Origin: Thermosynechococcaceae cyanobacterium Okahandja
GTDB taxonomy: Bacteria > Cyanobacteriota > Cyanobacteriia > Thermosynechococcales > Thermosynechococcaceae
DNA length: 64,000 nucleotides
Direction of reading: 5' to 3'
Assembly (NCBI GenBank): GCA_041530395.1
Contig: CP136945.1
Coordinates: 1,550,001-1,614,000 of the forward strand
The notes under the pieces are model-generated. The model worked only from the letters and a program-made list of their open reading frames with translations. It had not been told where the DNA came from and searched no databases. This document shows, one piece after another, positions 1 to 64,000 of the stretch. The translations under genes and the position numbers were made by a program. How positions within the stretch are numbered: position 1 is the first letter of the stretch; each line of letters opens with the position of its first letter.

Positions 1-1917
1 CGACGAAATGTCCTCTAGGTTGGAGGGCTTGAGATCCCGTACAATCTGGCGCATGCCTGAGGATTCCAACTGAAAGATGCCTTCTAGCTTGCCTTCGGCC
101 AAAATCTGGTAGGTTTTCGGATCATCCAACGGTAAGGCATCGACATCCAGGGGTTGACCGCGGCTTTGCTGCACTAGCTCGCAGGTTTTTTGGATCATGG
201 TCAGGTTTTTCAGCCCCAAGAAATCCATCTTCAAAAGGCCAAGGGACTCTAAATCCTCCATGAAGTACTGGGTAATGACCGCGCCGTCGTTGTTGCGTTG
301 CAGGGGCACAATCTGATCGAGGGGTTCTGAGGCAATGACCACCCCGGCCGCATGAACCCCATAGGTCTTGTTGGTGCCTTCAATGCGCATGGCCATATCC
401 ACCCAGCGGCGCACCTGCGGATCACTGTCGTACTTTTCTTTGAATTCGGGGGAGGGGGTTTCTTCAGAAATCATGACCGCTAGCTTGGTGGGCTTGCCGC
501 GGACAATGGGGATGAGTTTGGCCATGTAGTCCGCTTGGCTGTAGGGAATATCGAGCACCCGTGCCACGTCTTTGAGAACCGCTTTCGAGGTCATGCGGTT
601 AAAGGTAATAATTTGGGCGACGCGATCGCTGCCGTATTTTTCAGTCACGTACTGGATGACTTCTTCGCGGCGTTCAATGCAGAAGTCGGTGTCAATATCC
701 GGCATGGACTTGCGCTCGGGGTTCAAAAAGCGCTCAAACAGCAAGCCGTGGTGTACCGGATCAATATTGGTAATGCGCAGGGCGTAGGCCACAAGGGAAC
801 CTGCCGCGGAGCCGCGCCCGGGGCCAACGGGAATATTATGATCGCGGGCGTATTTGATGTAGTCCCACACCACCAGAAAGTAGGTGGAAAACCCCATCTG
901 TTGCAGCATCTTTAACTCGTATTCCAGCCGCTGGCGATAGGTGGGGTCAAGGGCCTGTCGATCACTCAGGTGGAACCGCTCCAGTAATCCCTGCCATGCC
1001 ACCTGCTCAAGATAGGTGTCTGCCGTGTGACCGGCAGGGACGGGAAAGTCGGGGCTTTGAGGCTCGCGAAAGACATTGTACGGCTCAATCTTCTCAGCCA
1101 CCTTGAGGGTATTGGCTAGGGCGGTTGCAATCACCTCCGGCGGCAGGTGATCCCGAAACAGGCGCGCCATTTCGGCGGCGGATTTAAGGTATTCGGTGCC
1201 GCTGTAGCGCAGGCGTTTATCGTCGGTGAGCAGTTTGCCGGTTTGGATGCACAGCAGGGCATCGTGAGCCTCAACATCGTAGCAGGAAATAAAGTGGGAG
1301 TCGTTGGTGGCAATCACATCAATGCCGAGTTCTTGGCCAATGCGCACCAGTTCAACATTGACGACCCGGTCTTCTTGGGAACCGTGATCCTGAATTTCTA
1401 GGTAAAAATCATCACCAAAGGTCTCTTGGTACCAGCGAGCGATGCGGCGCGCCACCTCCGGTTTCCCCTGCAAAATGGCTTGGGGAATTTCGCCCCCCAA
1501 GCAGGCACTGGTCACTATTAAGCCCTCGCGGTACTGGGCCAGTAGCTCTTTGTTAATGCAGGGGCGGGCAAAAATCCCTTTCCCCTGAAACCCTTGCAGG
1601 TGGGAAATACTGGTGAGCTTACAGAGGTTGTGGTAGCCCTGCTTGTTCTTAGCTAAAACCACTTGGTGGTAGCGGGGTTTGCGCTCCTGCTGGGTAATGT
1701 CGCCGTTGATGACGTACATTTCGTTGCCAATGATCGGCTTGAGGGGCTTGCCACGGCATAGCTTGAGTAGCTCGACCGCCCCGTACATCACCCCGTGATC
1801 GGTGAGGGCAATTGCCGGCATCTCGAGTTCAATGGCCCGCGCCACTAAGTCGGGGAGTTGACTCGCGCCGTCGAGGAGGCTGTAGTCGCTGTGGATGTGC
1901 AGGCCAACAAAGGACAT
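1..1917 (-). CDS. dnaE: DNA polymerase III alpha subunit, N-terminal part (partial)
   Basis: This is the replicative polymerase subunit. The reading frame is open from an ATG at 1917 to the left edge, about 639 codons, so the 3' end lies outside the window. The N-terminus has the PHP-domain signature [12 protein letters not shown]. The palm motif PDIDTDFC, with the catalytic aspartates, is near residue 405, and the [14 protein letters not shown] block lies upstream of it. In many cyanobacteria dnaE is split into two genes joined by a split intein. No intein sequence is visible here, and the usual N-extein is about 130 residues longer than what is seen, so any intein would lie just beyond position 1. 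psbQ lies 25 bp upstream on the same strand. Confidence 0.95.
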
Positions 1918-1942
1918 GGGCAATTGCCTTGGCTCGATTAGG

Positions 1943-2401
1943 TCAGGACAGTTTCGGCAGGCTGCTTAGGTAGGCGTTGAAATCGGCCTCTGCGTCCCGA
2001 AAACCCTCCTGGGCCAAGGGGACACTGTTGAGGTCTGCCCCTTGGTCAATTTTGAGGAAGTCCTCAGTCAAGGCGCGGGTGAGGGCGGTGGGGGTGGGCT
2101 GATCTTTGGCAAGGAGGTTGCGGTTCAGGGCACGCATGTCCATCAGCATTTCACCGAGGCTGCCGCGCATAATGTTGCCCGCCTCCTGCCAGTTCGCTTT
2201 GGCAATGCTGGTTTCGAGGTCGGCAAAGCGCTTGGCATTTTCCTGAATATCACTCAGGTAGTCGTTAATGCGGGTGATTTGCAGGTCGCTATAGGTGGGG
2301 GGCGGCGCAGTTGTGGCACTAGGGCCACCGCAGCCAACAAGGACAACGGCCACCATACTCAGCAATAGGGAAATAAAGGCTGTCCGATTGAGGCGCACCA
2401 T
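1943..2401 (-). CDS. psbQ: Photosystem II extrinsic lipoprotein PsbQ (CyanoQ)
   Basis: A 152-residue protein with a hydrophobic N-terminus (about residues 9-22) ending in the lipobox LVGC. It should therefore be exported and lipid-anchored on the lumenal side of the thylakoid membrane. The remainder is the helical PsbQ-like domain ([37 protein letters not shown]), which in cyanobacteria helps stabilise the photosystem II oxygen-evolving side. The length matches the family. The start is the ATG at 2401. dnaE follows 25 bp downstream on the same strand, so co-transcription is possible although no functional link is known. Confidence 0.9.
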
Positions 2402-2840
2402 AAAACCTAGGTTTCCATAGGGAATAAAAATACGCTTCTATTGTGCCATGCTCGGGTAAGGGTAGCGATCGCCCGCACCGCTCTCCAGCCACCGCAGCAT
2501 AAATTAACACTCGCGCAGTTGATTTTTTATGGCTAGCGAATTATTATGCACTCAAAACTTTACTCTGGAATCCCCTAAAATCAGAAATAATGCTTAAAGC
2601 AACAGCAATAGTCATTATTACCTATTGCTTGGGGTTGAAGGAGTACCCTCAGCCCTTGGGTTCAGTGAGCGTCATCGAACAAAAGTGAACGGGTTGGGGA
2701 GATGGCATTCCCCCTCAAATGTCCGGGGTGTTGTGAATTTTGCGCTGTCTAACAACCTGACAGCGTCGGGGTTAGGAAACGTCGTGTATGGGGGATGCAG
2801 CAGCACATTGACTTGGGCAAAAACTGCAGAGGATGAGGCC
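2402..2840. other. Intergenic region between divergent psbQ and PadR-family genes
   Basis: A 439-bp stretch between divergent genes. It should hold both promoters; I see no RNA gene or persuasive small ORF. An open frame extends the PadR-family gene upstream to about 2625, but that extension does not look like protein, and the ATG at 2841 fits the family better. A GCGATCGC palindrome lies at about 2465. Confidence 0.5.
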
Positions 2841-3200
2841 ATGAAACTAGAAGATATCTATACCTTTTTTCAGCAGCCGCCGCCGGTGTACCTCAGCAAA
2901 GAAGTGGCGGTTTGTTATGTTCTTTACACGCTGGTTGAAAAGGGGGACTCTTATGGCACTGCCCTGATTCAAGCGATTGAAAACGAGTATCCCCTCTACC
3001 GTCTGTCGGATACGGTGCTCTACAGCGCCCTCAAATTTTTAGAAGACGAGGGCATTATTGATGGCTACTGGAAAAAGGTGGAAGGACGGGGCCGACCGCG
3101 GCGCATGTACCACATTGTGGGCGAGAAGGCAGACCAAGCGCGAGAACTCTCGGAACTGTGGCTGCGCTATCTCGATGAGCATCCCCACCCCCCGGCCTAA
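2841..3200 (+). CDS. PadR-family winged-helix regulator, Pex-like
   Basis: A 119-residue DNA-binding protein. It has a PadR wing-helix core: a helix-turn-helix around SYGTALIQAIENEYPLYRLS, the typical DTVLYSALKFLEDEGII segment, and the basic wing GRGRPRRMYHI. PadR proteins bind DNA as dimers. In cyanobacteria a protein of this size and type is Pex, which lengthens the circadian period by repressing kaiA; the resemblance is from memory, so the Pex identity is tentative. The ATG at 2841 is chosen because a GGATGAGG purine tract precedes it and the family core begins soon after. The stop overlaps the stop of the convergent glycosylase gene by two bases. Confidence 0.8.
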   Translation: MKLEDIYTFFQQPPPVYLSKEVAVCYVLYTLVEKGDSYGTALIQAIENEYPLYRLSDTVLYSALKFLEDEGIIDGYWKKVEGRGRPRRMYHIVGEKADQARELSELWLRYLDEHPHPPA

Positions 3201-3892
3201 GCCTGTGACTCAATCTGGCGCAGGCGATCGCGCACCGCTTGTATATCCTGCCAAGTCAGCCACTTCGGGCTGCCGGGCTCCCGTGAACTATTGCGCAAGA
3301 GGTAGGCGGGATGAAAGATGGGCATACACCAGCGCCCCTGCCACTCAAACCACTGCCCACGGATTTTGGTAATGCCCTGCGACTCCTGCAACAGACCCCG
3401 CACTGCTGTGGCTCCGGCCAGCAAAATAATTTTGGGATCCACTAGCCGAATTTGCTCCAACAGGTAGGGTAAGCAGGCAGCGGCCTCCGCGGGTTCAGGG
3501 ACGCGGTTTCCGGGGGGGCGGCACTTCACAATGTTGCAAATGTAAGCGTCCTGCTCACTGTCAAGATTGACGGAGGCTAGAATTTTGTCTAGCAATTGCC
3601 CCGCCTTGCCCACAAAGGGGCGGCCCTGTTCGTCCTCCGCTTGGCCGGGGCCTTCACCAATAATCATCAGGGTTGCCCTTGGGTTGCCCCGACTCACCAC
3701 CACATGGGTGCGCGTTGCCGCCAAGCCACACCGCTGGCACACCTGACAGTGGGCATTCAAGGCGGCCAAATCCGCATAGGTGCCCGCCGGAATCGGCACC
3801 TCGGGGTTCAGGGGAATCTGCTCGTAGGTATCGCCGCTAGGGGGAGTTGGGTCGGTGATCTCAAACAGGCTGAACTGTACTGGCTCGGTCAT
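3197..3892 (-). CDS. Uracil-DNA glycosylase, family 4 (iron-sulfur type)
   Basis: A 231-residue base-excision repair enzyme that removes uracil from DNA, which is useful in a thermophile where cytosine deamination is fast. It has the family-4 motif GEGPGQAEDEQGRPFVGKAG, then NIVKCRPPGNR and the C-terminal HPAYLLRN motif. Cysteines at CQVCQRCG, KCRPP and AAACLPY fit the 4Fe-4S cluster typical of this family. An N-terminal extension of about 45 residues lies before the catalytic core. It is convergent with the PadR-family gene, with overlapping stop codons. Confidence 0.9.
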   Translation of the reverse strand: MTEPVQFSLFEITDPTPPSGDTYEQIPLNPEVPIPAGTYADLAALNAHCQVCQRCGLAATRTHVVVSRGNPRATLMIIGEGPGQAEDEQGRPFVGKAGQLLDKILASVNLDSEQDAYICNIVKCRPPGNRVPEPAEAAACLPYLLEQIRLVDPKIILLAGATAVRGLLQESQGITKIRGQWFEWQGRWCMPIFHPAYLLRNSSREPGSPKWLTWQDIQAVRDRLRQIESQA

Positions 3893-4225
3893 GGGAGTAG
3901 TTACTTCCTGAGAATAATGTTAAAGAAACTTCATCAAACTTAGGAAAAACTTAGGCTAAATCGGGGCATTTTTATGGCGATCGCCCTAGATTTAATTTAT
4001 CTGAAGAAAGTATTTTACAAATTAATAACGGTTTCGAGTCAGGTTTCCCACCGCATTGTATAAGAAATACCTGAAGGGTTTAACTCAACCGTCGTTGCGT
4101 TCCTCACTGAATTTCACGAGCGTTCAGCACTCAGCGGTCAAAATCCTTCCGGCGTGCTTTGCTTCTGGCCGTCGTCACAATCTGCACACGAAGTCCTGAC
4201 TTCTTTAATTAAGGAGAATTGATCC
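3893..4225 (+). promoter_or_regulatory. Upstream region and 5' leader of the phycocyanin operon
   Basis: A 333-bp region with no gene between the glycosylase start and cpcB. It is AT-rich in its first half, unlike the GC-rich genes around it. A weak -10-like TATAAG lies at 4059-4064 with no convincing -35 element. If that is used, the transcript would carry a leader of about 150 nt. A strong ribosome-binding site, AAGGAG, ends about 9 bases before the cpcB ATG, as expected for one of the most abundant cyanobacterial proteins. The promoter position is inferred. Confidence 0.55.
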
Positions 4226-4744
4226 ATGCTAGATGCATTTGCCAAAGTTGTCGCTCAGGCCGATGCCCGGGGTGAATTTCTCACCAGTGCCCAGTTCGAT
4301 GCCCTGTCCAACTTGGTGAAAGAAGGCAACAAGCGGCTGGATACCGTTAACCGGATCACCAGCAATGCTTCGACCATTGTTGCCAACGCCGCTCGTGCCC
4401 TCTTTGCAGAGCAACCCCAACTGATCCAACCCGGTGGGAATGCTTACACCAACCGTCGTATGGCTGCTTGCCTGCGCGACATGGAAATCATCTTGCGCTA
4501 TGTGACCTACGCTATTTTGGCTGGGGACTCCAGTGTGCTGGATGATCGCTGCCTCAATGGTCTGCGGGAAACTTACCAAGCCTTGGGTACCCCCGGTTCC
4601 TCCGTGGCTGTGGGCATTCAAAAAATGAAAGATGCCGCCATCGCGATCGCCAACGATCCCAACGGGATTACCCCCGGCGATTGCAGCGCCCTGATGTCGG
4701 AAGTGGCCGGCTACTTTGATCGTGCCGCTGCTGCGGTTGCTTAA
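4226..4744 (+). CDS. cpcB: C-phycocyanin beta subunit
   Basis: A 172-residue globin-fold biliprotein of the phycobilisome rods. The two phycocyanobilin attachment cysteines are visible, in AACLRDME (Cys-82 by usual numbering) and PGDCSAL (Cys-153). The asparagine that is normally methylated lies in GGNAYTNRR (Asn-72). It pairs with CpcA to form the alpha-beta monomer that assembles into hexamers. It is the first gene of cpcBACDEF-G1-G2-G4, 65 bp upstream of cpcA, with a strong ribosome-binding site. Confidence 0.98.
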
Positions 4745-4809
4745 TTGGCAATTACAACGATTACCTTTGACCGTTTTGACCACGCAAACTTTAGGGAGAC
4801 ATCTTATCC

Positions 4810-5298
4810 ATGAAAACACCGATTACTGAAGCCATTGCCGCCGCCGATACCCAAGGCCGTTTCCTCAGCAACACCGAACTGCAAGCAGTGGACGGTCGCT
4901 TTAAGCGTGCCGTGGCCAGCATGGAAGCAGCTCGCGCCCTCACCAACAATGCCCAAAGCCTGATCGACGGTGCGGCGCAAGCGGTGTATCAAAAATTCCC
5001 GTACACCACCACCATGCAAGGTTCGCAGTATGCTTCGACCCCCGAAGGCAAAGCCAAGTGTGCGCGGGACATCGGCTACTACCTGCGGATGGTGACCTAC
5101 TGCCTCGTGGCGGGTGGCACCGGTCCAATGGATGAGTACCTGATTGCGGGTTTAGCAGAAATCAACAGCACGTTTGATCTGTCCCCCAGTTGGTACGTTG
5201 AAGCGCTCAAATACATCAAAGCCAACCACGGCTTGAGCGGCCAAGCAGCGGTGGAAGCCAACGCCTACATCGACTACGCCATTAACGCCCTCAGCTAA
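4810..5298 (+). CDS. cpcA: C-phycocyanin alpha subunit
   Basis: A 162-residue biliprotein partner of CpcB. The single chromophore cysteine is in [13 protein letters not shown] (Cys-84), which is loaded by the CpcE/CpcF lyase encoded downstream. The length and the ends ([16 protein letters not shown]) are typical. A purine-rich GGGAGAC precedes the ATG. The 113-bp gap before cpcC contains a GCCCGG/CCGGGC inverted repeat (5317-5322 and 5369-5374). That could act as an attenuator lowering linker expression relative to CpcBA, but this is inference. Confidence 0.98.
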
Positions 5299-5411
5299 TT
5301 GGCGTAAGCCCCTGTCGCCCGGTGAGGTAAGCAGATGTCGGCATTTGGCTGACCCTTTGTTTACAACGCCGGGCTTGTTTGTACCCCTTGATGTTTCAGG
5401 AGTTTTGTACC

Positions 5412-6275
5412 GTGGCTATTACTGCTGCTGCTTCGCGCTTGGGTACCTCCGCCTTCAGTGATGCCCCGCGGGTGGAACTGCGCCCCAACTGGAGCGAGGA
5501 AGATGTGGAAACAGTGATCCGTGCTGTTTACCGTCAAGTCTTGGGCAATGACTATTTGATGGCCTCCGAACGCTTGGTCAGTGCCGAGTCGCTGCTGCGC
5601 AATGGCAAAATTAGCGTGCGCGAATTTGTGCGGGCGGTTGCCAAGTCGGAACTATACAAAGAGAAATTTTTCTACGGCAATTTTCAAACTCGCGTCATTG
5701 AGTTGAACTATAAGCATCTGCTCGGTCGCCCTCCCTACGACGAGGCGGAGGTGATTTTCCACCTCGACCTCTACGAAAATGAGGGGTTTGATGCGGACAT
5801 TGACTCCTACATCGACTCGCCTGAATATACGGATGCCTTTGGGGACTCAATTGTCCCCTACTACCGGGACTTTGAATTCCATCCCGGGCAGGTGAGCGTT
5901 GCCTTTGGTCGGATGTTCCGCCTCTATCGCGGCTATGCCAATAGCGATCGCGCCCAAGCGGAAGGCAGTATGTCTCGCTTAGCCCGCAACTTGGCCACCA
6001 ACACCCCGAATACGGTGGTTCCCCCCTCCGGCAGTGATACCCCCTTTGCGTACTACGCCGCCAGTGCCGATGTGCCACCGCGGGCCTGCTTGGGGGGTTC
6101 CTTTGGCCAAAGTGGCCGCGTTTATCGCATTGAAGTATCGGGGATCCGTCAGCCGGGTTACCCGGGGGTGCGTCGCAGCAGCACCGCGTTTTTAGTGCCC
6201 TACGAACAACTGTCGAGCAAAATGCAGCAGTTACAACGGACGGGTGCTCGCATTGTGAGTGTGAATCCTGCCTAG
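5412..6275 (+). CDS. cpcC: Phycobilisome rod linker, phycocyanin-associated
   Basis: A 287-residue linker that sits inside phycocyanin hexamers and joins them into rods. It has an N-terminal PBS-linker domain (about residues 20-180; [32 protein letters not shown]) and a C-terminal CpcD-like domain (about 230-287; [26 protein letters not shown]). The start chosen is the GTG at 5412, nine bases after AGGAG, giving the family N-terminus [11 protein letters not shown] longer in-frame start at 5379 has no such signal. Confidence 0.95.
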
Positions 6276-6316
6276 GGATGGCGTTGAGTAACCTTTGAGA
6301 TTGGGAGTCAGTTGCT

Positions 6317-6553
6317 ATGTTTGGTCAAACCGCTGCCGGTAGTGCTGCTAACAGCCCCTCCGGTGCCCGCGTCTTCCGCTATGAAGTGGTGGGACTCCGC
6401 CAGAATGAGGAAACCGATAAAATGGGTTTTCCGATTCGTCGCAGTGGCAGTACGTTCATTACCGTGCCCTACAGCCGTATGAACGAGGAGATGCAGCGCA
6501 TTACCCGTATGGGAGGCAAAATTGTTTCCATTACCCCCATTAGTGCATCCTAA
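6317..6553 (+). CDS. cpcD: Phycobilisome small rod-capping linker
   Basis: A 78-residue CpcD-domain protein that caps the distal end of phycocyanin rods. The whole protein is the CpcD fold (VFRYEVVGLRQ, FITVPYSRMNEEMQRI, GGKIVSITP), matching the C-terminal domain of CpcC immediately upstream. It lies 41 bp after cpcC and 12 bp before cpcE. The length is normal for the family. Confidence 0.95.
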   Translation: MFGQTAAGSAANSPSGARVFRYEVVGLRQNEETDKMGFPIRRSGSTFITVPYSRMNEEMQRITRMGGKIVSITPISAS

Positions 6554-6565
6554 GGGGCGATCGCC

Positions 6566-7375
6566 ATGGCGGCAGTGTCGGCAGCACCATCCCTCACGGT
6601 TCCCGAGATGCTCAAGCAGCTTCAAGGGGAGGATAACAGTCTCCGCTACTACGCCGCATGGTGGCTGGGTAAATTTGGCCTAGAGGCAGCCACCACCGCT
6701 GAGCGGCAGTCTATGGTTACGGCCTTAATTGCTGCCCTAGCGGACGAGAGCGATCGCACCGAGTTGGGGGGGTATCCGCTGCGGCGCAATGCCGCCCGTG
6801 CCCTAGGCAAGCTCGGTAATCCTCAAGCGGTGCCGCCCTTGATTGCCTGTTTAGGGTGTGACGATTTTTACGTCCGGGAAGCCGCCGCCATTGCCCTTGG
6901 GCAGTTAGGGGATGCCGCCGCCGTTGAGCCACTCAAGACTCTACTGGCGGGGGGCGTTGCCATGGCCACCCGGGTGCCGGGTCGGCCACACCTTGCTCAG
7001 CCGGTGGAGGCCGTCATCGAAAGTTTGGGACAGTTGGGGTGCGCCAGTGCCATCCCCCTCATTGAGCCGTTCCTTGAGCACGATCTGCCACGGGTACAGT
7101 TTGCGGCGGCACGTGCCCTCTTTCAACTGACGGCAGCCCCCGCCTACGGCGATCGCCTCATTGCCGCCTTAGCCAGTGAAGATGTGCAACTGCGGCGCAC
7201 TGCCCTGCTAGATCTGGGGGCAATGGGCTATCTGCCAGCCACGACGGCCATTGTTGAAGCTAGGGTGGAAGCCAGCTTTAAGCTGATTGCCCTCCACGGT
7301 ATTCTGGCCAAGCAATTGAACACCCGGGCCGCCCCCGCAGAACCGCTCTTTGCGGCCTTGGATCAACTGCTGTGA
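6566..7375 (+). CDS. cpcE: Phycocyanobilin lyase subunit alpha
   Basis: A 269-residue protein of HEAT/armadillo-type repeats (for example RRNAARALGKLGNPQAVPPL and VREAAAIALGQLGD). With CpcF it forms the heterodimeric E/F-type lyase that attaches phycocyanobilin to Cys-84 of CpcA. It starts 12 bp after cpcD and ends 14 bp before cpcF, so it is co-transcribed with its substrate gene. The length is typical. Confidence 0.95.
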   Translation: MAAVSAAPSLTVPEMLKQLQGEDNSLRYYAAWWLGKFGLEAATTAERQSMVTALIAALADESDRTELGGYPLRRNAARALGKLGNPQAVPPLIACLGCDDFYVREAAAIALGQLGDAAAVEPLKTLLAGGVAMATRVPGRPHLAQPVEAVIESLGQLGCASAIPLIEPFLEHDLPRVQFAAARALFQLTAAPAYGDRLIAALASEDVQLRRTALLDLGAMGYLPATTAIVEARVEASFKLIALHGILAKQLNTRAAPAEPLFAALDQLL

Positions 7376-7389
7376 AGGGGATCTAGCCA

Positions 7390-8037
7390 ATGGTTGACCT
7401 TGCGCCCTACCTCCAGGCTGTTACCAACGCCACCACCGCTGAAGACTTGACCAGCGCTGTCATTGCCTTGGCGGCACAGCAGCAGGTGGCAGCCATCCCG
7501 ACACTGATTCAGGTGCTCGGCTACAATAACCCGGCGGCAGCCCAAGCAGCGGTTGAGGGTCTCATTCAACTGGGGGATGCGGCGGTAGAGCCGCTACTGG
7601 CACAGCTTGATGGCTACAACTATGGGGCGCGGGCCTACGGGGTGCGGGTGTTGGGTGCCATTGGTCATCCCGCGGCCTTCAGGGTCTTGCTCAGCGCTGC
7701 CCAGTCGGATTTTGCCCCGAGTGTGCGCCGGGGGGCCACCAAAGCCCTAGGTACCCTGCGGTGGCATCTCATCGATGAGGCACAGGAGCGGCAAGTGAGC
7801 CTTGAGCAAGCCCTACAGGTGCTCCAGCGGAATGCCGAAGCGGCCGACTGGGCGGTACGTTATGCCGTTGCGGTTGCCTTGGATCATCTCCGTCAGCAAC
7901 CGGAAACCGCAGCGATTCAGCCTGCCATTGGGGTTCTGCTCACTGCCTTGGGCGATCGCGACCCCGACATTGTTGTGCGTTCCCGCGCTCAACTGGCCCT
8001 CCACCGGAACGCCGTCCATCTGTCCATGCATACCTAG
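7390..8037 (+). CDS. cpcF: Phycocyanobilin lyase subunit beta
   Basis: A 215-residue HEAT-repeat partner of CpcE (AAQAAVEGLIQLGDAAVEPL, VRVLGAIGHPAAFRVLLSAA, VRRGATKALGTLRWHL). Both subunits are required for chromophore transfer to CpcA. It lies 14 bp downstream of cpcE and ends 14 bp before the first cpcG. Nothing unusual is seen. Confidence 0.95.
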   Translation: MVDLAPYLQAVTNATTAEDLTSAVIALAAQQQVAAIPTLIQVLGYNNPAAAQAAVEGLIQLGDAAVEPLLAQLDGYNYGARAYGVRVLGAIGHPAAFRVLLSAAQSDFAPSVRRGATKALGTLRWHLIDEAQERQVSLEQALQVLQRNAEAADWAVRYAVAVALDHLRQQPETAAIQPAIGVLLTALGDRDPDIVVRSRAQLALHRNAVHLSMHT

Positions 8038-8051
8038 AGGATTTGGAAGTT

Positions 8052-8885
8052 ATGTCGTTACCCTTGCTGGGTGTTAAACCCAAAACCCTCGACCAGCGGG
8101 TTGTTAGTTACGAAGTCCCCGCCGAGGATGATCCCGTCATTTACCGCCTGACGGATGCCACCGATGCGGCGGACGTGGATGCCCTCATTTGGGCGGCCTA
8201 TCGGCAAATTTTTAGCGAGCACCTCATCCTAGAGTCTTACCGCCAGACCTTTCTTGAGTCGCAACTGCGCAACCGTGCCATTGCGGTGCAAGACTTTATT
8301 CGGGGGCTGGGCAAGTCAGAGGTGTATCGGGAACAGGTAGCGGCAGTCAATTCCAACTATCGACTGGTGGATTTGTCCTTTAAGCGCTTCTTGGGTCGCC
8401 CCACCTACAGTCAGCAAGAGCAAATTGCTTGGTCCATTATTTTGGCCACGCGAGGGCTAGAGGGCTTTATTGATGCCCTCATTGAAAGCGATGAGTACCA
8501 GCAAAACTTTGGTGCCGATATTGTCCCGTACCAACGGCGGCGGCGTATGGGTCGCCCCTTTAACTTGGTCAACCCCCGCTATAGTGACTACTGGCGCAAC
8601 CGGGAAATGGCTCTTAGTGGCCGCTCCTACTACCAAGTGCGCTACTACACCTCTGGACCGCTAGACAAGCAAATTATTCGGGGTGCCATTCCCGCCAACT
8701 TCCTCTCAATGGCTCGCTCGATTGTGGTGCCCACCCTCGATACACAGCGGCACGTTGCCCGCGCTACCTCCAGCTTGGTGAAGCCCCCAAGCACCACCGT
8801 TGAGCGCGACTTACCCCCCACACCGGTTAAGCCCGTTGCCGCTGCCCTGCCCTATCGTTATTTACCTTCTCAACCCAAGGTGTAA
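8052..8885 (+). CDS. cpcG1: Phycobilisome rod-core linker CpcG1
   Basis: A 277-residue linker attaching phycocyanin rods to the allophycocyanin core. The N-terminal PBS-linker domain (residues about 15-180) shows DALIWAAYRQIFSEH, LRNRAIAVQDFIRGLGKS and KRFLGRPTYSQQEQ. The C-terminal portion is a variable, basic and proline-rich tail that presumably contacts the core. The ATG at 8052 gives the family start SLPLLG; a TTG three codons upstream is less likely. It is the first of three tandem cpcG paralogues. Confidence 0.93.
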   Translation: MSLPLLGVKPKTLDQRVVSYEVPAEDDPVIYRLTDATDAADVDALIWAAYRQIFSEHLILESYRQTFLESQLRNRAIAVQDFIRGLGKSEVYREQVAAVNSNYRLVDLSFKRFLGRPTYSQQEQIAWSIILATRGLEGFIDALIESDEYQQNFGADIVPYQRRRRMGRPFNLVNPRYSDYWRNREMALSGRSYYQVRYYTSGPLDKQIIRGAIPANFLSMARSIVVPTLDTQRHVARATSSLVKPPSTTVERDLPPTPVKPVAAALPYRYLPSQPKV

Positions 8886-8888
8886 GTT

Positions 8889-9629
8889 ATGGCCATTCCC
8901 CTACTTGCCTATCCCCCGAGTTCTCAAAATCAGCGCGTTGCCGGCTACGAAGTTCCCAGTGAGGAAACCCCACGGCGGTACTCCCTTGAGGATGCGGCGG
9001 ATCAGTCCACGATTAACGAGTTGATCTGGGCTGCGTACCGCCAAGTCTTTAGTGAGCACGTTTTGTTGCAAAGTAGCCGGCAGCCCCATCTGGAGTCGCA
9101 GTTGAGCAACCGCACCATTTCGGTGCGCGACTTCATCCGTGGGTTAGCAAAGTCCGATGTCTTCCGCAAATTAGTGGTCGAGACGAATTCCAATTATCGG
9201 ATTGTGGAGTTGGCCTTGAAGCGGCTGCTGGGGCGCGCCCCCTACAATAAGGCGGAGGAACTGGCTTGGTCTATCCGGATTGCCACGGACGGCTGGCAAG
9301 CCTTTGTCGATACCCTCATTGATAGCGACGAGTACACCCAAAATTTTGGCGACAACACCGTGCCTTACCAGCGCCGTCGCTATAAGGATCGGCCTTTTAA
9401 CTTGGTGACCCCTCGCTATAGTGACTACTGGCGCGATAAGTTAGAAAGCAGTCGCTACAAATGGGGCGACATTCGCAACTTTTTGGATATGGCGCGATCG
9501 GTAACGATTACACCGGTGCAGTTCCGGGCGGTCTCAACGGCCAATGTGCGTATCCCCGATACCACCCGTAGCGATCGCCCCGCCGTACCGGCCTCGATTA
9601 ACCCCACCGCCACCTTTCCGCTGCGCTAG
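8889..9629 (+). CDS. cpcG2: Phycobilisome rod-core linker CpcG2
   Basis: A 246-residue paralogue of the preceding gene, separated from it by only 3 bp. It has the same PBS-linker blocks ([65 protein letters not shown]) and a shorter C-terminal tail. Multiple CpcG proteins let different rods attach at different core sites. The C-terminus (ATFPLR) shows no membrane segment, so this is not the hydrophobic-tailed CpcL type that works with photosystem I. Confidence 0.92.
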   Translation: MAIPLLAYPPSSQNQRVAGYEVPSEETPRRYSLEDAADQSTINELIWAAYRQVFSEHVLLQSSRQPHLESQLSNRTISVRDFIRGLAKSDVFRKLVVETNSNYRIVELALKRLLGRAPYNKAEELAWSIRIATDGWQAFVDTLIDSDEYTQNFGDNTVPYQRRRYKDRPFNLVTPRYSDYWRDKLESSRYKWGDIRNFLDMARSVTITPVQFRAVSTANVRIPDTTRSDRPAVPASINPTATFPLR

Positions 9630-9636
9630 CTGTTGA

Positions 9637-10422
<786 letters not shown>

Positions 10423-10452
10423 ATCCGCCTAGAACCATAGGTTGTCAGTGGG

Positions 10453-10484
10453 AACCGTCAGTGCACCAACTGGCGGTTTTTTCT
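10453..10484 (+). terminator. Rho-independent terminator of the phycocyanin operon
   Basis: A hairpin whose arms AACCGTCAGT (10453-10462) and ACTGGCGGTT (10469-10478) pair across a 6-base loop with one G-U pair. It is followed directly by a T-rich run ending TTTTTTC. It lies 30 bp after the cpcG4 stop. Confidence 0.85.
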
Positions 10485-10528
10485 TCGTCTGCTGTTACAA
10501 TAAACTCATAACGAGTTTGAGTAAGCCG

Positions 10529-10789
10529 ATGCGAGTTCTTGATTTACCCCTTGCCGCCATTCGCCGTCCCCTCATCCGCCAGACGGATCCAGAAAAAGTG
10601 GCCGCCCTCATGGCCTCGATTGCCGAGATTGGCCAGCAGGAACCGATTGATGTCCTAGAAGTGGAGGGGCACTACTACGGTTTTTCCGGTTGCCATCGCT
10701 ACGAAGCCTGCCAACGCTTGGGGTTGCCCACCATTCGGGCACGGGTGCGGCGTGCCCCCCGGTCTGTGCTCCAGATGCACCTCGCTTAA
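10529..10789 (+). CDS. srx: Sulfiredoxin (ParB/Srx fold)
   Basis: An 86-residue protein with the sulfiredoxin active-site motif YGFSGCHRYEA, in which the cysteine follows FSG. Sulfiredoxin uses ATP to reduce over-oxidised (sulfinic) 2-Cys peroxiredoxins, a protection against photosynthetic peroxide. The N-terminal LDLPLAAIRRPLIRQTDPEKV is the usual ParB/Srx beginning. The start is the ATG at 10529; an upstream in-frame extension runs into the phycocyanin terminator and is rejected. Confidence 0.88.
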   Translation: MRVLDLPLAAIRRPLIRQTDPEKVAALMASIAEIGQQEPIDVLEVEGHYYGFSGCHRYEACQRLGLPTIRARVRRAPRSVLQMHLA

Positions 10790-10862
10790 GAGGCCGCCGC
10801 GAAGGCCAACCGATCGCGGTGGAGTTTGGTAAACTAGGCAAGAGCCTGTGAGATACGCCCCT

Positions 10863-11384
10863 ATGCCGCGATCGCAACGGAACGATAACTTCATTGACAA
10901 AACCTTTACGGTCATGGCCGATCTAATTCTGAAGGTGTTGCCCACCAACAGCCAGTCCAAGACGGCCTTTGCCTACTATCGGGATGGCATGTCGGCGCAA
11001 GCGGATGGCGAGTACGCCGAGGCACTAGAAAACTATCAAGCGGCGCTCGAGCTAGAGGAAGACCCCAACGACCGCAGCTACATCCTCTACAACATTGGCC
11101 TGATTCATGCCAGCAACGGTGAGCACGAGAAGGCTCTAGAGTACTACCATCAGGCGCTGGAGCTCAATCCGCGGATGCCCCAAGCCTTAAATAACGTGGC
11201 GGTGATCTACCACTATTTAGGCACGCTGGCCGAGGAGCAACAGCAGTCGGAGGAGGCGGAGCAATTATTTGATCGCGCGGCGGACTACTGGAAGCGAGCC
11301 ATTCAGCTTGCCCCCAACAACTACATTGAGGCGCAGAACTGGTTAAAAACCACTGGCCGCTCTAGCATGGATGTTTACTTTTAG
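10863..11384 (+). CDS. ycf3: Photosystem I assembly protein Ycf3
   Basis: A 173-residue protein with three tetratricopeptide repeats ([42 protein letters not shown]; a third ending [20 protein letters not shown]) and the family N-terminus [15 protein letters not shown]. It is a thylakoid-associated chaperone for photosystem I assembly. The ATG at 10863 matches the conserved N-terminus; a GTG five codons upstream is unlikely. gatC begins 10 bp downstream. Confidence 0.95.
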
Positions 11385-11394
11385 GTGTAGATCG

Positions 11395-11688
11395 ATGGCA
11401 ACTAAAATCATTACGGCAGAGGATGTGCGCAAGGTGGCTCACTTGGCGCGGTTGGCCATTGACGAGAGTGAAATGACGGCCTTAACCGCCCAACTCGACA
11501 GTATTCTTGACTACGTTAACCAGCTTAGTGAATTGGATGTGACCGATGTGGAACCCACCACCCGCGCCATTGAAGTGAGTAATGTGACCCGCCCCGATGT
11601 TTTAGAAACAACTGTGGATCGGGAAGCCCTACTGGCGATCGCCCCCGACCGCGAAGATGACTTTTTCCGCGTCCCCAAAATTATTTAG
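11395..11688 (+). CDS. gatC: Glutamyl-tRNA(Gln)/aspartyl-tRNA(Asn) amidotransferase subunit C
   Basis: A 97-residue small subunit of GatCAB, which converts misacylated Glu-tRNA(Gln) to Gln-tRNA(Gln). The family pattern is clear: [38 protein letters not shown], then [17 protein letters not shown] at the C-terminus. It starts at ATG 11395, 10 bp after ycf3, so the two are probably co-transcribed. gatA and gatB are not in the window. Confidence 0.95.
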
Positions 11689-11706
11689 TTTTATTTAGTT
11701 CCAGTT

Positions 11707-12174
11707 GTGCGCCGTAAGTCTCAGCCCCTGCAACTGGATTTATTTCCCTTTCTCTCGATTTTGGCCTGTACAATTGGCACCCTCATCCTCTTGGTGGTGG
11801 TCATTAGTGCCAGTAGCCTGAGTCGGGAGCGCACCACGGTGCAAATTTTAGCGCGGGAAAGGGCACAAAACGATGGCCGCACGCCGCGGTATCTGGAGTG
11901 CCGCCGCGATGGCGTCGTCATCCACCCCCAACAGACACTGGTGCCCCAACGGCAGTTGACCAGCAACACCTCCCTATTGGCCCTCTACCTTGCCAACCTC
12001 CGCAGCCGCAGCGATCGCGAGTACATTATTGTGGCGGTGCGTCCCGATGGCTTCCCCTGTTTTGAGCAGGTGCGCGAACAGGTGGAGCGGGCAGGGCTAG
12101 CCATTGGCTACGAACCCTTTGATGCCGACTGGGAACTGTGCGTCCCCGCCCCCGGGCGCTCTAACTGCCCCTAG
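11707..12174 (+). CDS. Membrane-anchored ExbD/TolR-like protein of unknown function
   Basis: A 155-residue protein with one transmembrane helix near the N-terminus (about residues 12-36, DLFPFLSILACTIGTLILL onward). The basic MRRKSQPLQLDLFPFL start and the single anchor resemble ExbD/TolR biopolymer-transport subunits, in which an aspartate lies at the membrane edge. The rest is a soluble domain (EYIIVAVRPDGFPCFEQVREQVERAGLAIGYEPFDADWEL). No ExbB/TolQ gene is adjacent, so transport is not shown. The start is a GTG 18 bp after gatC without a clear ribosome-binding site. The C-terminus overlaps the convergent TPR gene by 4 bp. Confidence 0.6.
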   Translation: MRRKSQPLQLDLFPFLSILACTIGTLILLVVVISASSLSRERTTVQILARERAQNDGRTPRYLECRRDGVVIHPQQTLVPQRQLTSNTSLLALYLANLRSRSDREYIIVAVRPDGFPCFEQVREQVERAGLAIGYEPFDADWELCVPAPGRSNCP

Positions 12175-13223
12175 TTGCGCTGGCGCATGGCCTCACGAAC
12201 CTTGGTTTCCCCCTGACGGTTGCCTTGCTCGCGGTAGAGTTTGAGGGCTGTCTGGTAGGCACTGCGCGCCTCTGAGCGCCGCCCCTGCACAGCCAAAGCA
12301 CGACCCAGCTTATAAAAGCCCTCAGGATTGTTGGGGTTAATGCGGGTAATTTGACGGTAGGTAGCCGCTGCTTCAAGGGGGTTATTTTGCTGCATCAGTA
12401 GATCCCCAAGCTGGATATAGGTGGGAATGCGCTCCGGCTGTAGGGAAATCATGCGGCGGTAGGCCTGCACCGCCCGCTGGGGTTCATTGGCAGTAGCCGC
12501 GAGTTCGGCAATCTGCTGCAAAAGGTCTAAGTCCCGCTGCGCCAGTGCCATAGCTTGGTCAATGGCCTGCCAACCGCTGCTGGGATCCCCCGCCGCCAAC
12601 AGTGCCATGCCTAAGTTCAGTTGTACCGAGGCATTATTGGGCGCTAAACTAGCGGCTTGGCGCAGGGTCGTTACGGCTTCTGTCACATTCCGCTGTTGCA
12701 GTAAAAGCACCCCCAACCCCTTGTAGGCCGACCAACTGCGTGGCTCTAGGCTAATCACTGAGCGATAGGACTGAATTGCGCCTTGGGGATCCCCCATCCG
12801 TGCCAAAATGACCGCTAGCCCCTCGTAGGCTTGGGCGTTGCGATTATTCAGGCGAATGGCCTGGCGATAAGCGGCAGCGGCACCGTGGTTTTCCCCCATC
12901 ATGCCGAGGCTGTAACCTAGGGCGTAGTAAAAATCTGGGTTTTGCCGATCTAGCTCAATTGCCTGCTGGTAGGCACGAGCCGCTTCGGGAAATTTCCCCT
13001 GCCGGGCATAAATAAAACCAATGGCAGAGTGAACCCGAGGATTGCGACTATCGCTTTGCAGCAATTGCTGATAGACTCCAAGGGCTTGGTCGTAGTTGCC
13101 TGCCTCAACTAAGCGGCGGCCTTCCTGCATCAGAACCGCCAATTGATTGTTGGCAAGGGCTGGGGGCATCAGGCCCAAGGCAAGGGCAACAGCCCCTAAG
13201 CTACACATCTGTCGTAAGTGCAT
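12171..13223 (-). CDS. Exported tetratricopeptide-repeat protein
   Basis: A 350-residue protein with a cleavable signal peptide (hydrophobic AVALALGLMPP, then ALA-NN) followed by about nine TPR units (for example ALGVYQQLLQSDSRNPRVHS, AARAYQQAIELDRQNPDFYY and AAAAYRQAIRLNNRNAQAYE). It probably acts as a scaffold for protein contacts in the periplasm or thylakoid lumen; no enzyme domain is present. It starts at ATG 13223 and is convergent with the TolR-like gene. The function is not recognised. Confidence 0.8.
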   Translation of the reverse strand: MHLRQMCSLGAVALALGLMPPALANNQLAVLMQEGRRLVEAGNYDQALGVYQQLLQSDSRNPRVHSAIGFIYARQGKFPEAARAYQQAIELDRQNPDFYYALGYSLGMMGENHGAAAAYRQAIRLNNRNAQAYEGLAVILARMGDPQGAIQSYRSVISLEPRSWSAYKGLGVLLLQQRNVTEAVTTLRQAASLAPNNASVQLNLGMALLAAGDPSSGWQAIDQAMALAQRDLDLLQQIAELAATANEPQRAVQAYRRMISLQPERIPTYIQLGDLLMQQNNPLEAAATYRQITRINPNNPEGFYKLGRALAVQGRRSEARSAYQTALKLYREQGNRQGETKVREAMRQRN

Positions 13224-13405
13224 CGTGAGTGAGTCCTCCTCGCAACAATTAACCGCCGCTTAACGGTTGTTTACGGATCCCTTAAGACATACTGCAAATT
13301 CTGCCCTTGGCGATCGCCACAGGGTAAGAGATCTACTAAATGGCAAACTAAGGGTCTATTCTGGACAATTTTGACCCGAATGGCAAATCAAAAGGCAGGT
13401 GTCCA

Positions 13406-15394
13406 ATGGCAAGACGATGCAACATTGCCCTGATCGGCAGCTACAACAGTGGCAAAACGACCCTTCTTGACAGTATTTTGCGCCTCACCCACACCATCAA
13501 TGGCAAGGCCAGCAGTTTGCTCGACAGTAACCCCGAAGCCCGCGATCGCCAGATGGGCACAGAAATTAACCTAGCCGATGCCCATTTTGGCGACCTAGAG
13601 CTAACCCTACTCGACTGCCCCGGCTCAGTAGAGCTACTGCAAGAAACCCTGAATGCGTTAGTCGGGGTGGATATGGCCATTGTGGTGTGTGAACCCCTCA
13701 GCGATCGCGCCTTTACCCTCACCCCTCTATTCAAATTCCTAGACGATTGGCAGATTCCCCATATTCTTTTTGTCAACAAAATGGAGCGCGCCCACGATCC
13801 CTTCATGGAGATTCTGGCGGCCTATCGTCAGGTTTCAACTCGACCGTTGGTGCCCCACCAATACCCTATCTGGCAAGGGGATGATCTACTGGGCTACATT
13901 GATCTGGTCACTGAAGAAGCCTACCATTATCACGCCGGAGCCGCCGCCGATCTGGTGCCCTTCCCCGCCGAACTGCGACCCGCGGAGCAAGCAGCCCGCG
14001 CCGAACTCCTTGAAGCCTTGGCCAACTACGATGATCATTTGCTGGAGGAACTGCTCGAAGATATTGCCCCCGCCACCAGTGAAATTGAAGCGGATTTACG
14101 CTGGGAGTTAGGGGCTGACCTAATTGTGCCCGTCTTTTTTGGCAGCGCCCAAGCGGACTACGGCGTACGCCCATTGCTGGCAGCCCTAGAGCGCGAAGCG
14201 CCCGCTGCCGCGGAAACCACTGCCCATCGCCAGATCCGCAGCGATGAACCCCTCGCCCAAGTCCTGAAAACCTTTTATTTACCTCAGGGGGGCGGCAAAC
14301 TCTCCTTGGTGCGGCTGTGGCAGGGCACCCTCACCGATGGCATGAGCTTGAACGGGGTACGCATTGGCGGCCTCTATCGCGCCCTAGGTTCGCAACTGCA
14401 TGCCCAAAACCAGGCCACAGCGGGTGACATTGTCCTGCTGGCTCGCCTAGAGGGCATTGCCACCGGCGACACCCTGAGTGCCAGTGGCCAAGCAGCTCCG
14501 TTACCCCGCGCCCCACAGCTTGAGCCAGTGTATGCCTTGGCCATTACCCCCGCCAAGCGCAGTGATGAAGTCAAGCTCACCACCGCCCTGCAAAAACTCT
14601 TAGACGAAGACCCCGCCCTGCGCTGGGAGCACCACGGCGATACCCACGAAATTATCCTCTGGGGTCAAGGGGATATTCACCTGCACATTGCCCTTGATCG
14701 CCTGCGGCGCAAATACAACCTGCCCATGCAAACCCATCTGCCTCAGGTGCCCTACCGGGAAACCATTCGCCGCAGCACCCACAACAGCCATGGTCGCTAT
14801 AAGCATCAAACCGGTGGCCACGGCCAGTTTGGTGATGTTTATCTGGATATTACCCCCCTCAGTCGCGGCAGTGGCTTTCAGTTTGGCGAAACCATTGTCG
14901 GTGGTGTTGTACCAAAGCAGTATATTCCGGGGGTTGAGCAGGGGGTGCGGGACTTTCTCAGCCATGGGCCACTGGGGTTCCCGATGGTAGATTTGGCGGT
15001 GACCCTCACCAATGGCTCCTACCATTCGGTGGATAGCTCTGAGCAGGCCTTCCGCCAAGCGGCTCGCCTTGCCATGCAGGCAGGGATTCCCCGGTGCGAA
15101 CCGCAACTGCTCGAACCGATTATGGCGGTGCAGGTGTGGATGCCCCAAGCGTTTACCGCCAAAGTGATGCAAGCCCTCACAGGACGGCGCGGCCAAGTGC
15201 TGGGTTACGATCAAAAAGCGGGTTGGCCGGGGTGGGAGCAAATTGATGCGTACCTCCCCCAAGCGGAAATGCACGACTTTGTGGTGGAACTGCGCTCCAT
15301 TACCATGGGGGCGGGCGGCTTTCACTGGCAATTCGACCACCTGCAGGAAGTGCCGGAAAAATTAGCAACGGCCATTCTGGCACAGCGCAGTTAA
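13406..15394 (+). CDS. EF-G-like translational GTPase
   Basis: A 662-residue protein of EF-G architecture. The GTPase domain has P-loop GSYNSGKTT, G3 DCPGS and G4 NKME, where glutamate replaces the usual aspartate of NKxD. Domain II runs about 285-370, followed by III-V with GGHGQFGDVYLDI and GRRGQVLGYD. It is shorter than canonical EF-G (about 690-700) and diverged in its G motifs. It belongs to the second EF-G-like group found in many bacteria, whose role (elongation variant, recycling or stress) is unsettled. The 3' end overlaps the convergent glycosyltransferase gene by 4 bp. Confidence 0.8.
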   Translation: MARRCNIALIGSYNSGKTTLLDSILRLTHTINGKASSLLDSNPEARDRQMGTEINLADAHFGDLELTLLDCPGSVELLQETLNALVGVDMAIVVCEPLSDRAFTLTPLFKFLDDWQIPHILFVNKMERAHDPFMEILAAYRQVSTRPLVPHQYPIWQGDDLLGYIDLVTEEAYHYHAGAAADLVPFPAELRPAEQAARAELLEALANYDDHLLEELLEDIAPATSEIEADLRWELGADLIVPVFFGSAQADYGVRPLLAALEREAPAAAETTAHRQIRSDEPLAQVLKTFYLPQGGGKLSLVRLWQGTLTDGMSLNGVRIGGLYRALGSQLHAQNQATAGDIVLLARLEGIATGDTLSASGQAAPLPRAPQLEPVYALAITPAKRSDEVKLTTALQKLLDEDPALRWEHHGDTHEIILWGQGDIHLHIALDRLRRKYNLPMQTHLPQVPYRETIRRSTHNSHGRYKHQTGGHGQFGDVYLDITPLSRGSGFQFGETIVGGVVPKQYIPGVEQGVRDFLSHGPLGFPMVDLAVTLTNGSYHSVDSSEQAFRQAARLAMQAGIPRCEPQLLEPIMAVQVWMPQAFTAKVMQALTGRRGQVLGYDQKAGWPGWEQIDAYLPQAEMHDFVVELRSITMGAGGFHWQFDHLQEVPEKLATAILAQRS

Positions 15395-16266
15395 GCGATC
15401 GCCAGTTGGCTCACTTTGGCTTGGAGGTTTTGCAGCCGTGCCGCCATGATGGCTTCAATCTGCTGCCGCTGCTCCAGATCGGTGGCGCTCAGATCCTCGG
15501 GTACCGTTCCGGGGGCGGCCTGAAACTTGGCAAGTTGGCGATCAAAAAAGCTGCCAGCAAAGCGGCGGTACTCAACGGTTTTTTGCTCAAGGTGAGCCGT
15601 ATGGCAAAATCGGTGTAACCAGTGGGCATAGGCCGCATCCTCTGCTCCAAAGCGAAATTGCCGGAAAACGGCCTCTTCGGGAAAGCCGCCAATAAATTCG
15701 TGAACTTCGCGGCGCACCGCCAAATTGAGCACAAGGGTTTGCTCGAGGGTTTTCTGCCAGTAGGGATGGAGGCGATCGCGACAGTAAATACCCGTGCGCA
15801 CCGCGCCAAAATAGACCGGTGCCGTTGGTGTGCTGTAGGGTTCCGGCAGCGGCTGGTTCAGGATCGATAGGGCCAAGAACAAGTGCTCAGGGCGGTAGAG
15901 GTCATCGGCATCGCAAAAGAAAATCACCTCCCCGTGGGCCAACCGCACCCCCGTATTCCGAGCCGCGGCAATGCCCCCATTGGTGGGTAGCCCCACCAGT
16001 TGCAGCGGTACCTCTGCTGGCCATGCCTCGCTGGCAACCGCACAGGTGGCATCGGTGGAACCATCACTGACAATAATCAGTTCCCCCCGCAAGGGCTGGG
16101 GATAGGCGCGCTCAAGATAGCGGCAACTGGCGGCAATACTGGCAAGGGTTTCGCGAAAAACCCCCTCCCCCCGCTGCTCCACAACATTGAAGGCGGGCAT
16201 CACAATCGAGAACGAGCTTAAGTCCGCAAGGGTCATGGTTAGGCTGCCAGCAAATTCCCCCTCCAT
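15391..16266 (-). CDS. Family 2 glycosyltransferase
   Basis: A 291-residue GT-A enzyme. It shows the nucleotide-sugar binding start FSIVMPAFNV, SDGSTDAT, the NGGIAAARNTG loop, and the metal-binding FFCDADD (DxD-type). It probably adds a sugar to a surface polysaccharide or glycolipid; the acceptor cannot be deduced. No transmembrane helix is evident. The ATG at 16266 is used; an internal ATG at 16236 is also plausible and begins closer to the conserved fold. Confidence 0.85.
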   Translation of the reverse strand: MEGEFAGSLTMTLADLSSFSIVMPAFNVVEQRGEGVFRETLASIAASCRYLERAYPQPLRGELIIVSDGSTDATCAVASEAWPAEVPLQLVGLPTNGGIAAARNTGVRLAHGEVIFFCDADDLYRPEHLFLALSILNQPLPEPYSTPTAPVYFGAVRTGIYCRDRLHPYWQKTLEQTLVLNLAVRREVHEFIGGFPEEAVFRQFRFGAEDAAYAHWLHRFCHTAHLEQKTVEYRRFAGSFFDRQLAKFQAAPGTVPEDLSATDLEQRQQIEAIMAARLQNLQAKVSQLAIA

Positions 16267-16355
16267 ATTCCCCTCAGCCGTGCCATTGATGCAAAATTCC
16301 GGTGAGGTGTTGACAAGGCACTCAGGGATTGGGTAACGTAATAAATGCTGAACTT

Positions 16356-16428
16356 GCCCCCATCGTCTAGAGGCCTAGGACACCTCCCTTTCACGGAGGC
16401 GACGGGGATTCGAATTCCCCTGGGGGTA
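16356..16428 (+). tRNA. trnE: tRNA-Glu (anticodon TTC)
   Basis: A 73-nt cloverleaf. The acceptor arms GCCCCCA and TGGGGGT pair, the anticodon stem is CCTCC/GGAGG with loop CTTTCAC (anticodon TTC at 16390-16392), and the T loop is TTCGAAT. CCA is not encoded. In cyanobacteria this tRNA also supplies glutamate for 5-aminolevulinate, hence for chlorophyll and the bilins used by the phycobilisome. Confidence 0.95.
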
Positions 16429-16478
16429 TCCACCAACGGCAAGCGCAACCGCCACTGAATGCCCTAATTCTACACGGC

Positions 16479-18011
16479 TCAAAGGGCAGCGGCATCCAGC
16501 ACGCCAATGGTTTGGTTGTAAATGGCTTGCGCTTCTTCCGGCGTATTGCCAATACTCACTAGACCCAATTTACCAAATTCAGATAGGGCACCCATCAGGT
16601 GAAACACTGTCCCCGTTTCGGTACTGGAGTCAAAGTGAAGGTGGTAGCGGGCAATCATATCCAGCAGATCGTTGGGCAGCAGGCCGCGATAGTGGGGTTG
16701 GCAAAGGTTATCGGAGGCAATATAGAACTTGGGGCGGCGGTGCTTACTGTAAAATAGCCCCGACTCTAGCTCATAATGACCATCGGTGAGAAACTGTAGC
16801 GTCATGAAGGGATGGGTGGTGCCCCCTTTGCGCAGGTTAATTTCAATGGCGGCTAAGGTCCATGCTTGCCGCTGCGGATCAAGGGTGGCAATAAAATCTA
16901 GGCCGTAATAGCCAATGACCCCCTGCTGCGCCAGATAGGTGCCAGCCCTGTACCCTAGCTCTTGTAATTGCCGCCGATAATCCGCGTGGGCAGGAAACTC
17001 ACAGCCAATGAAAATTTGTCCCTCAGGGGCATTCAAAAGCTGTTCATGGGTGGAGATAATTTCAACGCTGCCCTTGGGGGTAATCCGACCCTGAACGCTG
17101 GGCGATCGCTTCGGGGATCCCTCAACGAAGGCTTCGACAATGCCGCCAAGGGTGTTAAACCGCTGCCGATAGGAGTCCCACGTTTCATTTGGCGCTTGAA
17201 AGGTCATCCCCGCAAGGCTGTTTTCGAGCCGTTGTAGATGGGATGGCTCCATGGGATGGGTGGTCGGGCGCAGGTCTCGCAGATCTAGGAGGGCGTTCCC
17301 CTCGCCGGAAAAGGCTTCGTTGAGTTTCACCACCACCCGTGCCACTTCGGGGGATTTACTCTGGAGTTGGGCGATCGCCGGCACTAACTCAGAGACACTG
17401 GCTAAAAAGCCGCTGCCCACCGGATGGGGGATCCCCGCCGCAGCAAACAGTTCGCGGCTGCCCGCCTTTGTTCCCCAGTACAGCAAATCCGGATCCGTTG
17501 AGTAAAGGGGAATCCCCAACGCAACCGCCAGTTCCCGCTCAAGGGGGGTCGAGTTAAAACACACCATGTAGGCTTGATTAGGCCGTAGCGCTTGGCGGAT
17601 ACGCGCCACCAGACGGGGACGCTCCAAGATTTTGGCCGTCAAGGGTTTATCGGAGCGATCGTAGGTGGCCAACAGCAGCAGGCGATCGCGAGCGTGGGAG
17701 GTGGGCACCCCCGGCAGCAAATCAAGGTAGTAGTCAATAATACTCGGGTGCAGCGGCTGCGAGGTAATATAGACCATGCGCGTGCGGGGGTTGCGCAGTT
17801 GAATTAACGTGTAGAGTTGCCGTTCTTCGTAGTGGGTGTAGCCCGTAATTTTGGCAAGTTCCGGTTGCGGAAAGCTGAGGGAGGGAATCACCACAATATC
17901 CCGCTCAATACCCCCGGGGCCTTTGGGCAGTTCCGGTATAAAGGTTTCTGTCCCGTCCCAACACTCCTGTAGGCGGGTTTGGAGGCTGCGAAATTGCTGG
18001 GCAATGGACAT
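16479..18011 (-). CDS. ATP-grasp ligase of the PGM1-related family
   Basis: A protein of about 510 residues. The central ATP-grasp region includes RVVVKLNEAFSGEGNALLDL and the later GLDFIATLD plus IEINLRKGGTTHPFMTLQF, typical of carboxylate-amine ligases that form an acyl phosphate. The family is related to the pheganomycin peptide ligase PGM1, but the substrates of cyanobacterial members are not known to me. The start is ATG 18011; a TTG five codons upstream is less likely. It stands alone between tRNA-Glu and a divergent gene. Confidence 0.75.
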   Translation of the reverse strand: MSIAQQFRSLQTRLQECWDGTETFIPELPKGPGGIERDIVVIPSLSFPQPELAKITGYTHYEERQLYTLIQLRNPRTRMVYITSQPLHPSIIDYYLDLLPGVPTSHARDRLLLLATYDRSDKPLTAKILERPRLVARIRQALRPNQAYMVCFNSTPLERELAVALGIPLYSTDPDLLYWGTKAGSRELFAAAGIPHPVGSGFLASVSELVPAIAQLQSKSPEVARVVVKLNEAFSGEGNALLDLRDLRPTTHPMEPSHLQRLENSLAGMTFQAPNETWDSYRQRFNTLGGIVEAFVEGSPKRSPSVQGRITPKGSVEIISTHEQLLNAPEGQIFIGCEFPAHADYRRQLQELGYRAGTYLAQQGVIGYYGLDFIATLDPQRQAWTLAAIEINLRKGGTTHPFMTLQFLTDGHYELESGLFYSKHRRPKFYIASDNLCQPHYRGLLPNDLLDMIARYHLHFDSSTETGTVFHLMGALSEFGKLGLVSIGNTPEEAQAIYNQTIGVLDAAAL

Positions 18012-18151
18012 CCGCCAGTTCCCCAAAGACTTGTCCCCTAGTGTAGCAGCGCCTGCCTCCCTCCAAAGAACGTGCTTATCGCCATGTTGCCCAACAGCCG
18101 TGCCTTCACCAAAGCAAGCTAGACTTGAGGGGTGTCTTGGGAGTCAACTCA

Positions 18152-18586
18152 ATGAGTAACGATATTCCTGCGGATGCCTACGTCATCCTTGGTCTTGCCC
18201 AGTGCTTTGTCCAAGTGGAGGGAAAATTACAACCCGTAGAGATTATTGAGCCGATTCCCTCCGCTGCCCTTGAAGCCCTCCTGCACGGCCTGCCCACGTC
18301 CTATCGCTACGCCAAAGCCTTGACCTACACTCAGGCCATCGACACCGCCGCTGTATTGCCGCAGTTCCCCAGTACGGCGCACCTGTGCGATGACTACAGC
18401 GAACGCTTGGCGGCCACCGCCCGCACCTATATTGCCCGCCCCCAGAGTACCGCCCATATTCCCCTAGGGGAAACCTACGATGGGTTTAACACCTCCACTG
18501 AACGCAAGCGGGTGCTTAACTCCGAGCGCATGGTCACCGCCGCAGATAACGTCAAACAACACGCCTATACCCACCAAGTTCTTTAG
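18152..18586 (+). CDS. Conserved cyanobacterial protein of unknown function
   Basis: A 144-residue soluble protein (MSNDIPADAYVILGLAQCF to NVKQHAYTHQVL). I recognise the general pattern as a conserved cyanobacterial family but know no function. There is no signal peptide, membrane helix or catalytic motif. The start is ATG 18152, shortly after GGGAGTC. It ends 26 bp before the ybjN-like gene on the same strand, so the two may be co-transcribed. Confidence 0.7.
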   Translation: MSNDIPADAYVILGLAQCFVQVEGKLQPVEIIEPIPSAALEALLHGLPTSYRYAKALTYTQAIDTAAVLPQFPSTAHLCDDYSERLAATARTYIARPQSTAHIPLGETYDGFNTSTERKRVLNSERMVTAADNVKQHAYTHQVL

Positions 18587-18612
18587 AGAAATTAGAGTAA
18601 AGGAAGCCCCTC

Positions 18613-19065
18613 ATGGTCAGTGAAGTTCGTTCCCCTGCCCCTTCTGTTGCCGTGGACTCCACCGACTGGGTGGACATTGTGGAAACGGTAATTTCCGGAT
18701 TACACCAGGGGGAAGCGCCCCTAGTCGGCCAGACGGAAACTGGCAAAATTTGGATGTTTTGCTATGGGAGTGCCGAGGTCTTTGTGCAGTTAAGCGGCTA
18801 CAGCGAAGAAGATTTCCTCACCATTTGGTCGCCAGTCCTTCCTCTGCCGGTGGCGGATCCCTTGGAACTATACCAAAAGTTACTATCCCTCAACTGGCTG
18901 GCAACGCTGGAGGCACATTTTGCAGTAGCAGAAGAGCAGGTGCAGGTGGTAGCAACCCGTACCTTGGCAGGGATTTCAGCAGCGGAAATTGCTCGACTGA
19001 TTACGATTGTGGCTACCCTTGCGGATGACTACGATGATCTGCTCAAGGCTGAATTTATCCGGTGA
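18613..19065 (+). CDS. YbjN-domain protein
   Basis: A 150-residue protein with the YbjN fold, related to type III secretion chaperones (WMFCYGSAEVFVQLSGYSEEDF, YQKLLSLNWLATLEAHFAV, GISAAEIARLITIVATLADDYDDLL). Its exact role is unknown; YbjN-like proteins are proposed to act as cofactors or chaperones. The gene ends exactly where the right end of an IS605-type element begins, so its 3' flank has been replaced by the element but the coding sequence appears whole. Confidence 0.75.
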   Translation: MVSEVRSPAPSVAVDSTDWVDIVETVISGLHQGEAPLVGQTETGKIWMFCYGSAEVFVQLSGYSEEDFLTIWSPVLPLPVADPLELYQKLLSLNWLATLEAHFAVAEEQVQVVATRTLAGISAAEIARLITIVATLADDYDDLLKAEFIR

Positions 19066-20022
19066 CATCCTCCCGACGCTGACCCTGCCCCCAACCTCAC
19101 GATTGGGCATTCCTGCCCCACGCCACTTGTCTAGGTCAACGCCCCCCGACAGCCCGACTTGACAGGCGGTTTCCCTTCCCCAGCGTCCCTGGGATACTAC
19201 ATTTTCTAATCCACGATGCAACACCCTCTCTGCTGCCGCATGGTCACGATGCGTCCGATACCCGCACTCCGGACAATGATGCTCTCTGGCGTCCAGCGGT
19301 TTGGTAACAGTAGCGAAACAGGTTGGACAGGTTTGACTGGTGCCGTTGGGATTGACTTTCGCAAAGTACACCCCACGTTTCCAGCACACCCATGCCAGCA
19401 GAGATAAAAACTGTCCAAAAGCGGCATCAACACATTCCTTTCGCAGCATCCCCCGCGTTAACCCTTCGGTGCTGAGGTCTTCCGCAAAGATGGTTTGAGC
19501 GTGGTCACAGAGTTGATGCGCCGTCTTCAGATGGAAGTCTTGCCGACGGTTCGCTATCCGATGGTGCCGTCTAGCCACTTTCGTTTGAGCTTTTTCCCAA
19601 TTTCGAGACCCTTTTTGTTTTCGCGCCGCTCTGCGTTGCAGCAATTTCAGCTTGCCTTGCTCCGACTTGAACAACTTGGGTCGCTTGTAGAAACTGCCAT
19701 CCGAAAGGGTTAAGAATCGCTCCCATCCAAGGTCAATGCCAATGGCTCGACCATGAACTGGAGGGTCAGGAACCGACACGTCCGATTGGATAGTGACCAC
19801 AACGTACCATTGCGTCCCCCGTACTCTGGACACGACCCTCACCTGCTTGACCGTGAACCCGTCAGGGATGGGTCGATGCAGGTTGATACGCACTTCCCCG
19901 ATCTTGGGCAGCTTGATAACATTGCCCTTGATAGGGTTGTCCTTGAACTGGGGAAACACAAAGGACTTGAACTGACCGGCTTTGGGGACAGGCGCAGGGA
20001 TACGCGCAACACTGAAACACGA
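18976..20022 (-). pseudogene. tnpB: TnpB RNA-guided nuclease, N-terminally truncated
   Basis: A RuvC-type TnpB. The catalytic residues are present: D in AIGIDLGWERF, E in FAEDLSTEGL and D in THRDHAAAERVL. The zinc ribbon CPTC/CPEC follows the typical NPNGTSQTC. The first roughly 100 residues of a normal protein are absent: homology starts near KAGQFKSFVFPQFKD, and the open frame upstream runs into tRNA-Gly. The C-terminal 30 residues after VGRMSP are antisense ybjN, not TnpB. It is therefore probably inactive. Confidence 0.7.
19063..20022 (-). mobile_element. Truncated IS200/IS605-family (IS1341-type) element
   Basis: The remains of an element carrying only tnpB. The right end lies at the ybjN stop: on the minus strand the tnpB frame runs through CGTCGGGAGGATGTCA and then straight into antisense ybjN, which marks the junction. 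The left end is missing, because coding similarity breaks off just before tRNA-Gly (20023-20093). No tnpA is present. In related elements the 3' end also encodes the omega RNA whose guide is the flanking DNA. Confidence 0.65.
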
Positions 20023-20093
20023 AGCGGGCAGACGGAATCGAACCGACAACATTAGCTTGGAAGGCTAAGGTTTTACCATTAAACTATGCCCGC
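20023..20093 (-). tRNA. trnG: tRNA-Gly (anticodon TCC)
   Basis: A 71-nt cloverleaf on the minus strand. The acceptor arm is GCGGGCA/TGCCCGC, the anticodon stem is TTAGC/GCTAA with loop CTTCCAA (anticodon TCC), and the T loop is TTCGATT. It directly abuts the broken end of the tnpB element and lies about 80 bp downstream of tsf. Confidence 0.95.
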
Positions 20094-20175
20094 ATCTTGA
20101 TGCACAAGTTACTAGCTTAGCAGGATGAAGAAAGTTATCGCAACAGGCTAGTGACCTAGGAATCCCCCGCAACCC

Positions 20176-21030
20176 CTATTTTTTCTTCTTGCTGGTAGAG
20201 CGGCTCTTACCCGTTGTTTTCTTGGAGCCAGCGTTGCCAAACCCCTTTGACTCTGTTTGCTCAGTGACTTCTACTGATTCTGTTGATTCTGTTTGGGCAG
20301 TTGGCTCAGCCGGTTGCGCTGGTTCAGCGGATTCAGCCACCTCGGGAGGTGTTGCCGGTGGAGCCGCTGCTGCCATGGCTTGGGTTTGGGCAGCCACCTC
20401 TTCGGCTAGGTTGGCCTCCTGCTTCTCAATCCCTTCGCCCAGAACAAAGCGTTGGAAGCGCCGCACTTGGATATTTTCGCCCAGTTCGGCGATGTGCTCC
20501 TTCACCAGTTCCTCAACTGTTTTGGACTGGTCGCGAATAAAGGGCTGATTGAGCAGGCACAGCTCCTTGAGGGTTTTCTCTAGTTTGCCCGCAACAATTT
20601 TCTCTTTGACCTCAGGGGGCTTGCCTTGCAGGGCGTCGGAGCCTAGGGCAATTTGGCGCTCTTTTTCCTTAAATGCTTCTGGAATATCATCGACCGAGAC
20701 GAATTCCACGTTGGGGCAGGCGGCAATTTGCTTGGCAATATCTTGCACCAGCGCCTTGAACTTTTCATTGCGGGCCACAAAGTCAGTTTCACAGTTCACT
20801 TCCACCAGAACGCCAATCCGGCCACCCGTGTGGATGTAGCTGTCCACCAGCCCTTCACTGGTGACGCGACCCGCTTTTTTACCCGCTGAGGCTAAGCCTT
20901 TTTGCCGCAACCAAGCAATGGCTGCGTCCATATCGCCGTCAGACTCTTGCAGCGCTTTTTTGCAGTCCATCATGCCGGCGCCGGTCTTGTCGCGCAGTTC
21001 TTTGACTAATTTGGCTGAAATCTCTGCCAT
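20176..21030 (-). CDS. tsf: Translation elongation factor Ts
   Basis: A 284-residue nucleotide exchange factor for EF-Tu. The N-terminal UBA-like region ([20 protein letters not shown]), the core [13 protein letters not shown] and the [19 protein letters not shown] segment are all present. The last roughly 65 residues form a low-complexity Ala/Pro/Glu/Thr tail ending in lysines (SKKKK), longer than in E. coli. A GAGGAA ribosome-binding site precedes ATG 21030. It follows rpsB by 17 bp, the conserved rpsB-tsf operon. Confidence 0.97.
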
Positions 21031-21047
21031 GGTGTGTTCCTCAACGA

Positions 21048-21824
21048 TTAAGCGTCAGATTCATCGGGAATATCAAGGGATTCGGCATCGCCATCCACCA
21101 CGTCCTCCTCCTCCGGAAGATCAAGTTCTGGCTCGTCCAACTGGCCATGACGACCTTCGTAGATCGCATCGGCAAGCTTGCCCACAATCAGCTTAATGGA
21201 ACGGATGGCATCATCGTTGGCAGGGATGGGAATATCCACTTGATTGGGGTCGCAGTTCGTATCAAGGAGCGCCACAATGGGAATGCCTAACTTATGGCAC
21301 TCCGCAACGGCATTGTACTCCCGCTTCACATCAACAATAATGGCCACGTCCGGCAGACGGCGCATTTGCTTGATGCCGCCAAGGTATTTTTGTAACCGCG
21401 ATAACTCTCGCCGCAGTGCCGAGGCTTCTTGTTTGGGACGCAATTCAATGAGACCGCTCTCTTCCATGATTTCTAGCTCTTTGAGGCGATCCACGCGAGT
21501 TTTAATCGTGCTCCAGTTGGTGAGCATCCCCCCCAACCAGCGTTGGTTCACGTAGTAGCTACCGCAACGCAGAGCCTCTTGATGGACAATCCCAGCGGCT
21601 TGCCGTTTCGTACCAATAAACAAAAAGCGTTTGCCTTTTTCGGAAGCGTCGCGAATGTAGTGGTAGGCTTCATCCACAAGCTGGGCAGTTTGCACAAGGT
21701 CAATGATGTGCACCCCATTGCGAACGGTAAAGATGTAGGGTGCCATGCGAGGGTTCCAGCGCCGCGCTTGGTGGCCAAAGTGAACCCCTGCCTCGAGCAT
21801 TTGGGCAAGGCTTAGAACAGACAT
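21048..21824 (-). CDS. rpsB: 30S ribosomal protein S2
   Basis: A 258-residue S2 protein. The family start [46 protein letters not shown] and [13 protein letters not shown] are all present. An acidic C-terminal tail ([15 protein letters not shown]) extends beyond the core. AGGAGT precedes ATG 21824. It is the first gene of the rpsB-tsf operon. Confidence 0.97.
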
Positions 21825-22009
21825 TGAGTTGTACTCCTATGGGTTAAGCAACCATCCGTCATCATCCGGTGAGGACACCCAAGGGGACGGATGTGTAAGA
21901 TTCCAGAATCTCTATAATAGCAAGTTCACACGCGCTTCTTTGGCGCGGTGGCAAAAAAGCTGGGCGCAAAATAGCTATGGGCGGCAGGAGGTGTAGGTGT
22001 CAGGGCTAA

Positions 22010-22082
22010 CGGACGTGGAGGGATTCGAACCCCCGACCCTCAGAACCGGAATCTGATGCTCTATCCACTGAGCCACACGTCC
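22010..22082 (-). tRNA. trnR: tRNA-Arg (anticodon CCG)
   Basis: A 73-nt minus-strand cloverleaf. The acceptor arms GGACGTG and CACGTCC pair, the anticodon stem is TCAGA/TCTGA with loop TTCCGGT (anticodon CCG), and the T loop is TTCGAAT. It lies between rpsB and livF. Confidence 0.95.
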
Positions 22083-22100
22083 AACTCAGCAATTATACCA

Positions 22101-22820
22101 CTATCCAAGGTACGCTTGCTTGACTCGCTCGTCTGCTAGGAGGGTGGCGCTAGGCCCACTCAAGGTAATTTTTCCCGCCTCAAGGACGTAGGCGCGATCG
22201 CCCAGTTGCAGGGCTAGGTGTGCATTCTGCTCCACCAAGAGGATGGTCATGCCTTGCTGCCGCAGTTCGGCCAGAATACTAAAAATTTCTTGGACAAGGT
22301 TGGGGGCCAAGCCTAAACTCGGCTCATCGAGCAACAGTAAGCGGGGGCGGCTCATGAGGGCGCGGGCAATGGCCAACATTTGCTGTTCACCGCCACTGAG
22401 GGTGCCCGCCAATTGCTGCTGGCGATCGCGCAGTCGCGGAAAGCGCCGAAGTTGTTCTTCTAGATCCCGCTGCACCTGAGAGGTATCCTTACGGGTGTAG
22501 GCACCCAGTAGCAGGTTATCGCGCACCCGCTGTTGGCTGAGGATCTGTCGCCCTTCAGGGCAGTGGGCAATCCCTAGCCGCACAAGCTCGTGGGGCGATC
22601 GCGACCGGAGGGAGTGCCCCTGAAAACGAACCACCCCTTGGCTGAGGGGCACTAACTTAGAAATGGCCCGCAGGAGGGTCGTTTTACCCGCGCCGTTAGC
22701 CCCCACCAGGGTAATGCACTCCCCCTCCTCAATGCTTAAGCTAACCCCCGCAAGGGCGCAAATACTGCCATAGTGAACACTCAGGGATTCAATTTCTAGA
22801 AGGGGCGCGGTATTAGACAC
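22101..22820 (-). CDS. livF: Branched-chain amino acid ABC transporter ATPase (LivF type)
   Basis: A 239-residue ABC ATPase with Walker A GANGAGKTT, signature LSGGEQQ, Walker B LLLLDEPSLGLAP and the switch-region VEQNAHLAL. The domain order and C-terminal EAGKITLSGPSATLLAD are typical of LivF, which energises uptake of branched-chain or neutral amino acids with LivG, LivH, LivM and a binding protein, none of which is nearby. The start is the GTG at 22820, giving the family N-terminus; the open frame further upstream is antisense-like sequence. It overlaps the small upstream gene by 8 bp. Confidence 0.85.
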   Translation of the reverse strand: MSNTAPLLEIESLSVHYGSICALAGVSLSIEEGECITLVGANGAGKTTLLRAISKLVPLSQGVVRFQGHSLRSRSPHELVRLGIAHCPEGRQILSQQRVRDNLLLGAYTRKDTSQVQRDLEEQLRRFPRLRDRQQQLAGTLSGGEQQMLAIARALMSRPRLLLLDEPSLGLAPNLVQEIFSILAELRQQGMTILLVEQNAHLALQLGDRAYVLEAGKITLSGPSATLLADERVKQAYLG

Positions 22821-23064
22821 TGGCTCGGTTGGTGGACTCAGACTCAGCCGAAGGACTGGGGCAAACGGTGGCTTCTTCCCATTCGCAAATGGCAGCGTTT
22901 TCCGTTTGGGCAGCGGCACTGGTGACGAGGGCGGTAATTTCGCGGGGCGAGAACCCTTCTTCGAGTAACTCCATGTAAATGGGATGCAGATTGCGTTGCA
23001 GTTCCTTGAAAATGGCACGGGCGCGATCGGTGTAGCGAAAGTGTTGATCAAACAGGCTAGCCAT
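22813..23064 (-). CDS. Small conserved protein of unknown function
   Basis: An 83-residue protein (MASLFDQHFRYTDRARAIFK...) rich in helix-forming residues, with LHPIYMELLEEGFSPREITAL in the middle. It has no signal peptide or membrane helix. The ATG at 23064 is preferred over a more upstream start. The stop lies 8 bp inside livF, so translation of livF is probably coupled to it. I do not recognise a function. Confidence 0.6.
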   Translation of the reverse strand: MASLFDQHFRYTDRARAIFKELQRNLHPIYMELLEEGFSPREITALVTSAAAQTENAAICEWEEATVCPSPSAESESTNRASV

Positions 23065-23229
23065 AGAGTGATTCCAATGGGGACGATCGAAAAGCGGCCA
23101 CAGACAGGAGGAACACAACTTTTATCATACGCGGCAGGGTCGCGAATTGGTGTTGATGTGCTATCCTCCACGATTGTGGGTCGCCAGTAGGGCAATGTGC
23201 AAGAGCAATGGCGGGAACGCGAGCCTCCG

Positions 23230-23910
23230 ATGACCGATGTGCAAGCACTGTTTGAACGGATTGCCCCCCTCTACGATCGCCTCAACGATCGCCTGAGTTG
23301 GGGGTTGCACCACGTCTGGAAACAAATGGCGGTGGACTGGCTCCACCTAGAGGCTGGCGCGGCGGCCTTAGATTTATGCTGTGGCACCGGTGACCTCAGT
23401 CGCTTACTGGCACGGCGGGTGGGTCGCCACGGGCAGGTGATTGGCCTAGATTTTGCCGCCGCCCCCCTTGCGATCGCCCGGCAGCGCAGCCAGAGTTACC
23501 CGCAAATTCAATGGGTGCAGGGGGATGCCTTGGCCGTTCCCTACAACGATGAAACCTTTGCGGCCATTACGATGGGCTATGGGCTGCGCAACGTTGGCGA
23601 TATTCCACGAGCGTTGCAGGAAATGTACCGCCTCTTGCAGGTGGGGGGTCGCATGGCCATTCTTGAGTTCAGCCACCCAACCCATCCCGCCCTCGCAGCC
23701 TTTCAGGCGTGGTACCTCCAGCAGTGGGTTGTGCCCACCGCCCGCAATTACGATCTGGCGCAAGAGTACGACTATTTGTGGCCGAGCATCCAAGCCTTTC
23801 CGCAGCCAACAACCCTCTGCCGTCTGATCCAAGCGGCCGGGTTTACGGACATTCGGCACTATCCATTACTCGGCGGCTTAATGGCCATTACGATAGGCCA
23901 AAAAGGCTGA
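23230..23910 (+). CDS. menG: 2-phytyl-1,4-naphthoquinone methyltransferase (MenG/UbiE)
   Basis: A 226-residue SAM-dependent methyltransferase that makes phylloquinone, the photosystem I secondary acceptor. It has the UbiE/MenG signature: [20 protein letters not shown] at the N-terminus, SAM motif [23 protein letters not shown], and [13 protein letters not shown]. It starts at ATG 23230; the upstream GTG extension lacks family similarity. Its last 52 bp overlap the 3' end of the convergent copper ATPase gene. Confidence 0.92.
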
Positions 23911-26147
23911 TTGGGGCTTAGCAGGCGCAGGTGACGCAAACGCAGGGCATTCGTGACCACCGACACCGAGCTAAAGGCCATGGCCGCACCCGCCAGCATG
24001 GGATTGAGCAACCAGCCAAACATCGGGTAGAGAATACCCGCGGCAATGGGAATCCCCGCCACGTTATAAACAAAGGCAAAAAAGAGATTCTGGCGGATAT
24101 TGCGCATCGTGGCCCGACTCAGTTGAATGGCCGCCACAATGCCGTGGAGATCACCGGAGATCAGGGTAATGTCACTGGCAGCGATCGCCACGTCGGTACC
24201 CGTCCCAATGGCAATGCCCACATCCGCTTGGGCAAGGGCCGGGGCATCGTTAATGCCGTCGCCCACCATGGCCACCTGCTGACCGGTTGCTTGGAGTTGA
24301 GCGATAATTGCCGCTTTTTGATCCGGACGCACATTGGCATAGACTTCGCTAATTCCGACTTGGTGCGCAATGGCCGCCGCCGTGGTGGCATTATCTCCGG
24401 TGAGCATCACCACCTTGAGTCCCATGGCCTGGAGGGTGCCCACAACCGCCGCCGCCTCCGGTTTGACTGTGTCGGCAATGGCAATCAGCCCCACCACCTT
24501 CCGGGCGATCGCCACCCAGATGACCGTTTTCCCTTGCTGTTCTAGTGCCTGTGCCTGCAAACCAGCCGTCGCCAGCCCCAACTCCTCAAACCAGCGCTGG
24601 GTGCCAATATGAACCGGCAGCGTGGCTACCGTCCCGACCACGCCACTGCCGGGAATTGCCTGAAAATCCGTTACCTCCCGTAGCCGAACCCCCTGCTCTT
24701 GGGCGTAGGTGACAATGGCTGCCGCTAGGGGATGCTCGGAGTGCCATTCCACCGAGGCCACCAAGGCCAGCATATCGAGGGGTGCCCCGTCTGTGATCAC
24801 ATCGGTGACGGTGGGTTGCCCTTGGGTGAGGGTGCCGGTTTTGTCTAGGACAAGGCATTGGATGCGGTGGGCTTGCTCTAGGCTGGCGGCGGTTTTAATC
24901 AGGATCCCGTAGGCGGCTCCTTTGCCGGTGGCCACCATGATGGAGGTGGGGGTGGCCAACCCTAGGGCGCAGGGACAGGCAATAATCAGTACGCCAATGG
25001 TCGTCAGCAGTGCCAAGGATAAGTTGCCCACAACCCCATACCAGACAATAAACGTGACGAGGGCGATCGCTAGAACAGCGGGAACAAACCAAGCCGTCAC
25101 CTGATCGGCAAGGCGCTGAATGGGGGCTTTTGAGCCTTGAGCTTGGCGTACGAGGCGAACAATTTGTGCCAGAAACGTCTCCTGACCCACCCGTGTTGCC
25201 CGCACCTGCAAACTTCCCGTTTGATTGAGGGTGGCACCAATCACCGCATCCCCCACCCCCTTTGTCACCGGCAAACTTTCTCCGGTGACCATGGCCTCAT
25301 CCACCGTCGAAGCACCGGCCACCACCTCCCCATCCACGGGAATCGTCTCCCCCGGACGCACCACCACAATGTCCCCCACCACAACCGCCGTGATGGGCAC
25401 CTCCATCTCGCTGCCATCCCGTAGCACCCGTGCCGTCTTCGGCTGCAATCCAATCAGCTTGCGAATTGCCGCCGAGGTTTCCCCCTTGGCGCGGTGCTCT
25501 AGCAATCGTCCCAAGAGGATCAGCGTAATCACTACTGCCGACACTTCGTAGTACACGTCGGGGGGATGGCCTTGGGGGGCCAACCTGTTGGGAAACAACG
25601 TGGCAAAGAGGGAATAGAAGTAGGCCGTACTGGTGCCCAAAGCAACAAGGGTATCCATGGTGGCGCTACGGTAGCGCAGAGCCTTCCAAGCACCTTCATA
25701 AAAGGACTCACCGCTCCAAAATTGAATGGGGGTGGTGAGTGCCAGTTGCAGCCACGGATCGTGCAGCCACGTCGGGAACCATGGCCACCCGACCCCCAGC
25801 ATCATCGGCAGGCTGCCCACCACCAGCACCAAGGTGGCGCTTCCCGCCAACAGGAGACGGCGTTGTAATTGCCGTGCTGTTGCCGCATGAGCCTGCTCCG
25901 TCGCCACCACGTCCGTCAATGGGTCGGTATCCGTACAGGGGTCTGCTCCATAGCCCGCCCGGGCGATCGCCCCTTGAATGTGCTGCCAACTCACCTGCTG
26001 CGGTTCGTAGGTCACCGTGGCTTGCGCTGCCCCAAAACTCACCTGACAATCGACCACGCCCGGCAGTTGACGCACCGCGGTGGCAATCACGTTGGCACAG
26101 GCCGCACAACTCATCCCCCGCAGCATAAACGTGACTTCCGCCATCAT
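23859..26147 (-). CDS. Copper-translocating P1B-type ATPase
   Basis: A 762-residue copper pump. The N-terminal heavy-metal domain has GMSCAACA. It is followed by eight predicted membrane helices, the actuator TGES, the transmembrane metal site [11 protein letters not shown], the phosphorylation site DKTGTLT, and [16 protein letters not shown]. Cyanobacteria have CtaA (plasma membrane import) and PacS (thylakoid import for plastocyanin); sequence alone does not tell me which this is. Its start overlaps the chaperone stop (ATGATG after AGGAGG), so chaperone and pump form one operon. Confidence 0.93.
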
Positions 26148-26344
26148 CCCTCCTGAACGGTATAGCCGGCCCGCTGAATGGCCTGCCGAATCGTGGCCTC
26201 AGCAGCGGTGGTGTGAATCTCTAGCCCCTTTGTTTGCAGATCGGCCTGCACCGTAGCGGCGGGATCAATGGCGTGAATTGCCGCAGTAATCGTATCGCGA
26301 CAGGCACTACAGGCCATATCGGGGACGTGTAGTTTAAGTTCCAT
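26144..26344 (-). CDS. Atx1-like copper chaperone
   Basis: A 66-residue single heavy-metal-associated domain. The metal site is MACSAC, and the fold elements ([43 protein letters not shown]) resemble cyanobacterial Atx1, which delivers Cu(I) to CtaA and PacS. Its stop overlaps the ATPase start by 4 bp, so the two are translationally coupled. Confidence 0.88.
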
Positions 26345-26472
26345 AGCAGTTGATAACCAAATCGCCTTAGTCCCATCCTCCAGTCTCTAGTTGACTCAAG
26401 AGTCAAGGGGGAACCCTGCCACCCGCCAACGGGGTATAGTGGGGAGCGGATTCGATACCGAACACTGCCCCA

Positions 26473-27900
26473 ATGCCCCTGCACGCCTTTGCCACCCTTG
26501 CCTACGAGCCAGCATTTCTCTCTTTGGGGGATGAATTCTGGGATGAGGTACAGGCCGCTACGTTTCCCGAGCACCGACTGCGGTTTCGCAATAATGCCCT
26601 ATTGCCCTTGATGGGCCTAGACCCGGCGGCGGTGACCGATGGGGACTTTATTGCCGCCTTTGGTAAATTTCAAGGGCGCGAACCGTTTTTGGCGATGCGC
26701 TACCACGGTTACCAATTTGGCGAATACAATCCGCGCCTAGGGGATGGCCGCGGCTTTCTCTACGGGCAATTTCGCGGTGGGGATGGCCGCCTCTACGACC
26801 TAGGCACTAAAGGGTCTGGCACTACGCCCTACTCCCGCGGCGGCGATGGCCGGTTGACCCTCAAAGGGGGGGTACGGGAGGTACTGGCCAGTGAACTGCT
26901 ACATCGCTTGGGAGTGCGCACCTTTCGTAGCCTCAGCCTCATTGAAACGGGGGAGTCCCTGTGGCGGGGGGATGAGCCGTCGCCCACCCGCTCCAGTGTC
27001 CTTGTGCGGTTAGGCCGATCCCATATTCGCTTTGGAACGTTTGAGCGTTTGCACTACCTGAAGCGCTCTGACCTCATCCGCCAGCTACTGGATCATGTGA
27101 TTTACTACTACTATCCCCACCTGTGGGGCATCCCTGACCCCAAGGAGCGGCACATCCAGTTTTATCGGGAATTGGTGAGCGCCACAGCAGACTTGGCGGC
27201 CCAGTGGTTAGCGGCTGGCTTTTGCCATGGGGTGCTCAATACCGACAACATGGCCATTACGGGTGAGAGTTTTGACTATGGCCCCTACCGCTTCCTAGAG
27301 CGCTACGATTTGGGATTGACAGCGGCCTATTTTGATTACTATGGCCGCTATGCCTACGGCAACCAGCCCGCAATTTGTGCGTGGAATTTGGAAAAGTTGC
27401 AAGCTCCCTTGGCCTGTGTCATCCCCCTTGAGGCGATGCAGGCGGCGTTACACACCTTTGGCGATCGCTGCCGTGAGACCTATCTGAACCTGATGCTACG
27501 CCGTCTGGGCTGGGCGCAGTTGCCAGTGGAGCGGGGTGCCCCCTTAGTGGAGCAAACCCAAGCCTTTCTCAGCCGCAGTGACATCAGTTATCCGCAATTT
27601 TTTGTGACCCTGCGGCAGGCCTTTTCCCCCCTATGGGCTGTGGATATAGGCCATATCTTCCAAGACTGTGCCACCCTTTCTGCAGCGGATCAGGCGCTAC
27701 TTGAACCATGGAAGGCCACCTACTTTAACCTGTTGCAGCAGGCTACGCCCACCGAGCGCGCGGCCATCCCCACAACCCTCGCCGCCGCAAATCCCTTGGT
27801 GATTCTTACGCGCCCCCACATTGAAGCCATCTGGCAGGCCATTGATACTGAGGATGATTGGTCGTTGTTCACCGCCACCCTTGCGGCCCTAGAACAATGA
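26473..27900 (+). CDS. selO: Protein adenylyltransferase SelO (YdiU family)
   Basis: A 475-residue pseudokinase-fold enzyme that transfers AMP to proteins, with a proposed role in the oxidative stress response. Typical blocks: [56 protein letters not shown] and the active-site region [23 protein letters not shown]. The length is at the short end of the family. The stop overlaps the next start as ATGA. Confidence 0.92.
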
Positions 27901-29117
27901 GCACGCCCTCTCCCCATCTGGTGTGTATTAGTAATGGCCATGGTGAAGATGCGATCGCCACCGCCATTTTGCAAGCCTTACAGCAGATCTGCCCTGATCT
28001 TGAAATCGCCGCACTGCCGCTGGTGGGAGAAGGACTCGCCTACCAAGGCTGTGGCATTCCCCTCCTGCAAGCGGGAGCCAACCTGCCCTCTGGCGGGTTT
28101 ATTTATATGGATGCGCGCCAACTCTGGCGAGATTTGCGGGCGGGCTTACTCCGACTCCTTGGGCAGCAGTTCCAAGCCCTACACCACTGGTCGCGCGGCG
28201 GGGGTCATGTCTTGGCTGTGGGGGATGTAGTGCCGCTCCTGTTTGCCTACCTGAGTGGCTGTCCCTACAGTTTTGTGGGCACGGCCAAATCCGACTATTA
28301 CCTTTACGATGCCATGGGGCACCCCTACCGCTGGGGGGCGGGCTGGGCGGGCAGTGATTACCTGCCCTGGGAGCAATGGCTGTTGCGATCGCGCCGCTGT
28401 GTGGGGATTTTTCCCCGAGATGCGCTGACCACAAAGGGCTTACAACGCCTCGGCATTCCTGCGCAGGATTGCGGGAACCCCATGCTGGATCTCGTGATGC
28501 CACCGCCTGCACCGTCCCCATTTGCCTCTAAGACCATTGTTCTGTTGCCCGGCTCGCGCGCACCGGAAGCCTACCACAACTGGCAGCAGATCTTAGATGG
28601 CCTGATGCCCCACGCCGATCAGCCGTTCGTGCTCCTTGCCGCCATTAGTCCAAGCTTAGATATGGCCGTCTTGAGCAGCGCCCTTGAGCCGTGGCAGACC
28701 ATTCCTAGCCCCCTTGCAGGCACCTGGGCATGGCAGTACGGCCAACTGCAACTGATTCTGAGTCAGCAGCACTTTCGCGAGTTTTTGCACTGGGCCGATG
28801 GCGGCATTGCCTTGGCGGGCACGGCCACTGAGCAGGCCGTAGGCTTAGGGAAGCCCGTTGTTACCGTTGCGGGAGCAGGGCCTCAGTTTACCCGTCAGTT
28901 TGCCCGCCGTCAGCAGCAATTACTCGGAGAATCGGTGATGTTGCTTGAGGAGGCTCAGGCGGCTATTCCCACCCTCACGCACATCTGGCAGGATGCCCGT
29001 AAACAACAGCAAGTCCGTGCCAATGGCCAAGCCCGCATGGGACACCCCGGTGCCGCTGCCCGGATTGCCCAAGTGTTGCAACAGCAACTTACGCCGGTAC
29101 GGACGGAATCGCGCTAG
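27897..29117 (+). CDS. Lipid-A-disaccharide synthase-related glycosyltransferase
   Basis: A 406-residue GT-B-like protein. The N-terminal [10 protein letters not shown] motif, [15 protein letters not shown] and the C-terminal [19 protein letters not shown] resemble the LpxB-related family conserved in cyanobacteria. The acceptor is unknown, and it is distinct from true LpxB. It starts at ATG 27897, overlapping the selO stop (ATGA); an upstream start within selO is rejected. Confidence 0.8.
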
Positions 29118-29149
29118 GCTGATAAACGTGGTCTGCGACCCTAAGGTGA

Positions 29150-30043
29150 ATGTACTTAGTAACCGGCGCAAGTGGACAATTGGGACTGCGCGTGGTGCGG
29201 CGGTGTGTGTCGCTGAATCTACCAGTACGCGCCTTTGTCCGCCTCACCAGCCACTACGAGGTGATTAAGGAGTGGGGGGCTGAAATTTTCATTGGCGATT
29301 TGCAAGAGCCGCGGGATATTGCCAAGGCTCTACAGGGAGTCACTGCCCTAATCTGCTGCCATGGCAGTCAACTGATTGGCCGCCACATTCAAGCCATTGA
29401 TTACCGCGCCACGCTGGATTTAATTCAAGCGGCGCAGGAGCAGCAGGTGCGCCATGTAACCTTGGTGTCTCCCTTGGCGGTGATGGGCGATCGCCATGAT
29501 TCGCCATTCCTCAAGGCCAAGTACGAAGCGGAGCAGGCACTGATCCGGAGTGGCCTAAACTACACGATTTTTCGCTCAGCCACCCTCATGTCCAGCTTGC
29601 TACCCTTGGCGGAGCGGTTTCAACAAACGGGCGTGTACGTCATTTTGGGGGAGCCACAACATCGGCTGCAATTGATGAGTCCAGAAGACTTGGCCCGCTG
29701 TATTGTGATTGCAGCCCAAATCTGCGATCAACAGGTCTTTAACGTTGCTCATCCCGAGGTGTTGACCCGCCAAGAAATTGCGGATCGCCTTGGGCGCTTT
29801 TTTAATAAGCGTCCGTTGGTCATGAACTTACCCTTGGGGGTTATTGACGGAGCACGGCAGTTTTTGGGCTTGCTAAACCGCGATCTTGAGGCCAGCATTG
29901 GCACCCTGCGTGCCCTGTTGGCCTACGAAAGCTTGTGTCCTGCCAGCGATATTGAGCGGGTGCAACACTATTTTCAACTCCCCCTAGAGTCCCTTGAGGA
30001 ATTTCTGGATCGTTATTTTTCAGCGCCCGACCGTCATCGATAA
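29150..30043 (+). CDS. NAD(P)-binding SDR/NmrA-like protein
   Basis: A 297-residue Rossmann-fold protein of the atypical SDR group. The nucleotide-binding motif TGASGQLG is at the N-terminus. The Tyr-Lys pair of classical SDRs is weak here (FLKAKYEAEQALIRSGLNYT has a YxxE arrangement, as in NmrA/Ycf39-like proteins). Ycf39 relatives assist photosystem II assembly, but this one cannot be assigned. It begins 32 bp after the LpxB-like gene. Confidence 0.75.
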   Translation: MYLVTGASGQLGLRVVRRCVSLNLPVRAFVRLTSHYEVIKEWGAEIFIGDLQEPRDIAKALQGVTALICCHGSQLIGRHIQAIDYRATLDLIQAAQEQQVRHVTLVSPLAVMGDRHDSPFLKAKYEAEQALIRSGLNYTIFRSATLMSSLLPLAERFQQTGVYVILGEPQHRLQLMSPEDLARCIVIAAQICDQQVFNVAHPEVLTRQEIADRLGRFFNKRPLVMNLPLGVIDGARQFLGLLNRDLEASIGTLRALLAYESLCPASDIERVQHYFQLPLESLEEFLDRYFSAPDRHR

Positions 30044-30121
30044 TTGGCTTTCAAAAAGTTTTAGCGGAACGGGGCATCTGTGTTCATTACCGATACCTCT
30101 GCCCTTTCCAATCTTGAGCTC

Positions 30122-30706
30122 CTACTCAGGGGTGTCTGCTGAACCCGTCATTAGCTTTGGCGAACTGGTGCTACCGCTATTGGCCGCTGTGGCATCAACA
30201 ATACAGGGCAGCCGCGCCGCTTTCAGCCCCCGCTTGATCACGGCTAAGGTTTCCTTGAAGAGCACAAACAGGGGTAAATGGCGATTTGCGCCTTCGCTAA
30301 ACATATCGCGGTACTGTAGGGGCATATCCCAGCTATAGCTGCGGCTCAGCAGCAGTTGTGACTGCCGCCACCGCGTCAGCAGTTCGCTAAAACTTTCTCC
30401 GGGGCGATGAATAAAAACCAACAGTTCAATATCGGTTTTCACCTTCCACTCTGGATCGCACATGATAAAGACAAGATCGCAGGGCACAAGCACTGACTTG
30501 ACTTGAGGACGTTGATGAGTGGTGTTGGCAGCAGCAATTTGAATTTCAGCAATTGGCAACGGAATGGGAATGAGGCTTTCTTGGGGTCGCCGCATACTGG
30601 GAATCATTTCGAGGTAGGGGCGATACTGCCGCAATAGGTCAGTGGCGTGCAGTGGATCGGTGTAGTGTACCAGCGTATGCTCGTACAGGTTGGGAGCGAT
30701 CGCCAT
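30122..30706 (-). CDS. Conserved protein of unknown function
   Basis: A 194-residue soluble protein (MAIAPNLYEHTLVHYTDPLHA...). Notable segments are FIMCDPEWKVKTDIELLVFIH and FSELLTRWRQSQLLLSRS. No signal peptide, membrane segment or known motif is seen, and the C-terminus is low-complexity. The ATG at 30706 is preferred over a TTG five codons upstream. It lies between a convergent SDR gene and a Crp-type regulator on the same strand. I do not recognise the family. Confidence 0.6.
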   Translation of the reverse strand: MAIAPNLYEHTLVHYTDPLHATDLLRQYRPYLEMIPSMRRPQESLIPIPLPIAEIQIAAANTTHQRPQVKSVLVPCDLVFIMCDPEWKVKTDIELLVFIHRPGESFSELLTRWRQSQLLLSRSYSWDMPLQYRDMFSEGANRHLPLFVLFKETLAVIKRGLKAARLPCIVDATAANSGSTSSPKLMTGSADTPE

Positions 30707-30776
30707 AGAATTTAAGCTCAACGAGCACGACTATTGCTATCCTACGGGAGGTTCTACAGCAACAGCAAGGGAGCCA

Positions 30777-31487
30777 TTAACCCACCGCTTGCTGAGCCAG
30801 TTGCTCTAGCTGGGGTAAGCTCAGAATTTGCAGTTGATGTTTGGCGGCATCAATTTTAACCCAACCTTTGGCTATCAGTTTCTCGAGAAGCTGTTGCGCT
30901 TCTTCGGGGCTGATATTGGCCACATCCGCCAAATCCTTAATCGGCACATTAAAAATCACGGCTGTATGGATGCTGGCTCCCTCCCGTTGGCCATAGCGGC
31001 GACCAAGGTTCACAAGGACATTGGCCAGCTTGACAGCCGGGGGTTGATGGGCCAACTCAATCCGGGCATTGGTGAGGCGCAACCGTTGTGCCATAAGCTG
31101 CAACATCCGGTAGTGCAAATCGGGGTCTTGGCGCAGGGTATGGATAAATTTTTGGGCAGGAACCGAGAGCACTTCAGCAGCACACAGGGCAACCACATCT
31201 GTGGAGCGGGGAGATTGATCCAAAATAGCCATTTCGCCAAAAAAGTCCCCGGGGCCAAGAATGGCAAGGGTGGTAAAGTCCCCATTGGGCAGCAAGCGGC
31301 GGACTTTTACCCAGCCGGACAAAATAAAGTAAACGGCATTACCCCACGCATCTTCAATGAGAATGGCACGCCCTGCGGGATAGGTATTATGCCAGGCAAC
31401 CGCAAGCATGGCAGAGAGCGCGTCTTTGGAACTGGCGCCAAAAAGAGGAAAAAGTTGGCCAAAGTTGTCTGTTTCAATGCCTGCCAT
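30777..31487 (-). CDS. Crp/Fnr-family transcription regulator
   Basis: A 236-residue regulator. The N-terminal cyclic-nucleotide-binding domain has the phosphate-binding cassette FGEMAILDQSPRSTDV, whose Gly-Glu and Arg-Ser match cAMP binders such as SyCRP1, unlike NtcA. A long dimer helix and a C-terminal helix-turn-helix (IKDLADVANISPEEAQQLLEKL) follow. It probably responds to cAMP. The ATG at 31487 is used; a TTG eight codons upstream is possible. Confidence 0.82.
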   Translation of the reverse strand: MAGIETDNFGQLFPLFGASSKDALSAMLAVAWHNTYPAGRAILIEDAWGNAVYFILSGWVKVRRLLPNGDFTTLAILGPGDFFGEMAILDQSPRSTDVVALCAAEVLSVPAQKFIHTLRQDPDLHYRMLQLMAQRLRLTNARIELAHQPPAVKLANVLVNLGRRYGQREGASIHTAVIFNVPIKDLADVANISPEEAQQLLEKLIAKGWVKIDAAKHQLQILSLPQLEQLAQQAVG

Positions 31488-31609
31488 AACAACCTGATCA
31501 GTGGGTTCCAAAACAATGGAGAGTGGAGCACTCTTCCCCCTAGAATACGCGATCGCCCCCGCTTTCAGCGCTGTTTATTTCGCGAGATTGCAGGGCTAAG
31601 GCTCAAACC

Positions 31610-32905
31610 CTAGCTCGACGACCGTTGAGCCAACACTCGCGCGAGGGCGGCAAGGGCGGCCTCAATCTCGGCCTCACTCACAATTAAGGGGGGCACAAAG
31701 CGCACCACGTTGGGACCTGCCGGAACCAGTAAGAGTCCTTCACTAATGGCTGCTTTGACGACCTCTGGGGCGTTCATGCCCGCATCCGCCACCAGTTCTA
31801 GGCCATTGATCAGGCCCCAGCCGCGCACCTCGGCAATCAGGTGCGGATATTTTTCGGCAAGGGTGCGCAGGCCGGTGCGTAATTGCTCGCCACGCTCAAC
31901 AACATTCTCAAGAAGATGCTCCTGCTCAATCGTTTCGCACACGGTTAATGCGGCGGCGGTCGCAAGGGGATTGCCACCAAACGTGCTGGCGTGGTCACCG
32001 GGTTGAAACACACTACAAAAAGCTTTCGCCACCATGGCACCAATGGGGATGCCACCCGCCAATCCTTTTGCTGAGGTAAAAATATCCGGTTCCACCCCAA
32101 GGGTTTCGTAGCCCCAAAGGTGACCCGTGCGGCCAATACCCACCTGCACTTCATCAAAAATTAAGAGAATGCCCTTTTGATCACAAAGCTGGCGCACCTG
32201 CTCAAAATAGTGGCGATCGCCCGGACGGACTCCCCCCTCACCCTGTAATGGCTCAAGCAGAATCGCGGCCACCTGCGGCTGGTGTTCATCGAGCAACTCT
32301 ACAAGGGCGGCTAAGGCGGCAAAATCGTTGTAGGGGGCATAGGCAAACCCCGGCACAAGGGGATCAAAATGCTGTTGGTACTTCGGCTGTCCGGTGGCCG
32401 TAATGGTGGCTAGGGTACGACCGTGAAAGCTTGCGTGAGCCGTAATAATTACCGGATGGGCAATCTCGCGTACCGTGTGGGCATACTTGCGGGCAAGCTT
32501 AATAGCCGCTTCGTTGGCTTCCGCCCCCGAATTACAGAAAAAGACGCGATCGCCACAGGAGTGATTCACTAGCCACTGCGCTAGGGCACCCTGCTGCGGA
32601 ATGTAGTACAGGTTAGAGACGTGGTGCAAGGTTTGAATTTGCTGCGTTACCGTTGCCACTAAAGCCGGATGCCCATGACCCAGCGTACAGGTGGCAATCC
32701 CCGCCACAAAGTCAAGATAGCTGCGTCCCTGATCATCCCAAACGCGACATCCCTCCCCCCGCACGAGCGTGATTGGAAATCGCCCGTAGGTGGTCATTAC
32801 CACTTGGTCAAATTGAGCCGTATCAAACGTTGTGGGCGGAACGGCAACAGCAGACTCTGGACTCACGGCACTGCATCCTAAAGGTAGTGTGGCACTGCCT
32901 GCCAT
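31610..32905 (-). CDS. argD: Acetylornithine aminotransferase
   Basis: A 431-residue PLP-dependent class III aminotransferase of arginine biosynthesis. Conserved features: NSGAEANEAAIKLARKY, ASFHGRTLATITATGQPKY, LLIFDEVQVGIGRTG with the cofactor aspartate, and the PLP lysine in FTSAKGLAGGIPIGA. The first roughly 35 residues before VVMTTYGRFPITL are not conserved, so translation could begin downstream. The CRISPR array starts 75 bp upstream of this gene. Confidence 0.93.
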   Translation of the reverse strand: MAGSATLPLGCSAVSPESAVAVPPTTFDTAQFDQVVMTTYGRFPITLVRGEGCRVWDDQGRSYLDFVAGIATCTLGHGHPALVATVTQQIQTLHHVSNLYYIPQQGALAQWLVNHSCGDRVFFCNSGAEANEAAIKLARKYAHTVREIAHPVIITAHASFHGRTLATITATGQPKYQQHFDPLVPGFAYAPYNDFAALAALVELLDEHQPQVAAILLEPLQGEGGVRPGDRHYFEQVRQLCDQKGILLIFDEVQVGIGRTGHLWGYETLGVEPDIFTSAKGLAGGIPIGAMVAKAFCSVFQPGDHASTFGGNPLATAAALTVCETIEQEHLLENVVERGEQLRTGLRTLAEKYPHLIAEVRGWGLINGLELVADAGMNAPEVVKAAISEGLLLVPAGPNVVRFVPPLIVSEAEIEAALAALARVLAQRSSS

Positions 32906-32980
32906 CTTAGCATTCGCACCTTAGTTAACGTTGGGGGGTGCAGTTCACCGAAAGTTTCCCGAGAAAGTCTGCACTTTAAG

Positions 32981-34963
32981 CTTTCCGTTTGATCCCCTTC
33001 CCCACAAGGAGGAAGGCAATGAATAAGGCGAAGAGGAACCAACCTCTTCGCCGTTTCCATTCGATCTCCTTCCCCGCAAGGAAGAGGGCTATGAAAAAGT
33101 GAGGGCGGCTCAAGAAAGAGGGATGTTTCCATTCAATCGCCTTCCCCGCAAGGAGGAAGGACGAAGAGCCTGTGGCTCAAGTCGTCGTTGCCGATCTTGA
33201 GTTTCCATTCGATCGCCTTCCCCACGAGGAGGAAGGCCAAGATTGTCAGGCAGTGGGCGAAATCCAAGGCGGTGCCGTTTCCATTCGATCGCCTTCCCCA
33301 CGAGGAGGAAGGGCGAAGAAAACGATTCGGTTTGTGTAAGCAATGCGTTCGAGTTTCCATTCGATCGCCTTCCCCACGAGGAGGAAGGCATCAACACGAC
33401 GATTAAGGCGCGGAACACCGTCAAGTTTCCATTCGATCGCCTTCCCCACGAGGAGGAAGGCATGGGTTGAACTGACAGGGGTGCCGGAGACAACCATCCG
33501 GGTTTCCATTCGATCGCCTTCCCCACGAGGAGGAAGGTTGGGAAGCGGACGAGAACGCCGGGTTTTTGTATACCGGTTTCCATTCGATCGCCTTCCCCAC
33601 GAGGAGGAAGGTCGCGGAGCGACAATTACTCCCGAAGGAGTATGAACTCCTGTTTCCATTCGATCGCCTTCCCCACGAGGAGGAAGGGCGACACGGGTCA
33701 CTGTTCCAGATCCACCCTGTTCGTGTTTCCATTCGATCGCCTTCCCCACGAGGAGGAAGGGTCTGCGGACGCGGCGGTTTGCACTACCGAAGTGTTTAAG
33801 TTTCCATTCGATCGCCTTCCCCACGAGGAGGAAGGTCAAGAAGCTTTTGGAAAAGCGAGAAGACATTCTTGTGGTTATTGGTTTCCATTCGATCGCCTTC
33901 CCCACGAGGAGGAAGGAAGGAAGGAGGCACCGCTATGATTATCGAAGAATTCAACGGGTTTCCATTCGATCGCCTTCCCCACGAGGAGGAAGGTTTCACG
34001 CTGTCCGCTTCAGACGTGGTAAAAGCGGTTGTTTCCATTCGATCGCCTTCCCCACGAGGAGGAAGGGCCCCGCCAAATGATCCGACCTCGCTAAAGGCAT
34101 ACTGTTTCCATTCGATCGCCTTCCCCACGAGGAGGAAGGAAAAATACCTAACTGGCTTTCAACACTTGCTTAGTTGTTTCCATTCGATCGCCTTCCCCAC
34201 GAGGAGGAAGGTGCCCATTAAGCTGTACAACAGCAGCTGGGCCTTTAGCTGTTTCCATTCGATCGCCTTCCCCACGAGGAGGAAGGTCTTTTGGGTTGGT
34301 CAGCGTGCACGCGGAGGCTTTGATGGGTTTCCATTCGATCGCCTTCCCCACGAGGAGGAAGGTTCGCCGAAGGGAACTGGGCTGGAAAAGCAAACGGCTT
34401 TGAGAGTGGAGTTTCCATTCGATCGCCTTCCCCACGAGGAGGAAGGTCGTTACCCGTGTAGTAGGAAAGTTTGACCAGTTCTAAAGTTTCCATTCGATCG
34501 CCTTCCCCACGAGGAGGAAGGTGTAGTCCGACGTGTTCAAGCCAGCCCCGCCAAATGAGTTTCCATTCGATCGCCTTCCCCACGAGGAGGAAGGTTGTCC
34601 GGCTTTGGTCGATTTCATCTGGTCGAAGGTGGAGTTTCCATTCGATCGCCTTCCCCACGAGGAGGAAGGCTAGGGACGAGGAATGAAACTAATTTGTTCA
34701 CAGGTTTCCATTCGATCGCCTTCCCCACGAGGAGGAAGGCTTCGACTTGGTGGTTACTCAGTTGTCCGTTAAAATCCTGTTTCCATTCGATCGCCTTCCC
34801 CACGAGGAGGAAGGTTGCCGATCTTGACAGCGATGATAACGATGAGCCTATGGGTTTCCATTCGATCGCCTTCCCCACGAGGAGGAAGGACCGCTAACGT
34901 TTCCGACACTGACAGTGATGGTAACGAGTTTCCATTCGATCGCCTTCCCCACGAGGAGGAAGG
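32981..34963 (-). CRISPR. CRISPR array, 27 repeats and 26 spacers (type III-B associated)
   Basis: The 36-bp repeat on the plus strand begins GTTTCCATTCGATCGCC and ends CCACGAGGAGGAAGG. Spacers are 34-48 bp, mostly 36-41. The three leftmost repeats (32981-33016, 33053-33088, 33125-33160) carry 5, 5 and 3 changes; all 24 from 33201 onward look identical. Degeneracy on the left and cas1/cas2 on the right put the leader at 34964 and above, so transcription should run on the minus strand. There the repeat ends GAAUGGAAAC, like the GAAAC 3' ends of other CRISPR repeats. CCTTCC/GGAAGG inside the repeat can form a 6-bp stem. Confidence 0.97.
33027..33052 (-). terminator. Perfect hairpin in the leader-distal spacer, terminator-like
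   Basis: A 10-bp perfect inverted repeat, GGCGAAGAGG and CCTCTTCGCC around a 6-base loop, fills the last 26 bases of the first spacer. On the minus strand, the inferred direction of array transcription, it is followed by TTATTCATT. It could be the array terminator rather than an acquired spacer. The U-tract is weak, so this is inference. Confidence 0.5.
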
Positions 34964-35206
34964 AGTACCTCTATACTAGCCGCTCCCTGAGCGACTTGCA
35001 ACCCCCTATTCCGAGGGATCCCTTCCAAAGGGGGGTAAATCTTTTTCTACGTTTCGGCAGAAAATCCCCAAAGTCTCTCCCAGAGCAACTCCGAGGGATC
35101 CAACACAAAAATGCGGGTTAGGGGTCATTGGCCAGATCCCTCGGAGCATACTGCATAACCTTGAGAACCTGCTTGGATAAAAGAGTAGTGTTGAGCGTTT
35201 TGTCCT
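34964..35206 (-). promoter_or_regulatory. CRISPR leader with candidate promoter
   Basis: A 243-bp gap between the last repeat and the csx18-like gene. On the minus strand, TTGCAA (34996-35001) and TAGTAT (34973-34978) are 17 bp apart, a good -35/-10 pair that would start transcription at about the first base of the terminal repeat. Further out, CCGAGGGATC occurs twice (35011-35020, 35091-35100) and inverted as GATCCCTCGG (35135-35144). The latter two form a 12-bp inverted repeat that may bind a regulator or the adaptation complex. Confidence 0.6.
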
Positions 35207-35497
35207 ATGCCTCCCTACACTGTTTTTTCTTTCATTCGCAGTCTAATTGTTGCCTGCTGCAATGGTTTCTTTACCCTAGTGATTCTGCTGATTGCCCCCC
35301 TTGGGTTAGCAGCAGTGGTTATGACAACTCTGCTGGTTATGGTGAGTAGCCTTTTAGTAGGTGTGGCGGTTGATCACCTGTTGCGGCCATTATCTCCCCG
35401 TCGGCTCAGGCACCACGAAGCTGCTCCCTTATCAGCACGGCAGCGCCCACAACTCATGTCCCGTCGGCAGTCTAGCGATATTGAACGCTACTTCTAG
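35207..35497 (+). CDS. csx18: Small membrane protein, Csx18-like CRISPR-associated
   Basis: A 96-residue protein with two closely spaced hydrophobic segments (about residues 9-34 and 36-55; GFFTLVILLIAPLGLAAVVM) and a basic, probably cytoplasmic tail ending SSDIERYF. Its position between leader and cas1, and the ILLIAPLGLA core, resemble the Csx18 family of cyanobacterial CRISPR loci; this is recalled, not searched. Its stop overlaps the cas1 ribosome-binding site (TAGGAGG), so it is in one operon with cas1 and cas2. The function is unknown. Confidence 0.65.
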   Translation: MPPYTVFSFIRSLIVACCNGFFTLVILLIAPLGLAAVVMTTLLVMVSSLLVGVAVDHLLRPLSPRRLRHHEAAPLSARQRPQLMSRRQSSDIERYF

Positions 35498-35507
35498 GAG
35501 GCAGCGC

Positions 35508-36485
35508 ATGAGTCAGACGCTTTACCTGTCGCGCCAAGGGTGTCATGTGTCTCTTGAGGCAGAGTACATTATTGTTCGCCACCAGAAAAATCTTATACAC
35601 CAAGTTCAACTGCCGCTCATTGACCTGATTTTGATCTTTGGTTACTCACAACTGACCACCCAGCTCATTCGTGCCTGTTTACAGCGGGGAGTCACCATTG
35701 CCTACCTCTCTAAGTCAGGGTATTGTTATGGCCGTTTATTGCCTTTGCAACGGTCTTACCCTACTTTCATTGGCTTACAAGCGCAGTTGAGTGATGCCCA
35801 AAAACTGTTTGTTGCCCAGCAACTCATTCATGCCAAGCTACGCAACTGCCGCGTTATTTTGATGCGCCAGCAACGACGGCGATTTTCTCCCAGCCTTGAA
35901 CTAAGCATTAACTGTCTGGATCGACTGGCCGAACGCAGCCTTCAGGCAGACACGCTACAAGTGCTTATGGGCATTGAGGGGAGTGGTGCACAGCATTACT
36001 ACAGTGCCCTAGCCGACTGTTTCCAGCATCCGCAGCTTTCGTTTCAGGGACGTAGCCGCCGCCCCCCGGGCAATGAAATTAACGCCCTCCTCAGTTTCGG
36101 CTACCAAGTGCTTTGGAATCATCTGTTGGGCATTGTCGAAAACCTTGGCCTTGATCCCTATGCGGGTTGCCTCCACCAACCCCATCACAACCATGCCGCC
36201 TTAGTATCGGATTTGCTGGAACCGTTTCGCGCACCCATCATTGATTCCCTTGTATTACAACTGGTCAATCGCGGCATTATTCGTCCTAAAGATGATTTTC
36301 GTTTTGAAGAGGGCGGCTGTTTCCTGAATGAGCACGGACGACAGCGATTTCTCAAGCATTTTATTCAGCGGATGGAGCAAGCCACTCAGGATGAGCCTTT
36401 TTGGCGGGTACTCACACGGCAGGTGCGTGCCTTTGGCCAGTGGTTGCAGCACCCGGAACACCTCTGGTGCTATCGAATTAGCTAA
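35508..36485 (+). CDS. cas1: CRISPR integrase Cas1
   Basis: A 325-residue metal-dependent integrase that inserts new spacers with Cas2. Metal ligands are visible: E157 (MGIEGSGAQHYY), H223 (CLHQPHH) and D235 (VSDLLEPFRAPIID). The N-terminal beta domain (TLYLSRQGCHVSLEAEYIIV) precedes the helical catalytic domain. It starts at ATG 35508, seven bases after AGGAGG; the longer open frame upstream overlaps the csx18-like gene and is rejected. It is not fused to a reverse transcriptase. Confidence 0.95.
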   Translation: MSQTLYLSRQGCHVSLEAEYIIVRHQKNLIHQVQLPLIDLILIFGYSQLTTQLIRACLQRGVTIAYLSKSGYCYGRLLPLQRSYPTFIGLQAQLSDAQKLFVAQQLIHAKLRNCRVILMRQQRRRFSPSLELSINCLDRLAERSLQADTLQVLMGIEGSGAQHYYSALADCFQHPQLSFQGRSRRPPGNEINALLSFGYQVLWNHLLGIVENLGLDPYAGCLHQPHHNHAALVSDLLEPFRAPIIDSLVLQLVNRGIIRPKDDFRFEEGGCFLNEHGRQRFLKHFIQRMEQATQDEPFWRVLTRQVRAFGQWLQHPEHLWCYRIS

Positions 36486-36489
36486 TCTG

Positions 36490-36771
36490 ATGTTGCTGTA
36501 CGTCATTGCCTACGATATTCCCAACGATAAGCGCCGCCGTAAAGTTGCCGAATTGTTAGAAGGCTACGGCCAGCGGGTGCAGTTCAGCGTCTTCGAGGCA
36601 AGGCTCACCCCCAAACAACTCCAACAACTGCGCGATCGCCTCCGTCGTCGCCTCAAATTTAGCGAAGATCACGTCCGCATTTATCCCCTCAGTCATCACA
36701 CCGAGAGCAGCATCCTCATTCTGGGCATTGGTTGCTCTTCCCTTGAACCACCCACCAGTCAGGTTGTTTAA
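36490..36771 (+). CDS. cas2: CRISPR-associated protein Cas2
   Basis: A 93-residue ferredoxin-fold partner of Cas1 (MLLYVIAYDIPNDKRRRKVAELLEGYG, QRVQFSVFEARLTPKQL, DHVRIYPL). The start is ATG 36490, 4 bp after cas1; the longer frame into cas1 is rejected. The stop overlaps the convergent CARF-RelE gene by 4 bp. Confidence 0.95.
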   Translation: MLLYVIAYDIPNDKRRRKVAELLEGYGQRVQFSVFEARLTPKQLQQLRDRLRRRLKFSEDHVRIYPLSHHTESSILILGIGCSSLEPPTSQVV

Positions 36772-37886
36772 TGCAACCCCCGATCAAGGGCATCCAACAC
36801 AAAACAGTTCCCCTCAAAATGACCCAGAATGCGCTTCGCATCTTGATCCGCCCAAGCATCCATTTCATGGGTCGAGGGTGGGCAGGGGTTCCCTTTAAGC
36901 GCCTTAAAATCGAGCGATCGCGGATTATATCCATCCCGCAAATACCGCGCCAACTGATCAATGCGCTCATTCACCTGCACCAACCGATCAGGGGCAAGCT
37001 CCGCCACACTCCGCTGAAAGCGATCGCTAAAAATAATCTGGTCACTGGGGGCAGGATGCAAGGCTTCGGCGTAAAGCGCCTTTTTAGTGCGCTGCCAAAC
37101 CAACTCCCCCCAAGGGGACAACGCCACCTGATCATCCACTTGCAACAACAAGGTTTCCGGAATGTGATCTAGATGCGGCGCAGGCAACCCCAAGCGCAGT
37201 TGCCGGAAGGTCACGAGGTTCTCTCGCACTGTTTCCGCCGCCACAAGCCGCACCGGCAGACGCGGAATCCGGATCAAATCAGAGGTTTCAAACACATACA
37301 CCGTTTCATCGGCATAGAAAAACGCCAGCGTCTGGAGGAAGCCTTGCACGCTTTTGAACCCCCCGGTCAGGTTAAAAATCACCCGAAACCCCTGTTGCCG
37401 ATACCCATCAACGGTCGTCTCGCACCACTCAATTAAATCCGACAGAGCCGACTGAAAGGCTTGCATATCTCTGGTTTGCAGATCCGTCTGCCGATAAACA
37501 TAGGTTTCTGGGCAGCCCTGTTTTTTTAACCAGTCGGCAATTAACTCTGCGGTTTGTTGCCCCAGCCACGTATCGGTACTCAGCAGATAGTGGCAGTCAC
37601 CGCGCTTGGGGTGGAACTGTCCCCCATACAGCTTAACAATGCCGTTAATTTCAGCAGACATCTTGGTTGCCATGGCCAAGTCTGTACCCTCAGCAAGCAG
37701 TGTGTCCCGCACTTGGCAGATCAGCCCCTCAAGCACCGGGCGATCGCTGGCCGGAATGGCCGCCACCGCTGGTTCATTGGCATACCTGCTGACAAGCGTT
37801 CGCTGCTCTGCCGCCGCTGCATTCGTGAGGAGGCTAGTGCCGCAGGGCGAGAGCACAAAAAGTCGTTGTGAGGTCGGGGAAGGCAT
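36768..37886 (-). CDS. CARF-domain effector with C-terminal RelE-like domain (Cami1-like)
   Basis: A 372-residue protein. The N-terminal half is a CARF cyclic-oligoadenylate sensor: FVLSPCGTSLLTN at residues 10-22 (ligand loop) and NLTGGFKSV at 172-180, the motif of Csm6/Csx1-type and APE2256-family CARF proteins. A winged-helix-like linker (about 252-275) follows. The C-terminal 85 residues (IIFSDRFQRSVAELAPD, LDFKALKG, THEMDAWADQDAKRILGHF) look like a RelE/ParE toxin fold. Known CARF-RelE proteins (Cami1) cleave mRNA on the ribosome when bound by cA4. It faces cas2 and is divergent from the cmr operon. The RelE call is by eye. Confidence 0.75.
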   Translation of the reverse strand: MPSPTSQRLFVLSPCGTSLLTNAAAAEQRTLVSRYANEPAVAAIPASDRPVLEGLICQVRDTLLAEGTDLAMATKMSAEINGIVKLYGGQFHPKRGDCHYLLSTDTWLGQQTAELIADWLKKQGCPETYVYRQTDLQTRDMQAFQSALSDLIEWCETTVDGYRQQGFRVIFNLTGGFKSVQGFLQTLAFFYADETVYVFETSDLIRIPRLPVRLVAAETVRENLVTFRQLRLGLPAPHLDHIPETLLLQVDDQVALSPWGELVWQRTKKALYAEALHPAPSDQIIFSDRFQRSVAELAPDRLVQVNERIDQLARYLRDGYNPRSLDFKALKGNPCPPSTHEMDAWADQDAKRILGHFEGNCFVLDALDRGLH

Positions 37887-38087
37887 GGCCAGAAGTACAA
37901 CAATAGTAGTATTAATGATTTGTATTGGCTACATAATAACATTAAGCATTGTTGAAAAGCCGTAAAAATTACAAAAAATTATAAAAAACCGTTTGCGTTA
38001 CCCCCCATGCATTACTGGGTTCAGTAGGCTGGATATAACTTAGCTGCCCGAGCGTGCAGTGGACTCAATTGTACCGATGGCTCATTT
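37887..38087. promoter_or_regulatory. AT-rich divergent promoter region between the CARF-RelE gene and cmr2
   Basis: A 201-bp region, much more AT-rich than its surroundings, that should drive both the CARF effector (left) and the cmr operon (right). CAACAAT (37898-37904) and ATTGTTG (37948-37954) form an inverted repeat with an AT-rich interior, a possible operator. No clear ribosome-binding site precedes cmr2. Confidence 0.5.
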
Positions 38088-41000
38088 ATGTACTACGAAC
38101 GCAAACTCTTTGCCCTGCTCCATGATCCCTACCTCAAGGCTCTCTACACCAATAAGGCCAGTAAAGGGGCGTGGCAGCAGGTAACGTGCCTTTCTAGCCG
38201 CAGTGAGGAACTCGAAGCGTGGTGGAATCAGCACCGGGGGGTGAGTGCCGACCACATTGCCTCCGCCTCCGATCGGGTGAGTTTTACCCCTCAGATGCGC
38301 ACCTCCCCCAGAACGACAGGTGGGGTGACCCAAGTTGAAATTTGCCATCCAATCAGCGGTGCCAAAAGCACCCTTGACTTTGCCTTTGCTGGCAGCCTGA
38401 GCGACAACACCCTAGCCACCGTTGAGCAGCGGGCGATTTGGCAGCAGATTCGCCACGAGCCGGATGCCCAAAAAGTGTTTTGGTGGTTCTGGCGGTTTTA
38501 TGGCGAGGCCATTGCGAACGATCAGGCCAGCCAATCGCAAGCCGTCTCCGCCAAAGATGTGCTGCTGCTTCCTGCCGATACCCGCATTCCCGACTGCCCC
38601 CTTGAAGCCCATACCGCCATTACCGCTGCGCTGGCGGGCACTCTTTTCCCTCAGGAGGCGGCAGCCCCTAACCAGCCCCAGCACCCATGGCTGCTCATGT
38701 TTTCCTTTTCGCCGGTGCAGGACTTCATCAAAGCCTCGCGCAAGCTGCTAGATTTTTGGGCCGGTTCCTATCTGCTGCACTACCTCAGTGCTCAGGTGTG
38801 CTGGTTTTTGGCCGAACGCTACGGGCCAGATGTGGTCATTACCCCCAACCTCTACCAGCAAACAATTATTGATGCCCTGCTGTTGCAGAAATATCCCGAT
38901 TTTGCAGCGTACTTTGAGCACTTGCAGATGCAAAACCCCGTAACCGCCTTCCAGACCAAAGCAAGTGCCAGTCTGGTGACAGCGGGCTTTCCGAATGTCA
39001 TTACCGCCCTCATCCCAGCCCAAGACAAAGACACCATTGGCCATGAACTCCAAGAGCATCTCCGCCAGACGTGGCTGAGCATCGGCACGAAGGTACGGGA
39101 AGCCATCAAAGCGAGGGTGCGCAGCCTTTATGAAGAAGCAGAATCAGTTGCCCAAATTGAGGCTTGGATTGCTCAGGAATTTCCGCCACCGTTGCAGGCG
39201 GAGTTACAAAAAGAATTCCACAGTTGGCAGCACGGTGGCCGCTGGGAATGGAACGCCCTGTGGCAAGTGCAACTGGAGCACTTTTGGGAGAGCTACTGGA
39301 TTGCCCTGCCCCTCGGGGATCCCGAGCAGTCCTTGGCCTGTTGGCGGGGGGCACCCACCTACCCCCAGTGGAAAAGGGCACAAACGGTCTTAGCCAACAG
39401 CGAGGCAACGTTGCCCACTGAAGTGGAGGAAAAGGTTTACGCCACCATTAACGTTGGAACCTGGTGGCCGCTGCTACAACAACGCTTGGGGCAAGCCCTC
39501 TCTGCCCTCAAAAATACTCGGAACTGGCAGTTTCCGGCATCTCCGGGAGAGCGTTCCTCCATTTCTGGCGCTTACAGTGCCCTGCACCCTAACCTGCTGT
39601 ATCGCGAACCGTTTCGGGAAGGGCACGGCTTGCCCACCAGTTCAATGCGGTTGTTTTGGCGCGTGATGGCTCAGGCCTTTCCGGGGTTGTTTAACGGTAC
39701 AGAGCGGCTGAATGCCATTGAAGTCACAAAGCGCATGGCATGGCAGTATGGCGGTGTGGCGGCCTCCCTTGGGGTGACGTGTCCGGAAGATGACTACGAA
39801 AACCTTGTGCGCTTTCCCAATGCCAGCAGTATTGCGGCAGCCCGCTTTATGGTGCAGCAGCCGGAGCAAGTGAAGCAGTATTGGTGCGAACTCCAGCAAG
39901 AATTTGCGGGCGATGAGCAGTTGCGCCCCTATCGCGATCGCTTTGGGGGGAAAACCCGTCGCCCCAGCCACATTCCCCAAGTGGATGAGACCCTCGGTGA
40001 CTACAATGGCGTGATGTTCTCGCCAAAGTGGCTCTCCGAAGATGTGGGGATTGACAACAAACAGGATCTGGCCGCCCTGCGGAGTGCGGTGGACTGGGCG
40101 CAAAAGCGCTTGAAGTGGGGCGATCGCTCCCCGGCGGATTGGTGGTGCATTCTCCTTGCCGATGGCGACAGCATGGGGGACTACGTGCGCGGCCACAGCC
40201 TCAAGAGCTACCGCGAGTATGTGGCCAGCAATATCGTGGCGGACATTGACCGGCAGGCTCAAACGCTCCCCGAAGGGCAAGCGTGGCAAACCTTTATCAA
40301 CAGCACGCCGAAGCGGATGGGACCGGCCACCCATGTGGGACTGAACCGCGCCCTGTTGGATTTTTCCAACCGGTTGGTGCCCTACCTTGTCGAGCAGCGC
40401 TACTGTGGCCGCGTCGTCTATAGTGGTGGCGATGACGTGATGGCGGTTTTACCCCTCGAAGATGCCCTGCCCTTAATTCAGGTCCTACGGCAGGCATGGT
40501 GTGGCGGCAGCGATCCGGCAGGCGAATTTGAGCCACGGGGTGGCTACTGGCAAACCGTTCAGGGGAGCAATGCGGCGGATCACCTAGGAATGCGCCGTCT
40601 GTTTACGATGGGGCAGGGAGCCACCATGAGTATGGGGGTGGTGATGGCCTATAAAAGCGTGCCCTTGCCCACCGTCTTGGAGCACCTCTGGCAGGCAGAG
40701 AAAGAGCAGGCAAAGAAACTACCCGGTAAGGATGGCCTCTGTTTTCGGGTCATTTATGGCTCGGGGAATGTTTTGGAAGCCGTCCTCAAGGGACACCTAC
40801 TGGAGCAATGGCAGTGCTTGGTACAGCAGGCGAATGAGGAGGTGAGTCCATTCTTGTACCGCTTGCTGAGTGAGTTGCCGCAGCACTGCTGGTTGGGCGG
40901 CGATCGCGCCCTAGAGGTGGCGATCGCAAGTCTTGCTAACCGCCGCGAGAAAGAATTCCCCGACAATTTTATCGAGGGATTTTGTCAGTGGTGCCACGAG

Positions 41001-41156
41001 TGGGAACAATGGGCGCTAGCACACCCCGGGCAGCGGGGCACCGATCTGCAAGACTTCCTCCGCCTGCTGCGTTTGACCGCCTTCTTGATTGATAAACGGT
41101 TTCCGTCTCAGGCCACCCCCTCTAGCCGTCCGGTGGTTAGCCTCGGTCGAGTGTAA
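38088..41156 (+). CDS. cmr2: Cas10/Cmr2, type III-B effector large subunit
   Basis: A 1022-residue Cas10. The N-terminus has HDPYLKALY. The first palm-like segment contains LLMFSFSPVQDFIKASRKLLDFWAGS, the usual Cmr2 signature. The second palm has LADGDSMGDYVRG and the polymerase motif YSGGDDVMAVLP with GGDD at residues 780-783. An intact GGDD predicts synthesis of cyclic oligoadenylates from ATP once the complex binds target RNA, fitting the adjacent CARF effector. It is slightly longer than typical Cmr2. It is the first gene of the effector operon. Confidence 0.95.
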   Translation: MYYERKLFALLHDPYLKALYTNKASKGAWQQVTCLSSRSEELEAWWNQHRGVSADHIASASDRVSFTPQMRTSPRTTGGVTQVEICHPISGAKSTLDFAFAGSLSDNTLATVEQRAIWQQIRHEPDAQKVFWWFWRFYGEAIANDQASQSQAVSAKDVLLLPADTRIPDCPLEAHTAITAALAGTLFPQEAAAPNQPQHPWLLMFSFSPVQDFIKASRKLLDFWAGSYLLHYLSAQVCWFLAERYGPDVVITPNLYQQTIIDALLLQKYPDFAAYFEHLQMQNPVTAFQTKASASLVTAGFPNVITALIPAQDKDTIGHELQEHLRQTWLSIGTKVREAIKARVRSLYEEAESVAQIEAWIAQEFPPPLQAELQKEFHSWQHGGRWEWNALWQVQLEHFWESYWIALPLGDPEQSLACWRGAPTYPQWKRAQTVLANSEATLPTEVEEKVYATINVGTWWPLLQQRLGQALSALKNTRNWQFPASPGERSSISGAYSALHPNLLYREPFREGHGLPTSSMRLFWRVMAQAFPGLFNGTERLNAIEVTKRMAWQYGGVAASLGVTCPEDDYENLVRFPNASSIAAARFMVQQPEQVKQYWCELQQEFAGDEQLRPYRDRFGGKTRRPSHIPQVDETLGDYNGVMFSPKWLSEDVGIDNKQDLAALRSAVDWAQKRLKWGDRSPADWWCILLADGDSMGDYVRGHSLKSYREYVASNIVADIDRQAQTLPEGQAWQTFINSTPKRMGPATHVGLNRALLDFSNRLVPYLVEQRYCGRVVYSGGDDVMAVLPLEDALPLIQVLRQAWCGGSDPAGEFEPRGGYWQTVQGSNAADHLGMRRLFTMGQGATMSMGVVMAYKSVPLPTVLEHLWQAEKEQAKKLPGKDGLCFRVIYGSGNVLEAVLKGHLLEQWQCLVQQANEEVSPFLYRLLSELPQHCWLGGDRALEVAIASLANRREKEFPDNFIEGFCQWCHEWEQWALAHPGQRGTDLQDFLRLLRLTAFLIDKRFPSQATPSSRPVVSLGRV

Positions 41157-41172
41157 ATAAGGAGGATGAATA

Positions 41173-41385
41173 ATGGCAATGGATGAGCAAATTTATCAAT
41201 ATATTCAACAGCTTTCCACAGCCCAGAAAGCAGAGTTACTTGATTTTGTTCAGTATCTACTAATAAAAGCAGAAAAAGACCAGAAAAAAGACTGACCTGC
41301 TTTATCTTTGGCATTAGCTATGGACGACATGGACAATGAACCTGACCTTTATAGTCTTGACGACATCAAGGTAGTTTTTTCATGA
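41173..41385 (+). pseudogene. Antitoxin gene with an in-frame stop
   Basis: It starts at ATG 41173 with a good AAGGAGG and reads MAMDEQIYQYIQQLSTAQKA for its first 20 codons. It meets TGA at 41293-41295 after 40 codons, then continues in the same frame as PALSLALAMDDMDNEPDLYSLDDIKVVFS to TGA at 41383. The two parts together resemble short antitoxins paired with MazF/PemK toxins. The TGA probably replaces a tryptophan or similar codon. The final stop overlaps the toxin start as ATGA. Confidence 0.6.
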
Positions 41386-41621
41386 AAAAAGTAAGTCAAG
41401 TTGTGTTATTTCATTTGCCAAAAACTGATTTACAGCGAAGTAAGTGACGACCTGCCCTTTGGCTTGCAAGATTACCTTACAGATAGGACGATTGGTTAAT
41501 TTGCATGATCTCTTCCCAACTAAGTCAATGTATTTCTGGATTTGATGAACTTGTTCAGGAGTATGATGAGGATTTTGCTCAAAGTGAACCTAAAGTCAAT
41601 AGTGTGATTCGATTGGGTTGA
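41382..41621 (+). pseudogene. MazF/PemK-like toxin gene with two in-frame stops
   Basis: From ATG 41382 one frame reads MKKVSQVVLFHLPKTDLQ..., then TGA (41445), RPALWLARLPYR, TAG (41484), DDWLICMISSQLSQCISGF and on to VNSVIRLG, TGA (41619). RPAL followed by DDWLICMISSQ is characteristic of MazF/PemK mRNA interferases. Frame is kept throughout, so decay is by point mutations. It lies between cmr2 and cmr3 inside the effector operon. Confidence 0.65.
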
Positions 41622-41691
41622 CAGCCAATGGAAGCAGTCTCTGAAATATATTTCCAACTGAATTCTCCAAAACCTGTAAAAAACTATTTAA

Positions 41692-42813
<1,122 letters not shown>

Positions 42814-42873
42814 CCCCCAAAACTGCCATGGAGAAATTAATAAGCGGCTCTAACCCTGTTTGGAACATGAACC

Positions 42874-43671
42874 ATGCTGAATCTGATCTATCTCTATCTG
42901 CTGTCGCCCCTGCACACGGGCGGTACAACCCAAGAAGGAAACCTATTGGGCATTGCGCGGGAATCCCATACAGAATTGCCCTACATTCCCTCTAGCACCC
43001 TGCGCGGTCGGTTGCGATCGCTCACTGAGCCTAGCCAACGCAATCGCCTCTGGGGCAACACCATCGAAGATGTTACGGGAGGCGGCGATACAAACCTCAG
43101 CCAAGGCCAAGTGTGGGTGGGGGATGGCTCGCTGCTGTGGGTACCCGTCCCCTCCCTCAGCCATGGGGTTATCTGGATTAGCTGCCCAATGCTCCTCCAG
43201 CGCTGGCGGCGGCTTACCGCGAGTCCTTCGACTCCTGTGGCTCCCTATAGCACTAACTTGGCCAAGAACCGACCGGTTTACCTGAAAGATGCCATTCTCA
43301 AAGGGAACGAACTTAAGGAATGGCCGAATTGGCAGGAATGGGTACCTGCCCGCAACTCAACCCAAATTGAGCGAGTCCTAGTGCTACCGGATCAGCACTG
43401 TGCCACCCTCATTCAAATGAGCCTGTGGCGGCAAGTCAAAATCAAGCTCAACCAACACAAAACCGTTGAAGGCGGATTCCGCTACGAAGAAGCCATTCCC
43501 CCCGATACCCTGATGTACGCTCCGTGGGGGACTGTAGCTCAACTGAATGGAGCCGCCCCGAAAGCCAAAAGTGACCTTCAAGATCTGTTGGATAGCCACA
43601 GCATCCTGCAAATTGGCGGTCAGGAAAGTCTTGGCCGGGGCTTTGTTCAAGTCGTTAGCTTAGGGAGTTAG
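42874..43671 (+). CDS. cmr4: Type III-B RAMP backbone protein Cmr4
   Basis: A 265-residue Cas7-type subunit that polymerises along the crRNA. It has LSPLHTGGTTQEGN, then IARESHTELPYIPSSTLRGRLR, and the C-terminal GGQESLGRGFVQV (G-rich loop). In well-studied Cmr4 proteins an aspartate lies in the GVVDQPIQRE loop before the RExHT motif and cuts target RNA. Here that stretch reads GNLLGIARE and has no aspartate. It ends 2 bp before cmr5. Confidence 0.9.
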   Translation: MLNLIYLYLLSPLHTGGTTQEGNLLGIARESHTELPYIPSSTLRGRLRSLTEPSQRNRLWGNTIEDVTGGGDTNLSQGQVWVGDGSLLWVPVPSLSHGVIWISCPMLLQRWRRLTASPSTPVAPYSTNLAKNRPVYLKDAILKGNELKEWPNWQEWVPARNSTQIERVLVLPDQHCATLIQMSLWRQVKIKLNQHKTVEGGFRYEEAIPPDTLMYAPWGTVAQLNGAAPKAKSDLQDLLDSHSILQIGGQESLGRGFVQVVSLGS

Positions 43672-43673
43672 CC

Positions 43674-44063
43674 ATGGCCTTTGATCCCCGTACAGTGGCG
43701 CAGCCAGTTTACACCGCCCTAAGGAGGCTCCGCGACACCACAACCGAAAAAGAGCGGCTGAGTGAGCAAAAAAGTCAGGCGGTTGAACTCTACACCTACC
43801 TAGCAACGTGGGGCTTGATGCGCCTCAAAGCCGAAGAACAGGCCTTGAGTCAAGAGGGCAAGAAGCAAGTGGTCAAAGCTTTTTTCAATGCCCTTGAAGA
43901 AATCTCTGGCGTGGCAAACCTTGCCAACGATAGAGGACTAGATACCCTCAAGAATTTAGAGACCGATTCCTACCTAGGCTTAACAGCTTTAGGCCTGCAA
44001 CTGGCCCGTGAATTTAGCTTCTGGACCACTGCCCTTTACGCTGGCATTAAGGAGGCCGACTAA
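43674..44063 (+). CDS. cmr5: Type III-B small subunit Cmr5
   Basis: A 129-residue helical protein, the Cas11-type small subunit of Cmr complexes. The YLATWGLMRLKAEEQAL and DRGLDTLKNLETDSYLGLT segments fit Cmr5. It follows cmr4 by 2 bp and precedes the cmr6-cmr1 fusion by 5 bp. Confidence 0.88.
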   Translation: MAFDPRTVAQPVYTALRRLRDTTTEKERLSEQKSQAVELYTYLATWGLMRLKAEEQALSQEGKKQVVKAFFNALEEISGVANLANDRGLDTLKNLETDSYLGLTALGLQLAREFSFWTTALYAGIKEAD

Positions 44064-44068
44064 TCCCT

Positions 44069-45949
44069 ATGGTATTCGACAGACCCCAGCGCCAACTACC
44101 CAATCATCAGGCAACGCAACGCCACCCGTCTGCAAAATCCCAGCATAAAAATCCCACTAATTCTGGGAGTCATAACAAAGGTGGCGACAACAACCCACCC
44201 CCCTCGCCATGGCTGGGGCATCCCTACGACCAGCAGCCCAATCCTCATCCCACCGCCAGTTTTGTTGAATATCTCCGCTGGATGCGATCGCCCGATAGCC
44301 CTTACGAAGATGGAACAAAAATCGAAATCCTTACCAAAGCGGAGACCGGGAACTACAGCCAGCGCCTGAAGGTACTGACGGAGCGTACCCGTCAATTGGC
44401 AGGCAACGAGAACTGCATTGAAGTTACCTGTTCTTGGCGCATCCGCGTGGGTGGCCACCGTGGCCCCGAAAGCATTCTGCTCCCCGCTTTTGATGCCCTT
44501 GGGATGCCCTATATTCCCTCGAGTACCTTGCGGGGGGTCGCCCGTGCCCAAGCGTTACGGGAACTCCAGTCAGAGGCAGAAGTGGCAAAATACTTTGGTT
44601 CTTTAGAGGCCGAACCGGGCGATCGCGCCGGCAAAATAATTTTCTTTGATGCCTATCCCCTACCCCAGCAGAAGAATGGTGGCCTTGCGGCGGATATGGC
44701 CAATAACCTATGGAAATGGGAAAATGGCAACCTCCAGTACTCTGCTAACCCCAATGCCTTTTTCTCGCTGCGGCAGGTCACATTTCTCATTGCCATTAAG
44801 CCCACAGCGCATTGCTCCGCCGAAACGCTGCATCAGGTGCGGCACTGGTTAATTCAAGGACTCACCCAAGGCATTGGTTCCCAAGTGAACGCAGGTTACG
44901 GAGCCTTGGTTGAACCGAAGAAACAGATCGAGCGTGGCTTTTTTAGGGTTAACTTTACCCTCCAAGGGCAACTCATCCATGGACACCAAAGATTTACCCA
45001 GTGGACATGGAATGATCAAAGACTACAATGGCAAATGCGGGGTCAGCCACAAGCAGAAGTGCGTTCAACAGCCTTTAAGTCAATGCTGCGTTATTGGTTC
45101 CGCGCCCTAGGCTGTGGAATATTGCCTACTGCTGAAGTTCAACGCCTTGAAGGGTTAATTTTTGGTGCAATTCAGCCGCAGCCCCAACAGGGGTACTTGC
45201 GGGTACGAGTTCTCAATGGCCAAGTAACACAACCCGAAGCCCGCCCCAATCATCAAGGTAGAAATGCTCCCTGTGGCGAACAACAAGGAACTTTAGTGCT
45301 TGACTATTCCTTAGAAGTACCTGATAGCCAAAAGGAAAACTTGGCACAGTTAGCTAAAACCCTGACTTGGTTGATGTTTCATCTTGGCGGTATTGGTCAA
45401 GGAGCGCGTCGCCCTTGCTATTCTCGTAGAAACCGTGAACGAGCACCTTGGTGGCGGGGGTCTTCGCTGATTCCAAAAGAGGAAAGCCCATTTTGGGAAT
45501 TGCCAGACACTGCTCGTAAATTTCAAACATTATTTAAGAGGCAATTACATAACTTCTATCGAGCTTTCAGTCAGCTAACACAGCAGCCATTATTCCCCGC
45601 AGAGAAACTGAGAGGGGGTGCTCCTACTCGCGAAAGGTGGCAAGAGGCGGTAGATCGGCACTGTAAAATTATTGTGTGTAGCGGCGAAGAAGAGTTTGAT
45701 AAACCCTTTGCACTGGCGGTACTCCATTCTCCAGAATTCAAAATTCGTAACCGCAGAGATCAGCTAGATTATGATGGTCGTCTTTGTGGTTCAGTACAAC
45801 CTCAGGTTCAACCCTCACCGGTATGGATTGCTGATCTAGGGGAGTATCAAGTCGTTACCGTCTTTGGGGCAACGCAGCCACCGCGAAACCAATATCTTGA
45901 CGAACTTAAACGCCGAGCAAGGGAGTATTATCAACTGTGGCCTCTATGA
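44069..45949 (+). CDS. Cmr6-Cmr1 fusion RAMP protein
   Basis: A 626-residue protein, about twice the size of one RAMP. The first roughly 75 residues are low-complexity and polar. Residues about 110-285 form a Cmr6-like RAMP domain (MPYIPSSTLRGVAR at 145-158; GSQVNAGYGALVEP). A second RAMP starts near 290, with EVRSTAFKSMLRYWFRALG at 329-347, the pattern of Cmr1 (STAIKGMLRFWWRA), and GGIGQGARRPCYSRR later. Since no separate cmr1 is present, the fusion would complete the Cmr set. The stop TGA overlaps the next ATG. Confidence 0.82.
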   Translation: MVFDRPQRQLPNHQATQRHPSAKSQHKNPTNSGSHNKGGDNNPPPSPWLGHPYDQQPNPHPTASFVEYLRWMRSPDSPYEDGTKIEILTKAETGNYSQRLKVLTERTRQLAGNENCIEVTCSWRIRVGGHRGPESILLPAFDALGMPYIPSSTLRGVARAQALRELQSEAEVAKYFGSLEAEPGDRAGKIIFFDAYPLPQQKNGGLAADMANNLWKWENGNLQYSANPNAFFSLRQVTFLIAIKPTAHCSAETLHQVRHWLIQGLTQGIGSQVNAGYGALVEPKKQIERGFFRVNFTLQGQLIHGHQRFTQWTWNDQRLQWQMRGQPQAEVRSTAFKSMLRYWFRALGCGILPTAEVQRLEGLIFGAIQPQPQQGYLRVRVLNGQVTQPEARPNHQGRNAPCGEQQGTLVLDYSLEVPDSQKENLAQLAKTLTWLMFHLGGIGQGARRPCYSRRNRERAPWWRGSSLIPKEESPFWELPDTARKFQTLFKRQLHNFYRAFSQLTQQPLFPAEKLRGGAPTRERWQEAVDRHCKIIVCSGEEEFDKPFALAVLHSPEFKIRNRRDQLDYDGRLCGSVQPQVQPSPVWIADLGEYQVVTVFGATQPPRNQYLDELKRRAREYYQLWPL

Positions 45950-46806
45950 ACCACTACTACGACATTCTTGGCTTGCCATCCGGTGCCTCCCACGCCGAGG
46001 TTCAGGATGCCTACCGCCGCCTGTGCCTAGAATGCCATCCCGATCAGTTACCCCCCAACACGCCCAAAAGGGCACGTCAAATTGTTGAAGAGCATTTCAA
46101 GCAAATCAATGAAGCCTATGCGGCCTTGATGGAGTACTCTAGCGTGTACAGCTCATCGGGGAACTCTTACAAACCACCAGATGCCTCCCTACAATCAATT
46201 TTTGATCCTGCCCGTATGGAGGCCATTCGCAGTGAACTGGAGGCAGAGCGCGAAGTCATTGAGCAACAGTATCAGCAAAAACTTGAGCACATTCATGATC
46301 AACAACAACAGAAGCTGATTCGCCATGGCCTCACAAGGGATGATCTTGAGAAACTAGACTTTACTACTAAAAGTCTTATTGCTGTATTCCTTATTATTCT
46401 GAGCTTACCGAGTCTAGCCGGACTTGCTTTGGGAGGCATTTTTATGTTCCCTAGTATTGGCTGGTTCATCCTCTGCGGCATCCTTTTGCTGTCAGTGCTG
46501 GGGGCGAAGACTGTTGACAGCATTACCTACGAGGTCATTTCCGAGATCAAAAAGGCAACAACGGTAGCCAAAACCCGTGCCGATGAGCAACGGCAGCAAC
46601 GACTGCGGCAGCAAGAAGCCCCCATTCGGCAGCGGGTGGACTATTTCAAGTCTCTGCCATTAGCCACCCTCAGTAATTCATTTGCTCAAAGGTTAAGTGA
46701 TAGGGATCGATTTTTCTTGTTGCTGGCAATTAAAGAACGCGAAGATGCTGAGCATATTCTCCGCAATTTGCCCATGAATGTCAAAATTGCAGCAGGGATT
46801 GTCTAG
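45946..46806 (+). CDS. Membrane J-domain protein at the end of the cmr operon
   Basis: A 286-residue protein. The N-terminal J domain (residues about 3-65) has YYDILGLPSGAS and the HPD motif in CLECHPDQLPPN, so it should stimulate a DnaK-type Hsp70. A charged coiled coil (about 95-135) follows, then two hydrophobic helices (about 142-185; LIAVFLIILSLPSLAGLALG, SIGWFILCGILLLSVLGA), then a cytoplasmic helical tail. It lacks the G/F and zinc domains of true DnaJ. The ATG at 45946 overlaps the cmr6-cmr1 stop as ATGA, which implies translational coupling to the effector operon. Whether it serves CRISPR immunity is unknown. Confidence 0.85.
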   Translation: MNHYYDILGLPSGASHAEVQDAYRRLCLECHPDQLPPNTPKRARQIVEEHFKQINEAYAALMEYSSVYSSSGNSYKPPDASLQSIFDPARMEAIRSELEAEREVIEQQYQQKLEHIHDQQQQKLIRHGLTRDDLEKLDFTTKSLIAVFLIILSLPSLAGLALGGIFMFPSIGWFILCGILLLSVLGAKTVDSITYEVISEIKKATTVAKTRADEQRQQRLRQQEAPIRQRVDYFKSLPLATLSNSFAQRLSDRDRFFLLLAIKEREDAEHILRNLPMNVKIAAGIV

Positions 46807-46822
46807 GCGCCTAAGACTGTCT

Positions 46823-46960
46823 ATGCCTGACCCCAATCAAAATCCTGAACAACAGGCTCGCGCGCGATTGATACTATACTTGTCTTCGGCAGGCCGGATA
46901 GGCGGTGCAGAGCAAGCATCAGATGGTTCTTCTGGTTATATGGTTCTCTGCCCAAGTGGT
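46823..46960 (+). pseudogene. Possible N-terminal remnant of a restriction-helicase gene
   Basis: From ATG 46823 the frame begins MPDPNQNPEQQARARLILYL. The NPEQQAR start resembles the N-termini of type I restriction R-subunit proteins, which then continue with an IDxxLxxAGW motif. Here that part is lost or frame-shifted (an alternative frame reads RAIDTIL), and no helicase sequence follows. It is best seen as the edge of an older gene cut by the incoming restriction-modification module. Confidence 0.3.
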
Positions 46961-47701
46961 TCATTTGTGTGTTCTCGAATACGCGATGGCGCGAGCGATA
47001 AGGCTTTCCGCAAAGTTCGCAAACGTTAACTCGCCACATGGTTCCGAGAACTCTCCGCTTCGGCCTGCATCGGCTGGCGACAGGATGAGGCACGCCGCGT
47101 CATACAGCTGCTCGCGAACCATCTTTGTCAAGAGAATCTCATACCGCTTGGCATACGAGGCATCTCGGAACTCCTCGAACACGGGGAAATGGGATTCCGC
47201 TACTGACACCAGTCGCGTAGAACTGGGCGCATTCTCCAAGAGCATCAAATAGCCCAGCCAAGGCTTAGGCGATCCTCGAAAGGCTCCTTCGCGGTAGGCG
47301 TCTCAATAGTCCATTGCGTTCCCGAGCGCCTCTTCCGTGCGATTGTTGTAGTTGTTGCCGAACGATGGACCGACCTGAGCTTTGAACTCGATGGTGGCAA
47401 AGAGACGGCTGTCAACTACCACCACGAGGTCCCATTTCTTCTCGGCGCGGTAGTACCCCGGTAACTCCACACGGGTACGGCGATGGACATCAGTGTCGCT
47501 GATGCCCGCTTCCACGATGAGTCTTCGGATCAAGTCAGCGAATCCGTCGAGGTGAGCACCACCGGTCACCGCACTTCTGGCACCACGGTCTCGATCTCCC
47601 GACTTTGTCCCTTGGGTCTTCGCCTGCCGCTCCCGCGTATGCCAGAAGTGACGGACAGCTTCCCTCACCGCTTCCGAAAGATCTTCACAGTTCGTCGGCA
47701 T
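46961..47701 (-). pseudogene. XhoI/PaeR7I-family restriction endonuclease with an in-frame stop
   Basis: The N-terminal part (VREAVRHFWHTRERQAKTQG, VTGGAHLDGFADLIRRL, YYRAEKKWDLVVVVDSRLFA, TIEFKAQVG) ends at TGA 47303-47305 after LGNAMDY. The same frame then runs on through DAYREGAFRGSPKPWLGYLM and LLENAPSSTR to SRTHK at 46961. The total is about 246 codons, the size of XhoI and PaeR7I. Related enzymes have a tryptophan after AMDY, so TGG to TGA is likely. The start overlaps the methyltransferase 3' end by 17 bp. Confidence 0.8.
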
Positions 47702-48710
47702 CTTCCCTCGCCCACCCCTTGTAAACCTGAATCTCCACAGCGGAAAAAAGACTGGTTGTCGCTTCTCGAATTCTCCGCTCGGCCATATCGAAGTAGTGCG
47801 GATCGACTTCGCAGCCGATGCTGTGCCGACCGCAACGCGCCGCCGCCACGCTCGTGCTGCCAGTTCCCATGAAGGGATCGAGCACCGTGTCGCCGACGAA
47901 GCTGAACATGCGAATGAGGCGCTCGGCCAGTTCCACTGGATAAGGGGCTGGATGGTCTCGCGTTGATGCGCCCGTCAGTCCGGTCCAGATCTGTCGAAAC
48001 CATCGCTGGTAGTCGTCCATGGAGATGACACTCAAGACACGCTCGGCAAGCGAAGGTTTGCGGTAACCGCCCGGCTTTCTCTCCATGAGAATGAACTCGA
48101 TGTCGTTTTTTATTACTGCATTAGGCTCGTACGGCTTTCCGAGGAAACCGGCTCCACCGTTTTCGACCTCGTAGGCGGCGTTCGCGATCTTGTGCCAGAT
48201 GATGGGTGCAAGGTTGTCGAACCCGATGCGTCGGCAATGTTCTTGAATTGAAGCATGGAGCGGAACAACGGTATGCCGGCCGTCGTTCTTGCGACGAGAG
48301 AGACACACATCGCCAACAACACAGATAAGGCGACCACCAGGTACCAAGGCATTGAAGCAGTGCCACCACACCCGATCAAGCTCGACTAGGAATGCCTCGT
48401 AATCCGAAACGTGCCCAAGTTGACCATCCGCGCATCGGTATTCCTTAAGCGTCCAATACGGCGGTGAGGTCACAACGAGATGAACCGACTGCGGCTCTAG
48501 GTCTCCGAGAGATCGTGCGTCTCGAAGGAACAGCCGATGCCTTGTCGGAATCGAACGGACGGCATTGTCGCTGAGACTCATCAGACGGGCGTCCTTCGCT
48601 ATAGCCGGGATCGCGGTTTGAGGGTTCGCAAGCGACCGCAGTTCCTTGGGAACCCAATCCTCAAGTTTGCGGCTGTCTTCACGCACAGCGATGCTTCGAG
48701 CTTGCTTCAA
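47685..48710 (-). CDS. DNA methyltransferase, SPPY-type (beta class)
   Basis: A 341-residue modification enzyme. The catalytic motif TSPPYWTLKEY comes first and the SAM-binding motif LDPFMGTGSTSVAAARCG near the C-terminus, the beta-class order. SPPY suggests N4-cytosine methylation, although some SPPY enzymes act on adenine. A target-recognition region lies between the two. It is translationally coupled to the broken XhoI-like nuclease. The best-known XhoI-family partners are NPPY adenine methylases, so this pairing is unusual. The first roughly 45 residues are less certain. Confidence 0.88.
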   Translation of the reverse strand: MKQARSIAVREDSRKLEDWVPKELRSLANPQTAIPAIAKDARLMSLSDNAVRSIPTRHRLFLRDARSLGDLEPQSVHLVVTSPPYWTLKEYRCADGQLGHVSDYEAFLVELDRVWWHCFNALVPGGRLICVVGDVCLSRRKNDGRHTVVPLHASIQEHCRRIGFDNLAPIIWHKIANAAYEVENGGAGFLGKPYEPNAVIKNDIEFILMERKPGGYRKPSLAERVLSVISMDDYQRWFRQIWTGLTGASTRDHPAPYPVELAERLIRMFSFVGDTVLDPFMGTGSTSVAAARCGRHSIGCEVDPHYFDMAERRIREATTSLFSAVEIQVYKGWAREDADEL

Positions 48711-48791
48711 TGCGATATGTCTCCATATGTGACGTTGCGGCCTGAGATCTCCTGACCATTTGCCGGTTCGTCCCGTTCTGGCGTCCAGCTA

Positions 48792-49619
48792 TTAGCTATC
48801 GAGGAGCCGCCGCAGTTCTGCCATTTCATCTTGCACCGAGGAGCCGGGCGCGGTGTCTTGAATCTCTGCTGCGGCTGGGGGCGGTGAAGATGACACTTGC
48901 ACGTCATCAGTGGTGGCTTGGGGCAAGGTTCCGGCGGGGGAGGCATCCGGCAGTAAGCCGAGTTGCTTCTTCATTTCCAGCAGTTCAAATTGCACTTCAT
49001 CACTACCAGCAGAGCTTTCAAGGGCTTGGAACTGATTTTCGAGGGTGTCGCTACTTAACTCCGCAATCGCTTGAGAGCGCGCCTCCATTTGCAGGACTTT
49101 GTCTTCCATGCGATCAAAAACCGCCATGGCATTCGAGGTGCCCACCTTGCTCACCGCCTGATGAATCTGCTCTGAAGCTTTAGCGGCACGGGCACGGGCT
49201 TTGAGCATTTCTTTTTTGGTCTTCGCTTCTGCGATCTTGCTCTCGAGGGCTGTCAAGTTATCTTTTAGGGTTTTGACCTGTGCCCCCATCTGATCCACTT
49301 GTTTTTTTAGGGCTGTCGCCGTGTCGGTGGCAGTTTTTTTGCGGTTGAGGGCTTCCATGGCCAGTGCTTCGTCCCCCTTACTCAGGGCAAGCCGGGCTCG
49401 GTCTTCCCACTGTTTGGCCTGTTGGAGGTTTTGGGTATATTGTTGCTCAAGGCGCTTTTGGGCGGCGATCGCCTGGGCAACCGCTTGGCGAAGTTTTACC
49501 AAATCTTCATTCATGTCAATAATGGTCTGCTCCAGAATTTTCTCTGGATCTTCAGCCGCACTGACAATTGCATTGAGGTTAGAGCGCACGACCATGCCAA
49601 CCCGTTCGAGTAAACCCAT
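48792..49619 (-). CDS. vipp1: Membrane-remodelling ESCRT-III-like protein Vipp1 (IM30)
   Basis: A 275-residue PspA/IM30 protein that is mostly long coiled coil (LGLLERVG-type start; DPEKILEQTIIDMNEDLVKLRQ; AKTKKEMLKARARAAKASEQI). A linker rich in Ser/Pro/Ala and a short C-terminal helix (QDEMAELRRLLD) distinguish Vipp1 from PspA. It is needed for thylakoid membrane maintenance. The ATG at 49619 gives the conserved MGLLERVG; an upstream start is rejected. Confidence 0.95.
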   Translation of the reverse strand: MGLLERVGMVVRSNLNAIVSAAEDPEKILEQTIIDMNEDLVKLRQAVAQAIAAQKRLEQQYTQNLQQAKQWEDRARLALSKGDEALAMEALNRKKTATDTATALKKQVDQMGAQVKTLKDNLTALESKIAEAKTKKEMLKARARAAKASEQIHQAVSKVGTSNAMAVFDRMEDKVLQMEARSQAIAELSSDTLENQFQALESSAGSDEVQFELLEMKKQLGLLPDASPAGTLPQATTDDVQVSSSPPPAAAEIQDTAPGSSVQDEMAELRRLLDS

Positions 49620-49670
49620 GCTTCGCCTCATCAATAACTCGTTGACTCTACTCTAGCGCACCAACCCCAG

Positions 49671-50450
49671 TTACATGCCCATGATGCAGTAGCCCGCATC
49701 CACGTAGAGAATCTGTCCTGTAATGCCGCTGGCCAAATCACTGGCCAAAAAAGCCGCTGTGTTGCCCACTTCCGTTTGGGTCACTGTCCGCCGCAGAGGA
49801 GCCGTTGCTTCCACATGATGAATCATATCGAGAATGCCCCCTACCGCCGAAGAGGCAAGGGTACGAATTGGCCCTGCCGAAATGCCATTGACCCGCACCC
49901 CTTGCGCTCCTAACTCTGTCGCAAGATAGCGCACATTCATTTCCAAGGCTGCCTTGGCAATACCCATCACGTTATAGTTGGGCACTACCCGTACCCCTCC
50001 CAAATAGGTGAGGGTGACAATTGATCCACCATCGGTCATCAGTGGTTTTGCCGCCCGACTTAGGGCAATCAGAGAATAGGCACTAATATCTAGGGCAAGG
50101 TTAAACCCCTCCACCGACACTGCCGAAAACTCACCACTGAGATCCTCTTTTTGGGCAAAGGCTAAGCAGTGAATTAAGATATCAAGCCCTCCCCAAATGG
50201 CCTCCAGCGCCTGAAAAGCATCAGTTATCTGTTGGGGTTGCTGCACATCTAAGGGTAACAAGAGCTTTGGGGTAAGGGGGGCAGTCAGTTCCTCGACCTT
50301 CTGCTTCAACTTGCCCCGCTCGTCCGGCAGGTAGGTCACCGCCAATTCGGCACCCGCGGCATGGAGTTGTTGGGCAATGCCCCAAGCAATCGAGCGATTG
50401 TTGGCAATACCGGTAACAAGAGCGCGTTTTCCCGACAAGTCTAGGAGCAT
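49671..50450 (-). CDS. fabI: Enoyl-ACP reductase (NADH)
   Basis: A 259-residue SDR-family enzyme performing the last reduction in fatty-acid elongation. It has VTGIANNRSIAWGIAQQL, the active-site region with TYLGGVRVVPNYNVMGIAKAALE (Tyr and Lys of the FabI YxxxxxxK pattern), and SAGPIRTLASSAV. The length is normal. It lies upstream of vipp1 on the same strand. Confidence 0.96.
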   Translation of the reverse strand: MLLDLSGKRALVTGIANNRSIAWGIAQQLHAAGAELAVTYLPDERGKLKQKVEELTAPLTPKLLLPLDVQQPQQITDAFQALEAIWGGLDILIHCLAFAQKEDLSGEFSAVSVEGFNLALDISAYSLIALSRAAKPLMTDGGSIVTLTYLGGVRVVPNYNVMGIAKAALEMNVRYLATELGAQGVRVNGISAGPIRTLASSAVGGILDMIHHVEATAPLRRTVTQTEVGNTAAFLASDLASGITGQILYVDAGYCIMGM

Positions 50451-50525
50451 GATGTGCGGCCTTTAGTGATCATCCAAAACTTCATCCTAGCAGAGGGAGG
50501 AATACTTCTTTTGGAGAGACCTAGA

Positions 50526-50607
50526 TGGGCCGGGCTGGATTCGAACCAGCGTAGGCGTAGCCAACGGATTTACAGTCCGCCCCCATTAACCACTCGGGCA
50601 CCGACCC
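50526..50607 (-). tRNA. trnY: tRNA-Tyr (anticodon GTA)
   Basis: An 82-nt class II tRNA on the minus strand with the long variable arm expected of bacterial tRNA-Tyr. The acceptor is GGGTCGG/CCGGCCC, the anticodon loop CTGTAAA contains GTA, and the T loop is TTCGAAT. Confidence 0.94.
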
Positions 50608-50776
50608 ATTCATCGCAATCTCTAATCATAGCAGAGGTTGTGCCGGAAAAAATCCTTAAGAACGGCTAAAAATATCTCGCTCCAGAACGATCCATTTGAC
50701 CTAAGATGGGGGAAACTTCAACGATCCCCTTGATCTCCTGCGGTTGTCCCCCAGCATATTGGTAGGCAAACTCCCT

Positions 50777-52366
50777 ATGGCAATTGGTTATTTAGCACTG
50801 GTTCTGCACGCTCACCTGCCCTTTGTGCGGCATCCTGAGAGTGACTATGTTTTAGAGGAAGAATGGCTCTTTGAAGCCATCACCGAGACCTACGTTCCCC
50901 TACTGTGGATGTTTGAGGGTCTGAAGCGGGATGGTGTAGATTTCAAAATCACCATGAGCATGACCCCGCCGCTCATCTCGATGTTGCGGGATCCCCTCCT
51001 CCAAGATCGCTATGACCAACACTTGGCTCAGTTAGAGGAACTGGCGGAACTAGAGGTAGAGCGCAACACGTTTAATGGCCACATTCGCTATCTGGCGGAG
51101 CACTACGCTCAGGAATTTAACCGCGTTCGCCAAACGTGGGAAAGCTATAATCGCGATTTAGTGACGGCCTTCAAGCAGTTCCAAGATTCTAACAATCTGG
51201 AAATTATTACCTGCGGGGCCACCCACGGCTACCTACCGCTCATGAAAATGTATCCCCAAGCGGTGTGGGCGCAGTTACAGGTGGCCTGTGACCACTACGA
51301 GGAAACCTTTGGCCGCCCTCCCAAGGGAATTTGGCTGCCGGAGTGCGCCTACTACGAAGGGCTAGAGCGCATGTTGGCGGATACGGGGCTACGCTACTTT
51401 ATTACCGATGGCCATGGCATTCTCTATGCCCGTCCCCGCCCCCGTTTTGGAACCTATGCTCCTATTTTTACGGAAACAGGGGTTGCCGCCTTTGGCCGCG
51501 ATCACGAGTCGTCGCAACAGGTGTGGTCGTCTGAGGTGGGCTATCCGGGAGCTGCTGAATATCGCGAGTTTTATAAGGACTTGGGCTGGGAAGCAGAATA
51601 CGAGTACATTAAGCCCTACATCATGCCCAACGGTCAGCGCAAAAATACGGGCATTAAGTACCACAAAATTACCGGACGGGGCTTAGGGTTAGGGGATAAG
51701 CAACTTTACGATCCCTACTGGGCGCGGGAAAAAGCGGCAGAGCACGCCGCCAACTTTATGTTTAACCGCGAAAACCAGATCCGCTATCTGCACCACTTGA
51801 TGCAGCGCCCGCCCATTGTGGTGTCCCCCTACGATGCGGAACTGTACGGTCACTGGTGGTACGAGGGGCCATGGTTCCTCGACTTTCTGTTCCGGAAAGT
51901 ATGGTTTGACCAAGATACGTTTGCCATGACCCACTTGGCGGATTATTTGCGGGCACACCCCACCCAACAGGTCTGCCGTCCCTCTCAGTCGAGTTGGGGC
52001 TACAAGGGGTTCCATGAGTACTGGCTGAATGACACGAATGCGTGGATTTATCCCCACCTGCACAAAGCGGCAGAGCGAATGATTGAGTTGGCGAAAGGGG
52101 AGCCATGGGATGAATTGAGTTGGCGTGCCCTTAACCAAGCGGCGCGTGAGCTACTGTTGGCGCAATCCTCTGACTGGGCTTTTATTATGCGCACGGGAAC
52201 GATGGTGCCCTACGCGGTGCGGCGCACCCGCAGTCATCTGACCCGTTTCCATAAGCTCTACGAGGATATTAAGGCGCAAAAAATTGATGCGGGTTGGCTG
52301 GAAAAAGTGGAGGCTATTGATAATATCTTTCCTCACATTAACTACCGGGTGTATCGCCCCCTTTAG
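50777..52366 (+). CDS. Family GH57 glycoside hydrolase, probable 1,4-alpha-glucan branching enzyme
   Basis: A 529-residue GH57 protein. Family regions are visible: LVLHAHLPFVRHPE (region 1), ATHGYLPLM, the nucleophile region GIWLPECAYYEGLERML (region 3, with the glutamate in PECA), and PYDAELYGHWWYEGPWFL (region 4 with the acid aspartate). Thermophilic homologues of this length branch glycogen. It starts at ATG 50777. The end overlaps the histidine kinase gene by 4 bp. Confidence 0.88.
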   Translation: MAIGYLALVLHAHLPFVRHPESDYVLEEEWLFEAITETYVPLLWMFEGLKRDGVDFKITMSMTPPLISMLRDPLLQDRYDQHLAQLEELAELEVERNTFNGHIRYLAEHYAQEFNRVRQTWESYNRDLVTAFKQFQDSNNLEIITCGATHGYLPLMKMYPQAVWAQLQVACDHYEETFGRPPKGIWLPECAYYEGLERMLADTGLRYFITDGHGILYARPRPRFGTYAPIFTETGVAAFGRDHESSQQVWSSEVGYPGAAEYREFYKDLGWEAEYEYIKPYIMPNGQRKNTGIKYHKITGRGLGLGDKQLYDPYWAREKAAEHAANFMFNRENQIRYLHHLMQRPPIVVSPYDAELYGHWWYEGPWFLDFLFRKVWFDQDTFAMTHLADYLRAHPTQQVCRPSQSSWGYKGFHEYWLNDTNAWIYPHLHKAAERMIELAKGEPWDELSWRALNQAARELLLAQSSDWAFIMRTGTMVPYAVRRTRSHLTRFHKLYEDIKAQKIDAGWLEKVEAIDNIFPHINYRVYRPL

Positions 52367-53670
52367 GAGTGGTGCTGCGGCTGGATGTGGGGGTCTTTGG
52401 TGGCAATGGGTAACAAAATTGTAAATTTGCTGCCCTGCCCGGGTTCACTCTCCACTTGAATCTGGCCGCGATGGGCTTGGACAATCGATTGGGCGATCGC
52501 CAATCCGAGGCCGGTGCCGGAGGATGTGGTGCCCGGCAGCCGATAAAAGCGATCGAATAGGCGGGGTAACTCAGTGGCGGGGATGCCCACACCGTTATCG
52601 GCAATGGTAATGCGGTAGTGCTTACCCTGCTGTTCTAGGCGAATCTGAATGGTGCCGCACTCAGGGGTATATTGCACGGCATTGGCAACAATGTTTGTCA
52701 GCAGTCGGCTGAGATGATCGGGGTTGCCCCACAGGAGATAGGCCTGGTGCTCGGGGACGGTGGCGGGGGGATCGGCAATTTCAAGGTGGAGGGTCATTCC
52801 TTTTTGCTGGATGAATGGCTCCTGTTCCTCAAGGACGGCTAGCAGTAGGGCATCAAGGTGGCACGGCTGCGGATTCAGGGGCACGATGCCGCTTTCTTGG
52901 CGGGCTAAAAACAGTAGGTCATCCACCAAGCGGCTGAGGCGACGGCTGAGGCGTTCAATGACCTGTAGCTGTTGCCGCTGGACGGTTGGATCCGCGCTTG
53001 CTAGGGCCACTTGTACGTTGGTTTGAATGAGGGCGACCGGGTTGCGCAGTTCGTGGGAGGCATCGGCGGTAAATTGCTTGAGGTAGGCGTAGGATTCCTG
53101 TAAGGGGGCGATCGCCAAGCGGGAGAGAAACCAGCCACTAATACTGACAAGAATCAGTGTTATCGTTGCCCCCAGTAATAAATCCCACAAGAGGGCTTGA
53201 CTGGGTTGGCTGACCTCAAACCAGGGGTGGCTGACGCGCAAATAGCCTAGGAGGCGATCGCCCACCACCAAGGCAACAGTCATCTGCCGCACCCAGCGAT
53301 CGCCCCCCACTTGTACTGTCTCGGGGGTACGGCTCAGGTGCAAGGGCAGGTTAAGCGGCTCAGCAAACGTACTCCAAGCCAACTGTTTATCGGGAGTGAA
53401 TCCCTCCAAATCAATGTGATCCTCTTCAAGGGCTGCACTGGTGAGGGGATCGCTGCCCAAGCTTTTTTGCCAATCAATAGCTTCGGCAGTCCCCGTATCA
53501 ATTACCAAAGAGCGGCTAACGACCTCCACCACATGGCTGAGGGTATCATCAATCCGTTCGATGAGGGTACTGCGCACATAAACAAAGAACCCCGTGGCAA
53601 AAATCACCAGCAGTAAAGCGGTCACACAAACGTACCAGAGGGCTAAACGGTACTGGGTGGCTCGAAACAT
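52363..53670 (-). CDS. Membrane-bound sensor histidine kinase
   Basis: A 435-residue kinase. It has a transmembrane helix near the N-terminus (about 9-32), an extracytoplasmic domain (about 35-150), a second helix (about 155-178), a dimerisation/phosphoacceptor domain with the histidine in TADASHELRNPVALIQTNV, and an ATPase domain with NIVANAVQYTP, DNGVGIP and GTGLGLAIAQ. The style resembles RppB/NrsS-type redox or metal sensors. No response regulator is adjacent, so it is an orphan here. A TTG nine codons upstream of ATG 53670 is rejected. Confidence 0.88.
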   Translation of the reverse strand: MFRATQYRLALWYVCVTALLLVIFATGFFVYVRSTLIERIDDTLSHVVEVVSRSLVIDTGTAEAIDWQKSLGSDPLTSAALEEDHIDLEGFTPDKQLAWSTFAEPLNLPLHLSRTPETVQVGGDRWVRQMTVALVVGDRLLGYLRVSHPWFEVSQPSQALLWDLLLGATITLILVSISGWFLSRLAIAPLQESYAYLKQFTADASHELRNPVALIQTNVQVALASADPTVQRQQLQVIERLSRRLSRLVDDLLFLARQESGIVPLNPQPCHLDALLLAVLEEQEPFIQQKGMTLHLEIADPPATVPEHQAYLLWGNPDHLSRLLTNIVANAVQYTPECGTIQIRLEQQGKHYRITIADNGVGIPATELPRLFDRFYRLPGTTSSGTGLGLAIAQSIVQAHRGQIQVESEPGQGSKFTILLPIATKDPHIQPQHHS

Positions 53671-53693
53671 GGTCAGGTTGCCGTAAACGCTGC

Positions 53694-54707
53694 TCAAGGA
53701 GCCATCGGGCTGAGAGGGGCTGGGCTAAGCTGCGCCCACACGGCTTGCAGCATCGGTTCTACCCCTTGGCGGCTGGCGGCAGAAATAGCAAAAACAGGGT
53801 GACGCACATGGGCGGCCAAGGCTGCTTGTTTTCTATCTATTTCCTCCGATTCAAGGGCATCAATTTTATTGAGCGCCACAATTTGGGGACGCTCCCCTAA
53901 GCCATGGCCGTAGGCCAAGAGTTCGGTACGGATAGTCTCGTAAGCTGCAATCACATCCGTGGCGGTGGCATCAATTAGGTGGAGCAATAGCCGTGTGCGC
54001 TCAATATGGCGCAGGAACTCATGCCCTAAACCGGTGCCTTGGTGGGCACCCGCAATTAACCCAGGAATATCAGCAAAGACGGTGCCATCGCCGTTGGGCT
54101 GGCGCACTACCCCTAAATTGGGCACAAGGGTGGTAAAGGGATAGTCGGCAATTTTCGGTCGCGCCGCTGAGAGGACTGAAATCAGGGTCGATTTACCGGC
54201 ATTGGGTAGGCCAATAATGCCCACTTCCGCCAGTAGCTTAAGTTCTAAGCGCAGGTGACGTTCTTCTCCCTCTAACCCCGGCAGGGCGTAGTCGGGTGCC
54301 CGCTGCTGGTTGCTGAGGAAGTGTTTATTGCCAAGGCCACCTTTGCCCCCCTTGGCCACAAGGAGGGTTTGACCGGGGGTGGTTAAATCGCCCAAGCACT
54401 CCTCGGTATCTGCATCCCAGACAACGGTGCCACAGGGTACTTCAATCACCAAGTCGGCACCACAGGCACCGGTGCGATTACTGGGGCCGCCCCGCTGACC
54501 CGATTCGGCCTTGAACCGGTGGGCATAGCGAAAGTCGAGCAGCGTTTGCAGGTGGGGTACCGCTTTGAGAATGACTGAACCGCCGTTGCCGCCATTGCCG
54601 CCCGCTGGCCCGCCTGCTGGCACGTACTTTTCACGGCGAAAGGCAACAATACCATCGCCGCCCTTCCCTGCTTTGACGTGAATTTCGGCAAGGTCAATAA
54701 ATTGCAT
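53694..54707 (-). CDS. obgE: Ribosome-associated GTPase Obg
   Basis: A 337-residue Obg protein. The glycine-rich Obg domain ([39 protein letters not shown]) is followed by the GTPase domain with [14 protein letters not shown] and NKID. It acts in large ribosomal subunit assembly. The ATG at 54707 gives the family start MQFIDL; an in-frame ATG at 54743 is an alternative. It is divergent from murJ. Confidence 0.93.
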
Positions 54708-54813
54708 CGGTGCAGCCGATAGATTTAAGTACAGCTTTTCCATTGTATCTATGCGGCAGGAGCATTCGTTGCTACGATCGCCCACGAGTTCGTTATGAAG
54801 GCTGGCTTCGCGC

Positions 54814-56379
54814 GTGGAAAAACCCCAACGTTCCCTTGCCCGCATTGCAACCATTGTTGCTATTGCCACTCTCCTGAGCAAATTGGCCGGGTTGGTGCGC
54901 CAACAGGCGATCGCCGCTGAATTTGGTGTTGGAGCCGCCGTTGATGCCTACAGCTACGCCTACGTAATTCCGGGCTTTTTGTTTGTGCTCCTTGGCGGCA
55001 TTAATGGGCCGTTCCATAGCTCCATTATCAGTGTGGTACTCAAGCAACCGCCAGAAAAGGCCGCCCCCCTCGTCGAAACCATTACCACGGTTGTGGGCGG
55101 GCTGCTGTTGCTGCTCACGGCCCTCCTGATGCTTTTTGCCGAACCACTGGTGCAACTGATTGCCCCCGGTGCCACTCCCGAAATTCAAGCGCTTGCGGCG
55201 GAGCAGTTTCGGATCATGGCTCCCTTAGCTGTACTGTCGGGGCTGATTGGTATTGGCTTTGGTACCCTGAATGCTGCAGATCAGTACTGGCTGCCCTCCA
55301 TTAGCCCCTTGCTGTCTAGCCTGACGGTGATTATTGGCATTTGGTTTTTTGCCGATCAGGTTGGGCCGGCGGTCCTAGCGTGGGGCACCCTTGCGGGAGG
55401 CGTGCTGCAATGGCTGGCTCAAATTCCCGCTCAGTGGCAGGCGGGGATGGGTACCCTGCGGCTACGGTTTGATCTCAATCGGCCAGAGGTGCGTGAACTG
55501 ATCCGGTTAATGGGGCCAGCGACCCTCTCCTCCGGCATGTTACTCATTAGTGTCTATATCAGCCTCTTTTTTGCCTCCCAGTTACCCGTGGGCGCGGCCT
55601 CGGCCCTTAGCTATTCCCAACTGCTGTTTTTAACTCCCTTGGGCATTCTCTCAAACGTGATTCTTGTGCCCTACATGCCCATTTTCTCGCGCTTAGCTCG
55701 CCCAGATCAGTGGTCAGAGCTAAAGGAGCGCATTCGCCAGAGCTTGGTGCTAACGGCCTTGAGCATGATGCCCCTCGGTGCCATGATGGCTGCCTTAGCG
55801 CTGCCAGCGGTGCGGGTGGTCTATGAACGCCGCGCCTTTGATTTTGCCGCCTCGCAGTTAGTGGCCGCCCTGCTGCTGGTCTATGCCATCGGGATGTTCT
55901 TTTACTTGGCGCGGGATGTGATTGTGCGGGTGTTTTATGCCCTTGAGGATGGCCGTACCCCCCTTTATGTCACCCTCTGGGGATTGGCCTTTAACGCCCT
56001 GTTTTGCTTTTTCTTTACCAAGGCGTTTGGAGCCATTGGGCTGGCCATGGCAACGGTGGGGGTCAATACCGTATCGCTGATAGCCTTGGTCTGGATTTTG
56101 CAACGCCGTTTGCAGGGGTTACCTTGGGGTCAGTTGCTACCGCCCTTGTTGGGGGTGGCGCTGGCCAGTGGCCTGTGTGGTGTGGCGGCGTGGGGTACCC
56201 TCCACGGATTAGAATGGCTGTGGGGGCGTGACGGCTTGCTGGTTCAGGTATTCCAGGTGGCGATCGCCGGTAGTGTTAGCCTTGTCGTGTTTAGCCTTGC
56301 CATTGCCCCCCTAAAGCTGCCGGAACTTGAATTCTTTTTAGCTAAGGTACGGCGGTTTCTCCCCAAGCACAGGCAATAG
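54814..56379 (+). CDS. murJ: Lipid II flippase MurJ (MviN)
   Basis: A 521-residue integral membrane protein with about 14 hydrophobic helices. The MOP-superfamily start ([22 protein letters not shown]) and [22 protein letters not shown] are characteristic. It flips the peptidoglycan precursor to the periplasm. The start is a GTG at 54814. The intergenic region with divergent obgE is short (about 106 bp). Confidence 0.92.
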
Positions 56380-56464
56380 CAACGGTTGCAGATCCTGATA
56401 ATGTCACGGGCTGGCGCAGGATAGAATAGAGAAGGTCTTCTTTACTCTTGACACTGACAACCCA

Positions 56465-57742
56465 ATGACACAACTCGACTGGCTGGCTCAAACCGATCCC
56501 CTTGTGGCAACCATGGTACAGCGGGAAGTCCAGCGCCAGCAGCAACACCTAGAACTCATTGCCAGTGAAAACTTTACCTCCGCGGCGGTCATGGCGGCTC
56601 AGGGCACCGTCTTAACCAACAAGTATGCTGAAGGGCTACCCGGCAAGCGGTACTACGGCGGCTGTGAATTTATTGATGAGGTGGAACAACTCGCCATTGA
56701 CCGTGCCAAGGAGTTATTTGGGGCAGCCCATGCCAACGTTCAACCCCACTCCGGTGCTCAGGCCAATTTTGCCGTCTTTTTGGCCCTGCTCAACCCCGGG
56801 GATACAATCATGGGGATGGATCTGTCCCATGGTGGCCACCTGACCCACGGCTCCCCCGTGAATGTCTCCGGCAAATGGTTCAACGTGGTTCACTACGGCG
56901 TGAATCCCGAGACCGAGCGCTTAGATATGGATCGGGTGCGGGACTTGGCGCGGCAGCATCGTCCAAAGCTGATTATTTGCGGCTACTCCGCCTATCCACG
57001 GCTGATTCCGTTTGCTGAGTTTCGCGAGATTGCCGATGAAGTGGGTGCCTACCTCTTGGCGGATATGGCTCACATTGCCGGTTTAGTGGCCACCGGTCAC
57101 CACCCCAACCCAGTCCCCATTTGCGATGTCGTGACTACTACCACCCACAAAACCTTGCGTGGCCCGCGGGGCGGCCTGATTCTCAGCCGCGATCCGGAAC
57201 TCGGCAAGAAACTGGATAAAGCCGTTTTCCCTGGGACTCAGGGGGGGCCGCTCGAGCACGTGATTGCTGCTAAAGCGGTGGCCTTTGCTGAAGCCCTTAA
57301 ACCCGAATTCAAAGCCTATTCTGGCCAAGTGATTCGCAATGCTCAAGCCTTGGCGGCAGGGCTGCAGGCACGGGAACTGCGGCTTGTGTCCGGTGGTACC
57401 GATAATCACCTGCTACTGATTGATCTGCGCTCGGTGAACCTGACCGGCAAAGATGCCGACCGGCTGATGGGCGAAATTAACATCACCACCAATAAAAACA
57501 CGATCCCCTACGATCCGGCCTCACCCTTTGTCACCAGTGGCCTCCGCTTAGGCTCTCCGGCTCTGACGACCCGTGGCATGAAAGAACCAGAGTTCAGCAC
57601 CATTGCAGAGATCATTGGCGATCGCCTCCATGCGCCTGAGGATGAAGCTGTTAAAGCTCGCTGCCGTCAGCGGGTGGCCGAACTCTGTGCAGCATTTCCG
57701 TTGTATCCCCACTTGCAATTGCCACAACCAGTGCTAGTCTGA
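56465..57742 (+). CDS. glyA: Serine hydroxymethyltransferase
   Basis: A 425-residue PLP enzyme that interconverts serine and glycine with tetrahydrofolate, also needed after photorespiration. Conserved blocks: [37 protein letters not shown], the PLP lysine in [15 protein letters not shown], and [13 protein letters not shown]. The length is normal. Confidence 0.97.
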
Positions 57743-57775
57743 GAGGGAATCGTATCCATCGTTTAGCCGCAGCGG

Positions 57776-58822
57776 ATGCTTTACCACCTGATTGCCTTTA
57801 TTGCCGCCATTGCCGTGGTGTTACTGGTTACTCCAGTAGTCAACGAACTGGGTCACAAGACCGGGTTTGTGGATCGCCCCAACGAGCGCAAAATTCACAC
57901 CCGTCCCATGGTACGTCTCGGCGGCATTTCAATTTTTTTAGGCAATCTGGTGGCCTTACTCATTGTCTGGAACGCTGGTGGGTTTGGCGTGATGCCCCAA
58001 CCAGCGGAGTACGAAATCTGGGGCGTGACCCTTGGTGGCGTGGCCTTTTTCCTGATTGGCCTTGCCGATGATCTGCTGACCCTGCCCGCCCTGCTGCGTT
58101 TAGTCCTCCAATTTGTGGTGGCGGGGATTGTCTGGGCAGTGGGGGTAAAAATTCGCATTATTACCGTCCCCTTTTTCGGCATTATCGACCTAGGATGGCT
58201 GAGCCTGCCCCTCACGACCCTCTGGCTGGTGGGCATTTCCAATGCCATTAACTTTATTGATGGGGTGGATGGCTTGGCGGCAGGGGTTTCTGGGATTGCT
58301 GCTGCCGCAATGTTTTTTGTCTGTATGCTCTTGGGCGAACCAGAAGCGGGGTTGCTTGCTGCCGCGTTGTCAGGCGGTGCCCTTGGCTTTTTGCGCTACA
58401 ACTTTAACCCGGCAAAAATTTTCATGGGAGATGGGGGAGCCTACTTTATGGGCTTTACGTTGGCGGGCATTGGCGTGATTGGTCTGGTAAAGGCCTATAC
58501 GGCAGCAGCAATTTTACTGCCGTTGCTGATTCTGGCGGTACCAATTGTCGATACCTCAACGGTCGTCGTCAACCGCCTGCGTCAGGGGCAGTCTCCCTTT
58601 GCGCCCGATAAAGGGCATCTTCACCATCGCCTACTGAAGGCCGGGTTGTCCCAGCGGGTAACGGTACTGTTTATTTATTGCCTCACGTTTTGGGTGGGCA
58701 GTGTGGCCATGGCGCTGGCTGGCTTGCCCGGGGGCTGGGGCTACGCGGTAGCCGCTTCCTTGTTAATGGGGTTTGCGACGTGGTACGTCTGGCAGCGGAT
58801 GCGCACTGGCGAGAACACTTAA
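57776..58822 (+). CDS. Polyprenyl-phosphate N-acetylhexosamine-1-phosphate transferase (WecA/TagO-like)
   Basis: A 348-residue protein with about ten membrane helices. It has the family motifs GLADDLLTLPALLRLVLQF, SNAINFIDGVDGLAAGVS, FNPAKIFMGDGGAYFMGF and the histidine cluster DKGHLHHRLLKAGLS. It starts surface polysaccharide chains by loading sugar-1-phosphate on undecaprenyl phosphate. It follows glyA by 33 bp and precedes cinA by 4 bp. Confidence 0.9.
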   Translation: MLYHLIAFIAAIAVVLLVTPVVNELGHKTGFVDRPNERKIHTRPMVRLGGISIFLGNLVALLIVWNAGGFGVMPQPAEYEIWGVTLGGVAFFLIGLADDLLTLPALLRLVLQFVVAGIVWAVGVKIRIITVPFFGIIDLGWLSLPLTTLWLVGISNAINFIDGVDGLAAGVSGIAAAAMFFVCMLLGEPEAGLLAAALSGGALGFLRYNFNPAKIFMGDGGAYFMGFTLAGIGVIGLVKAYTAAAILLPLLILAVPIVDTSTVVVNRLRQGQSPFAPDKGHLHHRLLKAGLSQRVTVLFIYCLTFWVGSVAMALAGLPGGWGYAVAASLLMGFATWYVWQRMRTGENT

Positions 58823-58826
58823 GGCC

Positions 58827-60077
58827 ATGAATGCAGAAATTATTTGTGTGGGCACCGAACTGCTCCTTGGTGAAATTCTCAACAGTAATGCCCAGTTCTT
58901 AGCGCAGCAGTTGGCCAGCCTCGGCATCCCCCACTACTACCAAACGGTGGTAGGCGATAACCCCGAGCGTATTAAAAGGGTCGTGGCCATTGCCTGCGAT
59001 CGCGCCCGCCTGTTAATTTTTACCGGTGGGTTAGGGCCAACCCCCGACGACCTCACCACCGAAACCCTTGCCGACTTTTTCCAAGCGCCCCTCGAAGAAC
59101 GCCCTGAAATTATTGCTGACCTAGAGCAAAAGTATGCCCACCGTGGCGGCTTTAGCCCCAGTAACCGCAAGCAGGCATTGCTGCCCGTGGGTGCCGATAT
59201 TTTACCCAACCCAATTGGCAGTGCTCCGGGGATGATTTGGCAACCGCGCACCGGCCTAATCATCATGACCTTTCCGGGGGTACCCGCCGAAATGAAGCAC
59301 ATGTGGCAAGAAACGGCGGTACCCTTTCTGCGCTCTCAGGGTTGGGGCAAAGAGGTCATTTACAGCCGCGTGCTCCGCTTCTGGGGCATTCCAGAGTCGG
59401 TCTTAGCGGAAAAAGTCGCCGCCCATATTGCCCGCCCCCATCCGACGGTAGCTCCCTATGCGGGGAATGGCGAAGCGCGACTGCGCATTACCGTGCGCGC
59501 CAGTAATGAAGCGGAAGCGCAGCAGCTTATTCAGCCGGTCGAAGCGGAAATTCGCCAAATTGTGGGCCTCGACTGCTACGGCGCAGATGAGGATACCCTA
59601 GCCGGGTGTGTTGCCGCCCTGTTGCAACAGCAGCAACAAACGGTGGCGGTGGCGGAATCCTGTACCGGTGGGGGTCTTGGGGAATTGCTCACCCGCATTC
59701 CCGGTAGCTCTTGCTACTTTCGCGGCGGCGTGATTGCCTACGCCAACGAGGTGAAAACCCAGTTACTGGACGTGAACGCTGACGATTTAGAGCGCGAGGG
59801 TGCCGTCAGTGCCACGGTGGCGGCTCAGATGGCTACAGGGGTAAAAACTCGCCTTGGCAGTGATTGGGGAGTGAGCATTACCGGAATTGCTGGCCCCGGG
59901 GGCGCGACCCTAACTAAACCAGTGGGCTTGGTGTATATTGGTGTGGCCTTGCCCAACGGTACGGTCATGACCCGCGAATTTCGCCTAAGCGCCCAGCGCG
60001 GGCGGGAGTGGGTGCGGCATTTAAGCGCGATGAATGCCCTTGATGTGCTGCGGCGGCAGTTACTGAGCCTACCTTGA
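58827..60077 (+). CDS. cinA: CinA-like competence/damage-inducible protein
   Basis: A 416-residue protein with an N-terminal molybdopterin-binding-like domain (AEIICVGTELLLGEILNSNA, FTGGLGPTPDDLT) and a C-terminal nicotinamide-nucleotide amidase-type domain (VAVAESCTGGGLGELLTRIP, GVSITGIAGPGG). Family members have NMN deamidase or ADP-ribose pyrophosphatase activity. It starts at ATG 58827, 4 bp after the WecA-like gene. Confidence 0.92.
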   Translation: MNAEIICVGTELLLGEILNSNAQFLAQQLASLGIPHYYQTVVGDNPERIKRVVAIACDRARLLIFTGGLGPTPDDLTTETLADFFQAPLEERPEIIADLEQKYAHRGGFSPSNRKQALLPVGADILPNPIGSAPGMIWQPRTGLIIMTFPGVPAEMKHMWQETAVPFLRSQGWGKEVIYSRVLRFWGIPESVLAEKVAAHIARPHPTVAPYAGNGEARLRITVRASNEAEAQQLIQPVEAEIRQIVGLDCYGADEDTLAGCVAALLQQQQQTVAVAESCTGGGLGELLTRIPGSSCYFRGGVIAYANEVKTQLLDVNADDLEREGAVSATVAAQMATGVKTRLGSDWGVSITGIAGPGGATLTKPVGLVYIGVALPNGTVMTREFRLSAQRGREWVRHLSAMNALDVLRRQLLSLP

Positions 60078-60113
60078 TATATCTTGATGTTTGTTCTCCC
60101 TGAGTGACCGCCC

Positions 60114-60845
60114 ATGTTTGAGTCCGCTACTGACGTTGCTGCCAAAATTATTGTTGCCCTTGATGTGCCTACCCTTGAGGATGCCGTTGCCACCGTCAGA
60201 CAGCTACCGCAAGTGCAGTTCTGGAAAGTCGGCCTGCAGCTTTTTTGTGCCAGTGGCCCGGCTATCCTTGATGTGCTCAAGGGTGAGGAAAAACGGATTT
60301 TCCTTGACCTTAAACTGCACGATATCCCCAATACGATGGCGGCAGCCGTACGGGCTATTGTCCCCTTTGGGGTTGACTTTTTAACCATTCATACGGCCAC
60401 CGGTTCTGCGGGATTAAGGGCTGCCCAAGAGGCACTAGGCGACAGCCCCACCCAACTCCTTGGGGTGACACTGCTCACGAGTATAGATGGTGCCACTTTG
60501 CGAAATGAATTGGGGTGGGGGTACGATGTGCCCAAGTACGTTAGATCCATGGCTTACCTTGCCCATCAAGCGGGCTTAGGGGGCGTTATTTGCTCTGCCC
60601 AGGAAGCCGCTCAGATAAAATCCGAGTTCGGCAACGACTTTTTGCGGGTGTGTCCGGGCATTCGACCCGCTGGCTCTGAAACTCAGGATCAGGCGCGCTC
60701 TTTTACTCCTCTTAGTGCCTTTGATCAAGGTGCTTCTTATCTGGTGGTGGGTCGCCCTATTCTCAATGCCCCAGACCCAGCGCAAGCCTTTGACAACATT
60801 TGCCAAAGTTGCCTCGTGCCCCTCATCTGGGGAGAGTCTCCGTAG
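60114..60845 (+). CDS. pyrF: Orotidine 5'-phosphate decarboxylase
   Basis: A 243-residue enzyme making UMP. The catalytic DLKLHDIPNTM (Asp-Lys-Asp type) is present, as are IIVALDVPTLEDAV at the N-terminus and RVCPGIRPAGSETQDQ and YLVVGRPI near the C-terminus. It lies downstream of cinA on the same strand and is convergent with the deacetylase gene. Confidence 0.95.
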   Translation: MFESATDVAAKIIVALDVPTLEDAVATVRQLPQVQFWKVGLQLFCASGPAILDVLKGEEKRIFLDLKLHDIPNTMAAAVRAIVPFGVDFLTIHTATGSAGLRAAQEALGDSPTQLLGVTLLTSIDGATLRNELGWGYDVPKYVRSMAYLAHQAGLGGVICSAQEAAQIKSEFGNDFLRVCPGIRPAGSETQDQARSFTPLSAFDQGASYLVVGRPILNAPDPAQAFDNICQSCLVPLIWGESP

Positions 60846-60848
60846 GTT

Positions 60849-61631
60849 CTAGGGGGGGTCTGGTGGCACTGTGGGGATGAGTTCCGGCGGGACTGTGGGT
60901 TGCGGCGGCGGTGGAGGGGCTTCAATGCCAAGTTGTAGCAGTTCCGGCACCGTCACAAAGTGATAGCCCTGCTCCTTAAGGCGACGGATGAGGGTGGGCA
61001 AGGCGGCTCGGGTCACGGCGCGATCGCCCCCACCATCATGGAGCAAAATAATACTGCCGGGTCGCACGTCTTTGAGGGTGCGCTGAACAATCTCGGCAGC
61101 GGTGCTCTCCGGCTTGCTGTCGTGGGGATCCACCGACCACATAATGATGGCGTAGTTTTTAGATTTGGCATAGGCCACTAAACCGGTTTCTAGGTGGCCG
61201 CCGGGAGGGCGAAATAAACGGGTTTGGGCAGTACTCTGCTTGGCAATGAGGGCAGAGGTATTTTCAATTTCCTGTTTGGCAATCGCCGGTTCAACGGGCT
61301 GGTACGTGTGGCTCCAACTGTGGTTGCCCACCGCATGTCCCGCCTTCACAATCTCAGCCGTAAGATCCGGGTACATTAGCAAATGCTTTCCCACTAGGAA
61401 AAAGGTCGCTTTGACATCATGTTCCTTGAGAATGCTAAGTACCCTACGGGTGGAGTCGCCCCAGGGGCCATCATCAAATGTTAGGGCGACCACTTTTGCG
61501 GGTTCTACGGGGGGAACCCGATACACCAACTGCCCCCAAAACTGCTTCGGACTTAAAAAGCGGGGTACCTCGGTTGCCCCAAACGCCAGCAAGGGCAAAC
61601 CGAAAACGGCAGCCAACAGGCGATAATCCAT
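60849..61631 (-). CDS. Polysaccharide deacetylase family protein
   Basis: A 260-residue protein with an N-terminal hydrophobic segment (LLAAVFGLPLLAFGA) that is either a signal peptide or an anchor. The NodB domain has LTFDDGPWGDST (metal-binding aspartates), GNHSWSHTYQ (histidine pair), RPPGGH and ILLHDGGGDR. The C-terminus is a proline-rich tail. It probably removes N-acetyl groups from peptidoglycan or envelope polysaccharide. Confidence 0.9.
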   Translation of the reverse strand: MDYRLLAAVFGLPLLAFGATEVPRFLSPKQFWGQLVYRVPPVEPAKVVALTFDDGPWGDSTRRVLSILKEHDVKATFFLVGKHLLMYPDLTAEIVKAGHAVGNHSWSHTYQPVEPAIAKQEIENTSALIAKQSTAQTRLFRPPGGHLETGLVAYAKSKNYAIIMWSVDPHDSKPESTAAEIVQRTLKDVRPGSIILLHDGGGDRAVTRAALPTLIRRLKEQGYHFVTVPELLQLGIEAPPPPPQPTVPPELIPTVPPDPP

Positions 61632-61650
61632 GTGCGTGTCTCCTGAGCCG

Positions 61651-62532
61651 TTACGCGGCGGCAGTCTGTTGCAGCAGTGGAAATCCTAACGCTTCTCGTT
61701 GGTGGACGTAGGCTTGGGCAACGCGGCGCGCTAAACTACGAATCCGGCCAATGTAGCGGGTGCGCTCTGCCACGGAGATAACTCCGCGCGCATCCAACAG
61801 GTTAAAGGTGTGGGAACACTTCAGGACGTAGTCTAAACTCGGGAGTACCAACTGCTTCTCCAGTAACTGCTCTGCCTCCTGCTGGTAGAGACTAAACAGG
61901 GTAAACAATCGTTCCGGATCCGCAGCTTCAAAGTTATAGGTCGATTGTTCAATTTCCCCTTGCAGGTGCACATCGCCGTAGGTGAGGGTGGCATTCCAGC
62001 GGATGTCGGCTATGGCATCCACCTCCTGCAGGTACATCGTCAACCGCTCCAGCCCGTAGGTAATTTCAATGGAAACGGGGCGGCAATCGAGGCCACCGCA
62101 CTGCTGGAAGTAGGTAAACTGAGTTACTTCCATGCCATCGAGCCAAACTTCCCAGCCCACGCCCCACGCCCCCACGGCGGCATCTTCCCAGTTATCTTCA
62201 ACAAAGCGAATATCGTGCTCTTCCGGGCGAATGCCCAGCGCCCGTAGCGAATCGAGGTAGATGTCTTGGATGGTGTCGGGGGAGGGCTTAATCAGAACTT
62301 GGTACTGGTAGTAGTACTGATAGCGGTTAGGATTTTGGCCATAGCGACCATCGCCCGGGCGCCGACAGGGTTCAACGTACGCCACAGACCACGGCTCTGG
62401 CCCCAGCGCCCGCAAAAAAGTATGGGGGCTTTTGGTACCCGCCCCCTTTTCCACATCGTAGGGCTGGACAATCAGGCAGCCCTGCTCTGCCCAGAATTGG
62501 TGCAGGGTGGCAATAACATCCTGAAAGTACAT
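61651..62532 (-). CDS. glyQ: Glycyl-tRNA synthetase alpha chain
   Basis: A 293-residue catalytic subunit of the tetrameric bacterial glycyl-tRNA synthetase. It has [20 protein letters not shown], the motif [34 protein letters not shown], and [11 protein letters not shown]-like C-terminal sequence. The beta subunit is not in the window. The ATG at 62532 gives the family start; the upstream 25-residue extension overlaps the cysH end and is rejected. Confidence 0.95.
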
Positions 62533-62536
62533 GGCC

Positions 62537-63247
62537 TTAAATGTGGATGCCGCACTCTGTTTTGCCCATCCCCCGCCAGCGCCCGGCACGCTCGTCTTCC
62601 CCTTCACCGACGGGGGTGGTCAAGGGTTCGTCGCCAATGCTGGCATAGCCGCGATCATGAAGCGGGTTGTAGATCATGTGATGCTCAGCAACGTAAGCCC
62701 AAGTTTGCTTGCGGGTCCAGGCTGCTAGGGGGTTAATTTTGAGGCGACCTTCTTTATCTCGCTCCACGTAGGGCATATCGGCACGGGTAACGGCTTGATC
62801 CCGCCGCCGACCGGTAATCCAAGCCACGGTATTGAGTTCAGCTAGACCCCGCTGTAGGGGTTCAATTTTGGTTAGGTAGTGGAACTGCTCGACATTGGTT
62901 TCCCAGAGGCGATCGCCATAGCGCTCAGCAAAGGCGGCACGACTGTCAACATCGGGGATTTTGTAGGTACGCAGGTCAAGCTGGTAGGTCTCTTTGGCTT
63001 TTTGGACAAACTCAAGGGTTTCGGCAAAGTGATGCAGCGTATCCAAAAAGAGCACGGGCACGGGTGGGTTGGGTTGCAGATCGCGGTAGAGCAGATCCGT
63101 GATCATGACATCATCAACGTTAAAGGCACTGGTTTGCACCAAGCCCTGAGGGATGGCCGCCACCGCCCATGCCAAAATATCACGGGGGTGTGCCCCCTCA
63201 AACTGTTGGTTCAGGGCATCGAGATCAAACGTTGTGGAGGTGGCCAT
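62537..63247 (-). CDS. cysH: Phosphoadenosine phosphosulfate reductase
   Basis: A 236-residue enzyme of assimilatory sulfate reduction, converting PAPS to sulfite with thioredoxin. The P-loop-like [39 protein letters not shown] and the active cysteine near the C-terminus (TECGIHI) are present. The Cys-Cys pair that binds 4Fe-4S in APS reductases is replaced ([12 protein letters not shown]), so PAPS is the likely substrate. It ends 4 bp upstream of the glyQ start. Confidence 0.93.
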
Positions 63248-63289
63248 CGGTATGGGGTGGTTTGTAATCAGCGATCCCTAGCTTACCAA

Positions 63290-63725
63290 AATTAGGGGAG
63301 TTCTTGAACAAAATCCGCCGCACTCTCCAACCTCGCGTTAGCAGTTTGGAGTCAAGGCGAGGCAATGAGGAGATTCACCCCGTGACAATGCTGCATCGCG
63401 GCAAGTGGAGAAGGTGAGCGACGAAGTGCCAACACATTTGTGGTACTCTTACGCTATCTTGAGCGGTACGGCAAAGGGCGGAACAGAGATTCCGAATAAC
63501 CCAGAGGCACGACCGCTCAATGAAAGGTGAGCCAAACCTGTCAGTCCTCTGAGTCGGTTGATACCCGTCAGGCGAAAAAATAACCAAAAGCCCCATCGCG
63601 GAAACGACGTGGGGGAGCAGTCCAGCAAACGTTCTGGCTGTTCGGCGAGAATGCCGCCTGTCGCAAGGGCTAGTGCCTTGTCACCAAGACACCACCACTT
63701 CGCGTCAGCGAGTGGTTGGAGCATT
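63290..63725. other. Gene-free segment, possibly a mobile-element remnant
   Basis: About 430 bp between cysH and plsC with no recognisable protein; short open frames on the minus strand have no known motif. At its right edge ACCACT...AGTGGT with an inner CGC/GCG (about 63692-63716) forms a strong hairpin close to the junction with plsC. That resembles the subterminal hairpin of IS605/IS1341 ends, with structured RNA-like sequence inside. The identification is weak. It could be an omega-RNA-bearing element end or another repeat. Confidence 0.3.
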
Positions 63726-64000
63726 CATGCTGTTGCAGCGCCGTAAATAAGTCTGCCGTGAGCCGTTGTGCCCCGATCTTGGGTGGGTCAAGGGCATACT
63801 TTTGCGTGCTTAGGGGGGAACCGATTACCACCTTGGCGTGGCTGCCCCAGCGCGGGTAGGGCTGACTATAGCTGAGGAGGATGGGCACAATGTTGACGGC
63901 AGTGCCCCGCTGTGCTGCTTGTAACGCTAGGCGAGCCAGACCGGGTTTAAGGGGGTGGATCTGGCCATCTCGGAAGATATTGCCCTCAGGGAAGACCACA
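63670..64000 (-). CDS. plsC: 1-acylglycerol-3-phosphate acyltransferase (PlsC family), partial
   Basis: The C-terminal part of a PlsC protein; the gene runs off the right edge of the window. The block III motif VFPEGNIFRDGQIHPLKPG is clear, followed by NIVPILLSYSQPYPRWGSHAKVV. The family sequence appears to end around LFTALQQH. The remaining residues ECSNHSLTRSGGVLVTRH are encoded by the adjoining gene-free segment, so the original stop seems to have been displaced by an insertion. Confidence 0.8.
   Translation of the reverse strand, partial: VVFPEGNIFRDGQIHPLKPGLARLALQAAQRGTAVNIVPILLSYSQPYPRWGSHAKVVIGSPLSTQKYALDPPKIGAQRLTADLFTALQQHECSNHSLTRSGGVLVTRH

What the first reader, a model, noticed from the sequence alone, without database searches (positions are those of the whole stretch)
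33161..34853. Two pairs of spacers come from overlapping protospacers
The spacer at 33161-33200 ends in TTGCCGATCTTGA, the same 13 bases that begin the spacer at 34815-34853. The spacer at 34522-34558 ends in GCCCCGCCAAATGA, the 14 bases that begin the spacer at 34067-34103. Joined end to end, each pair gives one continuous open frame (the first reads ...VADLDSDDND...). Matching ends in both pairs are unlikely by chance and suggest repeated sampling of the same invader over time.
Basis: partly seen in the sequence, partly recalled or inferred. Interest (0 to 1): 0.62.

Follow-up and report, generated by a model that had tools for sequence, protein, structure and literature searches.

The report
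CRISPR spacers resampling one invader
A cyanobacterium's CRISPR memory holds two pairs of entries that appear to have been copied at different times from the same short stretches of an unidentified invader, which is expected behaviour for such systems and not a new mechanism.

Summary
In a 26-spacer array beside Cas1, Cas2 and a type III-B (Cmr) operon, spacer A3 (33161-33200) ends with the 13 bases that begin A25 (34815-34853). A21 (34522-34558) ends with the 14 bases that begin A15 (34067-34103). Simulated arrays never exceeded a 12-base overlap in 1000 trials, and about 1.4e-5 same-strand overlaps of 13 or more are expected. Among 108 spacers read from five arrays of this genome, no other pair overlaps end-to-start by 10 or more, apart from two pairs of identical spacers. 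Best reading: separate captures of overlapping protospacers from one invader or invader lineage (positions 24 and 2, 12 and 6 from the leader). The newest spacer, A26, resembles A25 (22 of 28 bases), hinting at a third sampling. No invader was found in the phage, plasmid, IMG/VR, GTDB or cyanobacterial genome searches made. Overlapping spacers are documented elsewhere, so the finding is ordinary. It is useful mainly as a size estimate of the sampled DNA (about 10 kb, roughly 5-80 kb, under uniform sampling).

The parts
32981..34963 (-). CRISPR array A: 27 repeats (36 nt; 24 perfect, three decayed at the low end), 26 spacers of 34-48 nt
   Evidence: crRNA sense inferred as the - strand because the shared leader-like flank is at the high end and the repeat then ends ...ATGGAAAC
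33161..33200 (.). spacer A3, 24th from the leader; last 13 bases = first 13 of A25
34815..34853 (.). spacer A25, 2nd from the leader; overlaps A3 by 13 nt, 22 of 28 bases like A26
34067..34103 (.). spacer A15, 12th from the leader; first 14 bases = last 14 of A21
34522..34558 (.). spacer A21, 6th from the leader; overlaps A15 by 14 nt
34890..34927 (.). spacer A26, nearest the leader; resembles A25 (22 of 28) and the joined A3+A25 (24 of 30)
   Evidence: 1 of 670 simulated arrays reached the A25/A26 score
34964..35008 (-). start of the probable leader: 45 bases nearly identical beside arrays B (G000:C1 about 794668-795522) and C (about 2770969-2771384); the far end of the leader was not mapped
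35361..36485 (+). Cas1 (374-aa reading frame; no reverse-transcriptase match)
   Evidence: TIGR00287 E 1.2e-67
36490..36771 (+). Cas2
   Evidence: PF09827 E 2.1e-23
36768..37886 (-). Cas_APE2256 / TIGR02619 family protein (ring-nuclease or Csm6/Csx1-like accessory; role inferred)
38088..45949 (+). type III-B effector operon: Cas10/Cmr2, Cmr3-like, Cmr4, small ORF in the Cmr5 position, 626-aa RAMP protein with a Cmr6 match
   Evidence: Cmr3 and Cmr6 matches are below their curated cut-offs

Best explanation
The array is the memory of a type III-B CRISPR system in a cyanobacterium (Thermosynechococcus-like; the genus name is recalled, not from a call). Cas1-Cas2 captured two pairs of partly overlapping fragments, in separate events, from the same stretches of one invading element or of closely related strains. 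Shown: exact end-to-start sharing, its improbability by chance, the cas genes, and the order in the array. Inferred: that array order equals time, that the donor is a phage or plasmid, and that the members of a pair share a donor. If spacers were drawn uniformly, two overlaps among 26 spacers fit a total sampled sequence of about 10 kb (roughly 5-80 kb). That means one or two small genomes, or a few favoured regions, supplied most of the array.
For: Exact overlaps. Null never above 12 in 1000. The only such pairs between different spacers among 108. They are out of register, unlike the real duplications in the same genome. Leader flank shared by three arrays, decayed repeats at the far end. 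Besides the array itself the joined sequences have no match in the host genome at E <= 1, so they are foreign or lost. The sequence following A3 and A21 matches the repeat's anti-tag at 0 and 2 of 8 positions, compatible with non-self type III targets (the anti-tag rule is recalled). A diverged relative, A26. Target-size simulation.
Against: No donor was found: phages, plasmids (41, 42), IMG/VR codon-degenerate patterns for the pairs (10, 11, 22, 48, zero each), GTDB genome contigs (47 zero; 65 one gut Clostridia contig, an ordinary-looking gene, read as chance in 76), 388 cyanobacterial genomes (66, 67: weak matches in 7 and 3 other genomes, read as chance in 68 and 76). Without it a shared donor is inference. 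Metagenomes could not be scanned. A25/A26 similarity may be convergent coding of a D-x-D-x-D-x-N acidic loop.
Confidence: 0.92

Rival explanations
1. The second member of each pair was taken near the first because acquisition is directed: existing immunity, or a free-end or transcription hot spot, steers Cas1-Cas2 back to the same site (primed-like or hot-spot acquisition). This is a variant of the best explanation, not exclusive of it.
For: Two or more overlaps are unlikely if all 26 spacers were spread over 80 kb (P 0.026) and somewhat unlikely at 40 kb (0.078; same strand only, 0.022). All three related cases (A3/A25, A15/A21, A25/A26) are in the same orientation. The two spacers nearest the leader resemble each other, and one of them overlaps an old one.
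Against: A small donor of 10-20 kb gives two overlaps easily (P 0.57 and 0.25), and with the 42 spacers of arrays A-C 40 kb does too (0.36). The shift has no constant direction: the newer spacer is downstream in pair 1 and upstream in pair 2 on the + strand. Priming is a type I property by recall and I know of no established case for type III.
Confidence: 0.2
2. The shared ends are produced inside the array by recombination or template switching between spacers, not by separate capture.
For: Two pairs of identical spacers exist in other arrays of this genome (D11/D12, E23/E25), so arrays do rearrange.
Against: Shared sequence lies at the end of one spacer and the start of the other; unequal crossing-over keeps register. 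No neighbouring spacer is duplicated in this array.
Confidence: 0.03
3. The shared ends are a chance match.
For: None found.
Against: Longest chance overlap 12 in 1000 simulations; expectation 1.4e-5 for one overlap of 13 or more, and two are present.
Confidence: 0.01
4. The donor is a cyanophage of the Saffermanviridae-like lineage, and A3, A25 and A26 target the acidic loop of its tail protein (a specific form of the best explanation).
For: A codon pattern built from A25 and A26 gave 2 IMG/VR contigs, one of which encodes a cyanophage tail protein (L030: VSDPDSDGNDE; phrog_21185, E 3.5e-151; 20 related phage records, all of cyanobacteria). A26 matches it at 28 of 38 bases (reversed control 24), the best fraction among 42 spacers.
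Against: The contig was selected by a pattern made from A25/A26. In 60 viral loci (some of them the same virus twice) the other spacers are near their reversed controls: next best are A20 (27 of 39, control 24) and A16 (25 of 36, control 23), while controls beat the real spacer by up to 3 elsewhere (A19, 27 against 30). The loop is an insertion present in 5 of 10 aligned relatives. The other pattern hit (L029) is a 100-aa protein without a PHROG match.
Confidence: 0.08

Closest known systems
Overlapping de novo spacers of Sulfolobus solfataricus (PMC3468723, passages seen; PMC4390879, one passage seen)
   Same: Spacers of 36-43 bp from overlapping protospacers of one conjugative plasmid, assembled into contigs.
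   Different: There they arose in hyperactive uptake in culture, with an invariant CCN PAM. Here they sit in one natural type III-B-associated array and the deduced flanks show no common motif. PMC3468723 states that overlapping spacers rarely occur in CRISPR loci of natural Sulfolobus strains.
Hot-spring Synechococcus and cyanophage CRISPR/virome studies (PMC2612747, PMC5017753, PMC6129581; search listing with the start of the abstract only)
   Same: Thermophilic cyanobacterial arrays recording local phages.
   Different: Those studied viromes or metagenomes of the same mats; here no donor is known.
RT-Cas1 type III systems (PMC5513706, one passage and the start of the abstract seen)
   Same: Type III effector with a Cas1 adaptation module.
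   Different: Cas1 in the window shows no reverse-transcriptase match.

Membership tests
CRISPR array with adaptation module | near-identical direct repeats with unique spacers of similar length | tested here: met
   27 repeats, 26 spacers of 34-48 nt
CRISPR array with adaptation module | cas1 and cas2 beside the array | tested here: met
type III-B CRISPR-Cas | Cas10/Cmr2 | tested here: met
   TIGR02577, 171.9 bits, cut-off 79.4
type III-B CRISPR-Cas | Cmr4 | tested here: met
   TIGR02580, 118.5 bits, cut-off 87
type III-B CRISPR-Cas | Cmr3, Cmr6 and Cmr1 | tested here: inconclusive
   Cmr3 22.5 bits (cut-off 100.4) and Cmr6 42.7 bits (cut-off 51.1) are below cut-off; the 626-aa protein has two RAMP stretches; no Cmr1 match among the ORFs scanned
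type III-B CRISPR-Cas | small subunit Cmr5 | tested here: inconclusive
   129-aa ORF at 43674-44063 in the expected place; no NCBIfam match and only weak unrelated Pfam matches
type III-B CRISPR-Cas | Cas6 for processing (may act in trans) | tested here: inconclusive
   PF10040 not found in the whole genome; that model rang in only 2 of 14 control genomes and other Cas6 models were not tried
overlapping-protospacer spacer pair | exact end-to-start overlap beyond chance | tested here: met
overlapping-protospacer spacer pair | contiguous joined sequence in a donor | tested here: inconclusive
   no donor

The most novel reading that the evidence does not exclude
A type III-B array repeatedly returns to the same few dozen bases of an invader: an old spacer (A3) and the two newest (A25, A26) all fall on one acidic-loop coding site, and A15/A21 on another. 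This could mean spacer capture guided by existing crRNA targets or transcripts, with a Cas1 that carries no reverse transcriptase.
Probability: 0.1. Interest if true: 0.5.

Novelty: new member of a known kind. Interest (0 to 1): 0.2.

Why it matters
The pairs give 60-66 nt of apparently contiguous sequence of an unknown invader, with one flank of each of the four protospacers, which single spacers do not give. They also allow a capture-recapture estimate of how much foreign DNA the array has sampled. The phenomenon itself is already documented.

Tried and rejected
Open-frame argument: rejected, since 97.0-97.8% of random joined sequences have at least one open frame. Strand bias of open frames over the 42 spacers of arrays A-C: none (81 against 82). 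Spacers shared with relatives: the repeat (up to 3 mismatches) occurs in 2 of 11 genomes of the genus, the host included, and spacers of the other one (G019) were not read. The joined pairs have only weak matches in the 28 other family genomes searched (best E 0.15 and 0.076). The G021 79% match lies in a stretch where no copy of this repeat and no array-like repeat family was found. Saffermanviridae as donor: only A26 stands out among 42 spacers in 60 viral loci, 1.05 Mb, and it had been used to choose the contig. Weak class-level hits: 7 loci for pair 1 and 3 for pair 2, plus the Clostridia contig L095. In one search my full-length comparison landed away from the reported match for several of them (at least L097, L100, L103, L104, L095); one search read the reported places for all but L098, which one search had placed correctly. 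They lie in assorted open frames, several of them long, with no frame reproducing either joined peptide; L097 and L104 are exact over 20 and 19 bases, L095 encodes VGSFGGAGLNT as the pattern demanded. Per-genome E-values of 0.0003-0.008 over 388 genomes are what chance gives. The 21-aa peptide of pair 1 has no Pfam match at E 1. Spacer A13 (ribosome-site-like) as a lead: zero in IMG/VR. One search was a pattern for spacer C4 with positions beyond the spacer added by me, run on the window only; it has no bearing. Papers: those not named elsewhere were seen in listings only; passages of PMC6452263, PMC5513706 and PMC3330103 do not concern overlapping protospacers.

Full report
What is there. The window carries a CRISPR array at 32981-34963 with 27 copies of a 36-nt repeat and 26 spacers of 34-48 nt. 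The three repeats at the low end are decayed. The high end runs into a flank whose first 45 bases are nearly the same beside two more arrays of the genome, B near 0.795 Mb (11 spacers) and C near 2.771 Mb (5 spacers). I take the high end as the leader, so higher coordinates mean newer spacers. Next to it are Cas1 and Cas2, an accessory Cas_APE2256-family gene and a type III-B operon with Cas10/Cmr2 and Cmr4 above their curated cut-offs, and Cmr3 and Cmr6 matches below theirs. The genome has two other Cas1 loci. One is a 553-aa ORF whose N-terminal part looks Cas4-like (recalled resemblance), near an array with 36-nt repeats and 25 spacers; the other lies near a 29-nt-repeat array with 41 spacers. 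By recall these look like types I-G and I-E; I did not test that.

The overlaps. In 1000 simulated arrays with the same lengths and first-order base habits the longest end-to-start overlap was 12, seen once. The analytic expectation at 13 or more is 1.4e-5 on the same strand and 2.9e-5 counting both. Over the 108 spacers read from five arrays no other end-to-start overlap of 10 or more exists between different spacers. The long sharing that does occur elsewhere is in register over the whole length (D11/D12, E23/E25), which is what duplication within an array gives. The two pairs are out of register, so separate capture from overlapping protospacers is the straightforward reading.

A possible third sampling. 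A26, the spacer next to the leader, agrees with A25 at 22 of 28 bases and with the joined A3+A25 at 24 of 30. The A25/A26 score was reached by 1 of 670 simulated arrays. In the frame with VADLDSDDND the counterpart in A26 is VSDTDSDGNE. This may be a diverged strain, another repeat unit, or a convergent acidic loop; I cannot tell which.

What does not help. Frames: joined pair 1 has 3 and joined pair 2 has 1 of 6 frames open, while random sequences average nearly 3, so openness is no evidence. Open frames over the 42 spacers of arrays A-C show no strand preference, 81 against 82.

How much DNA was sampled. If the 26 spacers fall uniformly on G bases, two or more overlaps of at least 10 nt have probability 0.91 at 5 kb, 0.57 at 10 kb, 0.25 at 20 kb, 0.08 at 40 kb and 0.03 at 80 kb; at 2 kb exactly two was not seen in the simulation, and at 160 kb two or more has probability 0.006. 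With all 42 spacers of the three arrays the value at 40 kb is 0.36 and the best fit of those tried is 20 kb. One modest phage or plasmid, or a few favoured regions, therefore suffices. No special mechanism is needed.

Search for the donor. Phages: only short chance-level matches and none for A26. Plasmids: two matches at E 0.4 for pair 1 and none for pair 2. IMG/VR with codon-degenerate patterns: zero for pair 1 strict, its upstream half, and both reading directions of pair 2, and two contigs for a loose A25/A26 pattern. GTDB contigs: zero for pair 1, one gut Clostridia contig for pair 2. 388 cyanobacterial genomes: besides the array itself, 7 genomes for pair 1 and 3 for pair 2 with weak matches, which on inspection look like chance. 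Most of these searches would miss a donor that is not close to the spacers in sequence.

The cyanophage lead. One of the two IMG/VR contigs (L030) carries a 1083-aa tail protein related to those of Pf-WMP3, A-4L and the hot-spring phage CHP58. At one loop it reads VSDPDSDGNDE, and A26 matches there at 28 of 38 bases (the same contig under L036). The loop is present in five of ten aligned relatives and absent in the others. The other 41 spacers are near their reversed controls in 60 viral loci: A20 reaches 27 of 39 against 24, A16 25 of 36 against 23, and A25 26 of 39 against 25 at the same loop, while some controls score higher than the spacer (A19, 30 against 27). Because the contig was picked with a pattern from A25/A26, this is a lead and not evidence.

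Mechanism. Shown: the overlaps and their significance, the gene neighbourhood, the positions 24 and 2, and 12 and 6, from the leader side. Inferred: Cas1-Cas2 captured each fragment independently at different times, and crRNAs transcribed from the leader side guide the Cmr complex to transcripts. The flanks deduced from the joins match the repeat anti-tag at 0 and 2 of 8 positions, which by the recalled rule for type III would leave the targets open to attack. The newer spacer lies downstream in one pair and upstream in the other, so no directional walking is seen.

Relation to the literature. Overlapping spacers assembled into contigs were described for Sulfolobus taking up a conjugative plasmid (PMC3468723, passages; PMC4390879, passage). 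The first notes that overlapping spacers rarely occur in CRISPR loci of natural Sulfolobus strains, so two pairs in one natural array are somewhat notable but not new in kind.

Noticed in passing
G000:C1 about 794668-795522 and 2770969-2771384 (L025, L026): Two further arrays with near-identical repeats and leader start; probably served in trans by the Cas1-Cas2 of the window (I did not look for cas genes beside them).
   Followed up: partly
L093 12481-14328 and L094 6464-9078: Two more CRISPR arrays with different repeats (36 and 29 nt) near other cas1 genes; each holds a fully duplicated spacer (D11=D12, E23=E25).
   Followed up: partly
window 33917-33957; L026 spacer C4: Spacers A13 and C4 look like a ribosome-binding site plus ATG start on the strand complementary to the inferred crRNA, as if aimed at starts of genes.
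   Followed up: partly
window 44069-45949: 626-aa RAMP protein with a Cmr6 match and two RAMP stretches; may be a Cmr6-Cmr1 fusion.
   Followed up: no
L093 6983-7984: 333-aa ORF made of tandem near-identical segments (LSLSQVWEELAGYSFSPSLSDGSRG...), probably a DNA repeat array read as an ORF, close to the second cas locus.
   Followed up: no
L094 spacers E9 and E39: Share TTGATACGCCGA with similar flanks, possibly diverged versions of one protospacer in the 29-nt-repeat array.
   Followed up: no
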